Source: Clavelina lepadiformis (taxonomy: Eukaryota; Chordata; Ascidiacea; Aplousobranchia; Clavelinidae). From it: a stretch of 64,000 nucleotides of DNA. The position numbers and the translations under genes are program-made. The first letter of the stretch is position 1. Every line of letters begins with the position of its first letter. The DNA lies in NCBI RefSeq assembly GCF_947623445.1, contig NC_135247.1, positions 5,210,501-5,274,500 of the forward strand, written 5' to 3'. The notes under the pieces are model-generated. The model was not told the origin of the DNA. It saw only the letters and a list, made by a program, of their open reading frames with translations, and did no database searches. Below, piece by piece: positions 1-64,000 of this stretch.

Positions 1-1
1 A

Positions 2-118
2 ACAAGTACAGTATTGGGAAATGTAAAGGACATGTTTCCTAACATTAAAAACACAGGCATTAACAATCGAAATAAAATACGTGAAGTGACATTGCTTAAT
101 TTCAGTGACAATGAATAG
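2..118 (+). CDS. 3' end of an unidentified gene (partial)
   Basis: An open frame runs in from the window edge and ends with TAG at 116-118. It gives 38 residues that include VKDMFPNIKNT and end FSDNE. I do not recognise the family; the MFP motif recalls CUE ubiquitin-binding domains, but this is too short to call. That the frame is coding is supported by a related, interrupted copy on the minus strand (9,792 to 9,727, continuing 8,890 to about 8,836), which keeps EDVEDMFPNIKNT. The rest of the gene lies outside the window. Confidence 0.4.
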   Translation, partial: TSTVLGNVKDMFPNIKNTGINNRNKIREVTLLNFSDNE

Positions 119-1655
119 CTGGGTCTCCTTTATTTTTGCACTCCCATATCAGGATCGAGTATTGAGGAACTAGTTTGTCATAATTTCTTTTCTATTAACT
201 CATAACTCCTTCCCATTCAAGCCTTCAACTTGGAGTGCAAAAGTATAAAATACTCAAATTTATTAAGGCAGCATCTATTTCACCGGCAGCCGATTACCAA
301 ATTTAGAAAAAGTTACTTCGACAAACGGCTAGCTGGTTACGCAATTGGTATTTTCTTACTTTGGAAAATGGTGGCGGGTGAAGTAGACGGTTTTATTGGC
401 GCCGTTTACCGAAGTAAGAAAATACGAATACGGTAAATGGCAATTACGCTAGTCAGTAAATTGAAATGTATGCTAATTTCAACTTAAAACTACGTACTAA
501 TTTTTCCAAAGTGTAAATTAACCTAGAACTAATCCCCTCTGACTCATACTCTCACTTCTCGTGATTAAATTACTAAGTTAGCCTGTGAATTGAAATAAAC
601 ACCATTTTTCAATTAAAAATCACATTTTTTTTTCAAAGTCCAAATTAATTTAACACTAATCCCTTCCGACCAAAACTCTCACCTCTCATAACTAAATTAA
701 ATTAAAAATAAATTTAAACAAAAAGAAATTAAAACAGCGGCAACAATCGAATTCGAGGCCTATAACATACAAGCCCAAAATTTAACCATTACACCACCGT
801 AATGCCTTCTTCGCGCGGCTTAAAACAAGAGTCATAACCATAAGCAAAGATCTGCACAACAAATGGATGGTTAAATAAAACCGCACAAAAGAAGTCCAGG
901 GACACCACGAATTTCTTTTTCTGTGACCAAAAGAGGGCACGATATTGAGGCCCACGAATCCCCCAAGAGATAACCAGTAGGTAGGAAATCATAACCTTAC
1001 ATTCTCTTAAAGCATGTTTTATTCCCTCACAAAAGCATGCGAGTCAGGTCCTTCAGTACAGTTACCAACTTAGTGTTTTCCGGTACAAACTACAAAACCT
1101 ACAAAGGAGGCCGACTTCAGAAAGTATGCATAGCCGCGTAGGCCCTCAGACAGTCAAACTCCGAACCTCAGGAATCAATCAGCTCGGTCTCATTTTGGAA
1201 TCCATGAGAAGTCGAGAATGATTTGGGGAATTTCCCCAACGCGTGGTGCTGAACTTAAAATTATAGAGACTTAGAAAAGGTGACACCAAAACTAAATGCA
1301 AACCGAAAAAAAGAGGTTTGATAAAAACAAATACCATCTGTTGTACCTCTTAGATTGATGCCTTATTGATGTTGTGCATGATGACAAATATTTTATGCAC
1401 CTTAAAGTAAAACGTTTAATGAAAGTCGACAGAAAAAAACAAACTACATTTTATCAGATTTCTATAGAGAAACAGCTGATTAAGTAGTATACATTCTGAG
1501 ACAGGTTATCAAAAAGTAACATTCTTGTTTTCAATACTTTGGAAAAACCATTGGCGCATAAAGATGGATTAGCTAAAGTTTTAATGAATCGACTTTTAAC
1601 TAGTTACAAATTAAGTCTTGTTTTTCCTTTGAAGGCGTTTTCTTGTGTTTCTGGG
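119..1655. other. Intergenic; SINE-like tail and tandem repeats
   Basis: No gene is seen here. Two imperfect direct repeats of about 80 bases (about 500-580 and 625-705) share the words actaatccc and ctctcac. They sit next to the tRNA-like head at 735-815 and may be the body of the same minus-strand SINE. The stretch 1,000-1,650 shows nothing I can identify and should contain the SRXN1 promoter. Confidence 0.4.
735..815 (-). repeat. tRNA-derived SINE head (minus strand)
   Basis: The minus strand reads like a tRNA. A box-A-like D arm (GGTGGTGTAATGGTTA) is followed by an anticodon-stem-like stretch and a box-B-like T arm (CTCGAATTCGATTG), with spacing typical of a tRNA. The stems are imperfect and AT-rich sequence follows at once, so a SINE head or tRNA pseudogene is more likely than a working tRNA gene. 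Confidence 0.45.
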
Positions 1656-3231
1656 ATGAATATGGCGTTTAAGGTAAAGCTATGAAATAATGATAAGTTA
1701 TTAATTGTTATTGTTAAACTGATACATGTTTTGCGTTAATGGACTCGAACACAAAATAGCGGTTGCGATTTCTGCTTTTTGCGTTTCTGTATTATAAATT
1801 TCACTTTAACAGGTAAAGTAGTAACCGATTTAACTCCCATACATGATGTCAACCTAATCAATGAAGGGCGTGGTTTTGGTACCAAAACACGATTAATTTT
1901 TTCAAGAGTTTGTATCCGCCTCCTGTTCCCATATGCACTTAAAAAATATTGGAATTTTGGTATTTTTTAGGATGATGAAAAAAATATGGTAAGCATTCAT
2001 AGTGATCATGTGAAGGAGTTTTACACGATGCCTATTAAATATGTAACTCGACCTCTTCCACCAGAACTGGATGAAAATAAGGTTAAATCACTGATGGACA
2101 CATTGGAGGTATTTCGTTTGGAATTACTGCTTAATAGAATAGCATGTTAAACATTTCTTTGCTGAGTTGCAACCAAGTCATTTTCAACTTGAGTCAAGTG
2201 GATATCTAATCAATTAGTCAATTTGAATTTTAACTTAAGTACAGGCCTTTAATTTTAAAAAGTTTGCTTATGCCACACTCTGCATTGTGTTTAGTTATTA
2301 TATATAATGGCTGTCTCATATTTGAGCCTACTTGGGTCAGTTCAATTCAAAGCATTGTAATGGATGAATTCATTAAAACATACACATCCAGACAAAATTC
2401 AGTATATTTTAGAAAAAAAATCACAAAGTATCGCATCAAGTTTTTGAAGCTGTTTCATTTCCCACTCTTGTTTGAGCGGGATGCAACTGTTAACTTTGCT
2501 AGCAGATATAGTATATATAGTTTTTCATTAGTTTATTAATTTTGGTTCTTTAATTTTCAGTTATTTTGGTTATTTTTAATTCAATTTATCAGACTGATGA
2601 TGCCCAAATGTAGGTGAAATTTGTTTTTACTAAAGATGCTGCAAGCTGAATCTGGTAATTTTATGAATTGAATTGATCTGAATTTGTATCTTTATGCTGT
2701 CACATCTGTCATAACATAGAGTCAAGTTGAGATACTTTGGACATTTTACTCAAATCCAGTCTTTGGAAAATGCGTCTAAAAGAATCACTTCACCATCGAT
2801 TATATTTCTATTCTATAGTACATTTTTCTTTGAGCTTTTACAAGACTGTATGTCATACTTTGTGGAAATTGTTTTGACCAGCTTGCATCTTCAGAATCCA
2901 AATACGGAGCAACAGGTTCCGCCCATTGATGTGCTATGGATTCAAGGAAGAGAAGGTGGAAACTATTATTTCTCTTTTGGGGGATGTCACAGGTAAAAGC
3001 ACAGTTATAAAAATTAATAATCATTGAAAGGTCAGAAAGTTTCTTTGGGTTATGTTTATTTTAATAACAAAATGGAAATATACCTGTGCTAGAATAACTA
3101 AATTCTAATTCTGTTACAGATATGAGGCACACGTGAGATTAAAGCGTGAAAATATTAAAGTGAAACTAATAAGTTCAACTGTTGAATCACTGCAAACATA
3201 TCTTGGCTCATCGGCACCAGACCTGAAGTGA
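1656..3231 (+). CDS. SRXN1: Sulfiredoxin, 4 exons
   Basis: Sulfiredoxin repairs hyperoxidised 2-Cys peroxiredoxins by ATP-dependent reduction of cysteine sulfinic acid, mainly in the cytosol. Exons are 1656-1673, 1971-2108, 2895-2992 and 3120-3231; all introns are GT-AG and the phases agree (0, 0, 2). The 121-residue product begins MNMAFKDDEKN. It has the ParB/sulfiredoxin fold signature: [12 protein letters not shown], then [14 protein letters not shown], then [10 protein letters not shown]. The catalytic cysteine is residue 83 in FGGCHR, and the end [10 protein letters not shown] matches the vertebrate SAPDLQ-type end. Human SRXN1 has 137 residues; the difference lies in the low-complexity N-terminus. 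The weakest part is the 18-base first exon, chosen because its ATG is in phase with exon 2. The gene converges on the bHLH gene at 3,785. Confidence 0.9.
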
Positions 3232-3784
3232 AAACAAAGTGCGTCAACCAGGAAAAAACGAAACCTATCTAAGTATAACTCAGAGACTTGGGTTAACCAT
3301 AACCCAGCAAAAGAAACGGCAAATGCAACAGAAATTAGCAAAAACAAAAAGAGCAATCAAAACAAATGTAGTGTTGGAAGAAAAGTTTCATCAACGTTGT
3401 ATACATTGCATTGTCATTTTCCATCATGGCTTACCACACTTAGATCTGAAAAATATTTAACACTTGGTTACAACAATCATTGGGTTATTAATGTGATTCT
3501 ATTTGTATTTTATTGCTTGGCGAAGATGTACGTAACTGCAATTGCTATACTTTTAGCATACAAAAACACAAATAGTAATGTTGTTGAGGCTTGTCTGGCA
3601 GGCATTGCAACAAGTGAATCATGCTGTTTTATTATCAAATTTCAGTAACTTTGGTGTAAATTTACAAATTTTTTTTGTTATTTTACAAAAAAAATTACCC
3701 ATATTAAAATGAAAGGAAAAACTGCATTTTTACTTAACTGTGTGTCATCACTCATCATGTAAAGCCACAGGTAAGTAACATAAA

Positions 3785-6700
3785 CTACAGAAAGCTACCT
3801 GTGTTGTGGGTAAATGTAAAAGTGCTTGAAGTGTTTTCAGAAGTTGCTATTGCTTCACATGAAGTTGGTGGGTGAGATGTTACCACTTGAAAATTCTGGT
3901 TTAAACTCATTGATGGAAGTGGACATGACGTCATCCATGAGCTAATAGCTGGATAAGGATTAGCACTTGCACTATAAAAGAAAGTTAAACAATAATTGAC
4001 CAAACATGCAACACAAGTTGCGTAGTACCCTGCTTAAATACACATTTGTCATAGGAAATTGTAGATTGAAACAGGTACACACAAACCTGCAGCTGTGGCC
4101 ACCTGTAAAGTATATCTCAGGAGAGCCATGTGTGTCTAAATGAAACATAAAAAGATGATATATTGGACCTAATAATGTGGTAAGAACGTTGCCTTTTTTA
4201 CTTAAACTTCAAACCTGTTTTTGGACTTGGCTGGGACTTGAGGATACCTGTAGCCAAGGCAACATTAGTAATGTCGCAAGTAGCATTTTGAATGCTAGTA
4301 CTTTCGTCATACTTTGTCGTAATTGCTGGTATCTTCAAGTTAACAACAACATACTAAACTGATAACTGCAACTACAAGGAAATTTATTAAAACTTTACAT
4401 ATTTTATAAATATATTCATATTTTCTACCTGTGTAACTGAAGAGACGGCCACTGCAGCTTGTGAATTTTTTTCTTCTTTCAAATCTGAGCCAAGGGCAAT
4501 CTTTAAAATTCAACCTTAAAAAATCACTTATCAATATTACCAAATCACCGACCAGAATGAGGCGAATTTGTTGCAGGCCCCTCACAGCAGTCAGTTGAGT
4601 TATTGTTCTCTGCAATACGAACAAAATCAAATGCGCTATGGAGCTGCAAAAATTTGTTATTTGGCAACGGATCAAGTAACTGCAGAAAATTTTGCATAAC
4701 GGAGCCTATTTCGCCGACAAAGAATTACGAATCAATATTGGTACAAGTAGCAATTAATACGTAATCAGTTTCGTCTATGCAAACGCTTAAAATACGTCTG
4801 CATGGACCTTTTCATGTTTAGTAAGTTCTGCTGCAGTCTTCATCTTCTAGACGACATGAAAACAACTGAAGTTAACACTAAGCTACTTTTTTCGAAGCTT
4901 CGGTTAACTTATCGTTGCCTGCCCAGGGCGCAAAAGGCGCTTTTTATTTCTAAGTCACTCTAAAAATCATTAATTGTACATCATAAAAAAAATGTACCCA
5001 TCTATCGCCCATCCATCAGTTAAACCAAGAAAATCGTAACTTTAGTCTATTATGCTATTATGTCACCTAAACTATCAAAGATATGTTAGACTTAAAATTA
5101 CATTTTCCAATAAATCATAATTACAAAATGATTCTAAATTGTTTTTAACCAAATTAATAAAAATCATTGCAACTTGCATTTTTTCGTGAAACACATCTCA
5201 TGAATGAAAGCATTTTGGTAATTTAAAAAAATCGTATCCGTTGAACAACTGCTTTCGCTAATTCTATTGATTCAGTTAAGTTTTCCAACACATTACAAAG
5301 TAAATCTTATAATTTCAAACCAAAATACAGTAACTGCTAATAAGTTAAATTCTAAATTGACTTACCATCGTAAAATGGCATTTCTTTTTGCAATGTAAAA
5401 GAATTTGCAGATTGCCAAGGATTTATTTTCGCTACGATATTTGTTTTTCCTGTAAACAATAGGTACTATAATACAAACTCCAGAAAACACAATACAAAAT
5501 AATAATTATAATCCAACGACTGCAGAAACTCATTGCACAAGTAATATTACTTGTAAAATGCATACGTTTCGGGAAATTTCTTTTAAATCAATTTTGATTT
5601 AATTAATTTTGATCTCTATTTAATTTTGAACAGGTTAGTCCAGAAAATTTGACTACTCTTTTTCGGCAACTTAATGTTAGAAACTTTATTGTACATCGTT
5701 TTATTATTATTTTTTATTATGTTTTATTTTTTATTTATTTTATTTAGTCACTTTTCACAGCAGTCGTCTAGGATGCAAAGTGGCTCTAACAAAATTGGTG
5801 CATATTGCAGATGTGGAACTACTTGGAAATTCACACCAATAAACAAAGTTAGGACTAGCACATCTCAGACAAGCGTACCAGTTTCTTGTTGTTCCGTATA
5901 ACTACTGCTTCCTGGAGTACTCTCAAGCAACGTACCTACTTCCACTGAAAAAGGAATATATTACGAGTTAAGCAGATGATCATATTATGATTTCCTTTTT
6001 TTGCACTTCCTTACATTGCTTTGTTGGGATATTACAAGTCGTATAGTACGGTGCTCTTGGGTTCATAGAATGGTGTTGTATGGAGAGAAACTGATTTTGA
6101 TTTTGACCACTATATAAAAATTGATTGGAGTAAAGTTGGAACACATAACCAAAATATGAAAACATTTAATGCAAAATATTAGAAATCAGAGCTAGGAGTA
6201 ATGTACTAAAATAAAGTGTGGACCTGAAGCAGGGTTGATTTTGAAGAAAAGAATCTGAAACTCTTTGAGGTGGCTGCCATGCGTTAATTCTTGGTGGGGC
6301 TTGATCATAATAGCTGGAAGTCGAACAGGAATGTTTCAGATATGGATCAATGTCAATATCAGGGATGATTGGTCCAGGGTAACTGTGATGGCAGGGCTGA
6401 GACCAAGAGCAGCTGCAATAGCAATATGTTCATTTTATAATGTTATAAAAAATGCGGTGAGCTATGAAGCAGACTTAAGAAAAAAATAATTCCTAACAAT
6501 TACTTTTACCATAAAGACTAAAATGACAAAAAATACTGGATAATTATTGACATGGCATACCCCAAATCCGTCTTCATTCTTTTAGGCATAGACTTCTTAA
6601 ATGTTTTATGGAAACTTTCAATTTCATCTGTTTTTTGTCGATAAGCAAGATATACCTGGAGAAAAGAAATTTTTTTATGTATCAAGAAGAGTATCAATTA

Positions 6701-7100
6701 AATACATCAGCTTTTTAGCAAGGACTTGAGCATTATTCACTGCAGTACCTTATTTAAGCAAGCAGGTTTGTCTTCATTGAGAACTGTATGCATAATATTT
6801 ATGTACTCCACAGTTTGTTCTAAAAGAGAAGCCATATCTTTCTTCATATTAACAGAGTATGGCAAAAGTGTACGGAGTTGCTCCAATGATGTGTTTATTC
6901 GTTTTCTATTTAAAAAGGAAAGAATGAATGATACTCCAGTTTTAATTAATCTCAGTCTCTTAGTTTTCTTTATAACTTCAAGGAAAGCATGTATGTAATA
7001 AAACCAAACTTAGTAGTTACTAAATTGGCTGATATAATTGAAGTATTTTCATCAACCTGCTGTTTTTAAACAAAAGAAAGCTGTTATTATTGATGTCCAT
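3785..7100 (-). CDS. bHLH transcription factor, SOHLH-like, 9 exons
   Basis: This is a probable DNA-binding transcription factor. Reading down the minus strand, the exons are 7057-7100, 6749-6905, 6561-6655, 6224-6412, 6015-6109, 5879-5944, 5366-5449, 4087-4135 and 3785-3971. All have GT-AG borders and every junction keeps frame, giving 321 residues. Residues 15-55 form a helix-loop-helix: RKRINTSLEQLRTLLP, a short loop, then KDMASLLEQTVEYINIM. In vertebrates the helix-2 pattern DMAS-LE-VE(Y/F) is typical of SOHLH1/2, germ-cell factors. The remainder is rich in Pro, Ser, Tyr and Gln (INAWQPPQR, INPWQSANS) and looks like a disordered activation region. The basic region is short, with no ERxRR, so either a further 5' exon was missed or the protein binds DNA poorly. 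The SOHLH assignment is inference; that it is a bHLH is firm. Confidence 0.72.
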
Positions 7101-8890
7101 CGGAAGACAATTTCGTTCAAACCAAGTAACAGCTACGCGTTTTATCCAGCCTCAGGGCCTATTGGCGTTGCTTAGTTACCAGAATACATGGTTAAATGCC
7201 GCGAAGTCAAAACATTTTCATTACCGGTAATATGTCTATTATAGACCTTGCTTTTTGTTGCCATTTTCAAACTTTGCTTAAAGTCTATTTTTTCCTAGCA
7301 TAAACACCACATTAATAATTAATTGAAGCGGTCAAACGCTGATGACTTCTTATTTCTGAATTAAAGGCACACGTTGTTAAGTCAAACCGGATGGTGTCTG
7401 CGTTTAATTTCAAAATACAAAATCCGTCCAATTAGCTGTTTTGATCGTCAAGTAATTAGCACTTCGTTTACCTGCGCAGCTTTTCCATCCTTGCTTGTCC
7501 ACGTGCAACACACTTTGTTCTTTCAAAACTCGCGCCTCGCACTTTGCTTAAAATGGAAGTCATTGTTGTAATCAACAACTTGATGCGTTCGAAAAAAACA
7601 TATGCGTTCGTTTTTTTTAACGTGGCTTCAAAATCACCATACAAAAAATTTTGGAAAATCAAGTTGATTAAAAATTAATTTCTGCTGTTGGTCTTTATTA
7701 AAGCTGGTTCCAAACCGTGATTTCTTACGGGCGCATTGTTTGTTACAATTAACATAGCGAGCGATTTGGTTAAATTAAAGTGATGGTCAACTCCAAAAAT
7801 TCATCAAATGGTTGTCCGTTAGTAGGCTGCACCGAAGTTTTCTTTTATAAATATGGGGTTGTAAAACACTTATTACCAAAAATATTTGGTAAATGTGCAA
7901 CTAATGGGATGCTCGATTACGCCGTCACAATAAGATATTAACATGGTTGATGTTTGAATCGAGTATGGTGCAGTTGTAATAATTTTTGTGTAGCTACAAA
8001 CCTTTTGAGTGGAAAAATCTGATGTTGGGCGATTAATTGCCGTTAATGTTAATATGCGACACAAAAATCTAACATTTGCCAGTAGCCTACTTGGTACTAC
8101 TGAAGCATTCGTATCTTTACGGCAATTACTGGTACCGATTAGGCTAGCTCATAGCCCAGTGGTCGTAATATCCTCGGTTTCATGCGTACTACAAAAGAAT
8201 ATAGGCCTATTGAATAGTATTGATTCCATTGCAACCTTTAACCTTATCCTGTAAGCATATTCTTATGCAACGTCTGACATGCTTAGATTTATGGCTTTAT
8301 TGTATAAGCATTATTCTCGTCCTAAAAGCTGTTTTTAGTGTGGTTAACTGCATGCTTTCTCCCAAAAGTCTTTTACGATCGATTACACTGTAGCCTCCGA
8401 GATGTTGTGAGTCAGCCGCATTGCCTTTGTTATAATCAAGTGGCAAGCAAGATCAATCCCTACAACATGATTACATACGCCATTTTACATAAAAACAATA
8501 TCTGATACGTAACAACGAATAAACGAACATCTATGTGGACAAAGAACGATTTACTTTCCTTTTTCTCATTGGTTAACAGCAAACTGTCCAATCCAAACAT
8601 ATCATTTTCTTTCATAAATTATAATGCTAGCAGTAAGCATTTATTTAATTCTATATGCTTGCTAACCTGTAAAAATCTACGCTTTGAAGAAGGATTACTT
8701 GACTGCTGTTATCCGAAACTGGTTTTGTACTTGATGATTATGTTATAAGTTACAAAATGTAGACTTATACCTGCAATTGTCGTAGCCAATACTACTACGT
8801 ATTGTTTGAAATGAGCTCATTCTTTAAACATCCATTTGTTGTGTGCTTAAGATATTCATTGTCATTTTAATCTAACCATGTTACTTTATA
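7101..8890. other. Intergenic, upstream of the bHLH gene
   Basis: I see no gene or repeat that I can support. The part next to 7,100 should hold the bHLH promoter. Short open frames here (for example 8009-8254) have no recognisable protein content or plausible splice partners. The end (about 8,836-8,890) is one half of a decayed gene fragment split by the Tigger element. Confidence 0.4.
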
Positions 8891-8892
8891 TA

Positions 8893-9724
8893 CAGTCGAA
8901 TCCGCTTAATTCGGACACCGGATAGCCCGGACAACCGCTTTATTCGGCCAAAATGCTCGGGAACGGAACAAAAGTAAAAATTGAACGTAAAAAAACTCCC
9001 GTTAATTCGGACAATTCTCCGCTTAATTCGGACACAGGTTCACAATTCCTATCGTTACATCATTAGGTTATGAAACAATAAACAGTACTTGGTTGGTTTT
9101 AACACAAGATGCAGTTGCATTATGAGTGATTATGGTGAAACAATGACGATTGATGCGGTAACAATCGACAATGAATTCATATAACGCCGTGCCAGCTTCA
9201 TAGTCGCTTTTACTTCGGTACCATTGCGACCATCTTGTAGAACAGAATGGTACAGAAAAGTTTAGAAGAAAAAGTGAAATTGCTCACTAAAGTAAACGAA
9301 GATAAAAATGACGACGCTTCCTTGACAGTTCGGCAGTTAGTTGCGTTGGTGGAGATATCAAAACGTACTTTGCAAGATTGGCAGAAAAATGATGCAAATC
9401 TGCGTGAACAAGTACGTGAAGAGACTATGCTTCGTGGACGAGGTTTACAGACAGAGAGGAAGCGGCTCAGAATGTGCGTTTTATGGTACTCATTTACTCG
9501 TACTCTTGTGCGTTTTATGCGATCAGTGCCAATTACTGCAGTATAGCGCAGGTGCAATTCATTTATTACGCAACACTACAGTATTTTAAATGCGTTGTTT
9601 GCCTTTACGCATGACCATGAAATGAACAATCGATTTTCCGCTTAATTCGGACAAAGCCGTTTCTCCGCTTAATTCGACCAAAAGTGAGCGGAACCAAAGT
9701 GTCCGAATTAAGCGGAGTCGACTG
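8893..9724 (+). mobile_element. Tigger/pogo-like DNA transposon, internally deleted
   Basis: The element is 832 bases long and flanked by TA on both sides (8891-8892, 9725-9726). Terminal inverted repeats begin CAGTCGAATCCGCTTAATTC; the right end, read inward, begins CAGTCGACTCCGCTTAATTC. More copies of ccgcttaattcgg lie just inside both ends (about 9,000-9,035 and 9,638-9,680), perhaps as subterminal transposase sites. An open frame at 9247-9546 (99 residues) contains LTVRQLVALVEISKRTL, a psq/CENP-B-type helix-turn-helix, then a basic stretch ERKR; the catalytic DDE part is missing. It is therefore non-autonomous and needs transposase in trans. Confidence 0.8.
9247..9546 (+). pseudogene. Tigger transposase remnant (HTH part only)
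   Basis: The open frame of 99 residues starts MVQKSLEEKVKLL. Residues about 28-65 fit the first CENP-B/pogo DNA-binding helix-turn-helix. After residue 75 it weakly resembles the second CENP-B-type helical domain (VLWYSFTR) and then stops. A normal transposase of this family is about 450-600 residues with a DDE catalytic core, none of which remains between here and the right inverted repeat. It could still bind element ends. Confidence 0.55.
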
Positions 9725-9795
9725 TATTTATTTTGGCTTTTAATATGTGTGTTTTTAATGTTAGGGAACATGTCCTCTACATCTTCCAACAGTGT

Positions 9796-10689
9796 AGTTG
9801 TTTCGTGGTTTGTGTTATTCTAACCTTAAATTCGTTAAACCTACGAATTATTTTGAGAGTTTGGTGGCCATGCTAACCTACCATATTATAGCTCAATTGA
9901 ATTATTGCTATCTTGTTTGCTTTAAATCCTTGGGCTTTGCCACTTTTTCCTGCTCGTTAACTGTTCGTGAGCATGTGTTTTATTGTGCTACAACGGTTAG
10001 CATCCCAACTATTGCTCCGCACAGTAAAATGCGATAAAGGAACAATAGGCTACAATACATTGCATTTTCTTTTTAAAGCATGAGCTCTTCTTTGAAGACT
10101 GAAGCTGCTAGAAGTGATTAGGTAGAGTTTAATTCGGCAATATAAAAATTCTTTTATACCAAAACTTGTTTTTCTTAACTTACATGCAATGAAAATGCAG
10201 AAACTCCAAACCATTATGTGGCATCTTGTGTATATTTTTATACTGTACAAAACGCTTTTTTATCGTGGTGACATTTTCCGAGGAAAGCAAGTACAAATTA
10301 TAAGGAATCATTTAAACTATAAAAGTTTTGTAAACTATAAAGACTTTAGTCCGAGGCGTTATACGAGAAAAATGTAGTATGCAACAAGCAGCAATGTCAT
10401 CACATCTTCCAACGATTATCATTAATGTGCATTTTTGCTGTATAAACTCGAGCTCATCAACAACGCCCTTCATTAGTGTTATGGCCTCCAGAAACCGGCT
10501 CTTGCCATAATGGTATTTCTTTTACTATTGATTTTATTTTCACATCCACTGATGTACAGCATTGAAGCAATTTTCATTCATCTGTTACTTGAACACACCA
10601 CCTGCTCTTCAGCTTACTTATGCTTCTTTGAACTTATGCTTTTTGGATTTAATTAATTATGGGTTTAGTGGCCATGCTAGCTTCTTACA
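9796..10689. other. Intergenic, nothing identified
   Basis: There is no supported gene. A short word is shared between about 9,858-9,880 and 10,668-10,690 (gtggccatgcta in both), perhaps an old duplication, but it is too short to define. Confidence 0.35.
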
Positions 10690-11305
10690 CTTTTTTCAGG
10701 AAATATCAGTTAGTCCCGGTGCTCGGTACTTTTCGTGTAATTAGTTCAAAATTTTAACAAGTAGGTGTTCAAAAACACATGTTAATTAATCCCTAATAGC
10801 AATTGTAGCATCTGTTGATCTTTTTTAATCGAGAAATGTCAAGTAAAATTGCGAACGAGAAACGTCTTATACGCTTTGACTTGGAGTAACCTTTATTGAG
10901 GCATAATAGCGGCAAATATTGCATTTGCTGCAGCATCTTTTACACGAAAAGTACCGGTACGGAGTAGGCCTACCGACGAAGTAGACCTACCGACAAAGTA
11001 CCGAACTAATTTTTTAAAACAGTACCGGATACCAGAACTATCGGTACATTTTTTCAAGTACCGGTACCGTTCCCGACAGTACTTCCAAAGTACCGACTGC
11101 CCACCTCGGCATACTTGTTACAATTTTGAAGTTATTACTTGAAAAGTATCGAGTACCGGGACCGACTGAAATTTCTTAAAAAAAGTAATTCGGCACAGAG
11201 ATTCGGTATTTTTTCAAATGTATGGACGGTACCGATATCGGTACTAAAAAGTACCGCGGTACAGTAATTCGTTACTATAGTACCAAGATACTACCCACCT
11301 GTGTT
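10690..11305. mobile_element. Composite of two hAT-like MITE fragments in opposite orientation
   Basis: The left part (about 10,690-11,106) is the reverse complement of the first three quarters of the element at 23,682-24,170; the right part (about 11,107-11,305) matches the last part of that element in direct orientation. Shared features include many GTACCG/CGGTAC words, ttgatcttttttaatcgaga, the stretch around gggaccgactgaaatttctt, and the outer end actacccacctg. Two copies meeting head to tail-end, or an internal inversion, would explain it. No coding capacity is seen. Confidence 0.6.
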
Positions 11306-12830
11306 GATATCTACAACAAAGTTACAATCATACACATTGTACATGCAAAAATTAGCCTACTTCAAAATGTGACACTTTAGATTGCGATGTCTATGACCAC
11401 GACTGATTTTTTCTCTGGGGAAACACCTGCCATATTTATAATTTTTTGTCTCCACTTCCAAAACAGATTTTTGTGGTTGTCTGTCTTGTGTTAACATTTA
11501 AGTAAAGGTAATTAGGCTACTTTTAAACTGTCACATTGCGTTACCTATACTATATGTGTTAATCCGTATATACACAATGTTTGCTGCGTTACCATTTTTT
11601 GTTAGATAGTTTCTAGCGCAGAACTTTCTGATATTTCGTTTATCGCGTTAAGCACTAGGCTACAATGGTAGTGGTGTAAACGAGATAGGGCCTGCTAATT
11701 ATGTATTAAAACTCTACAATTTTTTACCGCATTTAATTTATATTTTAAGAAATGGAGCCAATTCTAAGATCAATCTTTGAGTTCTAGTATACAAGCCAGA
11801 CTGCAGAGTAACGCCATTGTACACCAGGACAAGCCAGCATCTCCAGGAAAAAGGAGATACAAACTTTTGCTCCGATTTATACTGCAACATTAGTGTGTAA
11901 AACCGATATATCCAAAACAAAGTACGGTAAACAATGATTTTTTACCTTATTTGTATTGTATATGGCCGCACCTTGTCCGCACAAACGCTGGGCAGCCTTG
12001 GGCGACAAGTCGCAGTATACACCAGCTGCTTCCTTGTACCCCGGAATTTTGCTTTTGCAAACCCGAGATCTTGGCGAAAACTTCCATACTCTGCAGTCTG
12101 GTATACAAGTGTACACAGTAAGCAGATGACATCAAAATTTGAGTACCTGGGGACTAATAGCATACAAACGCATCTTGTGTATGTGCACTTGTATACTAGA
12201 TGTCTTGTCACTGTCAAGAGATGAAAGTTAAGGCCGAAAAGGAATTTCACTGCACTTGCAGTATTTGTATTTTATTGTATGATATTGTTTATTTTTCGTC
12301 ATTCTTGTGACATTTTTTGGTGCCACACTAAGAAAGGTTGAAGCTGATATTTACACCAGGTGCAAAACAATATTTGCTTCTTCGCCACGCCACAGTTTTT
12401 ATCGTCCATACAAGGTGTAATAGACCCTTTACGAATTACGCCTGTCATTTTTTTGGGTCGCAAAGTTTTTTAGATCTTTACAATGGAAATTGTCGACCCA
12501 CTTTGATTATTTTTTTATATTGCAAGCATTTAAGGCATAACTCTCAAACACTTCATTTTCATAATTTCCCATCATTCAAATGAAAATAATTACAAGTATA
12601 TTGCTGAGTTTTTCATTTTCTTTAATATAAAGGTCTAGTATGCTAGCCCTTACATAACCATTAGGCAAAGCTTCCCTCTCGCAATAACAATACTTGTAAC
12701 CCTATCGTTGGAAACTGCCTGTTATCATATAATCATTTTTCAAATTCAGTAAACGGTTGTCGGTAAAAGAGTCACTTTCTCACTTTGTAGATTTATTGCT
12801 ACAAAGCATCCAGATCTTCAGACATTACAT
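11306..12830. other. Intergenic with a diverged inverted repeat
   Basis: No gene is seen. Inverted words flank about 11,785-12,115: tatacaagccagactgcagag on the left, and near 12,087-12,111 its partner ctctgcagtctggtatac. A third related word lies at 12,187. Part of the same sequence (agatcttg...ccatactctgcagtc) recurs near 22,698-22,735. This may be a small foldback repeat. Confidence 0.3.
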
Positions 12831-13137
12831 TACCGTATTTACTTGATTGTAAGCCGCGGCTTACAAAGTTATTTTTTTCATCATGTTTGCGGCTTAAATT
12901 CAAGGGCGACTTACAATCAAAGGCGGCTTACATTTTTTTACAGGCGGCTTACAATGACAATAATGAGCGTGAAAGTTAAATAAACCTTTAAACAGTTTCA
13001 GCTTTGCGTGTAAACAGTTGGTATATGCGGCTTACCTTCAAGGGCGGCTTACATTAAATTTTTAACACTATCACATGTGGCTTACAAACAAGGGCGGCTT
13101 ACAATCAAGCGCGGCTTACAAACAAGTAAATACGGTA
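12831..13137. repeat. MITE with long terminal inverted repeats and TA flanks
   Basis: The element is about 307 bases. It starts TACCGTATTTACTTGATTG and ends with the inverse; read inward, the right end gives TACCGTATTTACTTGTTTG. The inverted repeats extend about 27 bases and run into many internal copies of gcggcttaca in one orientation. The outermost TA at each side fits a TA target duplication. No reading frame remains. Confidence 0.7.
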
Positions 13138-13967
13138 CTTTAGTTTCAGAGTGTCGTGGGTAGATTATCGCTAAATGTCTACTGCAGGTGTCACCAAACG
13201 TTTTTCACGCTGGGCCAGAGAAGTGTGAGAACTTACAACCTGAGCCAGATAACCACTTTGTTTAAGAGACTACAATACAATAAGCAAAGTTTAGCAGTGT
13301 CACTGCCCTTATGGTCGTAGCAATAGTTATCAAAGGACGGTTATTTTGTCACATTACAATCTGCAATTGCCCGGTTTTGGAAAATGGCACTGTGTGCCAT
13401 GAGCCAAGTGCAGATATTGCACGCGTTTCAATTACGTCTACACGGCGAATACATACAGATAAAAAGATAGTTTTTGAGGCTTTGTGTACATAAAACAATA
13501 AAACATACGTAATATGTACCAAATGTTCATAACAGCAGCTTTGTTACGTAAGTTTTTTAATTATTGCTCATTACATTTAACACTCTTTGAAAGTGAAGAA
13601 TATTAAATTGTTGAACATAGGCATCTTCAATTCTAAAAGGCTCTTAATACTCTAGTTGCCTATTACTCATTTGTGGCAAGCGTGACCAAAATTAGACACA
13701 CATTTTGCAATGCCCATTTGATGTTTGCAACATAAGAATGCGGTTGGTGTCCTAAGATGCGCCGGAGTGGAAATATTGTTTAATTACCAAAAATAATGGG
13801 AGTGTGAGTGACAAAACTAATACGTTCTTTTCTTTATAGAATAATGTGAGCACGAGCCACGCTCTTTTTTTTTGATCAGCGTGAGCAATGCTCTTTTTAC
13901 AATAGCAGTTACCCATGTCTGGGTTTAACTCATTATGGGTTATCAACTCTGCATACCATTCCAAGTA
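13138..13967. other. Intergenic, nothing identified
   Basis: No gene, RNA or repeat that I can support. Short open frames here show no family resemblance. Confidence 0.35.
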
Positions 13968-14382
13968 CAGTAGACTCCGCTTATTATGATGTCCTTGGTA
14001 CCAGAACTGTTTGGTCATAATATCCGTATGGTTACAACAACTGAAACTATATCATTTAATCACACCAAGATCGATAGCTTGATGCCGTTATGCACAAACT
14101 GACAAAAAACATTGAATTCATCATTTATGTCATTTTCATAAACAGCAACATTAAAGTGAATGTCATTAGGTGCATTGAGAATACATGTGATACAATTGTC
14201 ACTTTCAAGTTTCATAACTGACACGAAAAATTGAGCAAAGAAAATCTGAAAAAGATGGCTAAAATGATCATAGTATCCGAAGACTGGTCACAGTAAACAG
14301 AGAATTTAATATGGCAAATTTCGGGATAGTATCAAATTGGTCATATCAAACGGTTAGTGGTCATATTCAGCGGATTCTACGG
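13968..14382. mobile_element. Tigger-like MITE
   Basis: The 415-base element is flanked by TA (13966-13967, 14383-14384). The left end is CAGTAGACTCCGCTTATTAT; the right end, read inward, is CCGTAGAATCCGCTGAATAT. These are diverged inverted repeats of the pogo/Tigger kind and related to those at 8,893-9,724. There is no coding frame. The element ends only 125 bases before the first CRAL-TRIO start codon, so it lies in that gene's proximal upstream region. Confidence 0.65.
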
Positions 14383-14477
14383 TATTTAGGGTGCTTTGTT
14401 TCAGCTTGTTCGTTAGCCTAGTGCTTTCTTCAAGTCAGGTTGTTTAACAATTTCTGCCAATCTCGTACCTTCACTTT

Positions 14478-14479
14478 AG
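14478..14479 (+). promoter_or_regulatory. Splice acceptor just upstream of CRAL-TRIO gene 1
   Basis: A pyrimidine-rich tract ends in TTTAG 27 bases before the ATG at 14,507. No donor is evident nearby, so this is either a spliced-leader trans-splice acceptor or the end of a 5' UTR intron. The same arrangement precedes the other three genes of the array (AG at 16,469-16,470, 19,591-19,592 and 25,785-25,786). Confidence 0.4.
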
Positions 14480-14506
14480 GTTAGATACATACAAGTCTGT
14501 GAAATA

Positions 14507-15331
14507 ATGGCAAGGTATCAATGTTCTCTTGGTGATGACTTGCTACAAAAAGCAGCAAAAGAACTCAATGAACCTCTGGATAATGCAGAAAGATTACAGG
14601 CAATTGATACTTTACGAGAAAGTTTCGACACTTCAAAATATGGAGACCTCATTCGATGTGATGACGCATTTCTGTTACGTTTTCTTAGAGCAAGAAAATT
14701 TAATCAGGAAAGGGCTTTACAGGTTTTGCAAAATTATCACTCCATTAGAAAGGAATTTCGTGAAGTGTTTTCCATGGTTGAAGAACCTCAATGTCTCAAA
14801 GAAGTGATGGAAACTGGTTTCATGTATGCAGTTAACGGAAAGTCAAGGAATGGTCAAGGCATTCTTATATATCGGCCACGATATGGACAGAACATTTCTA
14901 TGTATCAGTTAATGGCATGTGGTATATTATATGTGGAACAAATGCTAGAAGATGAAGAGTATCAAATCTGTGGAAACCTAACTGTAGACGATTGTGGAGA
15001 AATGAGCTTACGTCCTGTGTTTCAAATGCCTTTAAAAGGGGCACGAAAGTTCAATCTGCTTTGGCAGGATTCCATGCCTGTTCGCATTAAAAATGTGTAC
15101 CTATTTAATGAGGGCAGAGTGTTTGATTTTGTGTTTACAATTTTTAAACCGTTTATGAAGAAAAAATTGAAAAAACGTATTAAATTGTGTGGGAAAGACT
15201 ATACTGACTTGCATGCTGAGGTAGATCCAGCCTTACTACCACCTGAATTTCAAGGTACTGGGCCAGATATGAAAACTGCTGCTACTACATGGGTAAATAA
15301 GGTTCAAGAAAACTGGCAGAAACCAGAATAA
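14507..15331 (+). CDS. CRAL-TRIO lipid-transfer protein, array gene 1
   Basis: A cytosolic lipid-binding protein of the alpha-tocopherol transfer/retinaldehyde-binding family, 274 residues in one exon. The CRAL-TRIO N-terminal helical domain contains DAFLLRFLRARKFNQERA and LQNYHSIRKEF (about residues 55-90). The Sec14-like pocket follows (about 95-255) with LLWQDSMPVRIKNVYLFNE, the short form of the family's 'P-R---H-INEP' motif, then FKPFMKKKLKKRIKLCG. In vertebrate TTPA the matching basic helix binds phosphoinositides; here it is unusually lysine-rich. It is the most divergent of the four tandem copies. The start was chosen as the first ATG after the acceptor. The exact ligand cannot be told from sequence. 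Confidence 0.9.
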   Translation: MARYQCSLGDDLLQKAAKELNEPLDNAERLQAIDTLRESFDTSKYGDLIRCDDAFLLRFLRARKFNQERALQVLQNYHSIRKEFREVFSMVEEPQCLKEVMETGFMYAVNGKSRNGQGILIYRPRYGQNISMYQLMACGILYVEQMLEDEEYQICGNLTVDDCGEMSLRPVFQMPLKGARKFNLLWQDSMPVRIKNVYLFNEGRVFDFVFTIFKPFMKKKLKKRIKLCGKDYTDLHAEVDPALLPPEFQGTGPDMKTAATTWVNKVQENWQKPE

Positions 15332-16494
15332 TTTTAAGTAGTAATTTCATTATTGGACAGTCAAAGATGTAATAGATTGAAAACACTGTTGGTAAGTTAT
15401 ATTTTTTCGTGTGCCTGTGCCAGGTGCTTATGTGTCTATAATCATTTACTCCTTCTGTAGCTGTAAAATTATGAAATTAGACAATAAATGCAGCTTAGGA
15501 TTGTCAATTTATGGTTTGCTTATTTTTCTTTACTTTTGATTCAGATGTTTTTATTCTGAAATTAGATTAAATTTGCATTTGAGATTTTGTTTTGAGATTC
15601 GCACAAAGTATATACAAGTTATTATATGAAATTGGTATTTTTTGTTTATATGATGACTTCAACTTTTTAATGTAATTGCACTTGTCATTCCATGAGAGGT
15701 ATCACAGTGTAAATTCTTCCATTCATAAATAATAATTTAATAGTGTTTCACTGGGTGTGATCTTTAATCAGTGTTTTATGCTTCATTCGATACAAATACA
15801 AATATCTTTTACCTTTCATTGATTAATTATTAAAAACAACAAGGTTGCGGAATATTTACGTGTAGTTGTATTGGTAACTAGTATCATATTAAAAGACAAA
15901 AATATTTGACCGACCTCGAGTTTTGCACTATGGTCATATACTGAAAATAATAAAAGCATTTTTCTTGTCAGTATTGTAACTAATAAGTAGTGAGTGTTGT
16001 GTTACAACCTAGCTAGTCAAACAAAAACATGTTATTCGCCCTGTCCTATTTTTTTGTGTGGGTTTAAAAAATTTTTTTACTTTTGTTTGTCATTTATCCT
16101 GATGTGCCGCATATTTACCTGTATGTGGACTTTTGAAACACAGCCATTTGCCCATCGTAGCTTGGCACAGGTGTAATGCTGATTGATGTACTTGCCGATT
16201 TATATTTTTCACATGAGTAAATATTTGTTTCCAGTTAATAAATTACTTGCCTGTTTAGCCGCAGTCTTATGTACTAAGCATATACCTTTTCTTTTTTGTT
16301 TGCTTTCACTTGCTACTTGTTAATAAATGCCTGCACCATGCACGAATGATGTATAGTATGTAATAAAAAGTATACCTATATATTTGTTATTATTAACAAA
16401 GTTTATTTAACGTGGATTGTTTCAAAGTTAGTCAAGAAAATTGTGACTATTTAATTTTTGATTGTGTCAGATATGCAGCTATTTTAAAAATAAA
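15332..16494. other. 3' UTR of gene 1 and spacer to gene 2
   Basis: A polyadenylation signal AATAAA lies at 15483-15488, about 150 bases after the stop. The rest is AT-rich and shows no gene. A pyrimidine-rich tract with AG at 16,469-16,470 lies 25 bases before the next ATG. Confidence 0.5.
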
Positions 16495-17331
16495 ATGACA
16501 GCTAGATATGAATGCACATTAAGCCCAGAGCTTCTGGAAAAAGCTGTCACTGAACTAAATGAGCCTCGTGACAATGCTGAACGTCTCAAAGCTATCGATG
16601 AATTGAGAAACAGTTACAATGCAGAGAAATATGGTCCATTGATCAGAGATGATGATGGTTTTATACTTCGCTTTCTGAGAGCCAAAAAGTTCAACCAGAA
16701 AAAAGCATTAACAGTTCTACAGAACTATCATGCTATTCAAAAAGAGTTTTGCGAACTATTTATCAAAGTAAATAATCCAATAATTCTGCAGCCTCTCATC
16801 AATAGCCAAGTTGTTTTAACATTAGAAGGTCTGGCCAAAGATGGAGCAAGTTGTTTGTGGGTTCGTATGGGTTTGTTGGACAAAAATATTGACATGTATG
16901 ATCTTATGGCATACAGTATCTTGGTCATAGAAAAGTTGTTGGAAAGCGAGGCATGTCAAATTAATGGTTTGCATGATATTGAGGATTTGGAGAATTTTAA
17001 CATAGGGGTTATTTTGAAAATCTCACCATTTGCACTAGCTCGCATGAACTCAATATGGCAGGATGCGATGCCTCTTCGCTTCAAGTCCATACATTTGTTG
17101 AACGAAGGAAAAGTTTATGATGTTCTATTCAATTTGTGTAAACCTTTCCTCAAGCAAAAGATCATTGACCGCATTCACACACACGGCTCTGATGTAAATG
17201 GTCTCCATGAGTTTGTCGACCAAGCAGTCTTACCACCAGAGTTAGGTGGAACAGGTCCAGATGGTGAAAGTACAGGAAAGTGGTGGATTGAGAAACTAAC
17301 CGAAGACTGGACCAAAGACACAGCTTTGTAA
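16495..17331 (+). CDS. CRAL-TRIO lipid-transfer protein, array gene 2
   Basis: 278 residues, single exon, TTPA-like. The frame is open from 16,462, but the ATG at 16,495 (MTARYECTLSPELLEKAV) was chosen because the homologues start there and a splice acceptor (AG at 16,470) falls between the two. The N-terminal domain has DDGFILRFLRAKKFNQKKA; the lipid pocket follows, with MNSIWQDAMPLRFKSIHLLNE and CKPFLKQKIIDRIHTHG, the basic helix used for phosphoinositide contact in TTPA. The C-terminus is LPPELGGTGPDGES. About 235 bases at the 5' end and about 125 at the 3' end are nearly identical to gene 3, while the middle is clearly diverged. AATAAA lies at 17358-17363, only 27 bases past the stop. Confidence 0.9.
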   Translation: MTARYECTLSPELLEKAVTELNEPRDNAERLKAIDELRNSYNAEKYGPLIRDDDGFILRFLRAKKFNQKKALTVLQNYHAIQKEFCELFIKVNNPIILQPLINSQVVLTLEGLAKDGASCLWVRMGLLDKNIDMYDLMAYSILVIEKLLESEACQINGLHDIEDLENFNIGVILKISPFALARMNSIWQDAMPLRFKSIHLLNEGKVYDVLFNLCKPFLKQKIIDRIHTHGSDVNGLHEFVDQAVLPPELGGTGPDGESTGKWWIEKLTEDWTKDTAL

Positions 17332-18237
17332 AATTCTCAAAATGGCAAGTGCAGTTAAATAAATATGAGGTGTGTAACCAATGTTGTAACAAGTTATGTA
17401 CTTTTCAATTTTCGTTTGTACTGTTTGATTGTATGACACAAGCAATTTAACATTAATTCCTTTACTGGTAGGGAGTTGTAGTATATGTAATCGTTAGATT
17501 GCATAATGGCAATAGTTGGTTTAATACAGAGGTTATGCTATATGTGTGGTTCGTTGATCAGAGAGGTGTCGCCTGAAACTTTCCAACACGACTGCCTGAT
17601 TGTGCTTTACAAGTGCAGTGTCAAATCACCCAAAATAATTTTTTTAGGTCAAGTTAACGTCAACATTTCTTTTTGTGAAAAAGTTAAGAAAACAATTCCT
17701 CAGTCCACTAGTATTCAAGCACGATTCACTTGTCTTGCCACTTAGTTTGTACAGCTCATTAACTCTTTGTTTTTGTTCTTTCAATAACAACGGCACTTTG
17801 AACTCAAGCAAGCGTTTTTTGTCGCTAGAAATAAATGCATTGTTTGCAGAAAATGGTACAGAAACAGCAATAGTCGAAGAAGTTATTCAAAATGCCGTAA
17901 TCAATCATTTTGAAATATTTATTACAACCAAGGATAACTCCTGTTGACAAAGCAACATATGCAAGTGATTGTAGGTATTAAACTGGGGTAAAAATCACAT
18001 GGCTTACCAGATACATACTTGTTTAGCCTTGTCAAAGTTTGCAAATATTTTTCCTTTTTTTGGCTATTTAAATGTTTGCATGTTTTTAGGGGATAGCAAA
18101 GCTAGGATATATTTTTAGGCCTGAGAAATAAAACTTTGTACCACAACTGCCTATCTTTAAAAATGCAATAAAGTCAAAAAAACTGATTTTTAAGTGTTAT
18201 ATGGCCCATAGGAATTTTTTGTGGAACCTGCTAGGAC
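17332..18237. other. 3' UTR of gene 2 and spacer
   Basis: It holds the polyadenylation signal at 17358-17363. Two overlapping short open frames (17506-17745, 17675-17947) show no family resemblance and are not called. The right end is the target site of the hAT-like element. Confidence 0.4.
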
Positions 18238-19052
18238 TAGGGTTAGTTCGGATATCAATAATTTTTACTATCCGGATAACGGATATATCCGTATATTTGG
18301 AATTAATCTAATTGGTTAACCGGATAATAACTGCTAAGTGAGACAATCGAATTCACGAGGTTTGCATGAAAAATGGATTGTAAAATCATTACACAGTTTT
18401 ATTGTAGATCTACGTACACGCGCAGTACGAGCGAATAAGAGAAAAATCACGCAAATTTAATGTTCACTGCTTTTGCAACGCCCTCTTTATAAAGCACAAT
18501 GCATCAATTGTGGAATCCTGTAGACGGGACCGGAGTTTTGTAACAGATTCCACATGCACTGAATGCTCTTTCTGCTTCCACAGAAGTGGGCTGAATAGTA
18601 AGCAGCACTTCATAGAGAGTCTGAAGGTTGGCAGGTCGTTTGAAACGTTGAAATTCCATCTCTTAAATTTAGTCACTTCAAACTAGGTTGTAGTCAAAGC
18701 TTTTCAACTGACACTTCACAGACTTAATTTACCTTGCCATGAGAATGCAGTCTTCTATTAAAAGAATCATTCATTATGCTTTCTTTGTAACGTGATAGTA
18801 AATTTCACTGGTGCATTTTACGAGTACCGTAGTTGAAAGTATAAGACAATAGAAGTGTGAACAAAGGTTTAATTGCGCTCAGCGGGAGTCAGCCTCTACG
18901 TAACAAAGAATGTTCAAACTTACTAAAAAGTGTAAAACGCATTAGCAACGATACTCTTTTAGCCGGTTAACCGGCAGAATTATATCCGGATATCAGATAG
19001 AAAAAAAAACTGCGGTTAATCGGTTAACCGTTATCCGGATAATCCAACCCTA
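18238..19052 (-). mobile_element. hAT-family DNA transposon, degenerate
   Basis: The 815-base element starts TAGGGTTAG and ends CAACCCTA. It is flanked by a perfect 8-base duplication gctaggac (18230-18237 and 19053-19060), as expected for hAT. Repeated words such as atccggata and ggttaaccg lie inside both ends. A minus-strand frame (18464-18676) ends TKLRSRLQDSTIDALCFIKR, which fits the C-terminal dimerisation tail (hATC) of hAT transposases. The rest of the transposase is lost, so the element cannot move on its own. The perfect duplication suggests insertion was not very ancient. Confidence 0.75.
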
Positions 19053-19060
19053 GCTAGGAC

Positions 19061-19608
19061 AAATAAATATGAACTGTGGTTGTTGTTATGTTTGGATTAA
19101 TTAAACTATATTATATATACTATGCAATACAACCTTATATATATATTACTGCATGAATTATAATATTCTAATATCAAGAATGAAGTTTTAAATGTATGGA
19201 GCTTTTGCAGATTAAACAAACATTGGATGAAAAAATACTAAAAGTTTGTTTTTTGTATTAATTAATAAAGCCATGCAAAATAAATCATAGTGCTTTATGA
19301 AATTCCTATTTCCAGTTTAACTATGCATATTGTTTGTATAATGCCGTTTTGTTGGTGGTAACTATTTCTTCAAATTTTAGCAAACTGTGTCTGTTTTCAA
19401 ATAATTTCCATGTAGCAAATGGTTGTTTCTAATATATATATATATTTGTGTACTGAAAGCCACAGCCTGCTTTTGGTAATTAAGCTTTGTGTGATTATAT
19501 ATTTTTCTTTATGCCTGGATAGATAATTAGCTTTTTTTGTGATACATTTAAGTGTGTTTTGCTAGTAATTTATTACTGTGTTTCTTATGCAGTTCACTTA
19601 AAATTAAA
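19061..19608. other. Spacer upstream of array gene 3
   Basis: AT-rich, with an (AT)n microsatellite near 19,430-19,446. A strong acceptor (tttcttatgcag, AG at 19,591-19,592) precedes the gene 3 ATG by 16 bases. Nothing else was recognised. Confidence 0.4.
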
Positions 19609-20445
19609 ATGACAACTAGATATGAATGCACATTAAGCCCAGAGCTTCTGGAAAAAGCTGTCACTGAATTACATGAGCCTCGTGACAATGCTGAACGTCT
19701 CAAAGCTATCGATGAATTGAAAAACAGTTACAATGCAGAGAAATATGGTCCATTGATCAGAGATGATGATGGTTTTATACTTCGCTTTCTGAGAGCCAAA
19801 AAGTTCAACCAGAAAAAAGCGTTAACAGTTCTACAGAACTATCATTCAGTTAAAAAAGAATTTCATCAAATATTTGACAAAGTTCACAATCCAGCAGTGT
19901 TGGAGCCTCTCATCAATAGCCATGTTATATTAACATTTCAAGGCCAAGCTAAGGATGGAGCTGGCATTATGTGGTACCGGCCAGGTATGCTCGATAGAGA
20001 AATTGATATCTATGACCTTATGGCATACAGTGTTTTGACCATTGAGAAGATGTTGGAAAGTGAGGCATGTCAAATTAATGGTTTGGCATCTGTTGAAGAT
20101 TTGGAGCACTTCAGTATTAGCATGCTGTTCAAAATATCACCAATTGCACTAGCTCGCATGAATTCAATATGGCAGGATGCAATGCCGCTTCGTTTTAAGG
20201 CAGTTCATATCCTGAACGAAGGAAAGGTTTACGATATTATACTTGCCTTATTTAAACCTTTTCTCAAGCAGAAGATTATTGACCGCATTCACACTCATGG
20301 TTCTAAAATAAATAGTCTCCATGAGTTTGTCGACCAAGCAGTCTTACCACCAGAGTTAGGTGGAACAGGTCCAGATGGTGAAAGTACAGGAAAGTGGTGG
20401 ATTGAGAAACTAACCGAAGACTGGACCAAGGACACTGCTTTGTAG
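19609..20445 (+). CDS. CRAL-TRIO lipid-transfer protein, array gene 3
   Basis: 278 residues, single exon. The frame is open from 19,552, but the upstream codons contain the splice acceptor at 19,592, so MTTRYECTLSPELLEKAV at 19,609 is the likely start. Domains are as in gene 2: CRAL-TRIO-N (FILRFLRAKKFNQKKA), lipid pocket, MNSIWQDAMPLRFKAVHILNE, FKPFLKQKIIDRIHTHG, end LPPELGGTGPDGES. The middle third differs from gene 2 (here GIMWYRPGMLDREIDIYD; there SCLWVRMGLLDKNIDMYD), mainly in pocket-lining positions, suggesting a different ligand preference. Role inferred: intracellular transfer of a hydrophobic ligand. Confidence 0.9.
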   Translation: MTTRYECTLSPELLEKAVTELHEPRDNAERLKAIDELKNSYNAEKYGPLIRDDDGFILRFLRAKKFNQKKALTVLQNYHSVKKEFHQIFDKVHNPAVLEPLINSHVILTFQGQAKDGAGIMWYRPGMLDREIDIYDLMAYSVLTIEKMLESEACQINGLASVEDLEHFSISMLFKISPIALARMNSIWQDAMPLRFKAVHILNEGKVYDIILALFKPFLKQKIIDRIHTHGSKINSLHEFVDQAVLPPELGGTGPDGESTGKWWIEKLTEDWTKDTAL

Positions 20446-21709
20446 AAAAATTTAAAATGACAAGTATGCTCTTTGAATGTAAGGTGTGTATATAGCAAAA
20501 ATCCTCGTTGAAATTAGTTCCTTTTCTGTGAATTCATGTTTGAATGACTTAGTTAACATTAAAAAGCTAGTTACATTTTACTTGTCTTACTGTAGGAGAA
20601 TTGCATATTCAGGTGTTATGGTAGAAATGTACAAATCTATATCTGTAGGTAAATATTTAAAACAAATTGTCGAAAACTGCATCATACACCGTCCATAGGT
20701 CGATTATAAATCATACATGTTTCTCAATTTTTTGGAAACTTTAATGATAACAATATAAGATTTACTTTTAACCACCTTTTTCCTGATGCACAAAACTTTA
20801 ACGTTTATGCCTTGCAGCTATTGTAATGACAGATGCTCACTCAAGTTTTCCCGTCCCAGTACCATTGTCGTATCTATATTTTATTTAAAGACATATATGC
20901 ATTACTTTGTAATTATTCACTGCTTTAAAACAAATTGTCTGTTTTTCACAGAGCGATGGAGATTTTGATTTGATTGATTAAATGACACATATTAGTATAT
21001 ATATATTTTCCTTATTCTGCACTTAACGCATAATAAAACATCGTTTGAAGTCAAAATTCCTATGACTATCTGTGTTGAGACCACATAGACAAAGCTATAG
21101 CAGGTGGCTAATCAACTGGTAGCTTTATGCATTGCATGTCTTGCTCCAACTGTATGCGCGCCAATTTTGAGTCTTGGTACAACCTGCCCTGGAGGCGAAC
21201 ACTAGACCTGCCGCATGTAAGGCTGATGTTCTAGTCACAAGGCCACGTCATCATAAATATCACATAGTATTTGGGAATTTCGGATTAACTGGCTGCAAAA
21301 TGATATATTAAGTATTTAAAATGTTAAGGATACTAAATTATCCTGATTGATTGCAATTGTCGCTAACTCTTGCAACATTACTTCTCTTGCCTAAAACAAT
21401 GAGACAGAAAGAGTTTTGACCAACATTTACCACCACCGAGTGAAGATAATATTATTGCCAGGAAATGTTCTAAACCATGATATACTAAAGTTTGAGACAC
21501 TTTGATGTTTGCATAATTTTATGGTCCACCACAAGTTATTATAGCCTGGTTAAAAACTCAGCAAGTAGATTAGCAGAATGCAAACTGCTTTAAACTGACA
21601 CACTTTAACAAAAGTATCATATAAAGCACTACATAAAAACTGCAATTTTCAGAGCAAGACTTATAAGATTGGCAGTGCACATTATGATTTCGCAAAAATC
21701 AATGTTCAA
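20446..21709. other. Spacer between array gene 3 and FKBP3; contains a SINE
   Basis: No gene is seen. A tRNA-derived SINE lies in the middle (listed separately), and an (AT)n stretch occurs near 20,995-21,006. The right end is the 3' UTR of the minus-strand FKBP3 gene. Confidence 0.4.
21060..21255 (-). repeat. tRNA-derived SINE
   Basis: On the minus strand, starting near 21,255, a box-A-like sequence (gtggccttgtgactagaaca) is followed about 40 bases later by a box-B-like sequence (GTGTTCGCCTCC) and the words gggcaggttgtacc. This is the layout of an RNA polymerase III promoter in a tRNA-derived SINE. The body runs to about 21,060. Exact ends and target duplications are not clear. Confidence 0.5.
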
Positions 21710-22372
21710 TTAATCAATACGAAGCAAGTCAACTTCAAAAGTTAGTGTAGCATTTGAAGGAATTTTAGCTTCCGGTTTACCATGCCTACCGTAAGCCCAT
21801 TCAGGTTCAATAACAATTTCTGCCTTTTCTCCAACACTCATGGTTAGCAAAGCTTCATCCCATCCTTTAATCACATTGCCTTTTCCTACCTTGAAAGACA
21901 GAGGCTGGTTTTTTTTACGCTTAGATCCTGGTTGTAGACTATCAAACACAGTGCCATCTGCCAATTTTCCTACATAGTAGCAAACAACTTTATCACCCCT
22001 CTTTGGAAAATTTGCTTTGTCCCCCTTTTTTAAAACAGTCTTCTTGTATCTTGGAATTTCAACTTCAATTTCTTCAACTTTTTTTTGTTTCTTTTCACCC
22101 AAAGTCAAAGCAGCAGTTGCAGTTGAAACATTTTCCATTGGTACATCGTATTCTGATCCCTTGAAAGCTTTCTTGGCAAACATTTCATTGTATGCCTTTA
22201 CAAGATTATCCTTTTTGGAAGTTTTCACGACATTCTTCAAACTACCCTGCAACTTCTGATCGGCTAAAAATCGCTGAGCAGCATTTGCTTGAAGGAATTG
22301 GATAACGTCTTTCTTCCCAACTTGCTCAGAGGCAATTGTGGCATCGTCCCAAGGTCGATCAATTTCTGCCAT
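21710..22372 (-). CDS. FKBP3: FKBP25-type nuclear peptidyl-prolyl isomerase
   Basis: Catalyses cis-trans isomerisation of proline peptide bonds; in mammals FKBP25 is nuclear and binds nucleic acids, chromatin modifiers and rapamycin. The 220-residue protein aligns along its full length with human FKBP3 (224). Residues about 1-73 are the basic tilted helix bundle found only in this FKBP (KKDVIQFLQANAAQRFLADQ, LVKAYNEMF). Residues about 108-220 are the FKBP domain, with YYVGKLADGTVFDS, the active-site core VGKGNVIKGWDEALLTMSVG and EWAYGRHGKPEAKIPSNATL. A basic stretch SKRKKN (150-155) lies where mammalian FKBP25 has its lysine-rich loop. The gene has no introns, unlike the vertebrate gene, and sits on the opposite strand inside the CRAL-TRIO array. 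Confidence 0.96.
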   Translation of the reverse strand: MAEIDRPWDDATIASEQVGKKDVIQFLQANAAQRFLADQKLQGSLKNVVKTSKKDNLVKAYNEMFAKKAFKGSEYDVPMENVSTATAALTLGEKKQKKVEEIEVEIPRYKKTVLKKGDKANFPKRGDKVVCYYVGKLADGTVFDSLQPGSKRKKNQPLSFKVGKGNVIKGWDEALLTMSVGEKAEIVIEPEWAYGRHGKPEAKIPSNATLTFEVDLLRID

Positions 22373-23681
22373 AATTTAGGCTATATTACTTGTATTTATA
22401 AAACAATTAATGAGGATTTTCAGCAATTTTTAAATTCAACCACTGTTGGACACACATGAAGCATTTAAAGAAACAGATTGCAGTGTACTGATAGCCCAGG
22501 CCACAGAGCTTGGCATACTTGAACTCGGACTGCTTCTCATGAGCTTCAGTGCCGGTCTTATAGCGCATTATTTAGCACTTAATGACTTGGACAGAACTTT
22601 TGTGCACTTGATTTAAAGTCTGAATAAGTCAAACTTTCATTGTGTCCGAGGATCTTTACACACCACACTTGTCATTTTTAATTGTTTGTTGCACCTAAGA
22701 TCTTGCTGAAAGTGGCCATACTCTGCAGTCCAGCTGGTAGCTCATAATGCTAAAAGTCAAAGACTTTTTTTAGTTTTCAAGGAAAATTTGCATTTGTAAA
22801 GATTAAGCATTATAATTATATATCAAACATTATAATTTGGTTTCACAATCCTTTATGCAAGTTGCGATAAACACATTTATTTGGTTTTCAAATTTAAATA
22901 TTATCATAATTCGGAATCTGTTTATCAGGACTAGGCTACTGAACAGGAGCAAGCATTACCAACAACTCAACACGCAGACAGGGTAGCCTACTGGTAGTTT
23001 TTTTGGCACCATCCTCTTGGTATGGTATTGAAATCTACTAAGACAGTGCAGACTAAGTAGGCACAATCTTTGCAGATTTAAACTTGGCTAAGTGCTTAGT
23101 CTATAACTCTGTAACTTCATAACGTTGGTACTGATTCATTTAGTTAAGATGTTCAAACACAATGTCATTGCCTCCACGAGAAACACATGCTTTTTTCAAA
23201 AAAGTTATAAGTTGCGCTTCATATTTTTCAATCATTCGGTCTGCAGTGTTGCCAGGCGAGTCCAGTCGATACAGAGATGATGACCCCAAATGAACTGAAC
23301 TTGCTACTTTTATCTCGCGCTTGCCGCTCCTGGCCACCTGGTCTCACCAAAAGCACTCATCTCTACCATCGATGAGGGTCGTAAACAAAAGAGCGGGCGC
23401 TATTGTTAAAAACAGCCTGCTACTGCTTGCTGCTCAGTCACTGACAGGCTGCTGTTGGTCACATAATCAACAGCTGTTTAGTTTTTCAACAGAGAGAGTG
23501 GCTCATGTGAATTTCAAGAAAAGCGTGCATTAATTTTTGAAATATAATATTTTTTAAAATTGGTCTTGGTTATGTAGGTGAGGATAGGTTAATTTATGTT
23601 TACGTACCAAACAAAACACAGGTCGGTTCCATTTGCCTGACTGAATTGTGGTAAATTTCATCGCTATTTCAGTATTGTTTA
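22373..23681. other. Upstream of FKBP3; no gene identified
   Basis: The FKBP3 promoter should lie next to 22,372. A word of about 35 bases near 22,698-22,735 resembles 12,064-12,100. A minus-strand open frame (23140-23337) contains RDRMIEKYEAQ-like sequence but has no partner exons that I could find. Nothing else is supported. Confidence 0.35.
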
Positions 23682-24170
23682 CAGAGGTGGGCAGTCGGTA
23701 CTTTGAAAGTACCGTCGTAACGGTACCGATACTTAGCAAAAAATGTACAGACGGTTCGAGTATTCGGTATTATTTAAAAAAATACTATTCGGTATTTTTT
23801 TTTGTAAAAGATGCTACAGCAAATGCAATATTTGCGGCCGCGGTAAAGGTTACTTCAGGTTAAAACATATGTGACGTTCATCGTTCGCAATTTTACTTGA
23901 CGTTTCTCGATTAAAAAAGATCAACAGTTGCTAAAATTAGTAATAAAGATTAATTAACATGTATATTTGAAAACATACTTGTTAAAATTTTGAAATAATC
24001 ACATGAAAAGTACCGGGTACCGGGACCGACTGAAATTTCTTGAAATAAGTAATTCGATACAGAGATTCATCACTTTTTTTCAAAAGTACCGACGGTACCG
24101 GTATCGGTACTAAACAAGTACAGCGGTACAGTAATTCGACACTATAGTACCGCGGTACTGCCCCCCTATT
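23682..24170. mobile_element. hAT-like MITE with GTACC-rich ends
   Basis: The 489-base element begins CAGAGGTGGGCAGTCGGTAC; its right end, read inward, is AATAGGGGGGCAGTACCGC. Flanks match at 7 of 8 bases (attgttta at 23674-23681, atagttta at 24171-24178), the target size of hAT elements. Dense GTACC/GGTAC words at both ends could fold. It has no coding frame. Related sequence occurs at 10,690-11,305. Confidence 0.65.
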
Positions 24171-24439
24171 ATAGTTTATATGTTTGCGACAACAACCACC
24201 ACCGTCAGCACAATTTTGCTTCCACATTTAAGGCAAAAGTGAATGAATGAAAACCCCTTCATATAAACAAACAATAAGCTGTCCAGTTTTCAGGAGCATT
24301 CAATAACGAAGTTCTACTAGAGCAATCACACCCTGGTGTTTATTTTTTCGCTTCACACAGTCAATGGCGAATAATGAACAATACAATACAACAGTAGCCT
24401 AGCGTTTCACATTACCTACAGGAGCCTGCTAATCAAGTT

Positions 24440-24790
24440 GTAAACGATAAAAGGATGCTATTGGAAAACATCAGACTGCTGTACAACTAAAACAACCTTT
24501 CTTTTGATTACGACCAGGCTGCTTCTCCAAATCAGTAATCAGCTACTCAATCACTCTGACTTCGTAGCACTTTTTTAATGAACACATACCAAAGTTTTTT
24601 CGTGATGTCACCAATTGTAGCCTGCTGGTTTTAGTAGCACCCTGCGCTTGATGGCGGATATAGCACCCAGCCATTGGTGACGTCATGCAGTAGCTGATTT
24701 GTGATTTTGACAGGCACCATCATCATAATCAGAAGAACGATTGTTGCACAGGAAGCTGATGTTTTCCAAAAGCGCTTTGCTATCGTTTAC
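24440..24790. repeat. Foldback (inverted repeat) element
   Basis: The left arm (about 24,440-24,547) and right arm (about 24,688-24,790) are diverged reverse complements. Both, read inward, contain gtaaacgata, then ttggaaaacatcag, then tctgatta or tttgattac, then aatcagctact. The spacer carries a second small inverted pair (gatgtcaccaat near 24,604 and its inverse near 24,672). No coding frame. The arms differ by substitutions and small indels, so it is old. Confidence 0.55.
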
Positions 24791-25800
24791 TAAACATTTG
24801 AGATCTTAATTGCTGCAGGTGAAGTGCTATTGAGGTGAATGTTCTTGTAACATTCGTTATATATAGGCTATTTATTTTGTACCTTTTATTATTATAATAT
24901 TTATTTTATGCAAATAGGCTATAGGAAAGCCTTTTTAGTTTGATTTGTCATAGAATATGGGAATAGACTTTGATTGATATAGAATAGACTTCGATGACCA
25001 CAAGTTCTTCAGCCGCCCCACGCTAAGCAACAATTAATGTTTGCTAATTTCTGTAATTTGTTTATTAGGTCTGATTTGATGAGCAAAATAAATTCTCTCT
25101 CTCTTTTATTTTTACCTTGCGTTAATAAGACAACCCAAGGATAGGCCTAACATTTCTTAAAAAAATTCTACATTGCTACAGAAAAGTTTTTTTTCTGATA
25201 AAATTATAGTGGCAGTCATTGTACAAAAACGAAACTTTGCGATTCCAATTTACTAAACACTGAAAAGAAACACAAATTTTTATTTGTAAAGCATGCACAA
25301 GTTGTGATATAAGTTTTCTTTGCTGCAAGCAAAGTTATGACTGTATGGTATATAAATTAGGTAAATGTATAAATAACAGTTTACATGCAACACTAGTTGT
25401 ATACCACTTAAAAAAAATTTTGAAGTCTGTATACTGGTACTTCTACATAAAAGATTGTGCCTACTGCCAAACTACTCACTTATATTGGGATATTACAACA
25501 AATCTTTTGCACAATCACAAATATTTTTTATGTCAGATAGTCGGGCTTTGCTTTTGCAACACACAATCCCCCTTGACATCTAATAGTAACTAATACTCAT
25601 ATTACATTTGACAACACAATAACATGCAGTGTTGATATGAATTGTAACTTCAGAATTGACTAGAAACTTTTTTAATAAACTTTTCTATCCGTAATAAAGT
25701 AGACTGATAATGTACGGTACTCTAAAATTTGGCTGCACTACAAGCTAGGTGTAAGCTAATTCTGTAGTTTGTATATCTAACTACAGTATAAGCATTTAAA
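24791..25800. other. Spacer upstream of array gene 4
   Basis: AT-rich with no supported gene. A splice acceptor (ctaactacag, AG at 25,785-25,786) lies 14 bases before the gene 4 ATG, as in the other array members. Confidence 0.4.
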
Positions 25801-26643
25801 ATGTCTTGTATCAAAAGATATGAATGCACACTGAGCCCAGAGCTACTTGAAAAAGCTGTCAAAGAGTTGAATGAGCCACGTGACAATGAGAAGCGCCTTC
25901 AAGCTATTGACGAATTAAGAAACAATTATGATGCAGAAAAGTTTGGACCTCTGGTTCGGGAGGATGATGAATTTTTTCTTAGATTTTTGAGAGCGAAAAA
26001 GTTTAATCAAAAAAAAGCTTTGACCGTATTGCAAAACTATCACAATGTGAAAAAAGAATTCAAGGAAGTTTTTGGAAAAGTGAACAACCCAGCTGTTCTT
26101 ACTCCTATTATTGAGAAAGAAGTGATGATGATGTTACCTGGAGTTGCTAAAAATGGAGCTGCTGTTATGTTGTCAAGACATGGCTTGATTGACAAGGATA
26201 TGGACATTTATGATTTTATGGCTTATGGTGTTTTTTCAATGGAAAAATTGCTAGAGGATGAAGCAATTCAGATTAATGGCATTGCTACTATTAAAGATTT
26301 AGAAAACTTTAATATGACATTTTTTACTAAAATATCACCGTTGGCTTTGGGGAAGATGACAAAAGTGTGGCAGGAAGCTATGCCAATGCGATACAAAGAA
26401 TCTCATGTGGTTAATGAAGGCACATTTTATGATGTCATTATGGCGATAGTTAGACCCTTCTTGAAAAAGAAGCTATTGGATCGTATTCATCTTCATGGAA
26501 CTAATTTCAAGGGAATTCATGAGTTTATTGATCCTTCAATTTTGCCACCATATCTTGATGGTACTGGGCCTGATCCAGATGGCTTAGCCAAGCTTTGGGG
26601 TGAAACTCTGATGGAAGATATGCCCCAGGACACGGCATTGTAA
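25801..26643 (+). CDS. CRAL-TRIO lipid-transfer protein, array gene 4
   Basis: 280 residues, single exon, TTPA-like. CRAL-TRIO-N has EFFLRFLRAKKFNQKKALTV; the lipid pocket follows with KISPLALGKMTKVWQEAMPM, RYKESHVVNEG and VRPFLKKKLLDRIHLHG. The end is LPPYLDGTGPDPDG. It shares the N-terminal KRYECTLSPELLEKAVKELN with genes 2 and 3, so all four arose by tandem duplication, but its pocket is independent (MMLPGVAKNGAAVMLSRHG). AATAAA at 26946-26951 is a likely polyadenylation signal. Ligand unknown. Confidence 0.9.
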   Translation: MSCIKRYECTLSPELLEKAVKELNEPRDNEKRLQAIDELRNNYDAEKFGPLVREDDEFFLRFLRAKKFNQKKALTVLQNYHNVKKEFKEVFGKVNNPAVLTPIIEKEVMMMLPGVAKNGAAVMLSRHGLIDKDMDIYDFMAYGVFSMEKLLEDEAIQINGIATIKDLENFNMTFFTKISPLALGKMTKVWQEAMPMRYKESHVVNEGTFYDVIMAIVRPFLKKKLLDRIHLHGTNFKGIHEFIDPSILPPYLDGTGPDPDGLAKLWGETLMEDMPQDTAL

Positions 26644-27602
26644 AATACTGTCTCTTGGTGATTTATGAGAAACCAGGTTTACTTTTTTTATGACTATATC
26701 ATGCAGTGTATACAGTAGAACTTGCCTAATTCGTTTTTTTTAATTTGTCACATTTTTGTCTGTCCTGACAAAATTTTGTACATTTTTATATTCTGTAATT
26801 CAGATTTTGAATTTATATATTAATTCGACGTTTTGTTGTTCGACAATCTGATTACTTCGGCACGTTTTATCCCCAGCAAGCATTTTGTTTGTCTTATTAG
26901 GCATTTTGCATGAAATATCTATGATGTAAGACAACTTAAGTATATAATAAAAGCACTTTGATTGCTTTAATGTGGGACTATTTAGTAAACACATTTTGAT
27001 TAGAGGTTCAGCCTGAGAGGTTCAGATTTTAAAAATTATGTTATTAAGTAGCTATAGTACAACCTTTTATTACAGCAAAAGCCAACACCCATACTTGTGT
27101 GTGTCAATATCCAGTTGACATTCATTTTAGTTTTACATTCATGCTCTTCTATATTTACATTCCTGTTTTGGATTATGCAAGTAATGTAACGTAATTTTGT
27201 TTTTGAAGCTTTTTATTATGAGCACTGTAATTGTAATAAATAGTTCCTATAATTGTTCCTGTAATAGTTCCTGTAATTGTAATAAATAGTAATATTACTC
27301 AACTGTGCTTTTGACAATATAATTCAGTATAACTTTATTTAAGATAGGGCTGATGCAATATTGAATTAAGATGTTCAAATATTATATATATATAGTATGT
27401 TTAAAACAAAATCATAATTAAACTGTGCAAAACCATAAGGTGTATTCAAATGCTTTGCATATATTTTTGTGTGTCACTGCCTATAAGTTCAGATTTAATT
27501 TTAGAAAATTTTATACTAAAATTATGATGTTGTTTGTAACAACCTACAGTAAACAGTATATTGATTTGCTCAAATTCAGGTTTATCATGTTTCTTAAGAA
27601 AT
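26644..27602. other. 3' UTR of array gene 4 and spacer to SLC35F5
   Basis: Contains AATAAA at 26946-26951. A Tigger-like word (cagtagaacttgcctaattcg, near 26,714) has no matching second end. A splice acceptor (AG at 27,578-27,579) lies 24 bases upstream of the SLC35F5 ATG; a short upstream frame (ATG 27,588) would start after it and overlap the main ATG in another frame. Confidence 0.4.
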
Positions 27603-30159
27603 ATGAATGACGAAGGTGACAGTGCTAATATAAATAATCAAGCTGTAAAACAGCCATTAATTGCAAAGCAGAAAAAGAATACAAAATTTGCATTTGGAAT
27701 TATAGCCCTACTTTTAGTTGATGTCATATGGGTTTCTTCATCTGAAGCATCAAGGGTACTTCTATGCTTTCAATTTACATTATTGTGATATCTGTGTGTT
27801 GATATATACTTTAAAATAATGTAATAGTTCATCATAAACCTGACTTTAACTAAGAAAAATTTAAACTGTCTTTTATTGTGTTTTTGTAGTATTTGTTCAA
27901 AGACTTTAAGTATGACAAGCCCTACATGAGCACCTACATTAAAACATCCATGTTCTCCATATATTTGTTGGGATTCATATTCTATGCACCGTGGAGGCGG
28001 AAGTGCATCAGCTGTGCCTGTGATGATTATCCTGGACAATACCAGCCGGTAACAACATCTGAAACTTTATATTCTGTCCTAGGTATTACCGGTGTAATAT
28101 GTTATATTTTAGCGTTTTTGTTATATTATTATCAGGTTGGTGAAACCGACACTGAGGACACTGATGATGGGGAATACTCATCAAGAAATTCACTGGTAGT
28201 TATTCACATTAAAGTTTGTATGCTTGTATCTGTTGCCAGTTTGTGGTATGTTTGTATTTTTTGGGTGTCAACCTTCGAGCTTAATTAAATACATACGCTT
28301 TGTAGAGTGAGTCGATTTATGTTCCTGCCAAAATTCCTTCTGCTTCAGAACGGGAAAGTTGCAGTGACAGTGAGAAATGCAAGTCCCCAATCCAGGGTAA
28401 TCATGTCAAGTTTAACCATCTTATGGAAGTGAAACATCTTGAAGGTAATTAATCAAAATGTTTAAATATACTAGACTCTGTGGCAATACTTATAAGATTT
28501 TTATCTGTTTTTGTTCTTTACCAGCCTGACTTAATGATGGTATTATGGTCAAGTGATAAGTTATATTTCGCAGATACAGATGAAGCTCAGATTGCTCGAA
28601 TGAATTACGCTGCTGCTTTACGTGCCAAGTTTTTAAGCAAAGTTAAAAAAGGAAATTTAACTCTGCCGCAAGTTATCAGAATAAGCTTCATATTTACTGC
28701 AATTGTAAGATATTTTTTTAACTGCAATCAGTGTGATGTCGTTTTTATAAAAAGGAAAATTGAACATGACGTCTTCTATCCTATTCATGGTGGTAGACTG
28801 TTTGTGTGATTGTAACATACAGCACTGCGCTAGTGCACCGTAACATGCATTCTTTAAATCGCCATTTCTTTGTAACTTACACCCTTTATCTGCTTGTGTT
28901 CTTTATTTGCTTTCCTAGACTTAACTGAGCGGGTAGCAATACTGTGTGTAAATAACATAAACTTTTTGTTCAACTACCTAAGCCAGGGCATTGTGGTAAA
29001 CCAATAGAAGCCTACTGTATACACTGCTACAGCAAACAAATTAAAACAAATATTTTGTTTAGTTTTTTTTGGGCAATGTTTCATACCAAGAGGCATTAGC
29101 TGTTGCCGAAGTTGCAGTGGTTAACATACTGTCATCAACATCTGGAATATTTACCTTAATTCTTGCTGCCATGTTTCCCGCGGGCCCTATTGACAAGATG
29201 ACCTTATCTAAGTTTCTTGCTGTTTTAGTATCGTAAGTTTTTTAGCCAGTAGCACAAATCTTATTTTTCTTGAAGGACTTTTGACTTTAAATCATTTTTA
29301 GATTTGGTGGAGTTGTTCTGGTGACGTTAGGTGCGGAAGATTCTGATCCCGAAAAACTTGTAACCTCAGACAACGTGGTCTCTGGTGCAATGTGGTCTCT
29401 TCTTGGAGCATTTTGTTATGCTCTGTACCTTGTCTTCCTCAAAAAGTCAGTAGGTCCAGAGGGTCAGCTAAGTGTTCCGATGTTTTTCGGTATGTCCGTT
29501 GTCATTGTGTTATTGGAATATTTCCATACAATATACCGTAAGATATGCATTCCTGAAACATTGCTTTGTTTTGAAAAAGGTTTTGTTGGACTCTTTTCCT
29601 TCTCATTGTTGTGGCCAGGGATGGTGGCATTGCATTACCTTTCTATTGAAAAATTTCAGCTGCCAGACAAATACCCAGCAATTGTGTTAGTTATAAATGG
29701 GCTTATAGGAACTGTGATTTCTGAGCTTTTGTGGCTTTGGTAAGGATATTTGTGTTCGAAATGTTATTGGTTTTTGAGTGTTGTGAATGGAAGTAAAGTA
29801 TATTCTTGAAACAGGGGATGCATGGCCACCACTTCACTGATAGGTACCATGTCTCTGAGCCTAACACTTCCACTAAGCATTCTGGTCGACATAATATTTA
29901 GAAAAGTGAGCAAATGTTTATTGTATGAAAAAGTAAAGTGAGCATATTGTGACGTTTGAAGTGAATATACAGCAGCAACCTTTATATTTGGACTTATTTA
30001 TCTGTGCAGGCTCACTACTCGTGGTTGTTCTACGTTGGAGTTGGACCAGTATTTTTAGCTTTTATTATAGTTGCGTATCTATCACACCGAAATCCAAAAA
30101 ATGATCCTGTATGGACATGTGTTAAGAAGTGTTTTTGCTGTTGTTGCAGAAAAAAGTGA
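27603..30159 (+). CDS. SLC35F5: SLC35F5-like membrane transporter, 10 exons
   Basis: A multi-pass protein of the drug/metabolite transporter superfamily (nucleotide-sugar-transporter-like; substrate of SLC35F5 not established). Exons: 27603-27755, 27890-28048, 28136-28195, 28306-28444, 28574-28704, 29063-29232, 29302-29489, 29580-29739, 29815-29905, 30010-30159. All borders are GT-AG and phases agree, giving about 466 residues (human 523). Matches to human SLC35F5 run the whole length: [110 protein letters not shown] and [12 protein letters not shown]. The last exon ends in a cysteine-rich cytosolic tail (CFCCCCRKK). The 87 bases 28049-28135 look like an intron but are in frame without a stop. 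The gene converges on supervillin. Confidence 0.93.
28049..28135 (+). other. In-frame stop-free intron of SLC35F5 (possible exitron)
   Basis: It begins GTAACA and ends with a T-rich tract and ATCAG. Its length is 29 codons and no stop occurs in frame. If retained it would insert 29 residues, including a hydrophobic segment ([15 protein letters not shown]) between the first loop and the acidic stretch [11 protein letters not shown]. Human SLC35F5 has no such hydrophobic segment there, so removal is the more likely default. Confidence 0.55.
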
Positions 30160-31994
30160 GGACTTTTGTGCAATTTATTTGTGAAACCGGTGTGTACTGT
30201 GCACATGAAATATTGAGGTTAAAATTGATTTTATTGTCTTAACTTAGTTGCATTTATCTAGAAAAAAAGAATGTCGAAATGAACAAGAAATACCTTTAAC
30301 TCAGTTCAATCATGATTCTGAAACATGAAACATTTTTTGTTTGTGTTTGGTGTTAATTTCTCATAGACTTCACAAAAAAGTTGGAAAACTTTCAACGATA
30401 CCATTATTTATTTGTTACGAACTCATATATTTTACTTTTGGGCTGTAACTATACCAGCAACTTTATGTATTGGTAAATCACTGTCGTGATTGTATGACGC
30501 TTTTTTGCTTTACAATTTTATATACTGTACTGTATTTAGAAGTTATTACTATTTTTCTTTCTGCAGTTGCGTGTGTATTCTTATTACAACATATTTATCT
30601 GGACAGTTTATCATCGACAAGTGATGTGTAATGGAGTATGTAGTGAAGTGTTATAATTTTTATTCATTTTAGTGGTTTAAGACACAGTACATGTTGCGTT
30701 TCTTTGCCCATTTTATTAGCATTTGTATGATACATTAACCAATGCCTTTTGACTGCATTTGTATACGATGTATCTCTAGTGTACTTTTTTGCTTATGCCG
30801 CCAATACACGCGAATTGTGTACTGAGACAGACGATGTGACATTTTCCGCATGACGATGAGAATTCATGGTTCAGGTTTTGAAAAATACTTTATTGGTAAT
30901 CGCACAGTACAAGGCAGAATATATAGAATGCAGCAAACAGTATGCAAATCACCAAGTCCAAGTAACAGTTATGTGCAACAACTAAACTAGCTTTCAATGA
31001 TTGCACAAAATAACTGTCCGTTAACAACGTAAAAATACGAAAATATACTTACAGTAGAGTCTCGAGATTTACACCGTTGTTTTTCAGACTTATCAAAATT
31101 CCGTCGAATATTGCGCTCAGCAACACTGGCACAATGTACATAACAGATTTTATAAGTCGTCTTGATCATATTGAACAAGAAAGCATTCCTACTGAAGGTT
31201 AAACTCCAGAGACTGCTGAGTATTAACTAGAAAAGTTGTCATATACCCTCACAACAAGTATTGTCCTAAAAGCAAATGGTATTTCTCATGAAGTGCAAGA
31301 AAGAACAAAACTGTCAAGAACAAAAGTGGCTTTAAGGCAGTTTTTGGCTCCCTGATGTTCAGGGATCAAGAAATAAATGAGCATTTATATCAGATGTCCA
31401 TTCCATGTCGGATAAATGACATTGACGTCAACTAAATATAGCGCAGTGGAGATATACGTAATAGGCACTGAAAGGGTTGATGCATGACTCACACCAAGAA
31501 TCTTGTAAAGTCAAAGTTACTAAATAGAAACGCTGCGATGCCCTTACCAACTTTAGTGCAAACAAAACACATTCAAACAATTACAGTAATAACCATTATC
31601 CAGCATCAACAAGGCCAACTTGCACAAACATACTGTAATGTATTACAGCAAATATTACGAAAGTGCTAAACAAAGAAAAGAAAACATTTTCCTATAAGAG
31701 AACAATTGAAGTCCAATTCTAAGTTGCAAAAGCAACAATAGTGACGACGACAATATGTTAAAATGGCCGACAAGTTGTATGTTTAGATAGCATTAAACCA
31801 GTCTTTTGGGAACTGCATGCTGTGATGGGACTGATGGAGGAACAATGAACGGCAGTAGTGAGGATTAACGCTGTACAGCAGGCCTATATGCAACAAAAGG
31901 TGCAAAGAGAAACGAAAAACAGTAAATTCTACGCAAGCCAGTTACAATGCAACAGTTAGCTTTTTTCTGGAGAGAGAAATGGCAAGCAACGTGA
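30160..31994 (-). other. Convergent 3' UTRs of SLC35F5 and supervillin
   Basis: The sequence after the supervillin stop (31,995) down to a minus-strand AATAAA at 30889-30894 fits a 3' UTR of about 1.1 kb. Between 30,160 and about 30,870 is the SLC35F5 3' UTR; I found no clear AATAAA for it. A word cagtagagtctcgagattta near 31,054 resembles a Tigger end but has no partner. Confidence 0.45.
30889..30894 (-). terminator. Polyadenylation signal, supervillin
   Basis: AATAAA on the minus strand, about 1.1 kb after the supervillin stop and the best such signal before the SLC35F5 end. Confidence 0.45.
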
Positions 31995-32228
31995 CTAAAA
32001 TAACTCTTTCTCTTTTCTGAGATTTTGTTGCTTCCATGGAGGTAAACCGTAAAATTCCTCTTTGGATATTTCAAAAAGATCAATAAAATCTTTGGCGGAG
32101 AGATAAGTTTCCAAATGATTCGGATCAACGCCTTCTGGGAGCGGGGAGGCGCGTAACTCCTCCAAAGTATAGGTCAATCTAGTGAAGGTGGCCAGGGCGT
32201 CTTTGATTGGGAGAGGCTTCTTCGCTCG
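31995..32228 (-). CDS. SVIL: Supervillin last exon: villin headpiece
   Basis: 77 residues and stop. After [20 protein letters not shown] comes the headpiece, [19 protein letters not shown] to [15 protein letters not shown] at the C-terminus. It carries the P-W-K-Q---L-K---LF core of the family. Headpieces of villin bind F-actin; that of vertebrate supervillin is reported to bind actin weakly or not at all, so its activity here is open. Confidence 0.95.
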   Translation of the reverse strand, partial: RAKKPLPIKDALATFTRLTYTLEELRASPLPEGVDPNHLETYLSAKDFIDLFEISKEEFYGLPPWKQQNLRKEKELF

Positions 32229-35200
32229 CTATAAAAAAAAGGAAGAGAAAATGTAAAATATTACGCACGTCCTTACAGGTATGTCGTAGAGCAGACACTT
32301 AAAATAAAGCAAGTCGATTTTTCTTTTCATAATCACCTTTTCTTCGAACGGGATCTTTGCTTCAGGATCTTTCCAGCTTGGAAATGCATTTATAAACTCT
32401 AACGGCTCATGCTGCTCGTTGATAAGAGTAGGAGTACAAGCGGTTCGGTATTCTGTCAATGCAACGTTGCACAATGGTGCGGTTCAGGAATAATTAATTG
32501 ATATTCACAGTTTAACAATTATGTATGTGTTAGAAAATAGTTTCACAGCGTGCATTTGACAAGACTAATGTCTATTTCAAAGATTTGCTTTCCTGTTGCT
32601 CTCAGTAGCACGACAGTATCAAGCAACTAGGAAATTACAATACATTCGAATGCAGGTTACGTACCTTTACAATAGTTAACGGTGGTTTCCATTGCAAGTC
32701 GTCTGTTTATGTCAGTTTGTCGTTTAGCTGAACCTTTCAGTTCTTCACCGGGTAACCCTTGCCATAAGTACACGCCTTCACAGCTTTCGACAAGTACCAA
32801 AGCTAATACAAGATTTTAATAAAAACTTTTTTAAATAAAAGCCTTTTAATAAAAGTAAATAGCTACATTTCACAGTTCGCAGTATCTCGCAGAATAATTG
32901 ATAACCGGTTTGTATGTAGCATAGTTTTTATTTCCGCATTCGTATTGTTGCCTTACTTCTATGCCAAGCAGTTAACGTCGAAACGTAAAAATAACATGAT
33001 CAGCAATACATCAAGGAAAATGCATTACTTGCTGAGCTGCAAGACATACGACTATGTGACTTACGGGGCGAAGAATTGTCACCAGTTGTATGAAGAGTCA
33101 AGACTCAAGACCATTGTATAGTTACAGTTTGTCGTGTCGGACTGTCTTGGTGTTGTCGATTTCGTGCAGTTAAACAACTTTTCTTCAACTAATCGCAATG
33201 TTAATTATACCAAAGTATCTACCAGGTTTATCCAAATCGTTCAACTGCTCTTGCACATATGGGAAGCAGGAGAGTCTCTCTTCGCTTTCGTCGAACGTAT
33301 CGTCCAATGGATGGAGCTCTCGGGCAACGAATTTGTCGGCTGAAGAAAGTAGATTCCACGCACGGGGTAAATTGCTCGATTCTAGTTTTGATTTCGCGTC
33401 GAGCAAGTCCAAATATTTGCTGCGCCGTATACGACCAAGTGCTGTAAATTATACGTTGTAATGTTACGAAGTGAAACGTCAAGATTTGATGATATAAAAT
33501 TACAAGAAACGGGACCACTATGCTGATAGTAGTAGCAGGTAATAGGTTTCGATTTCTAGTCCGGGATTGCAAAACAATAACGACTGCGATGAGATTTAAT
33601 CAATTCCGATGGGAATAAACTTCCGGATAACCGAAAACAGTTTTGCTGTCTGCATTTTTTTGTTCAACTAACCTTCGTGAATGTGGTCGTTTTCTTTCCC
33701 TTCCTCGCATGTGCTCACATTCACCGACTTACAAGTTAGTCGGAATCCAAGGCAAGGCTTTTTCTGCTCTTTCAGCTGCGGAAAGCATAGGCCAGAATAA
33801 GATATAAAGTTCTCCCTATAGACCTAGTCTGTTTTGAGTCGTCACTCGTTTGAAAACAATGAGTATAAGCAACATGTCTGAATATAACTCACAACATGCT
33901 GAGTCCAGAGCGTTCAAAGTTTAATAAAGACTTTGAATTTCTAACACAACAGACGTTTAAAATAGAGCTGAAAATGTACCTGTTCTGCAGCGTGCTCTGC
34001 TATTTTCCTAACATTAGCAGGCGACTTGCAGCCATGCCATACGGCAATGTTTGCAGTTCGAGCACTCAGTGCCACAAATGATCCTCGCGATCTGAGAGAC
34101 GCAGATGTACATGGAACCTTTGAGCATGATAACAGTTGTGTTTAATGACCAAAATTTGCTCTTTACGATATTTTTAAATATACAATGTATCTACTACAAT
34201 AACAGAAAGCGGATACAAGTCTGAGTATACCTGGTGGAGGGCGACTTCCTCTTCGCTTGTTCCTCGTACGCTGTATAACTTCCAGCTGGAAGAGAATTGT
34301 GATGAAATGTACGGCTTTTATATACTTAAATAATAAATATGTTGCTAATGTGTTAAAAGCAAGCACCTACCTATAGAATCCTTCCCTGGATCCCTTCTTC
34401 CCATCCATGACTATCATGCCGCCGTTGAAACACTGGCGTATAGCTGGAGGTTCTTTGCTTTCTGATACAATGATCTTTACATAAAAAGAAAAATGGTAAA
34501 GTATGAGTTGAAAACCGTAGTTTCCAATCACGATTTCTATTGTGTTAGAGTTTCGATTGCTGAAACATTTTTCGCCGAATGTAAGCTAGGGATAGTTTAT
34601 CGTTGTGCGCGTTGTCTACGGACAAAGTGTAGGTCTTAGTATTCAAGGAGAGTTTAAAAGTATGTACCTGTTGCCCGACTTCTTTGTCTATTTCGGTGGC
34701 CATAAGTGCAGATGCTCCTTTTTCGTTCACAGTCGAGTCACGGCCGGTCCATAAGAAGTAAGCAGTTCGTTCCCGGCCGTTTGGAACGCTCTTCAAATCT
34801 CCGGTTGTCTTCGATTTCTCAGCTGACCACCGCCCTGTACTTGATACTACATAGCGCCATCTAACGACGTATGTTCCACCCCTGTAAAACAAGAGTTTGC
34901 AATAACAAAGCATTTGACACTGCTTGTTTCAAAGCAATACAACCCAAAATTTTACAAAACTGTTTGAAATATCACGTTCATATATCACATATCACAAAAG
35001 TAACGCAAAACCTTAATTTGAATTCCACATTAATCGTTCTGGTTAATGGATCAGCAATAACTATCAAAAGCCGTCGTTTATCTGTCGCCTTTTACCTGTG
35101 GAAAACTCCTTTGTTTTCGTCATCAAGGGGCTCCATGGCTTTGTCTGTAGCATGCCAGACACTTACAGAGCTGGTGACCACCAATAAGCCTCTACCGTCG

Positions 35201-38200
35201 TCATCGTATATATGACCGTGACCCTTTCTAATATTGTGACCTGTTGATAAAACGATTCTTTAGCTTAGTTACATAGCAATTAAAACTTAGTTTGAATTAG
35301 TTTTTACCTTCTAAGACAAGCGGCAAGGGTTCAGCATGTTCTTTTCGCATTACTTGTATATCGCAAGGTGTCAGGTCAGGTTGCATATTGGTCTGACGCA
35401 TAAAATAAAATCATTGATTAAATATAAATATAAAAGAAATCTTCATGTCTTCAGTAGTCGCAGCTGACGAATTTTCGTAAAATATGAGTTAAAATGTCCA
35501 GTTATTTGTGTTTAGTGTTTATGGAATGTTTTACATCGGAAATCATGTTACCTTGATTTTCATCTCAGACGCGATATGTCCTCTCGACGTTTCTTTCAAA
35601 ACTTCTTCATTGTCACCGATTTCACGATGGATGTTCGACCAATCTTCAAATTTTTCTTGCACCAGGGCAGTTTCCAGATTTTCGTTGACCCTGGTAAAGG
35701 TGAAGGTTTGTGAGTTTGCAGGTTGATAAATTTTCATTCGGTTTGTAGTAAGGTATATGACAATAAGAAAATCTTTACCTTGCAAACAAGCCCCATTCAG
35801 GTCTTGATCCCTTAAGGTTGGTTTCGCTTTGGTGAGAAGAGACAAATGGGCAAAAACCGAGCTCAGTGTAGTCGTAACCTTGATCCCACAAAGCACGGGA
35901 AAGTTTCACGGCTAGCTGGCGATTTTCGAACGAAACCTAAAGTTGCGGACAAAGGAGAAAGTATTTGACATATCTATATTCTTATTATATTACTAGACCT
36001 GCAAGTTACTTTGCTGATAAAAGTATTAAACACGACTAATTTTATAATTAGTGATTTGACAAATTTGTACAAGTCATCACTAAATGATAATAATTAATCA
36101 GTGAACTAAACAACAAATCCCTCCCCACCTCTTTTCCTTGCCAAATGTACATCTCGGCGCCAAAATCGAAGACGTAAGTGTCAGTTGTCGCAAGCTGTCC
36201 CATGGTGGGTAACTTGCCCCACGATTGTTTGTATGGAACAAGTTTGGAATCCTTCAAAACATAGGTAAAAGATCTTCAACATACCGCTGTTATTTTACTA
36301 TTTTCGAAATGTGTGATTGGCAGGTTTGTAACAACTACTGACAGTTATCTACGTAAACTGTGATAGTTAGTTGTTAAGAAACCAATGAAGTTCTGAACGA
36401 TAATGTAAGTGGCACTACCTCCAGCTTATACGTCTTTATAGTGGCTTCTGCGTTGACTTCAAACAATTCATCCTCGTCAGTTCCGCCGGATGGATCATAC
36501 TCTGACCTGAAAGAAAACATTGGGATGGTTTCAACATCGGCAAATAAAGGACGAACAATATCCACGTCATAGGCGGTCTTACTTGCCACCAAGATAATTC
36601 CAAAATTCTCTCGCCGTGACTTTGGACGAAGCTTCTTCGTTAATTGTGGTAAGTGATGTTGCTTTGCTTCCGAGATCACCTTTGTGGATGATGTAGTCAG
36701 CAATTTCCTGGAGTTAAAAAATAAAGATCGTTCGAATACTTCTTAACAGCTAAGATAAAGGTATTCGCGAACCGAAATTTTAACTTCTATGACCCTTTCA
36801 GCAAAAACCAATGCGACGTGTATTTGGATACTCAAATATCGATACAAACCTGTACTTTTGCTTTCTCTATAACGTTGCTGAATTCGCCAAACCAAGCAAA
36901 TAGTTTGTCAGGCAGAATGAGAAGAAACGCGTCACCGCTGTTCAAGGATTTACTGACGGGCTCGACAAGTCTTGTTTGAACATGTCGGCGCCCTTTCACT
37001 CTGCGAAGGAACCAAGAATATTGTCAAAATATGCATCTACCGAAATTAACTTTCACGCAGGCGGCAGCTGTTAGTCAGTACGGCAGTGCGTAACTACTGT
37101 TATTTCTTATAACAAGGTTTTGACAAACCTAAGCAACATTTTATCTTTCCAGGGCTGCAGATCACCGGCGGTAAATGCTGGCTGTTTCTTGGTGCTTCGC
37201 AGACTCACCTTAAAATAGAAAAGTCGAAAACGCAAATAACATGATGTTCAAAGCAAGGTAACTGAGGCGGAACTACATACACTTAATATGTTAAAACATT
37301 GACTGTCAGCAGGGAAATTTTTATACCTTGCTAAAGTCAGCTTTATTAGCAAGACCTGCCAGTGCTGCAGCTGTGAAGTTGGCTCCGTGGCCAAACTTGC
37401 TCGCAATCCTCTGCTGCTCAAGCTTGGTCACGTTTGACCGTTGCTCGGTGTATGATTGCTGAACAGAAGATTTTTTGTCAAAAAGTGCTGTTAAGCATAT
37501 TACAATTTGCCAAGTCAACTGGACTTAATGTTAAGTTAAAACAGTGAGTTGAACCTGGACTGGAGATAGCGTTTACCTTTATATCTGCTCGTGCAGCGAG
37601 AGCTTTGACAGGATTTCGAGTGGATCGTTTGTTCCGAGTTGTGTTCCTTTTAACGCTCGCTTTCAAACGACCGATGTCATTCAATACCGCATTCCGCTAA
37701 AATTTAAAACCAACAATTTTTCAAATAACCTAAGCCCCGTAGCTATTTTACAGGAAATGGTATGAGGGTTGATTTGTTTTACTTTGTTGTGGTGAGTTTC
37801 CTCGTCATCTAACCATTCCAGGACTTCATGAGATTCAGATTCTTCCGGATCAAAGTGTCCATTTGCATCTCCATTTAGCTTCAGAGGTTCAATTTCAGAG
37901 GCAAAAAAGTTCTTGAAATCTTCATCCACAAGATCAGGTATTTCAGTAGTTGACTCTTCAGTCGTCTGTTCGTGATTGACAAGAAAACGGCAAAGTAAAA
38001 GTATTAGGATAAATGTTAAACAGTGCAGAGAGCATCCAGACTAAAGTAAACAGACAGCTATCAAATCTCAATGGTTACTTTTCAGGTCCGAACACCAGAA
38101 AATATTAAAATTCTACCAAATCAGAAATAATCTCTATTACTAACCTTAATCACTTCTGGTTCAAGACCTTTCTGTGAAAGTTTCAACACCTCAGACAATT

Positions 38201-41200
38201 TGTTCAAGCCTGGTGCGTCATGTTTGACGTCATCGATGGTAACCGCCGGCTGCTCGACAACAGGCACAGGGAGGACTCTCCTCCTCATGGATGGTGATGG
38301 AACAATGGGAATCAACTTCTGCCCGTCTACAGCATTAACATTCGAGTGATTATTTTTGATGTGTAATTAATATTAACGTTTACTTCTTAGCTTATTCTGT
38401 TTAATAATTGTTTCATAAAACAGATACCAACTGAATACTGAAATGTTCCTAACAACTTCGAATTATCATAATATTTTGACAAACATTAAATTAAAACAAA
38501 AATGTTACCCTTCTTCGCGATCTTTGCCTGAACAGTGAACTGCGAGGCATCGTTCTGTTGTCCTGTTTTATTCTTCCAGTTCTCTGAGTTGGACATGATT
38601 GAGTTGAGGCGATCGCTGATTCCAGCTTTACTCACCGCTGATGCTCGGACCTCTTTGGGATCGGACTGTTTATTTTTCTGCAAAAAATTATTTGAAAATT
38701 TAAAAATATTAACTTGTCATACATGTTTAGTTACCAACCAATTGAGAACTACCGATAACTAATCAAATATTTTTCAAAATGAAGAAAATAACAAAACTCT
38801 ATAATACGATGTTTTGGCTTCTTGATTTATTCTTGAATTACCGTGACTTGAATTCAATTTCTGAAATCTTATTATTTTACCTTCCATTTCTCTTCGTTTT
38901 CCTGGAGCAGCACCATCCGATCCCCCAGTGATGACTTGACAGTCTTCCTTTCTTCTTTTATTCTCTTCTTCCATCCTTCCTCCTGGTTCTTGTTGAGCCG
39001 TTTCAATCTAAGTAGAAAAAGATATCAACTTTTCAAAATCAAACGCATTACTTAACAGAAAACTCAAAACATACTTCAAGGTTAAAATTCACTCTCATTT
39101 ACTGAATTTTCGGAATTTTTTTGAATTTCATGATCTTAGATCACACCTGTCATGAATCGAACCAGTTGCTTTGATTTCGGTTTCTCTGTTCTTGCCCATG
39201 TCTGAGCCTTCACTTGAGCACAAGGACACAGAAGAGCAGTCTGAGATTCTTCGCCTGTAATAAGTTTCGACAAAAACCAATCAAGGAAGAGTCAAGTCAG
39301 TGAAAACAAAGGAAAGTGTTAGTGATTGCAAAGCAAGTCAGACAGAGTGCGGACAAGTCTTACTCTGAGGAGAGTGGACGAACGTCCGGACTTCTTGAAC
39401 GTCTCCGCGACGATGGGGAAGGCGGAATTTCGCTTTTATCCTGGCTAAATTTCCTCCTGATTAAAATAAGAATTAAAAAATTAAATGCTGAAAATCGAAA
39501 ATAGTATCATTACCAGAGAAAATATTATTTCGTTATGAAATGTAGTTGTATAAAACTATCATTCCACAATGCACTGTGTTATAGTATACAATTTTGAACT
39601 AGATTGTAAATTCCGTATAGGATTATGCATTGAAATTTGTCCAATACTTACGTAACAACTGGGGATAATTTTCCAACTTTTTTTTCGTTTTCACTCGACA
39701 GAGCTTTTAATGTCTCATCTTCGGGAACTTCCCCGACTGAAATACGTTCTCTGATGGCGGGATAACTGTCAATCGATAATCGAGTGGGCCGAGCAGTTGG
39801 AATTTCAGTTGTAGATGAAATGTCTTTTTGTTGCTCACTGTCTTCCTCAGCGAGCTCAGTGATCGAGGACGATTTTTTTAGCTGTAAAGCACGCATATTA
39901 GTAAACTACATTTTGACAAAAGAGAAAACGTCGTGAAACTTTGTTCCAAAACCGATACAATAAATATAGACATATGTAATATAACAATGTTATGCAGAAA
40001 AACCATGCCTTACATGTGATAGATCTTCTTTCTTTTCCTGGTATTGCTTCTGAGCTTCTTCTAAGGTTTCGCGATCTACTGGCTGGGTTTGGAAGCGTTT
40101 CAATGAATTCCGGGACCTTCCGGAAGATTCTACAATAATGTATCAATTAATGTTACAAAACACGAATGACAGGGGGGGTTAAAAAGGTAACCCCTTTTGA
40201 GCATGTTTATGCAAAGGGTCTTACTTCGTGCTGGACTTGGTGGTGCTTTTGAAACAAGCTGGTTAAAGAAAGTAAGACGATCTGCGAATGACAGCGGTTT
40301 CTCCTCCTCTTCCTCGTTTTTATTCTCTTTATTATCTTGTGTCGCCCTACCATAGCACGCCATCGTTAACTTTAAACGCGATGGTTTGCATTGTTATAAT
40401 TGATAAATAATAATAATTATTCTATAATAATAACAATAATAACCTAGGCTATAAAGTTAATTTGCTGTATCACAGCAGTAAAGCTTGCAAAGTTGTCACT
40501 AACTATCAGCCCATCAATGGCAGCTTCGTTGTCTACAGAAAAAGGGCTTTACTATTCTAAAGCATAAAAACTACAAAAAGCGTAACAATTAACAACACAA
40601 AACACATATCTTTTATTAAAAAAAACTTTGTGTTAAAGCGTTTAGTTACTTGGCTGCTAGTTTTAGGCACAAATTTCATATTAAAGTTTTTCACAGAGCT
40701 TTTTGAATTATTGTCAAGATACAGTATGAAATTTTTTTAATCAAAGTCCACCAAATTAAAGCCAAATTAGCTACATTCAGTTGATTCCCATTCACGTCCT
40801 TTGGTGTTTACTGCAAACTTATGAACATAGTAAGACAATTTTATACATGTCGTATTTAAAACCCGCGCAACAAACACTGCGCAAATAACAAACGAAAAAA
40901 GTTTCTTAACGTATGTCGAACCAACACCAGAGTTTCTTATTCTTATTCTTTCGAAATGAGGTCTCTACAGTTGCTTATATAAAAATTGAGTGTATTACAC
41001 ACGTTAAAGTGCCATTTAAGTAATAGCTTAGCCCCATACACATATTTATACATTGCTAGCCAGCTGGATTCTAGTGTTTCTAATATACTAGCCCGACTAA
41101 TCAAGCCTATGTGAAGCTCTACAACCTAACTACAACTTACATTTTGGGCGCCAGAATAGAAGTTCTAAATACCAAGAACTGTAATAAGCACAAACAGCTC

Positions 41201-44200
41201 CATGAAAGTTGCATAACTTAAAAACACAAATTTGCTAGAGAGACGTAAAGTCGTAAATTGCGCAAAGGTAAAAATGAAATCGTTACCTGCGTTTTCTACG
41301 ATCCTATATTCTTCAATTATTCATTGGTTTTTGTCACCAGTGAGAGCAATTAAGGCAAATTCAAATCATTCCATTACAGCAGTTTTAAAGCAAAATCTGA
41401 TACAAGCATGCAACAAGTTCCACAAGGATTATAAATGGTTTAAAACCATTATTTAAACTCATCATAATTCTCAAGTTCAAACGTGTCTGCTTCACTTTCC
41501 GTCTATGAGAAGAGCTACTAGAGCAATTCGACAGACGAACAAGAACTTTTTTCTTGCAAAATTTCACGCTATTTATGGTACAAGGGACAAGTGAGTTCAA
41601 GACTGCAACCAGAATATCTAATTAAGCTTGGCTGACACGCCTTGCGCCAATAAAATTTGTCATTCTTTTGGGATTAGAAAGCCTAACTTGAGTACAAACT
41701 ACAACTATAGTGAGAATGCTGCACTTGATGTAACTAAACTCATATTGACAATTAGGTGAACTATGCTATTACGCTTGGTCGTAAAAGTATCCTGCGCTGC
41801 CACTATTGCGTAATTCTACGCAGCACGCAAAATTATGTAATTTAGAAATCAAAATTGTGCTACGTCTGTCTGAGTAGATTTTTCTGATACTGGTACAACA
41901 ACGCAGCATCAACATGAATCAAAACGTTTCTTACTGTTTCAATAGCTGGCACTAAAACTAAGCACCTGGCTATCATGCCATCAACACGAAAATAACCTTC
42001 GTAGTGTACTTATTATATCAGGAAAGTATGTAAATCTATAATCTGTGGTAAAAACGCCACTTTTTGTAATCGTCTAAAATCTAAATGATCGTACATGTCG
42101 GCAATGGGACTAACATCTAATCTCAACCGCAACTCATTATCGATGGAAATAATATTGAAAGAATTTTTCAAAAATTCACAAGCGTCCGTGATGCAACGAA
42201 AAAAGTTCGTAAAAGTGCCTACATCCGCTGTCGATAAGATTTTCGAAAACAAACACGCCATAGGCCATAAAAGAAAAACACGTAAACTTATAATACTGAA
42301 GTCGATCATATTAGGCAGGAAGTCGACCAGGCCATCCGGCTATTCACCAATGTCATATCGGCAGATTCAATATCTGGATATTACACGATAAAATGAGAAC
42401 ATATTTTCAATCGCATATTCTTCGACCCAAAACATTAACAATAGCTTATAGTGATATTAACAAGTATATACAATAAGTTGAGAAGCGATAAATAATGATA
42501 TACGAGGAAGTTTATGTTTGCGCTTTCGAGTGCTTTTAAGGCGCGTTCAGTTGACACTGAAGAGTTAGCTTTAATCAAATAACATAACAAGCTTAAATGG
42601 ATGCCGATGGTCCCACTATTATATTATTAGATTCCTTCCACGGCGTCGGGAAAATCTAAAATGGTGTGACGGAAAAAACATGATTTTACGGTTTTCGAAA
42701 ACTGACGTGATTCACAGGTAGCTATTTTGTAAACGGTAAATACAGTCGGTAAACAAGTGTGGATAAACGTACGTTGCTCATTACGTATCTGGTTGCGAAG
42801 CATCAATCGTTCATGGTAACGTACGTTTATTCGCTAAGTTTATTATTAGAAAAAGGGTATTTAGTTCACTGGAAAGCGGAAAGATAACTGAAAAACATTG
42901 CAAAAGTGTTTTTACCGTTTATCGACGTAACTCGATTGCAAAAAGCGTCGTTTGTTTGTTTTTTTATCAATATCGTCGTTGGAGTTCCACGAATCAGACG
43001 CTGTCACATAAAGTCATATCGAAGCATGATAGATTTAACGATCTGTGTCATCAACGGGGCGTAACCAAACAAAACGTTTCTGTGACGACCTGATGAAGAG
43101 CTTTTCTGCTATATAGCACCCACTAACTTACAACGACGCCCCCAACCAAAACTAGTCTTGTCCATCAGCTCAAAGATGAAGACGCGTTTTCTCGATCAAG
43201 AATATAATAATACTGTAACTTCACTGGAATAAGTTGAAATAGCCTGAATAAAACCATCAAAGCAATAAACTATTGTATCTTTTCCATACTAAACAACCCT
43301 AAATATGCTCTTGGTCTTATTGCTTTCCTTGATGGTCGTATATTTTTGATCTTGTTCTCGCTTTAATCTTGTTTCTTTGATGAAATTATATGGGCGCCTT
43401 TCAAGATTTGAAGTAAACTATCCTGGTTTCATAAGCAACAGTTTAAATGAAGCTAACCTTCGTCAAAGTTACATTAAAGTTACGTAAAGCGTATGTACGG
43501 CGACACAAGTCCCTTCTAAACTTTTTCTAACTTAAATAAAATAGCTGTAACATAACAACAACTACTGTGGTTTAAAAGCCCTTTCTGACATAAGCGAAGT
43601 TGTCATCTGAGAGACACTGATTGCCTTTATTAGCAGACGAAGCCCTCCTTAAACATAATTCAATTACAACATCAAAACAGTTGTTTCGATAAAAGCTTAT
43701 TGTACTTAAATTCATAAACAACTAACTGGCGCCACGTACAAGAAAATTGTGTTTGACACAAGCCACTGGTAATTATTGTCAAGGTAAGTCAAAAAATAGA
43801 AAAAGTGTCCAAAGGGTCTCTCTCGAAACATAACTTTACAGCAATTTCAAGACAAGACTAAGAATTTCGCCGATGAACCGTAGTGCAATGGTTCGCCAAA
43901 CATTCAAAAACAACACAAGTTTACATGCGTGCATAAGTAACTTGTATACTTCTTTTAATTACTCATTGCAGTGATACTAGCGCAAGTAATCTTTCGGTGC
44001 GAACGAAATCTGTAAGAATTTGCTAGCGTTCGGTAAGATTAGTTACTGCCCTTGCACAACTTATCAATTGGTGGAAGTCGATTGAAGTCTAACCTGCACA
44101 CCTGGCGCTATCAATAGCAAATGTCATGCGCAATGTAATACGTAAACGTATAAGCATGGGTGTCGCAAGACCAAGCAAGCTCAGAGTAAATGGTAATATT

Positions 44201-47200
44201 GCACTTACAGCTTACCGCCTGAATCACAGCGTTTTCCTCTTGCTAATCGTTTGCGTGATTCACTTTGCAAACTGCAGACACATTAAAAAAAAAGACTCTC
44301 AATAAACGATTGTATTCTTTAAAAACGGACTTAAAGTGTGGTTCATTGGGAATAGCTGATGCTACCCTAAAGCTGCACGTTTAATATCATCAGCTGAAAG
44401 GCAGGTAGTGACAGCTGAAAGAAATTATTACTCCGTAACACGATCCCTCGGGGCTACCTGGGTCTGTAGGCTTGTGTACACATTAAGCATTTGCTGACAA
44501 GGTTAAACAAAATATTTCGATAGCCCTGGATTGCATCAATATATTGCAAACCGTAACGCAAGGTCAACCTAAACTAAACCAATACAAATACAAAGCTCTG
44601 TCCGGCAAACTGGGAAATGAAAACACGACCGTGCTGGCACCAAATTTTGTTAATTAAACCGCAGAAGGCGAGCATTTCACTTCGAAATAACGAACTTCGG
44701 TTAACGTGATAGATTGCATTACGTTTTCTGCTCTGGTACATTATACTTTACAAGCATGTCTACTTTATAGTGTTTGAATTGAAAGTTAACAACGGTAACT
44801 GATCGTCTAATCTTTAATCTAATTTTCGTCATCAAACGCTGTCTCATATAAACGGTTCCTACTTTCGCTGGTATTATGTGATCGCTAATTTCTTAAAACG
44901 AACCAATTCCATTTACAGTTGGTTGTGGCTTGTATTCCAACCTGTCATATGTTGGTTGGTAAATATCATTCTAAAGAAAATATACGCCTTCTTATCTATA
45001 GTTTCACCTTCAAGGAGCCAATTAAATGCGATATCTGTCAATTTCTATAAATGCTGACCCTATAAAACATGACACTATACCAGGCTATAAACATTGTTTA
45101 CAAATATGGGTGACGTTAGTCATAACAAAGTCTGTGGATGACGAAAGCGTTTATTTTTAAAACCAAAATACACGCAAAAGAGAGTCCACTTAACCAGCTC
45201 TGCCGAAACGATTAACGAAATGATCTTCAGTTAAGGATTAAGGACGGTGCTACCTTGTGACTCACTCTTGTCTCTTTTATAAAGGGTCGAGTGTTTTGGT
45301 TTACGCCGTATTAAGTTGCATTTGGCAGATAATTAAAATTAGTCACGAACCACGATAACAAGACTGGTGAGAAAGTCGAGTTGCGAAGTTTGAGCTATCA
45401 CTTCACCTTGACCACGAAGCATATCCAGTAATGCTTTGTGTTGGAGCTCTAAAGCATTGAAGAAGCCAAATCATATGCAACGTTCATTGTTCACATGAAT
45501 CTGCGTCAGATTGTTTGCCCACGTTTTAGAGTAAGACAAAAAGAATCTAAAACTTTGGGGGGCTAACTTATTAATACGTAAATCTGTTACACCATAACGC
45601 TGAAGTTATTGTGACCCAGGGTAGATTCTGCCTTCAATATACTGATTAAACACAAACATCCCGGGTTGGAAGCTGAGCGTCTTATTGCTGAATGCTGCGG
45701 CATCGCTGTGCCACGTCCCTGGTAAACACGGAAAAGTTTTACGCTTATTAAAAGTTTTCAGCTAAACTAGCAGTCACGGACTGACAGGCAATGACAACAC
45801 CGCACACCTTGCTTCAATCGGGCCGATTAAGTATAACATGGCACCTTCTGGAAAGTGCAGCATGTTGTAAAACCTAGAGCAAAATTTGACACTATAGTGT
45901 CTGAGGCTTTTCATTTATGATCAACAGTACTTTTTAAACACACACCAAACGTCGTGGGTGATTTCTGAAAACTGATCTATACGTTGATCTGTACGTTACT
46001 TGAAGTACAATACATGAAGCTGCAACTGTCTGCTTAATATAATATATTCATAACCCAATGCTTCCGGCGCATAATACGACATCCTCCACAACACCTAAAA
46101 CACGGACTAAATAGGCCCCTTGTCCCAAGTGTGTGGGTTTCGATGGCGCAGTACAAACAGATTCAAATGATACCACGTGACTTAAAATGGTACTCCACGT
46201 GAGCGATTGTAGGACAATGCGAGCTCATATACAAATGTAAATACAGTGCTTCATCGGGGTAACTTGCACTGGTTAATGGGAACAAACGACAGTTGAGTTT
46301 CCAAAATCTATTTACAACGCCAGCACTAATAACTAACAAAATGGGTAGCTATAACAAGATCGAGTGACAACAGCGAAGGGGAGAAAGTTTACCAACGTAC
46401 GTTTTACAACAGCGATACCATAAATTCACAGACAATGTGATTTTAACATACGCTGACACTAACATAGTGCTATAAAAGTTGACCAAATTTAATAATATGC
46501 ACAGGAAAAGCCAACTGAACCGTGGAAAACACTTCTCTTAACTTTTACATCTAGCGAGAGGGTCCTATATTTGGCCTGTTACGTCACCTTAAGCGAGGAG
46601 GGTGTAAAAAGTGCTTTGTGTTAACGACCCCATATAATCGCTTGTCATTGAACAAGTGCTTTGAAGAGCGCATTACGTCATTACAACAAAGCGTTGGGTA
46701 TGATTGGCGAAAATAAAACACCGTTAAATCATTCACTGTTGGAAACATTTAACAGTAGAAAGCATAAATGTATAAAGACTTTGCTGGATTTAATCAGGGT
46801 TTTGTTGTTACCAGGGGCACATACAGTACTTTGGCAAATACAGTTTACGAACCCGAATGAATTTATTTGATACCGCCATGAAGTTTTTCAATTGAGCCCC
46901 GTTACTTGACGAGTTACAATTAGGTCAGTCTAATTAAAACATTGCAAACGTAGAAACATGAGAAATTTGAGCGCCTTGCACGACGCACAGTATCAGGATT
47001 ACGTGCTTGCTCGCTTAGCCCACACCTAAACCCTAATTCAGTCTCACACACTTCAGTGTCATATCTTTATCTATGTTGATCTGAAGTGTTTGAAAACAGT
47101 CGCGATACCGACGACGAGGTATCAGGTTTCAATATTTGGAAAAGGTGTCACAATAAGAGTGGTTGTTAAAGGATTCGGTGGGATCACTACCAACAATGGC

Positions 47201-50200
47201 TGGTAGCAATTACGTTAGTTATACGCGAAATAGGTAAATAAAGTTACCCAGCCAAAGTGGTTATGTTTGGGGCCATGTTTTAGCTGTGTTGGACACATTT
47301 TATTTTATGATTAAGAAGCAAGAGACTTACGTTTGTTCACGAACTCGTTCCTTTGCAGTAGTGACGTCATCACCCGTGATTGGTTGCGTCATCGATCGTT
47401 GAGTGCGTTTCTTCTTTCGGGCCGAAATTTTACTCTAAAATTGACAATTTTCGTCATAGGTTTTGGTAAACACTAAACACTTTAAAACAATGCTTTCATT
47501 ATTCTGTCGATGTGGAAATTCATGCACCTCACCTGTATAGCTGACTTTTGTGATGGCTTTGCTGGTTTTTTGAACACAGAAACGTTTGCTGGCGGAAGTT
47601 CGTCTTGATCTTGAACTGCAGGTGGACTGAAATTAAAATTGAAAGTTTAGAGCATCGAACAGAATACTGCTGATTTCCTTAACAATATTGTGCAAAATAA
47701 ACTGTTTCATGCAAAATCAACCCACATGCCTGGTAAGTGCAACTGGTATTTGTGTTGTATCGTCCATCGTTTCTTTTTACAATTTATTACCAAAAATACA
47801 ATTTTTGTTCTGCACCAAAGATTTTTAGTATTTTGTGTATTGATTAAAGAAGCCCTATAGCAGTACAGCTGACACAGTGAAAATGCATTAGGTCTAGTCT
47901 TTATCCACTTTGGCGTTTATTTTTTTTAAACCACAAAAGGCTAAAACTTTAGATTTTTTATTGTTTGTCATGTTGGCCATAGCGCACAGACAGATAATAA
48001 TAGATCACATCCGCGATCAGTTTAAACATGGTATTTCGTGTTTGCTTCTCAAATAATTGTCGATATCAAACCGCTCTTAAATCTGTAGAAACTTCCTCAT
48101 CAACACACGAGAGCTATTGATAATGTAAAGATACGGGTTAAGGGGAACGCCTTGGTTGTAAGGAAGGCTGTTATATTCTTATGGTAAGTTTCCATCATGT
48201 TTAACACTTCCTCAAATCTTAATAGGTTAGTTATGTCGCCATTTCAGTCGAACTCCTTAAGCAAATCAGCTAAATCTTCCAGAAGTGTTACGAAGTCTTA
48301 GTTTGAGCAGATCGACTATCAATTACGCAAAATCAAATTTAATGCTGTTCTGTCAACTTATAAGCTACAGTATGTGCTATCAGTGCTCTACACCCAAACA
48401 AACCGTAAAGTTAAGATACATCTATGTTATACGAACCCAAGCGCTTTTAACATCAATTGCTTAATTAATTATCAATGACAATTTTGACCATAGTACCGCT
48501 CATCTAACATTGGTTGCGAGCAAGGCAAACAAGAGGTATATGACAAGATTTGACAACGCAACGAGCAAACTGGTGTGTCGATGTCGTATGAACAAAAGAA
48601 TAGGAATGGAGCGAACTTCATTACAATGTAACAGGACCACTTTTATGGCGTTTAGGAAACTGTATACCATTCTTATGGCAATTTAAAGCGTGAAATTAAA
48701 AGCTTTCAATGCGGCATCTCTAGGTCTAGGTTCCGTGCTTTTCATCTTAGCACATATTACGGTTTTTTAAAAGCTTTATGGCCAGGCTTGACCATTGTAG
48801 ACTGTTGACATTGTACAACTGCACAACAAAATGCGTTTCCAACATTATCTAACTAGAAGATATTTTTAAAATGTCTTCGCAAGCATAAGCTTGCTTCATC
48901 GGGTTTACTAAGAGATGGCCAAGATCAAGATATCGTGTATACCATGGTAAAGAGCTAAAAGCTCATAATATGGGGTAGAGCTAAAAAAACGCATTTCTTG
49001 AAAACTGAACAACTCAATGTAATTTAAAGATAATTGGTAGGTGCGTTAAACGGAAAGTATTTTCATGCCATCTTGACATGTACACGGCTTATTAGATTTA
49101 AAAAAATAATATCGCGCATGCACATGACGCCCCTCTTCCCAAACACTAATTTGAAGCCTCTTCCCAAAGCTTTGCAGTGCCTTTAGTAACATCTCATCCA
49201 GCACAGCTTCGACATCTTGACTGATGGATGTTTTACTTTTTGAATCTGGTTAGTTCGTGTAAACCCAGGATTTCAGATATCTACGCAAAAATATGCTCTT
49301 GCTGCGTGTGCTGTGGCACTACCTTGTTATAAAAACTCATAACAATTCAAGCCAGATAAAACTTTCAAACTCGTGTCAGAATCAAACCTTACAACTCATA
49401 ACGTAGGAGTCAATCGCGCTAACCTTTGCGCCATTCAAGCTTTACCAACAGCAGCAAGATCGATTTCAACCCTGAGCCTACTGGCTCGTGAATTTGCTCC
49501 GCTGGCGACTGATGTTCGCTTAGGCGTTTGTAGACTTTAAAATATCATGAAAACGCCTTTTATTTAATGCAACAATCAATTGTTTAGCTTTCAAAACCAT
49601 GCAGCTTTTCTGTTCCACCGTAAAAAGTCAACCGGTTAAGCATCTCGTTAGCGCTACCAAGCGGTTAGCACAGGTATACGTCCACCCGCTAGGGAGCAAA
49701 CAAGTCAAAATTAAGGTACAAACGGAAAATGCCCAACTTCAAAGTTTACATTATATTAAGCCAAACCATGTTGAATACATTACCGTAACCTCAACTTATC
49801 CTGTCGCCTGTCTTTCTACGCATTCAAGTAGTGTCGTAAGCAAGACCGTTGGTTCTTTTTTATTGTATGACATACTGTAGTTGGATGTAACAACAAGCGA
49901 ACGACACTGAAACTATTTAGCATAGAGCGAACGAAAACAGAACTGCACATTAAAAAAAATAGCAATTTGATTGGATTTGAAGCTACGAACAATCTAAATA
50001 GTGATTATCACAATGGAACGCGTACTGAACAACAATACTCAATTAATTCACAAGTATAGTAATTTGTAACACTTAACAAGGAAACTGATGTAATGTGGAA
50101 TTTTCAATTCCAAGCCGCACTTGCTGTGAGAATGTTTTGACGTTCATTTCCGGGTTTACAAGCATTCCTGGACATATTTGTAGACTGGGCGACGAAAGAA

Positions 50201-53200
50201 TGTTTTGCAGGATTTTGGTTTGGTCACAATTCAAAGGTAGGAATGGGAATTGATGAAAAAACAAACGCACATCGAAAAGCAAAGTGATGAAAATTAACAG
50301 AAAAAGTGACTTTCGTTCACAGAAAACTACCTGATTTTGTAATTTACATGGAAAATTAGTTAAGTGAAGAACAGATGATTGCACCCACTACGAATATCGT
50401 TGAAATCTAAAAATAATCATAGTATCATGTAGAATTATAGGTATAACACTGCCAGTCAAAATATGTTGGGGCTAAAAGGCTAGAAAAGCACGATTACAGC
50501 AACTGCAGACATCACTTCTATAACAAAGTATGTATACACTGTACATATTGGCCATCGGGCTAGTTATGTAGTTTTCAATATGTATGTTGACTTTTGCACA
50601 ACGTGTTATAAAAATGTTAGCAATTTGAAAGGTTCTAAACTGGAGATTAGACAAGACAAAAATTAGGTATCTTCTACCTATATATGTTAAAAGCAACGAG
50701 GTCGTATTTTCATATCTCTCAATTAATGAGTCAAAGTCTGCTTCGAAAACGTGATGCGGAAACGGTTAAGTGATTATAGCGTTGTGAAAGCGATGTCACA
50801 AGCCTGTACACTATACGGGCCTGCCACGTAATAACTTGTACAATACGACAATGAAGTAACTTGAAAAACAGTAAGTAGTAACATAATGCGTGTAAATTGC
50901 ATTGAAACGTAAGTTTTCGGTGGGATGGCATAGCGGTTAATACAGGCAATATGTACATGATAAATATGCAAAGCATATCATTGCTTAGCTATTCCGTTCT
51001 TTATGTTTTTGAAAATAAGGTTATACGACAAATGGATTGTGTTGAATGACGGCCAGTCAGTTTCCGGTAGAGGTTTTAGAAGCGGGGGATTTCAAATAAT
51101 TTTGAATAAATTTAAAAACAAATCCCGGATTTGTTAATAAGAAAACTGGCTGAAATGCGCTGTCGCACGCCTGAAACACGTGACATGCTGTACAGAACCA
51201 GTGGAGTTTTCCATTACAAACATAGAGGATGAAATAGTCGTTTTACTATTCCTCAGACGTCTTTAAGCTTGCATGATGACGACTTGAGTATGGAAAAGGT
51301 CAAAGTTCAACTGAAATCACGATGACGCAGCGGAAAACAAAAACAACTCGTTTGCACAAAAGATATGGCAGCAAAAAAGTACGAAAACGCATGAGATATA
51401 TAATAGACTAATCCGCGAGACCCTCAACTGTCTAACTAAACCTGACTAACAATGTTAGTGTTAGTATCTTTTCTATCTACCTTTCGTCTTCATCTTCGTC
51501 GTCTGTCGCTTGCTTATCCAAGACGTCTTCAGCTTCATGTACATTGGCTAAATCCGGTTCGACGGTTGCGACGCTTTCCTTAATTAGATCCTGAAGCGAC
51601 CTGGAATAAAAAAATTCAGTTAACTGGGCACCCTGGCCTATGTCCTGCAAGTACATAGCAAGACTATAAAGGATCTTAGAAGAAATCTTATAGAAGCGAA
51701 AACGGCACATTTTCTATGACCGAACACTTACACTTTTCTTGTTACTTCTGGGCGCTCCTGCCTTCTCTGGCTTGTCTTCCTTTCCCACATTGCTCGCATG
51801 TTGTTTACTTGTGGTTCGGCAGGTGCTGGTTCTTCGTCATCAGAGGATGACGTAGACGATATTGTGGGTACATCGGACAAACTCTCCTCGGACTCGAAAG
51901 CGTCATCCACGCCGTGGCCGTTGGTTGGGGTTTTCACGGGGGTTTCGGGTTTACTGGGGAGTTTTGATGGTGTCCGCTTAGGGGTCACCACCGGAGAATG
52001 TGCCTTGCTCTCAAACACATCCTTTACATTGCTGACGCTGGTAGTGTCGCTTTTAGACGAAAGTTCAAGATTGCTTCTCCGAGGTGATTCAAAATCATCC
52101 CCGTTTCGTTTTCCAAGATTTCGAAAAAGTGCCTTTGCCCCATGCAATCGACCCATTGTTTGGGGATCGAAAGCACCATCCTTCTTTGCGTCATATCCGG
52201 TCAATTTCTTCGTTTTCTTATTCTCCCACAATGAGCGCATCGATCCCACGCTCGGAGTATCAGCATCATTACTCTCCGATTTTGCATCTTCATCTCGACT
52301 CTCTTCCTCGAACGACGTGTGACGACGTTCTTTTACCGGGGTTGAATCGGGGGTGGTTTGGGAGCCCCAGGCCGCTTTCGTTTCCCCGACCTTACCCCGA
52401 ATCTCAATAAGATCATTTGGAGGAGATGAAGAGCGGACTGGTTTTCGTTTCTCCTCCGATTTGGTCTCCCAAATTGCCTTCATGTTTCCGACTTTAGGGG
52501 TGTCGTGCAACGTAGACGCGTTGTTATTGGTGTTCGACTTCGATGACGAAGCGATGGCGTCATCACGGACGTGGCTGCGCTCCTTTGTAGATAGGGAAGT
52601 AGACGAAGGCAACGTTTTCTTGCCTTTGGAAGCCGAAGAGGAAGAGGTGTCGCTCGCCTGTAAAACAACAGGAAGATGTGAGCGTCCAAGGGCGGTGATT
52701 GACAAAGATGGCTAAAACAAGTGGCCCTTGACGTTAACTGATAAATCAGGAAGCGAAAATTTGAGAAAACCGTTCATGCAACATAATACTGTCAACGTGG
52801 ACTGGAATAATCAGGGAAGTGATGTTATGTAAGCTCTAGCTAGTCAGTCAGCACAAAACGCATCACATGACGAATTGAACTACATTATACGTGTAGCTAC
52901 CAAGTCAGACATTTTCTGAATGTCCGAATTAAACGTGATATGACACGATGTTGAAATCTATCTAAAGTAGAGCACGCTCACATAAAGTGACAGAAAATGA
53001 ATGAAAAATAGCCCAGTGGTGAAATTAAATACGTTGCTAAAATGTGATCAGCGAAGGTGTGTAAAAGTGATAATGCTTAAGTAAGCACTGTTTTGATTTA
53101 GTAAGGATTACATAATTTCCTGCTTAATTCATTCGAAGAACCCATAAAAACGACAATAAAACATGTCACTGATTGTAGCATCATCGTAATTTTGTCATCA

Positions 53201-56200
53201 TAGGTAATGCCAGGAAGTAATTAACAACGGTACCCACACCAAGCTAGGTTTATTTACGTCCTGTGTTTACCTAATTTGAAGCACGAAGAGTGTATGAGTA
53301 TGGCCTATACTGACTACTGTACAGGGCATCAAACTCAGTCGTGTAGGGTTGTTTTGATGAAAAAGCTTTTCATTATAACAAAATATAACAAACAAAACAG
53401 GACTTAAAAGCAAATCAATTTTAGCAAATTATCACCTAATAGAATGAATATAAAGTTGACTTTACAGTCTACGTCATAAAGATACCGGTTCGTATGAGTA
53501 ACACACATAAAGAGCACAACACAAAGGTAGTCATAACTTACCCCGTCCTCGAGCCAAGCCACGTCAATATCACTCCCATCGCTGTCAGCATCAGAAAAGA
53601 TCGAATCGTTATCAGATGAAGATGAATCCGCTCTGTACTTAAGTACAGCTTGCCTGAGTCTCTCCTTACGCTGCGCTTGAGATAAGCGGCGAAACTTTGA
53701 AAATCCGCTGTTTTGGGTTGAAATAGGTTTAGCCACTACAGACATTTCTTTCGTTTCGTGCTGGCCCTCGTCTTCTACGGTTTTCTTCGGAACAGGTGTT
53801 GCTGCTGGTACATGAGCAGTAATAATAAGACTTTCGGGACAGTAGTCTATTTCAGACGAAAAGGGCTGAGAAAAATCGGTTGTTCCAGTTACGCCGGGTT
53901 CAGCTGTTTTCGTACTCTCTGGAATCGATACAGTAACAGGCTCAATTGGGGAATTTAAAGCGGTGTCGGCGCTTTTCTTCGTTTTTTCAGTACAGATTTG
54001 TTTAGGCTCGAACTTTTCTACTTCTTTGTTGCGTATGTGAGCTAACTGGGTAGGCGCTGCGCTCTCCCCTTTGCTTTTTTCTCTTGATTGTGACGTATTT
54101 CCGGTTGACAAACTACTTCCTGTTACTGGTTTGCTCGAAGCAAGAGATATTACCATTGACTCGGGGAGCTCTATTTCTGGTATGACATCCGCTGGACTTC
54201 CCTTGGTGTCCAAAGTGGATTCAACTTGAGATGAACTCGGCGTTGTGGTTGCGATGATGCTTTTGCGATTGCTGCTGTCTGCCAGGCTCTGCCTAAATCC
54301 ACGGTTCTTGATAGTTTCTATTTCCTCGGACAAACGCCTGAACGTGTTGATGGCTTCGTCGGCGTTGTAGTTAATGTCGGAATCAGCACCGTTTGCTTCT
54401 GCGCGCTTGCGTCTTCGCGAACGTCTTTTTGTGACTATAGAACCGTCCGCTAGCTCTTCTGGTAGTTGGCTAGTCGATCTGGTTACGTTGTCGTACAGGC
54501 CGTTCTCTTTTACAGTCTGAATGGGAGGGCTTGGCTGACCTTGTTTCAATGAAATATCTTTTTCATTCAAACCGGTGTGACTGCTCTTGCTGACCGCGGG
54601 AGGTAATGAGATAACAAGGTCGGCTTTTGAGGTTGCCTTCAACCCAGCTTTTTGCGTTTGGAAGTCGTTAGAAATCACGAAGCGCTCAGGCTCAGCTATG
54701 TCACTGAGCGGTTGAAACAACCCTTCGATTTCCGCGGGCCTTACATCATCCGAATGATGATGCTTTTTGGAAAATGACGATGAATCACCAGTCTCGCCCG
54801 CTGTGGCGGTCGCAGTAGTAGCTAAAACATACAAGTAAATTACGTCAACGATCCTTAGCCTGTGTAGAACACGAAACTTGAACAAGATTTAATATTAATG
54901 AATGAACATGCTATGATACGCCGTGAACTGTTGGCCTGAATACTGTATAAGCAAAACCGCAGCAGGGCTCAGAAATAGATTAGTAAAAACTGAAAAGCGT
55001 AAGGTTACAAACAGGGGTCAAACAGACGCGTAACTGGAAAGGAAACGTAAACGATACAAGAGAAATCTTAATAATGGTAAACAAACAGAGGCCTATTCGC
55101 ATGTCACGTAAGCCGTTTAACCAAAACAAACCCGTCGTCAAGAAAGCCACACCAACAAAACAAGATAATGTACTGGCAAGGGCTTTTATGGAAGCACACC
55201 GCAAATTACAGCTGGTATCGGGCGACGATGATGTTGACGGCCTTATGTATAAAACATTTTGTCTGTTGGTGGACGTATACGGTAAAGCTACGCCTACTGA
55301 TAACCAATGACTATGACGTTGCTGCAATTGAGGACCAATAGAAGCTTATTACGATCAATCAGACAAAAATAGAGCTTATGTGACTGTACAGTGTACACCG
55401 ACACAGTAGGTGCGGCACAAAAGACATGGAACCACGTAAACAACAACATTCTTCGTCTGGGTGATATCATTATGACACGAAATCCTTTATTATACCTCGC
55501 AATATACGGGACTTCCAGAAGTGTAAGCTATTGGGTTACGGTTATAATATCGGAAAGGTTGTTCGCTGCGTCATTAAGAATAAGCCATCGATTGTCTTAA
55601 ACAGGTATAATGTAACAATAGCCGATAGCACTTCTGCTCGAGAAACAAAAACTTCAACACGATAATCGGAAGAAATTGCCGAAATTCAAATTATGACAAT
55701 AAATATGACAATGAAATATTATAATAAAGTACAGGATATTTAGATAAAATATATAACGCAAATGCTACGGCCTTTCTACCTGAAGTTCGGTTGCTTTCAA
55801 ACCCGACACATTTGTACATTAAATTACTTACCGTTATGGTTGTTAGAAATTGGTGTGGCTGCAGCTGTCCGGACTCGCTTGTATCCGTGCTTTGCAGCAG
55901 ACTTGCGCGTTATGGCTGGGGATTTTATATCCACATGCGAAAATGTATTTTCGTCCAAGTCTACATAGATCACGCCTATGAGTCAGGCTCAATTTTGTCT
56001 TACAAGGTTGAAACAGACGGCGCTTCTGCGCTCTTGACTCAATAAAGTAACGACTGGCCAACAGGCTCTAAAACCGGTTTAATGAGTACTTAAGTTAAAC
56101 TGTGTGCTGTAAAAATATAATTCTTGTCACTTGATTTCAGTTTTACTGCTGTAACCACGTTACGTTATAGGTTATGCAAGATAAGTCTTCCGTTACAATT

Positions 56201-59200
56201 TGAATGATGAATAGTCGGCGCTGGTTATTCACGTCTATGTTGACTTAAGCCTAGACAGTAATCTATTTCAAAGTCAGCAAACCTATTCTGAACCTATTTA
56301 TTAAGTATTGCTACTGTGTGTTTGTGTGTGGCAAAGCATACGTGATCGCACTTAAATGTACAGTAATCATGAGAGCCAGAAGCACGGTGATTATGTCATT
56401 ACGAGCTTCGGCTATTTACAAATCACATTACGTTGGCAAAAACCAACAAATATGAAAAATATTAACCCTTTAATGTAGTCTGCCTTCTTATTTAACGCTT
56501 CAAGTATAAAAAAATGTCTTAAACGCTGCAATTTATTTGCGTAACACTAAGCAAAGCCAGATTTTGGCTAAAAAGGAAAGGTTAGCGTAATCTATCAATG
56601 ATTATACGATGCTAACGCTAAAACTAAGTAGGTTTGTTTTTAAATCTGTCACTTCTGTTTCGAAATCTGGTAAGAGAACCATTTACCAAATATTCCTGTT
56701 TATGCTTGAGTAACCGAAAGAGTTAACCATCACTTTGAAACGCTAACTTGGCGCTATGTTAAAAATACTGTAGCGGCGCTTAATTGAAATGAGGGCGTAC
56801 TTAGATGTCATAATGACACTTGTGGAAGTTTAGAAAAGACTAGACAAAAGATTTAAAAGATCTGACATCACAAAAGACTAATTAACCTTCGACTGAAATC
56901 GGTTTTTGGCCGATTATAAGCACATTTTAGAAAGAACCTTTTCTAACTGATTCTGCCACCATAAGATATAAAATTACTATCGCCACCGTGACACCACATT
57001 TTGTGTGCGAAAAACTTGAATTAGTAATGGCCTAATCATAAATAAAATATGACCGTGAAGTCGTTTGGCATACGTCAACGACGTAAAAACAGTCTTGCCA
57101 ATATATAGAAATGCACTCTTTGCCACAATTGTAGCGAAAATTCATTAACTCCGAGCTGAAGTGAACCATTCGAGTTTATACAAAGTTTTAATTGTCCAAT
57201 GTCGGTAAAACTGATACCATAATAATTATAGCGGATTTCCGCTGTATATAATTCGGGCCAAAAATATATACGATGTTACCATTACAAGGAACTTCAGAAA
57301 AATGATAACATTATTAATGTATTAATGAAACATGAATATGCTTTACCCGGTGACTTTGGTGTACCCGTTGTCACATCAAGTGACGCGCCTTCTGTAACTG
57401 GCACAGGCTCCACAGTGGGAAGGTCCTGTTTGTTGGATATTGTAGGTGATTTCCTGGAGCGTGTTCTAGGTACATCTTCAAAATTAAATGCAGTTAGTTA
57501 AAGTGAAACTGAACTTGAATAAACTGAAGTGCTCATGTGTGTGAACAAAACTTGGTGAGTTTCAAACACATGCATTTTCTCAGCTTAAAAAATCTCGCTT
57601 TGCTCAACACCGCCCCGTATCGGACAATCATGAGTGTGACAATAGCCTAAATACGGAAGAAAAATGTCGCTAATCCATGCAAAACAATGTTTGTGATATA
57701 AAAAATATTCAAGACCGTGCTAAAAGAAACTCGCACATGCTTCAAGTGCAATGTCAAACACACGCAGTTATTACAATTGACCAGGAGAGGTCAGTTGCAC
57801 AATATTGACATGCTTGTGTTGATTTATGAATCTATAAGCATGCTAACACCTTCAACTGCTGTTAACGAATCGATGACCATTTTTAAAGAAGGATCCATAA
57901 AATTGAGCCATTCGTCGTCAATCATTTCCATGCTAGGCAAATTGTCTGAATAAGATCAAGAGAAGGTTGGAAAGGGCACAGACCAGATAAGCAAAGGAGG
58001 CAAAATGCAGAGGAATGTTAAAGCACGGGAAAGTTTAAAATTTCGTAGTTCGTTACAATTGGCTGAAGTTGAAAAGTAGAAAGCCTGGAACTGATGGAAA
58101 GCGGAAAGCCTAGTTATGAATTTTTGGGCAACTTCTAAATTCATTCAACTATTAACTTACATTTTACGTCTTTATGTTAATTATTTGAAACTCTTATACA
58201 TAATGCAAACAGTGAAGTGTTCCTTCTAATACAAGACATCGGCTTGTAATTGAAGAAAAAAACATCGTGACCCCACTTTAAACGAAGCTGGTTTTAACAA
58301 GGCAAGCAGAGATTTTTCCCACTCAATTACCCGGCGGTCCACTTCGAGTTACGCTTTGATTAGAAACAACACCAGGATTATTACCAATCGTTTTCGTTAT
58401 CAAAAATCAACTTTTAAGCTAGAGTAAGTAAAGACGCAGTAATAGTCTAAAGACAAGTTAACAAACGAGCCAAACAAAGACTATGAATAGACAAGTCATC
58501 AGACAACATGGGACAAGCACGTACTATTATAACATGCCAAAATGCCATACCAATTTTCTTGACAACTGCATTAGTTCGAAATACGCAAAGCGCATGCACA
58601 ACGCAAACATACCGTCTCTTGTTCTATGAGATCCACTGGGTGGTTTGTCGTCCCTGTGTTCGGTGAGTTTTGTTGGACTTGTAACGTCCAGTGTTGGATC
58701 CGTACTGCCATGCCGATGCCTCGATCTAAGCAAAACTTACATATGAATAAGGTTGTTACATTTGACACAGCGACCGCAAGTCACAGAAGAATGAATGAGA
58801 TTTAAGTTATGGCGGTTGGTAACCAAAACTTTGTCCAGTAACTTGAATGAAAACAATAGGAACGTAAATACCAGGTGGGCAGGACAAACTTTGTTCGAAC
58901 AAGCTCAAAAGCGAACTTTTATTGTAATTGTCGTCAGATCTCCTTTAAGATGCCAACCCAATACACGTGATATTGAAAGACCACGAATGCGAAAGACGCG
59001 CAACAAACTATCACTGCATGTTTATCACTAACTATAACTGTAACGAACATCATTCTCCACTTAAAATGTTTACAGAAATAGGCTTTCTACAGTCCGTAAA
59101 TGACCCGTGATTTATGACCAAAGTTTTATTTGGTCTTCAAACAAATACTACTTACTTTGTAACTGTCATGGGCGGTTTGCTTGTGAATGCAGAAGTGGGT

Positions 59201-62200
59201 GAAGATGTCGATGCTTTGCGCATGCGCTCCTTGTGTCTTTCAACAGCCATCTCGGCACGTGACTGTTTGCGTTGCAAGCTTGGAATAGAACTTGTATCAC
59301 CAGAATTTTCAGGTGAACCCGCTGGCGTTGAACTTGCAACTGTGATGTCATAAAGCGTAACAGACTGCAATCGCCATATAGGGTAATTGCAATGTGTTGC
59401 ATATACCAAATCATTATAGATTACTCCAGGATTTAACACTTCTTGAATTAGTATAGGATTACAGGATACTATACACCATATATTATATCAAATCGTTGCA
59501 AGAATGGCGACAAGTGCAGAGAACTTCATAATTTATTGAATACTGGCATGTTTCGGACCTTAAACTTGTCCTTCCTTAGAGTAAGTCGCTGAATGCACTA
59601 AGTACAGTATATAAAGGACAAGGTGTGATAAACGAGAAAACACATCATCCACAGAGATAAGATTGTACCACAGGTAGCGCAACACGAAAACAAACACTGG
59701 GGTCCGAACTCCGAGGAAGGACCAGTTTAAGGTCCGAAACATGTCAGTATTCAATAAATTATGAAGTTCTCTGCAGTTGTCGCCATTCTTGCAACGATTT
59801 GGTATAAAAAAGCAATTTAAGCTCTCCCCGAGTTATACTACCATATATTATATGGGATAGTTACGTAACCTGTTAGCTGTACATATCTACAAACTCAGCT
59901 TACATGAATCTGATGGCGAGGTAGTTTCCAAGTTTTCAGAAGACGTTTTTGATCCAACTATATCAGTCCTTTCGAATATTAAAATCATAAGCACATTAGG
60001 CATAACCACTATATTAAAGGCATATAGAAAACGCATCGCCAAAAAACTTAAAACAATAACATGACAGTTTAACAAACAAAAAAGTTTACTTTTTAACCGT
60101 ATAGAAAGAATACCTGGTTTTAGAGCCATCATCAGCAATCTTCCCAGCACCAGATGGCGGTAGAGAAGACTTAAGTTCATCCCGATTGGTTTCTCGACGT
60201 TGAGAACGTAATGCGTCCTGTGATGATTGTCTTTCAAATTTCGCGATGCTGTCACTGATTCGTTCCTTCCTCAGTGATTGCCGGAGGGAGCGGCTCTGAC
60301 CCTTGGGCTGCCGGGTCGTTGATGGCACCCTAAAAATATACATTGTGGAACAGAAATTAAAGCTTGTCACAGATACCCGGTTGAGGACATTGCACGATTT
60401 ATGTATAGACTTATGCTGAACCTTTAAAGAAAGAGTGTACTTTTTGACAATTTCATTTCAGAGAAATTTAAAATTTCAACTGCATGCTTACACATGGGAA
60501 ACTAAATAATTCATATTCCCTGCAGCTGTTAAGCAAGGCAAGCAACAGATGTAAAAGAAAATGCAACATCTGCAATTTGCAACAATTCAACAGTAAAAGT
60601 CAGTTTGAAATATATATACTGTTGATATTGAGACATTATATTATTAGACTATAGCAGTGGTTTTCAAAACCGTGTACTCGTGTGCCGTAAAATATTTGCA
60701 GGTGCGCCGCAAATAATTAAGATGTTAATAATAATCAAGTTAGAAACGCCGCCAACTTTGGCATGAAGCCCACAAAATACGATGTGACTGTTACCTTCAT
60801 CGGCACATGACCCACATGACTAAAATATCAAATATTTCTCCCCCACGCTCTCACAACACAGTAGAAAATCATCCAGCGAACCGACCCGTGCTTTGGTTAA
60901 AATACAATATTTAAAACGAACATTAGCTTGAAAGTCATCCTGCCTGCAGTCCAACATTTTTCAAAATTTCAAAATTTCAAAAACAGTCCATGTAAAAATA
61001 TTTCAGTAGTAGTGTTTAACAGTAGTGTTAAAATAAGCAATAGTTTTGTTTTATATTGAGTAGAAGTAATTGTCTTCTTTCTATATGATCACCATATTTG
61101 TGGGAAACAATGTAGGAGGAAGCCTAAAGAATTGAGGGCATGGAGAGACGATTCCAAGGCCTGGTGTCAAGTTTATGACAACAATAAAAACAATAGCGGA
61201 AAACAAATTATAAATGTGGTAAAATGCTAGAGAAGGATCGTTGGCTCGTTGCAAACGTTTGACCCAAATTTTGATGTGAAGTTTTGGTGTTGGACATTAT
61301 GCTGCGTTATTAATCCATAAGCGTTTTGACCGGCATCAATGCGCGTGAAGCAGTAAATAAAGAAGCCTTTTCCCTCTTAAAGCATCTTAAATGCGGCTGT
61401 TAGTAGTTTTGAAGAATTTTCTTGGCTATACAGTGAAAATCTACGACTAAGGTGAGTAGGTTCTAAAAAAAATCGTAGGTTCTAGGTTGGGTGTTTATCT
61501 TATAACTATACATGTTATTTATAAAAATAAATTACCACTTTGTTCTACTTCAATAATACGGTGTTCCGTTGTCCTGTTTTCATCTAATTTGTGTGTACCG
61601 CGAAATACAAAAAGTAGAAAACAAACCTGCTTTGTACAGGTATGTTCAATTAATTATTAATCGAGCTTGATTCACAGACTTTGTTGTTTGAATTATTGAC
61701 GCCAATAGACTTATTTGTATTTGGTGGCAAACGTGGGCTTTCGATCTCGAAGTAAATCAGTGATCAGATTACAGCACGCACTGAAGTGAAACCACGTTCA
61801 ACTCTCGGGAAATTGCGTAACTCACAACATTAAATGACTAATTTTAGTCATTTGAAACACTTTACGAGGCACAGGTTGTAAGCGTATACCATTAGCCAGA
61901 TGACAAACTCCTCAATGAAGAGCAATATCTTCCAATGCCTAATTTACGAAAGCGCACCAAACGAAATGAACAAATAGTTGTTCCTATACTCAGGCAATAG
62001 CTAGCCCAAGGATTTTATTGGTCTCTAAATTAAAGACACTATGACGTCCTTATAAAAGAAACAACATCATTAAATAAAACTTAAAGAAGACAGACACGAC
62101 CCCTTGACCTGCACAACAGCACTTCTCGTATGAAAGTATTACATATACACACCATTTTTAAGAAACATTTTAAGACCTTCGAAAAACAAAGCATTCAAAC

Positions 62201-63757
62201 AGCACGTTTGAATTGACATACAGCCGTTTAACGTACTAATACTACCAAAAGAAATCGTGATACTAAATTATTTATAACCCACTCGATCATGTATGCTGTG
62301 TACGTAAACGTAAATGTTCAAAACAAACATTTGACAATCACCATTTATTTTTAAGGTAATCTTTAACAATGCATGCTAATACCTGTACGATCTTCGAAAG
62401 TTAGACATTGGCTGCTGCGCTTCTTCAGCAGGATATGGATCTTTACGGTAGGATCTTTGAAATGATGAGGATTTGGAGTTGTTCGACTTCGTTTCCCTCT
62501 GAAAGCGTGAGAGATTGTCAAGAAATTTGTTCTTTGCCTTACTGGCTATCTCAATCTTCGTTTCCGACTTCTTATCGGATTTCTTAGAGTCTCCCATCTT
62601 GGTGGTTGTTTTCTTATCAGACTTCTGCATGTCGGTAAGGTCTTGGCTTGCCACGTTCTCTTTCCCAGGAGTCCTTTAAGGTATAACACAATTCAACGAG
62701 ATGTACTATTAAACTTTCTCCTAGGGTTAAATCAATCAAAAAATGAAATCTAAAATTTGTTCTAAATAACTTAGCCATCTATGCTTTACGGAATATACCG
62801 CAACGATAAACCCGTTGGGCTCCACTAATCTTAGTGAAAGTCGAAACTAAAGCCATCTAACCTAACGTTTTTATGACAAACGCGTTTAATGACAGGCCCT
62901 TGCGCAAATGAAATTGCTTAGAGGGAACCAGAGGCAAATATTTTCTTTGTCAGACGATTATTGACATAATTTTACTCCGAATCTCTTAAAAGACGTGAAC
63001 GGCTTAATGTGCTCGCATTGTTCACAAAGGCAACAGCACAGCAACGTGCAAACAAACGCATATGGGACTTGACAGAAAGGTGCGAAGCTGATACTTTACA
63101 ATGGTATGAGGTGTCTTTATCAAGATTGTACTGGATAATATTTCGTCATGAGCGATTGATCTTTATTTGGTTAAATTGGAATAATTAACAAGTGTAAACC
63201 ACCATTACGTGAAAACAAAGCATGTTTCCCTTCTCAATTTCCTTTGAAGTAATTAAATACAATTCTTGTATTTCGTGGTCTATAAATAACGCTTTCCCGA
63301 AAAGGTATTTCCGTAAATGACAATATACCACATGACGCTATCCCGAAATCTACGAATTGCAATCTCGAACTTAAACAATGCTGTTGGCTGGAAGTACGAA
63401 TGTGACAGGGAACATGATTATCGGTAAAGAGGTCAAGCCCGTTATTTCCTGGTACGAGTGATTATGTTATGACTATGAGAATAAATGTATATATTGACAG
63501 TTTTACAGCATTCACTTTAGCATTTTTAGGAAAATTGGACACAATTATTGTGCTGTATCGTACGCCATGACCGACATCAACTAAATGTATCTTGTTGTAT
63601 TGGTAAAAACATCACGCTGACGTCATACCTGATAGATCTCTGGGAGGACCGAAGTCCATTCCTTGAAAAATCCTCCCTTCCATCCAGATGCTTCACAGAA
63701 GTAGAATAAGAGCCAGCTCGTATCATGATTTCGGAATCATTTAGGAACACTTCTGGC
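31995..63757 (-). CDS. SVIL: Supervillin (5' end beyond the window), 43 traced exons
   Basis: A membrane-associated actin- and myosin-binding scaffold of the villin/gelsolin superfamily. Exons read downwards: 63757-63629, 62673-62383, 60329-60114, 59968-59904, 59339-59156, 58725-58613, 57945-57850, 57475-57347, 55915-55832, 54821-53542, 52657-51732, 51600-51481, 47626-47533, 47434-47331, 40346-40225, 40129-40014, 39881-39652, 39456-39364, 39254-39147, 39007-38881, 38677-38509, 38326-38145, 37965-37783, 37696-37577, 37458-37327, 37208-37129, 37000-36850, 36707-36583, 36506-36419, 36251-36129, 35936-35779, 35690-35552, 35392-35308, 35240-35096, 34881-34668, 34474-34371, 34285-34231, 34117-33980, 33775-33673, 33441-33223, 32802-32665, 32452-32337, 32228-31995. 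Every junction keeps frame, giving about 2,608 residues in the window (human archvillin 2,214). Vertebrate-conserved words include [62 protein letters not shown] and [15 protein letters not shown]. Confidence 0.93.
32337..37208 (-). CDS. SVIL: Supervillin gelsolin-like repeat region
   Basis: Seventeen exons (37208-37129 down to 32452-32337) encode the gelsolin-like half. Recognisable blocks in order are: [13 protein letters not shown] with [61 protein letters not shown] with [92 protein letters not shown]; and [12 protein letters not shown] with [10 protein letters not shown]. In the family these act as scaffold rather than as severing domains. Exon sizes are 55-219 bases with short introns, unlike the 5' part. 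Confidence 0.93.
37327..40346 (-). CDS. SVIL: Supervillin central region (TQP motif and myosin/actin-binding part)
   Basis: Eleven exons cover the conserved end of the N-terminal half. They contain [16 protein letters not shown] (human SLAEKLALFNKL), [16 protein letters not shown] (human TQPVTLGEVE), a [19 protein letters not shown] and [10 protein letters not shown] block followed by its weaker repeat [17 protein letters not shown], then [13 protein letters not shown] (human TQFTVAGRMVKKG), [12 protein letters not shown] and [20 protein letters not shown]. In vertebrates this region binds F-actin and myosin II. Predicted charged coiled or disordered sequence predominates. Confidence 0.9.
40347..47330 (-). 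other. Supervillin intron, about 7 kb
   Basis: It joins phase-2 exons (CAA AC | G GCG). No repeat or nested gene was recognised in most of it. A candidate 56-base exon with a strong acceptor (T-rich, ending tgtctgcag) and donor (CAGGCG|gtaagc) lies at 44216-44271 on the minus strand, but its length would break the frame unless joined to another exon. An in-frame ATG lies just 3' in this intron (40361-40363). Its size compared with the surrounding introns suggests an internal promoter or regulatory DNA. Confidence 0.5.
47331..47434 (-). CDS. SVIL: Supervillin exon with the conserved TQPIT motif
   Basis: 34 codons: [20 protein letters not shown] and [15 protein letters not shown]. It matches human supervillin LRRLQDRSLTQPITTEEVV. 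The basic run before the motif is retained. It ends in phase 2 and joins the exon at 40,346 in frame (EQTATQDN), which shows that the exons on both sides of the 7-kb intron belong to one gene. Confidence 0.88.
47627..51480 (-). other. Supervillin intron, about 3.9 kb
   Basis: Phase 2 (GAA AG | T CCA). I found no exon that fits this phase. A minus-strand open stretch at 49046-49246 (66 codons, [20 protein letters not shown] inside) follows a possible acceptor but has the wrong phase. Plus-strand frames at 49599-49880 and others look accidental. Confidence 0.4.
51732..52657 (-). CDS. SVIL: Supervillin large exon with caldesmon-like W-E-x-K repeats
   Basis: 308 codons, low-complexity, rich in Ser, Lys, Asp and Thr. 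Five 12-residue units recur: [12 protein letters not shown] (52460-52495), [12 protein letters not shown] (52358-52393), [12 protein letters not shown] (52217-52252), [12 protein letters not shown] (52004-52039) and [12 protein letters not shown] (51776-51811). The pattern, V-x-N-M-(K/R)-x-(A/L/M)-W-E-x-K, is like the C-terminal caldesmon words NIKSMWEKG and SKRNLWEKQ, which contact calmodulin and actin. I know of no such repeats in human supervillin. The exon joins both neighbours in frame (phase 0 in, 2 out). Confidence 0.85.
53542..54821 (-). CDS. SVIL: Supervillin giant exon, disordered N-terminal region
   Basis: 1,280 bases, 426 codons, phase 1 in and 0 out. It starts [16 protein letters not shown] and is rich in Ser, Thr, Glu and Lys with no folded domain that I can see. 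A basic patch [14 protein letters not shown] is a possible nuclear localisation signal; vertebrate supervillin has such signals. Two related words FRRLSEEIE and [18 protein letters not shown] precede an acidic-serine stretch [19 protein letters not shown], a likely casein-kinase-2 target. Its size and position recall the vertebrate alternatively spliced muscle (archvillin) exons, but the sequences do not align visibly. Confidence 0.85.
55074..55310 (+). CDS. Small open frame inside a supervillin intron (doubtful)
   Basis: 78 codons starting [15 protein letters not shown], with a basic N-terminal half and an acidic-to-hydrophobic end ([20 protein letters not shown]). The composition is protein-like and the start has A at -3. 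No promoter, splice site or polyadenylation signal supports it, the minus strand is also open here, and I recognise no family. Chance is a real possibility. Confidence 0.2.
   Translation: MVNKQRPIRMSRKPFNQNKPVVKKATPTKQDNVLARAFMEAHRKLQLVSGDDDVDGLMYKTFCLLVDVYGKATPTDNQ
55832..55915 (-). CDS. SVIL: Supervillin symmetric exon (possible cassette) B
   Basis: 84 bases, acceptor aaaatccccag, donor G|gtaagtaa. Phase is 1 in and 1 out, fitting between the exons ending at 57,347 and starting at 54,821. It encodes [20 protein letters not shown] then PISNNHN, a basic Ala/Lys/Arg-rich segment. Being divisible by three with equal phases, it can be skipped without a frameshift. Confidence 0.65.
57850..57945 (-). 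CDS. SVIL: Supervillin symmetric exon (possible cassette) A
   Basis: 96 bases, acceptor ttgatcttattcag, donor GAAG|gtgtta. Phase is 1 in and 1 out, fitting between exons 58725-58613 and 57475-57347. It encodes [20 protein letters not shown] then [11 protein letters not shown], an acidic amphipathic segment. The donor is weaker than most in this gene, which fits an alternative exon. Confidence 0.65.
58613..60329 (-). CDS. SVIL: Supervillin N-terminal small exons
   Basis: Four exons (60329-60114, 59968-59904, 59339-59156, 58725-58613) in phase. They encode Ser/Arg/Lys-rich sequence: [57 protein letters not shown] and [17 protein letters not shown]. The [12 protein letters not shown] word is reminiscent of the vertebrate [20 protein letters not shown] block. 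For the exon at 59,339 an upstream acceptor (59,365) was rejected because it meets a stop in the required frame. Confidence 0.8.
59485..59804. repeat. Inverted repeat with 95-base arms, hammerhead-like core
   Basis: The left arm (59485-59582) and right arm (59711-59804) are about 95% reverse-complementary, separated by about 130 bases. Both read, towards the outside, GGTCCGAAACATG, then tcaataaattatgaagttct, then caacgattt. In the right arm the order CCGAGGA, a 5-base stem GGACC/GGTCC closing the loop AGTTTAA, then GAAAC approximates a hammerhead core (CUGANGA - stem II - GAAAC), with one core base changed and one extra A. It lies in a supervillin intron and has no coding frame. Confidence 0.6.
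60330..62382 (-). other. Supervillin intron containing a hAT-like element
   Basis: About half of this intron is the hAT-like element at about 60,655-61,628. In the remainder (60,330-60,654 and 61,629-62,382) I see no exon that fits the phase (2). Confidence 0.45.
60655..61628. mobile_element. hAT-like DNA element, degenerate
   Basis: The left end reads CAGTGGTTTTCAAAACCGTG and continues to gtgtgccgtaaaatat, the classic start of hAT elements. Near 61,600-61,628 the order gtgtaccgcgaaatac, aaaaagtagaaaac, aacctgc is a worn inverse of it. The flanks show no clear 8-base duplication, so the boundaries are approximate and the element is old. No open transposase frame remains. Confidence 0.5.
62383..62673 (-). 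CDS. SVIL: Supervillin lysine-rich N-terminal exon
   Basis: 96 codons plus split codons, phase 2 in and out. It has a strongly basic [20 protein letters not shown] repeat, then [20 protein letters not shown], then two similar words [11 protein letters not shown] and FRRSYR at the exon end. It joins the next exon as [11 protein letters not shown]. Poly-lysine character suggests membrane or nucleic-acid contact; this is inference. Confidence 0.75.
62674..63628 (-). other. Supervillin intron
   Basis: Phase 2 intron of about 955 bases. No repeat, exon or nested gene recognised. Confidence 0.4.
63629..63757 (-). CDS. SVIL: First traced supervillin exon
   Basis: 42 codons plus split codons, acceptor gcttcatacag, donor ATCAG|gtatga. 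It encodes [20 protein letters not shown], then [20 protein letters not shown]. The acceptor shows that at least one further exon lies 5', beyond 64,000. The internal methionine (EIM) could serve as a start if the acceptor is not used, but I consider that less likely. Confidence 0.6.
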
Positions 63758-64000
63758 CTGTATGAAGCTTGTATGTATCCTTACAATTTCGTCATACTAA
63801 AATTTTACGTGTTTTGGTCCTGTAGGAACGAAATAACAAAGACAAGATTGAGCGCTTTTAATTAACTTCAATAAATATGACCTGGTCATTGTCAAACGAA
63901 GCATAACTTTTTTCCGGTAACAAGACAACTGCCTCAGACAACTACGGTGCCACGATTATACAACAGCGTCTCCCAGGCAAGCAAATAAAGATATGTGGTG

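Follow-up and report, generated by a model that had tools for sequence, protein, structure and literature searches.

A putative array of actin-filament motifs in a disordered exon of a supervillin-like gene

The gene and its probable supervillin identity

The window analysed here, 64,000 nucleotides in all, contains on its minus strand a gene that can be assembled from 15 exons, running from 62630 to 39652 and joined at GT–AG introns in compatible phases into 1,347 residues with no stop. The assembled model ends at 39652; the exons that lead to the headpiece, from 39.6 to 32 kb, lie outside it. The parts to which we refer are these:

57347..62630, minus strand: exons a to g; the start codon at 62630 is proposed, and is a guess
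60114..60329, minus strand: exon b, a predicted long helix with the candidate word ISDSIAKFE
53542..54821, minus strand: exon h, a low-complexity coding exon of 426 residues that joins exon i in phase 0
51732..52657, minus strand: exon i, 926 bases, a disordered segment of 308 residues with the array, delimited by its open frame and splice sites
51481..51600, minus strand: exon j, which follows exon i; its weak donor, GTAGAT (score 6.0), overlaps an in-frame TAG
47533..47626, minus strand: exon k, whose phase agrees with that of exon j
47331..47434, minus strand: exon l, which resembles SLTQPITTEEV of a provisional human supervillin sequence (tblastn E 6.0, not significant alone)
40225..40346, minus strand: exon m, preceded by a 7-kb intron
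39652..40129, minus strand: exons n (40129–40014, with RFQTQPVD) and o (39881–39652), by splice model
31998..32228, minus strand: villin headpiece, the C-terminal end of supervillin (Pfam VHP, E 2.9e-15; also matched in the PDB)

The splice sites of the model were picked by hand with the reading frame in view, and several are weak, so that the agreement of their phases is not wholly independent evidence. Coding-score scans served for exon finding only; wrongly framed pieces were present in their training sets, two in one and one in the other.

That the gene is a supervillin, as the first-pass annotation proposed, is supported by the headpiece and by this phase-consistent, but hand-built, model. 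Compared with the PDB, the headpiece matches supervillin best (2k6m, E 1.2e-14) and villin-1 next (E 7.6e-13), and a gelsolin repeat appears, below threshold, in one of the four pieces scanned (E 0.0096; 16.2 versus 21 bits). A tblastn search with this provisional human supervillin sequence listed 22 matches above 22 bits, 14 of which are colinear from 38.7 to 32.0 kb on the minus strand, at identities of up to 69% and with one match crossing stops. The N-terminal half of that sequence gave seven tblastn matches, none of them significant (E 0.39 to 9), and because of this the link between supervillin and the array described below rests on splice phase and exon order. The first-pass annotation also called the supervillin tunicate-type; in the window's own genome, searches for GH6, a gene typical of tunicates, and for COX1 each gave 0 matches, the control of the GH6 search being silent as well.

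Five spaced units in one exon

Exon i begins after the acceptor ...TTTTACAG, before 52657, and ends at the donor GTAAGTGT, after 51732. Within it lie five units of 12 residues, whose positions are numbered here after the motif V(P1)xxL(P4)xxxF(P8)E(P9) that we come to in the next section:

52460..52495, minus strand: unit 1, with V at P1, M at P4, W at P8 and E at P9
52358..52393, minus strand: unit 2, degenerate; P1 and P8 are kept, P4 and P9 are not (T and G there)
52217..52252, minus strand: unit 3, closest of the array to F-tractin (6/12 identical) and helical in a single-sequence AlphaFold2 model
52004..52039, minus strand: unit 4, with F at P8
51776..51811, minus strand: unit 5, helical in the same model, with pLDDT near 80

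All five are present letter for letter, in a single open frame of a single exon, and the outer limits of the array fall exactly at 51776 and 52495. To this extent the first-pass annotation, which had reported five spaced copies in one exon, was right. It overstated matters in giving all five a W-E-x-K core: three units have one (WETK, WENK and WERK), but the other two read FESK and WGSQ. From the start of one unit to the start of the next there are 34, 47, 71 and 76 residues, leaving linkers of 22, 35, 59 and 64 residues. K or R occupies P5 in every unit, and each of the four tryptophans of the exon stands at the same motif position, P8; the 1,347-residue model has only two more.

The array is real and non-random. 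A relaxed word, [VI]xx[LIMV]xxx[FWY]E—picked after the units and the paper that describes the motif were known, so that its counts characterise the array and do not amount to a blind test—occurs four times in exon i and not at all in the remainder of the model, compared with a mean of 0.006 and a maximum of one in shuffled exons (n = 20,000). With the whole window translated in six frames (120,518 residues), there are eight occurrences, four in exon i and four elsewhere. The strict word, VxxLxxxFE, is absent from exon i. When each unit is scored by a profile from which it has been left out, units 1, 3 and 5 surpass all of 2,000 shuffled exons; the results for units 2 and 4 are weaker, being equalled by 1.05% and 0.6%, respectively, of as many shuffles.

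How the units arose can be narrowed to some degree. Pairs of them are identical at 13 to 23 of their 36 bases, and Tandem Repeats Finder lists no array within exon i; recent tandem duplication is thus unsupported, and the array is either old or was assembled through separate small changes. Compared with itself by BLAST, exon i gave the self-match alone, but the units were missed too, making this a weak test of the linkers. In the window's own genome the single match to exon i is exon i itself (six candidates were scored), and of 146 pattern matches in genome_contigs and six in viral_contigs—collections of prokaryotic and viral sequence—none was confirmed as a relative. Pfam offers a sole match to exon i, YopE_N, at E 0.05, which is below the cut-off and which we take to be chance; in the PDB there is nothing at E up to 10.

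The single-sequence AlphaFold2 model covers 267 residues of exon i at a mean pLDDT of 50.4. The chain is mostly disordered, with four predicted helices: those on unit 3, on unit 5 and on the segment that separates units 3 and 4, plus a short one immediately preceding that segment. Units 1, 2 and 4 are non-helical in this model, and two of the helices fall outside the units. Hydrophobic moments of the units are unremarkable; since F-tractin itself gives only 0.10, we dropped this measure as a test of helicity.

The helical segment between units 3 and 4 (52133–52168, minus strand) misfits the motif at P4 and P9, and scores 2.0 in the two-sequence matrix described below.

Fit to a published motif, and other readings

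A short linear motif for actin filaments, termed SFM and of the form given above, is described in PMC13364712 (Nat Cell Biol 2026), as the helix found in F-tractin and Lifeact. According to that paper, binding requires P1 and P8, its affinity is adjusted by P4 and P9, and SFM peptides bind at 2–12 µM. In its list of 103 human SFM proteins, caldesmon and supervillin (SVIL) stand side by side, and PLEKHG3, SORBS1/2 and SSH2 are mentioned as having SFM repeats.

The five units agree with this motif well. Valine is present at P1 in all five, and P8 is aromatic in all five, as W in four and F in one. P4 and P9 are each kept in four, unit 2 lacking both, so that all four anchors are present in units 1, 3, 4 and 5, whose P4 is M or V. 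The consensus has F at P8, where four of our units have Trp. A two-sequence BLOSUM62 matrix of ITPKA and Lifeact, in imitation of the first round of PMC13364712, gives these same four units 12.0 to 16.0 and unit 2 only 6.0. ITPKA and Lifeact score 28.5 in it by construction; provisional caldesmon words score 9 to 10. In the reverse direction, a profile of the units recognises F-tractin at 14.1 bits (0/5,000 shuffles equal) and a provisional Xin-like repeat at 7.2 (0.1% of shuffles equal). It does not recognise Lifeact or a segment of human supervillin, both as provisional sequences, 27% and 10% of shuffles, respectively, being as good; and its two matches in the PDB (E 0.38 and 0.75) are not actin binders and are taken as chance.

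We think it reasonably probable, judging from sequence, that the five units form a spaced array of SFMs of the F-tractin/Lifeact type, with putative actin binding, located in a supervillin within its disordered N-terminal portion. We infer actin contact here from the SFM rule as published. Motifs of this kind are known already, and the units most likely belong among them; an array in supervillin is a new location as far as our literature searches show, no such array being described in the titles and abstract openings of the matches listed.

The first-pass annotation had likened the units to the words in the caldesmon tail that bind actin and calmodulin, and had proposed a comparison with shuffled sequence. 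That comparison comes out in favour of the likeness: the unit profile scores a provisional sequence of the caldesmon tail at 15.1 bits, a value that 0.26% of 5,000 shuffles equal. What does not stand is its specificity. F-tractin is recognised as well as caldesmon, and the resemblance therefore indicates a shared motif class and not caldesmon in particular. The caldesmon domain, PF02029, has no match in exon i among Pfam comparisons at E up to 10; a search for caldesmon in the window's own genome found nothing, but its control was silent too, so that absence is not established.

Reading the units as SFMs corrects the caldesmon/calmodulin reading, whose functional half—that the Trp words bind actin and are removed by Ca2+/calmodulin—would, by analogy, make the array a switched contact. 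We consider this unlikely. The caldesmon score lends it something, as does the fact that caldesmon's own SFM is displaced by calmodulin (PMC13364712), but that paper states such displacement for caldesmon's own site only. A likeness that extends equally to F-tractin fails to single out calmodulin-regulated sites, and the passages considered from the cited papers make no link between supervillin and calmodulin.

It seems quite unlikely, too, that the array lies outside full-length supervillin, whether near the end of a short disordered protein, produced if exon j is left unspliced and its TAG read as stop, or in a separate upstream gene. The weak exon j donor that overlaps this TAG would allow for it, and so would the hand-chosen splice sites and the insignificance of the N-terminal matches to the provisional human supervillin sequence; yet exons h to o follow one another in compatible phases without a stop, and the supervillin-like TQPIT word of exon l comes in the right order. 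That the units serve a partner other than actin, in the manner of a motif repeated along a disordered scaffold, is an improbable alternative: it would suit the tryptophans, which the published consensus lacks at P8, and actin binding by the units is itself a prediction, but the four SFM anchors are present in four of the five units, and supervillins are a family of known actin binders with a place in the SFM list (PMC13364712). Descent of the array and the caldesmon words from one ancestral segment is very hard to credit, for although the top pair scores do join units 3 and 5 to the two provisional caldesmon words (34 and 33), motifs of twelve residues arise repeatedly, SFMs are argued in PMC13364712 to have arisen separately, and exon i has no Pfam match to caldesmon.

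What the array might do, its likenesses, and its surroundings

If the units are indeed a spaced array of SFMs, then each good unit would form a short helix on F-actin, as in the published structures, its V, M and W face occupying the actin cleft that separates subdomains 1 and 3, with the D-loop of the neighbouring subunit alongside. Single sites would be weak, but four good ones on linkers of 22–64 residues could hold a single filament with avidity, or cross-link a pair. Neighbouring actin subunits are ~5.5 nm apart and, by our arithmetic, a stretched linker of 22 residues could bridge them. Unit 2 probably binds weakly or not at all. The site of F-tractin on actin overlaps those of cofilin and myosin (PMC11809415), and for this reason the array might compete with both.

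Units 1, 3 and 4 have Ser or Thr at P-2 to P0, positions at which phosphorylation is expected to weaken SFM binding, according to PMC13364712. More speculatively, kinases might loosen the grip of these three units in this way. Exon i as a whole has 11 Ser/Thr-Pro sites compared with 5.5 in shuffles (0.86% have as many), a modest excess.

An odd resemblance becomes, with this reading, a testable claim tied to a known structural rule: one exon with four good sites and one decayed, joined by flexible linkers. Should it prove true, Trp at P8 in an array would join the repertoire of SFMs, and supervillin would gain a multivalent grip on filaments. Of the 11 SFM genes dated in PMC13364712, 10 trace to vertebrate or younger ancestors and, if the organism is not a vertebrate, the array would bear on how SFMs arise. 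One might go further and suppose that a Trp-type array, [VI]xx[MLIV][KR]xx[WF]E, has long belonged to the supervillin of invertebrate chordates, where it is under selection, and that vertebrates reduced it to one weak site; that it acts as a phosphorylation-tuned, multivalent clamp by which a membrane scaffold rides along actin filaments or cross-links them; and that such a cluster predates most of the SFMs that have been traced. Taken together this is rather unlikely, and we offer it as speculation.

Several known systems invite comparison. With ITPKA (F-tractin) and Lifeact the array has in common V at P1, a hydrophobic residue at P4, an aromatic one at P8 and E at P9 (PMC13364712 and PMC11809415); it also shares with F-tractin a basic P5 (PMC11809415). 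Those two have a single copy with Phe at P8, whereas the array has five spaced copies, one of them degenerate and most with Trp. PLEKHG3, SORBS1/2 and SSH2 resemble it in having several SFMs per protein, but belong to other protein families, and are likened to it here by name only (PMC13364712). Caldesmon has words of the same type, binds actin and is listed among SFM proteins in the same source. It has two such words and calmodulin displacement, in contrast to five words here and no caldesmon domain. The two, at its C-terminus, we take to be VxxIKxxWE and VxxKRxxWE, and caldesmon is presumably the only SFM protein with Trp at P8.

Among vertebrate supervillins and archvillins, the headpiece is our best match, and the disordered N-terminal region has sites for F-actin and myosin II, as cited in PMC6192639. 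The unit profile, when applied to VAQLRSAFL of the provisional human supervillin sequence, is equalled by 10% of shuffles, and the word scores 13.0 in the two-sequence matrix. It is, we assume, the one weak candidate there, compared with five units here. Xin repeats (PF08043) are regular repeats of 16 residues, V...A...FE, with a FETQPLD end. They are likewise short, repeated actin-binding units, but the spacing of the array is irregular, at 34 to 76 residues. PF08043 has no match at E up to 10 in exon i or in four other exon pieces, in searches whose HMMER filters drop most weak matches. PMC13364712 cites a paper on Xin repeats as its reference 73.

TQP words at 47331–47434 and 40014–40129, both on the minus strand, look similar to FETQPLD, with which Xin repeats end; the Pfam Xin model is unmatched.

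Exon b has features of its own. In a 71-residue model (mean pLDDT 80.5) it is predicted to form a helix of 45 residues (model residues 11–55). This helix contains the word ISDSIAKFE, which at 17.5 in the two-sequence matrix exceeds every unit of the array; its hydrophobic moment ranks at the 99.7th percentile within the gene model. It could act as a sixth site for actin, or else belong to a coiled coil.

Elsewhere in the window other features came to light. In the intron between exons c and d, at 59500–59810, two inverted stretches of ~60 bases, CAAGAATGGCGACAA.. and the reverse complement ..CCATTCTTG, flank a segment that, judged by eye, resembles a small mobile element with inverted repeats. 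On the plus strand, between 14480 and 26643, are four similar single-exon ORFs of 283–297 residues, at 14.5, 16.5, 19.6 and 25.8 kb, the last of which encodes a CRAL/TRIO protein according to Pfam; they look like a tandem family. Finally, the ORF at 21710–22375 on the minus strand lies in a single exon and encodes BTHB and FKBP_C domains; it resembles FKBP3 and, because it has no introns, could be a retrocopy.
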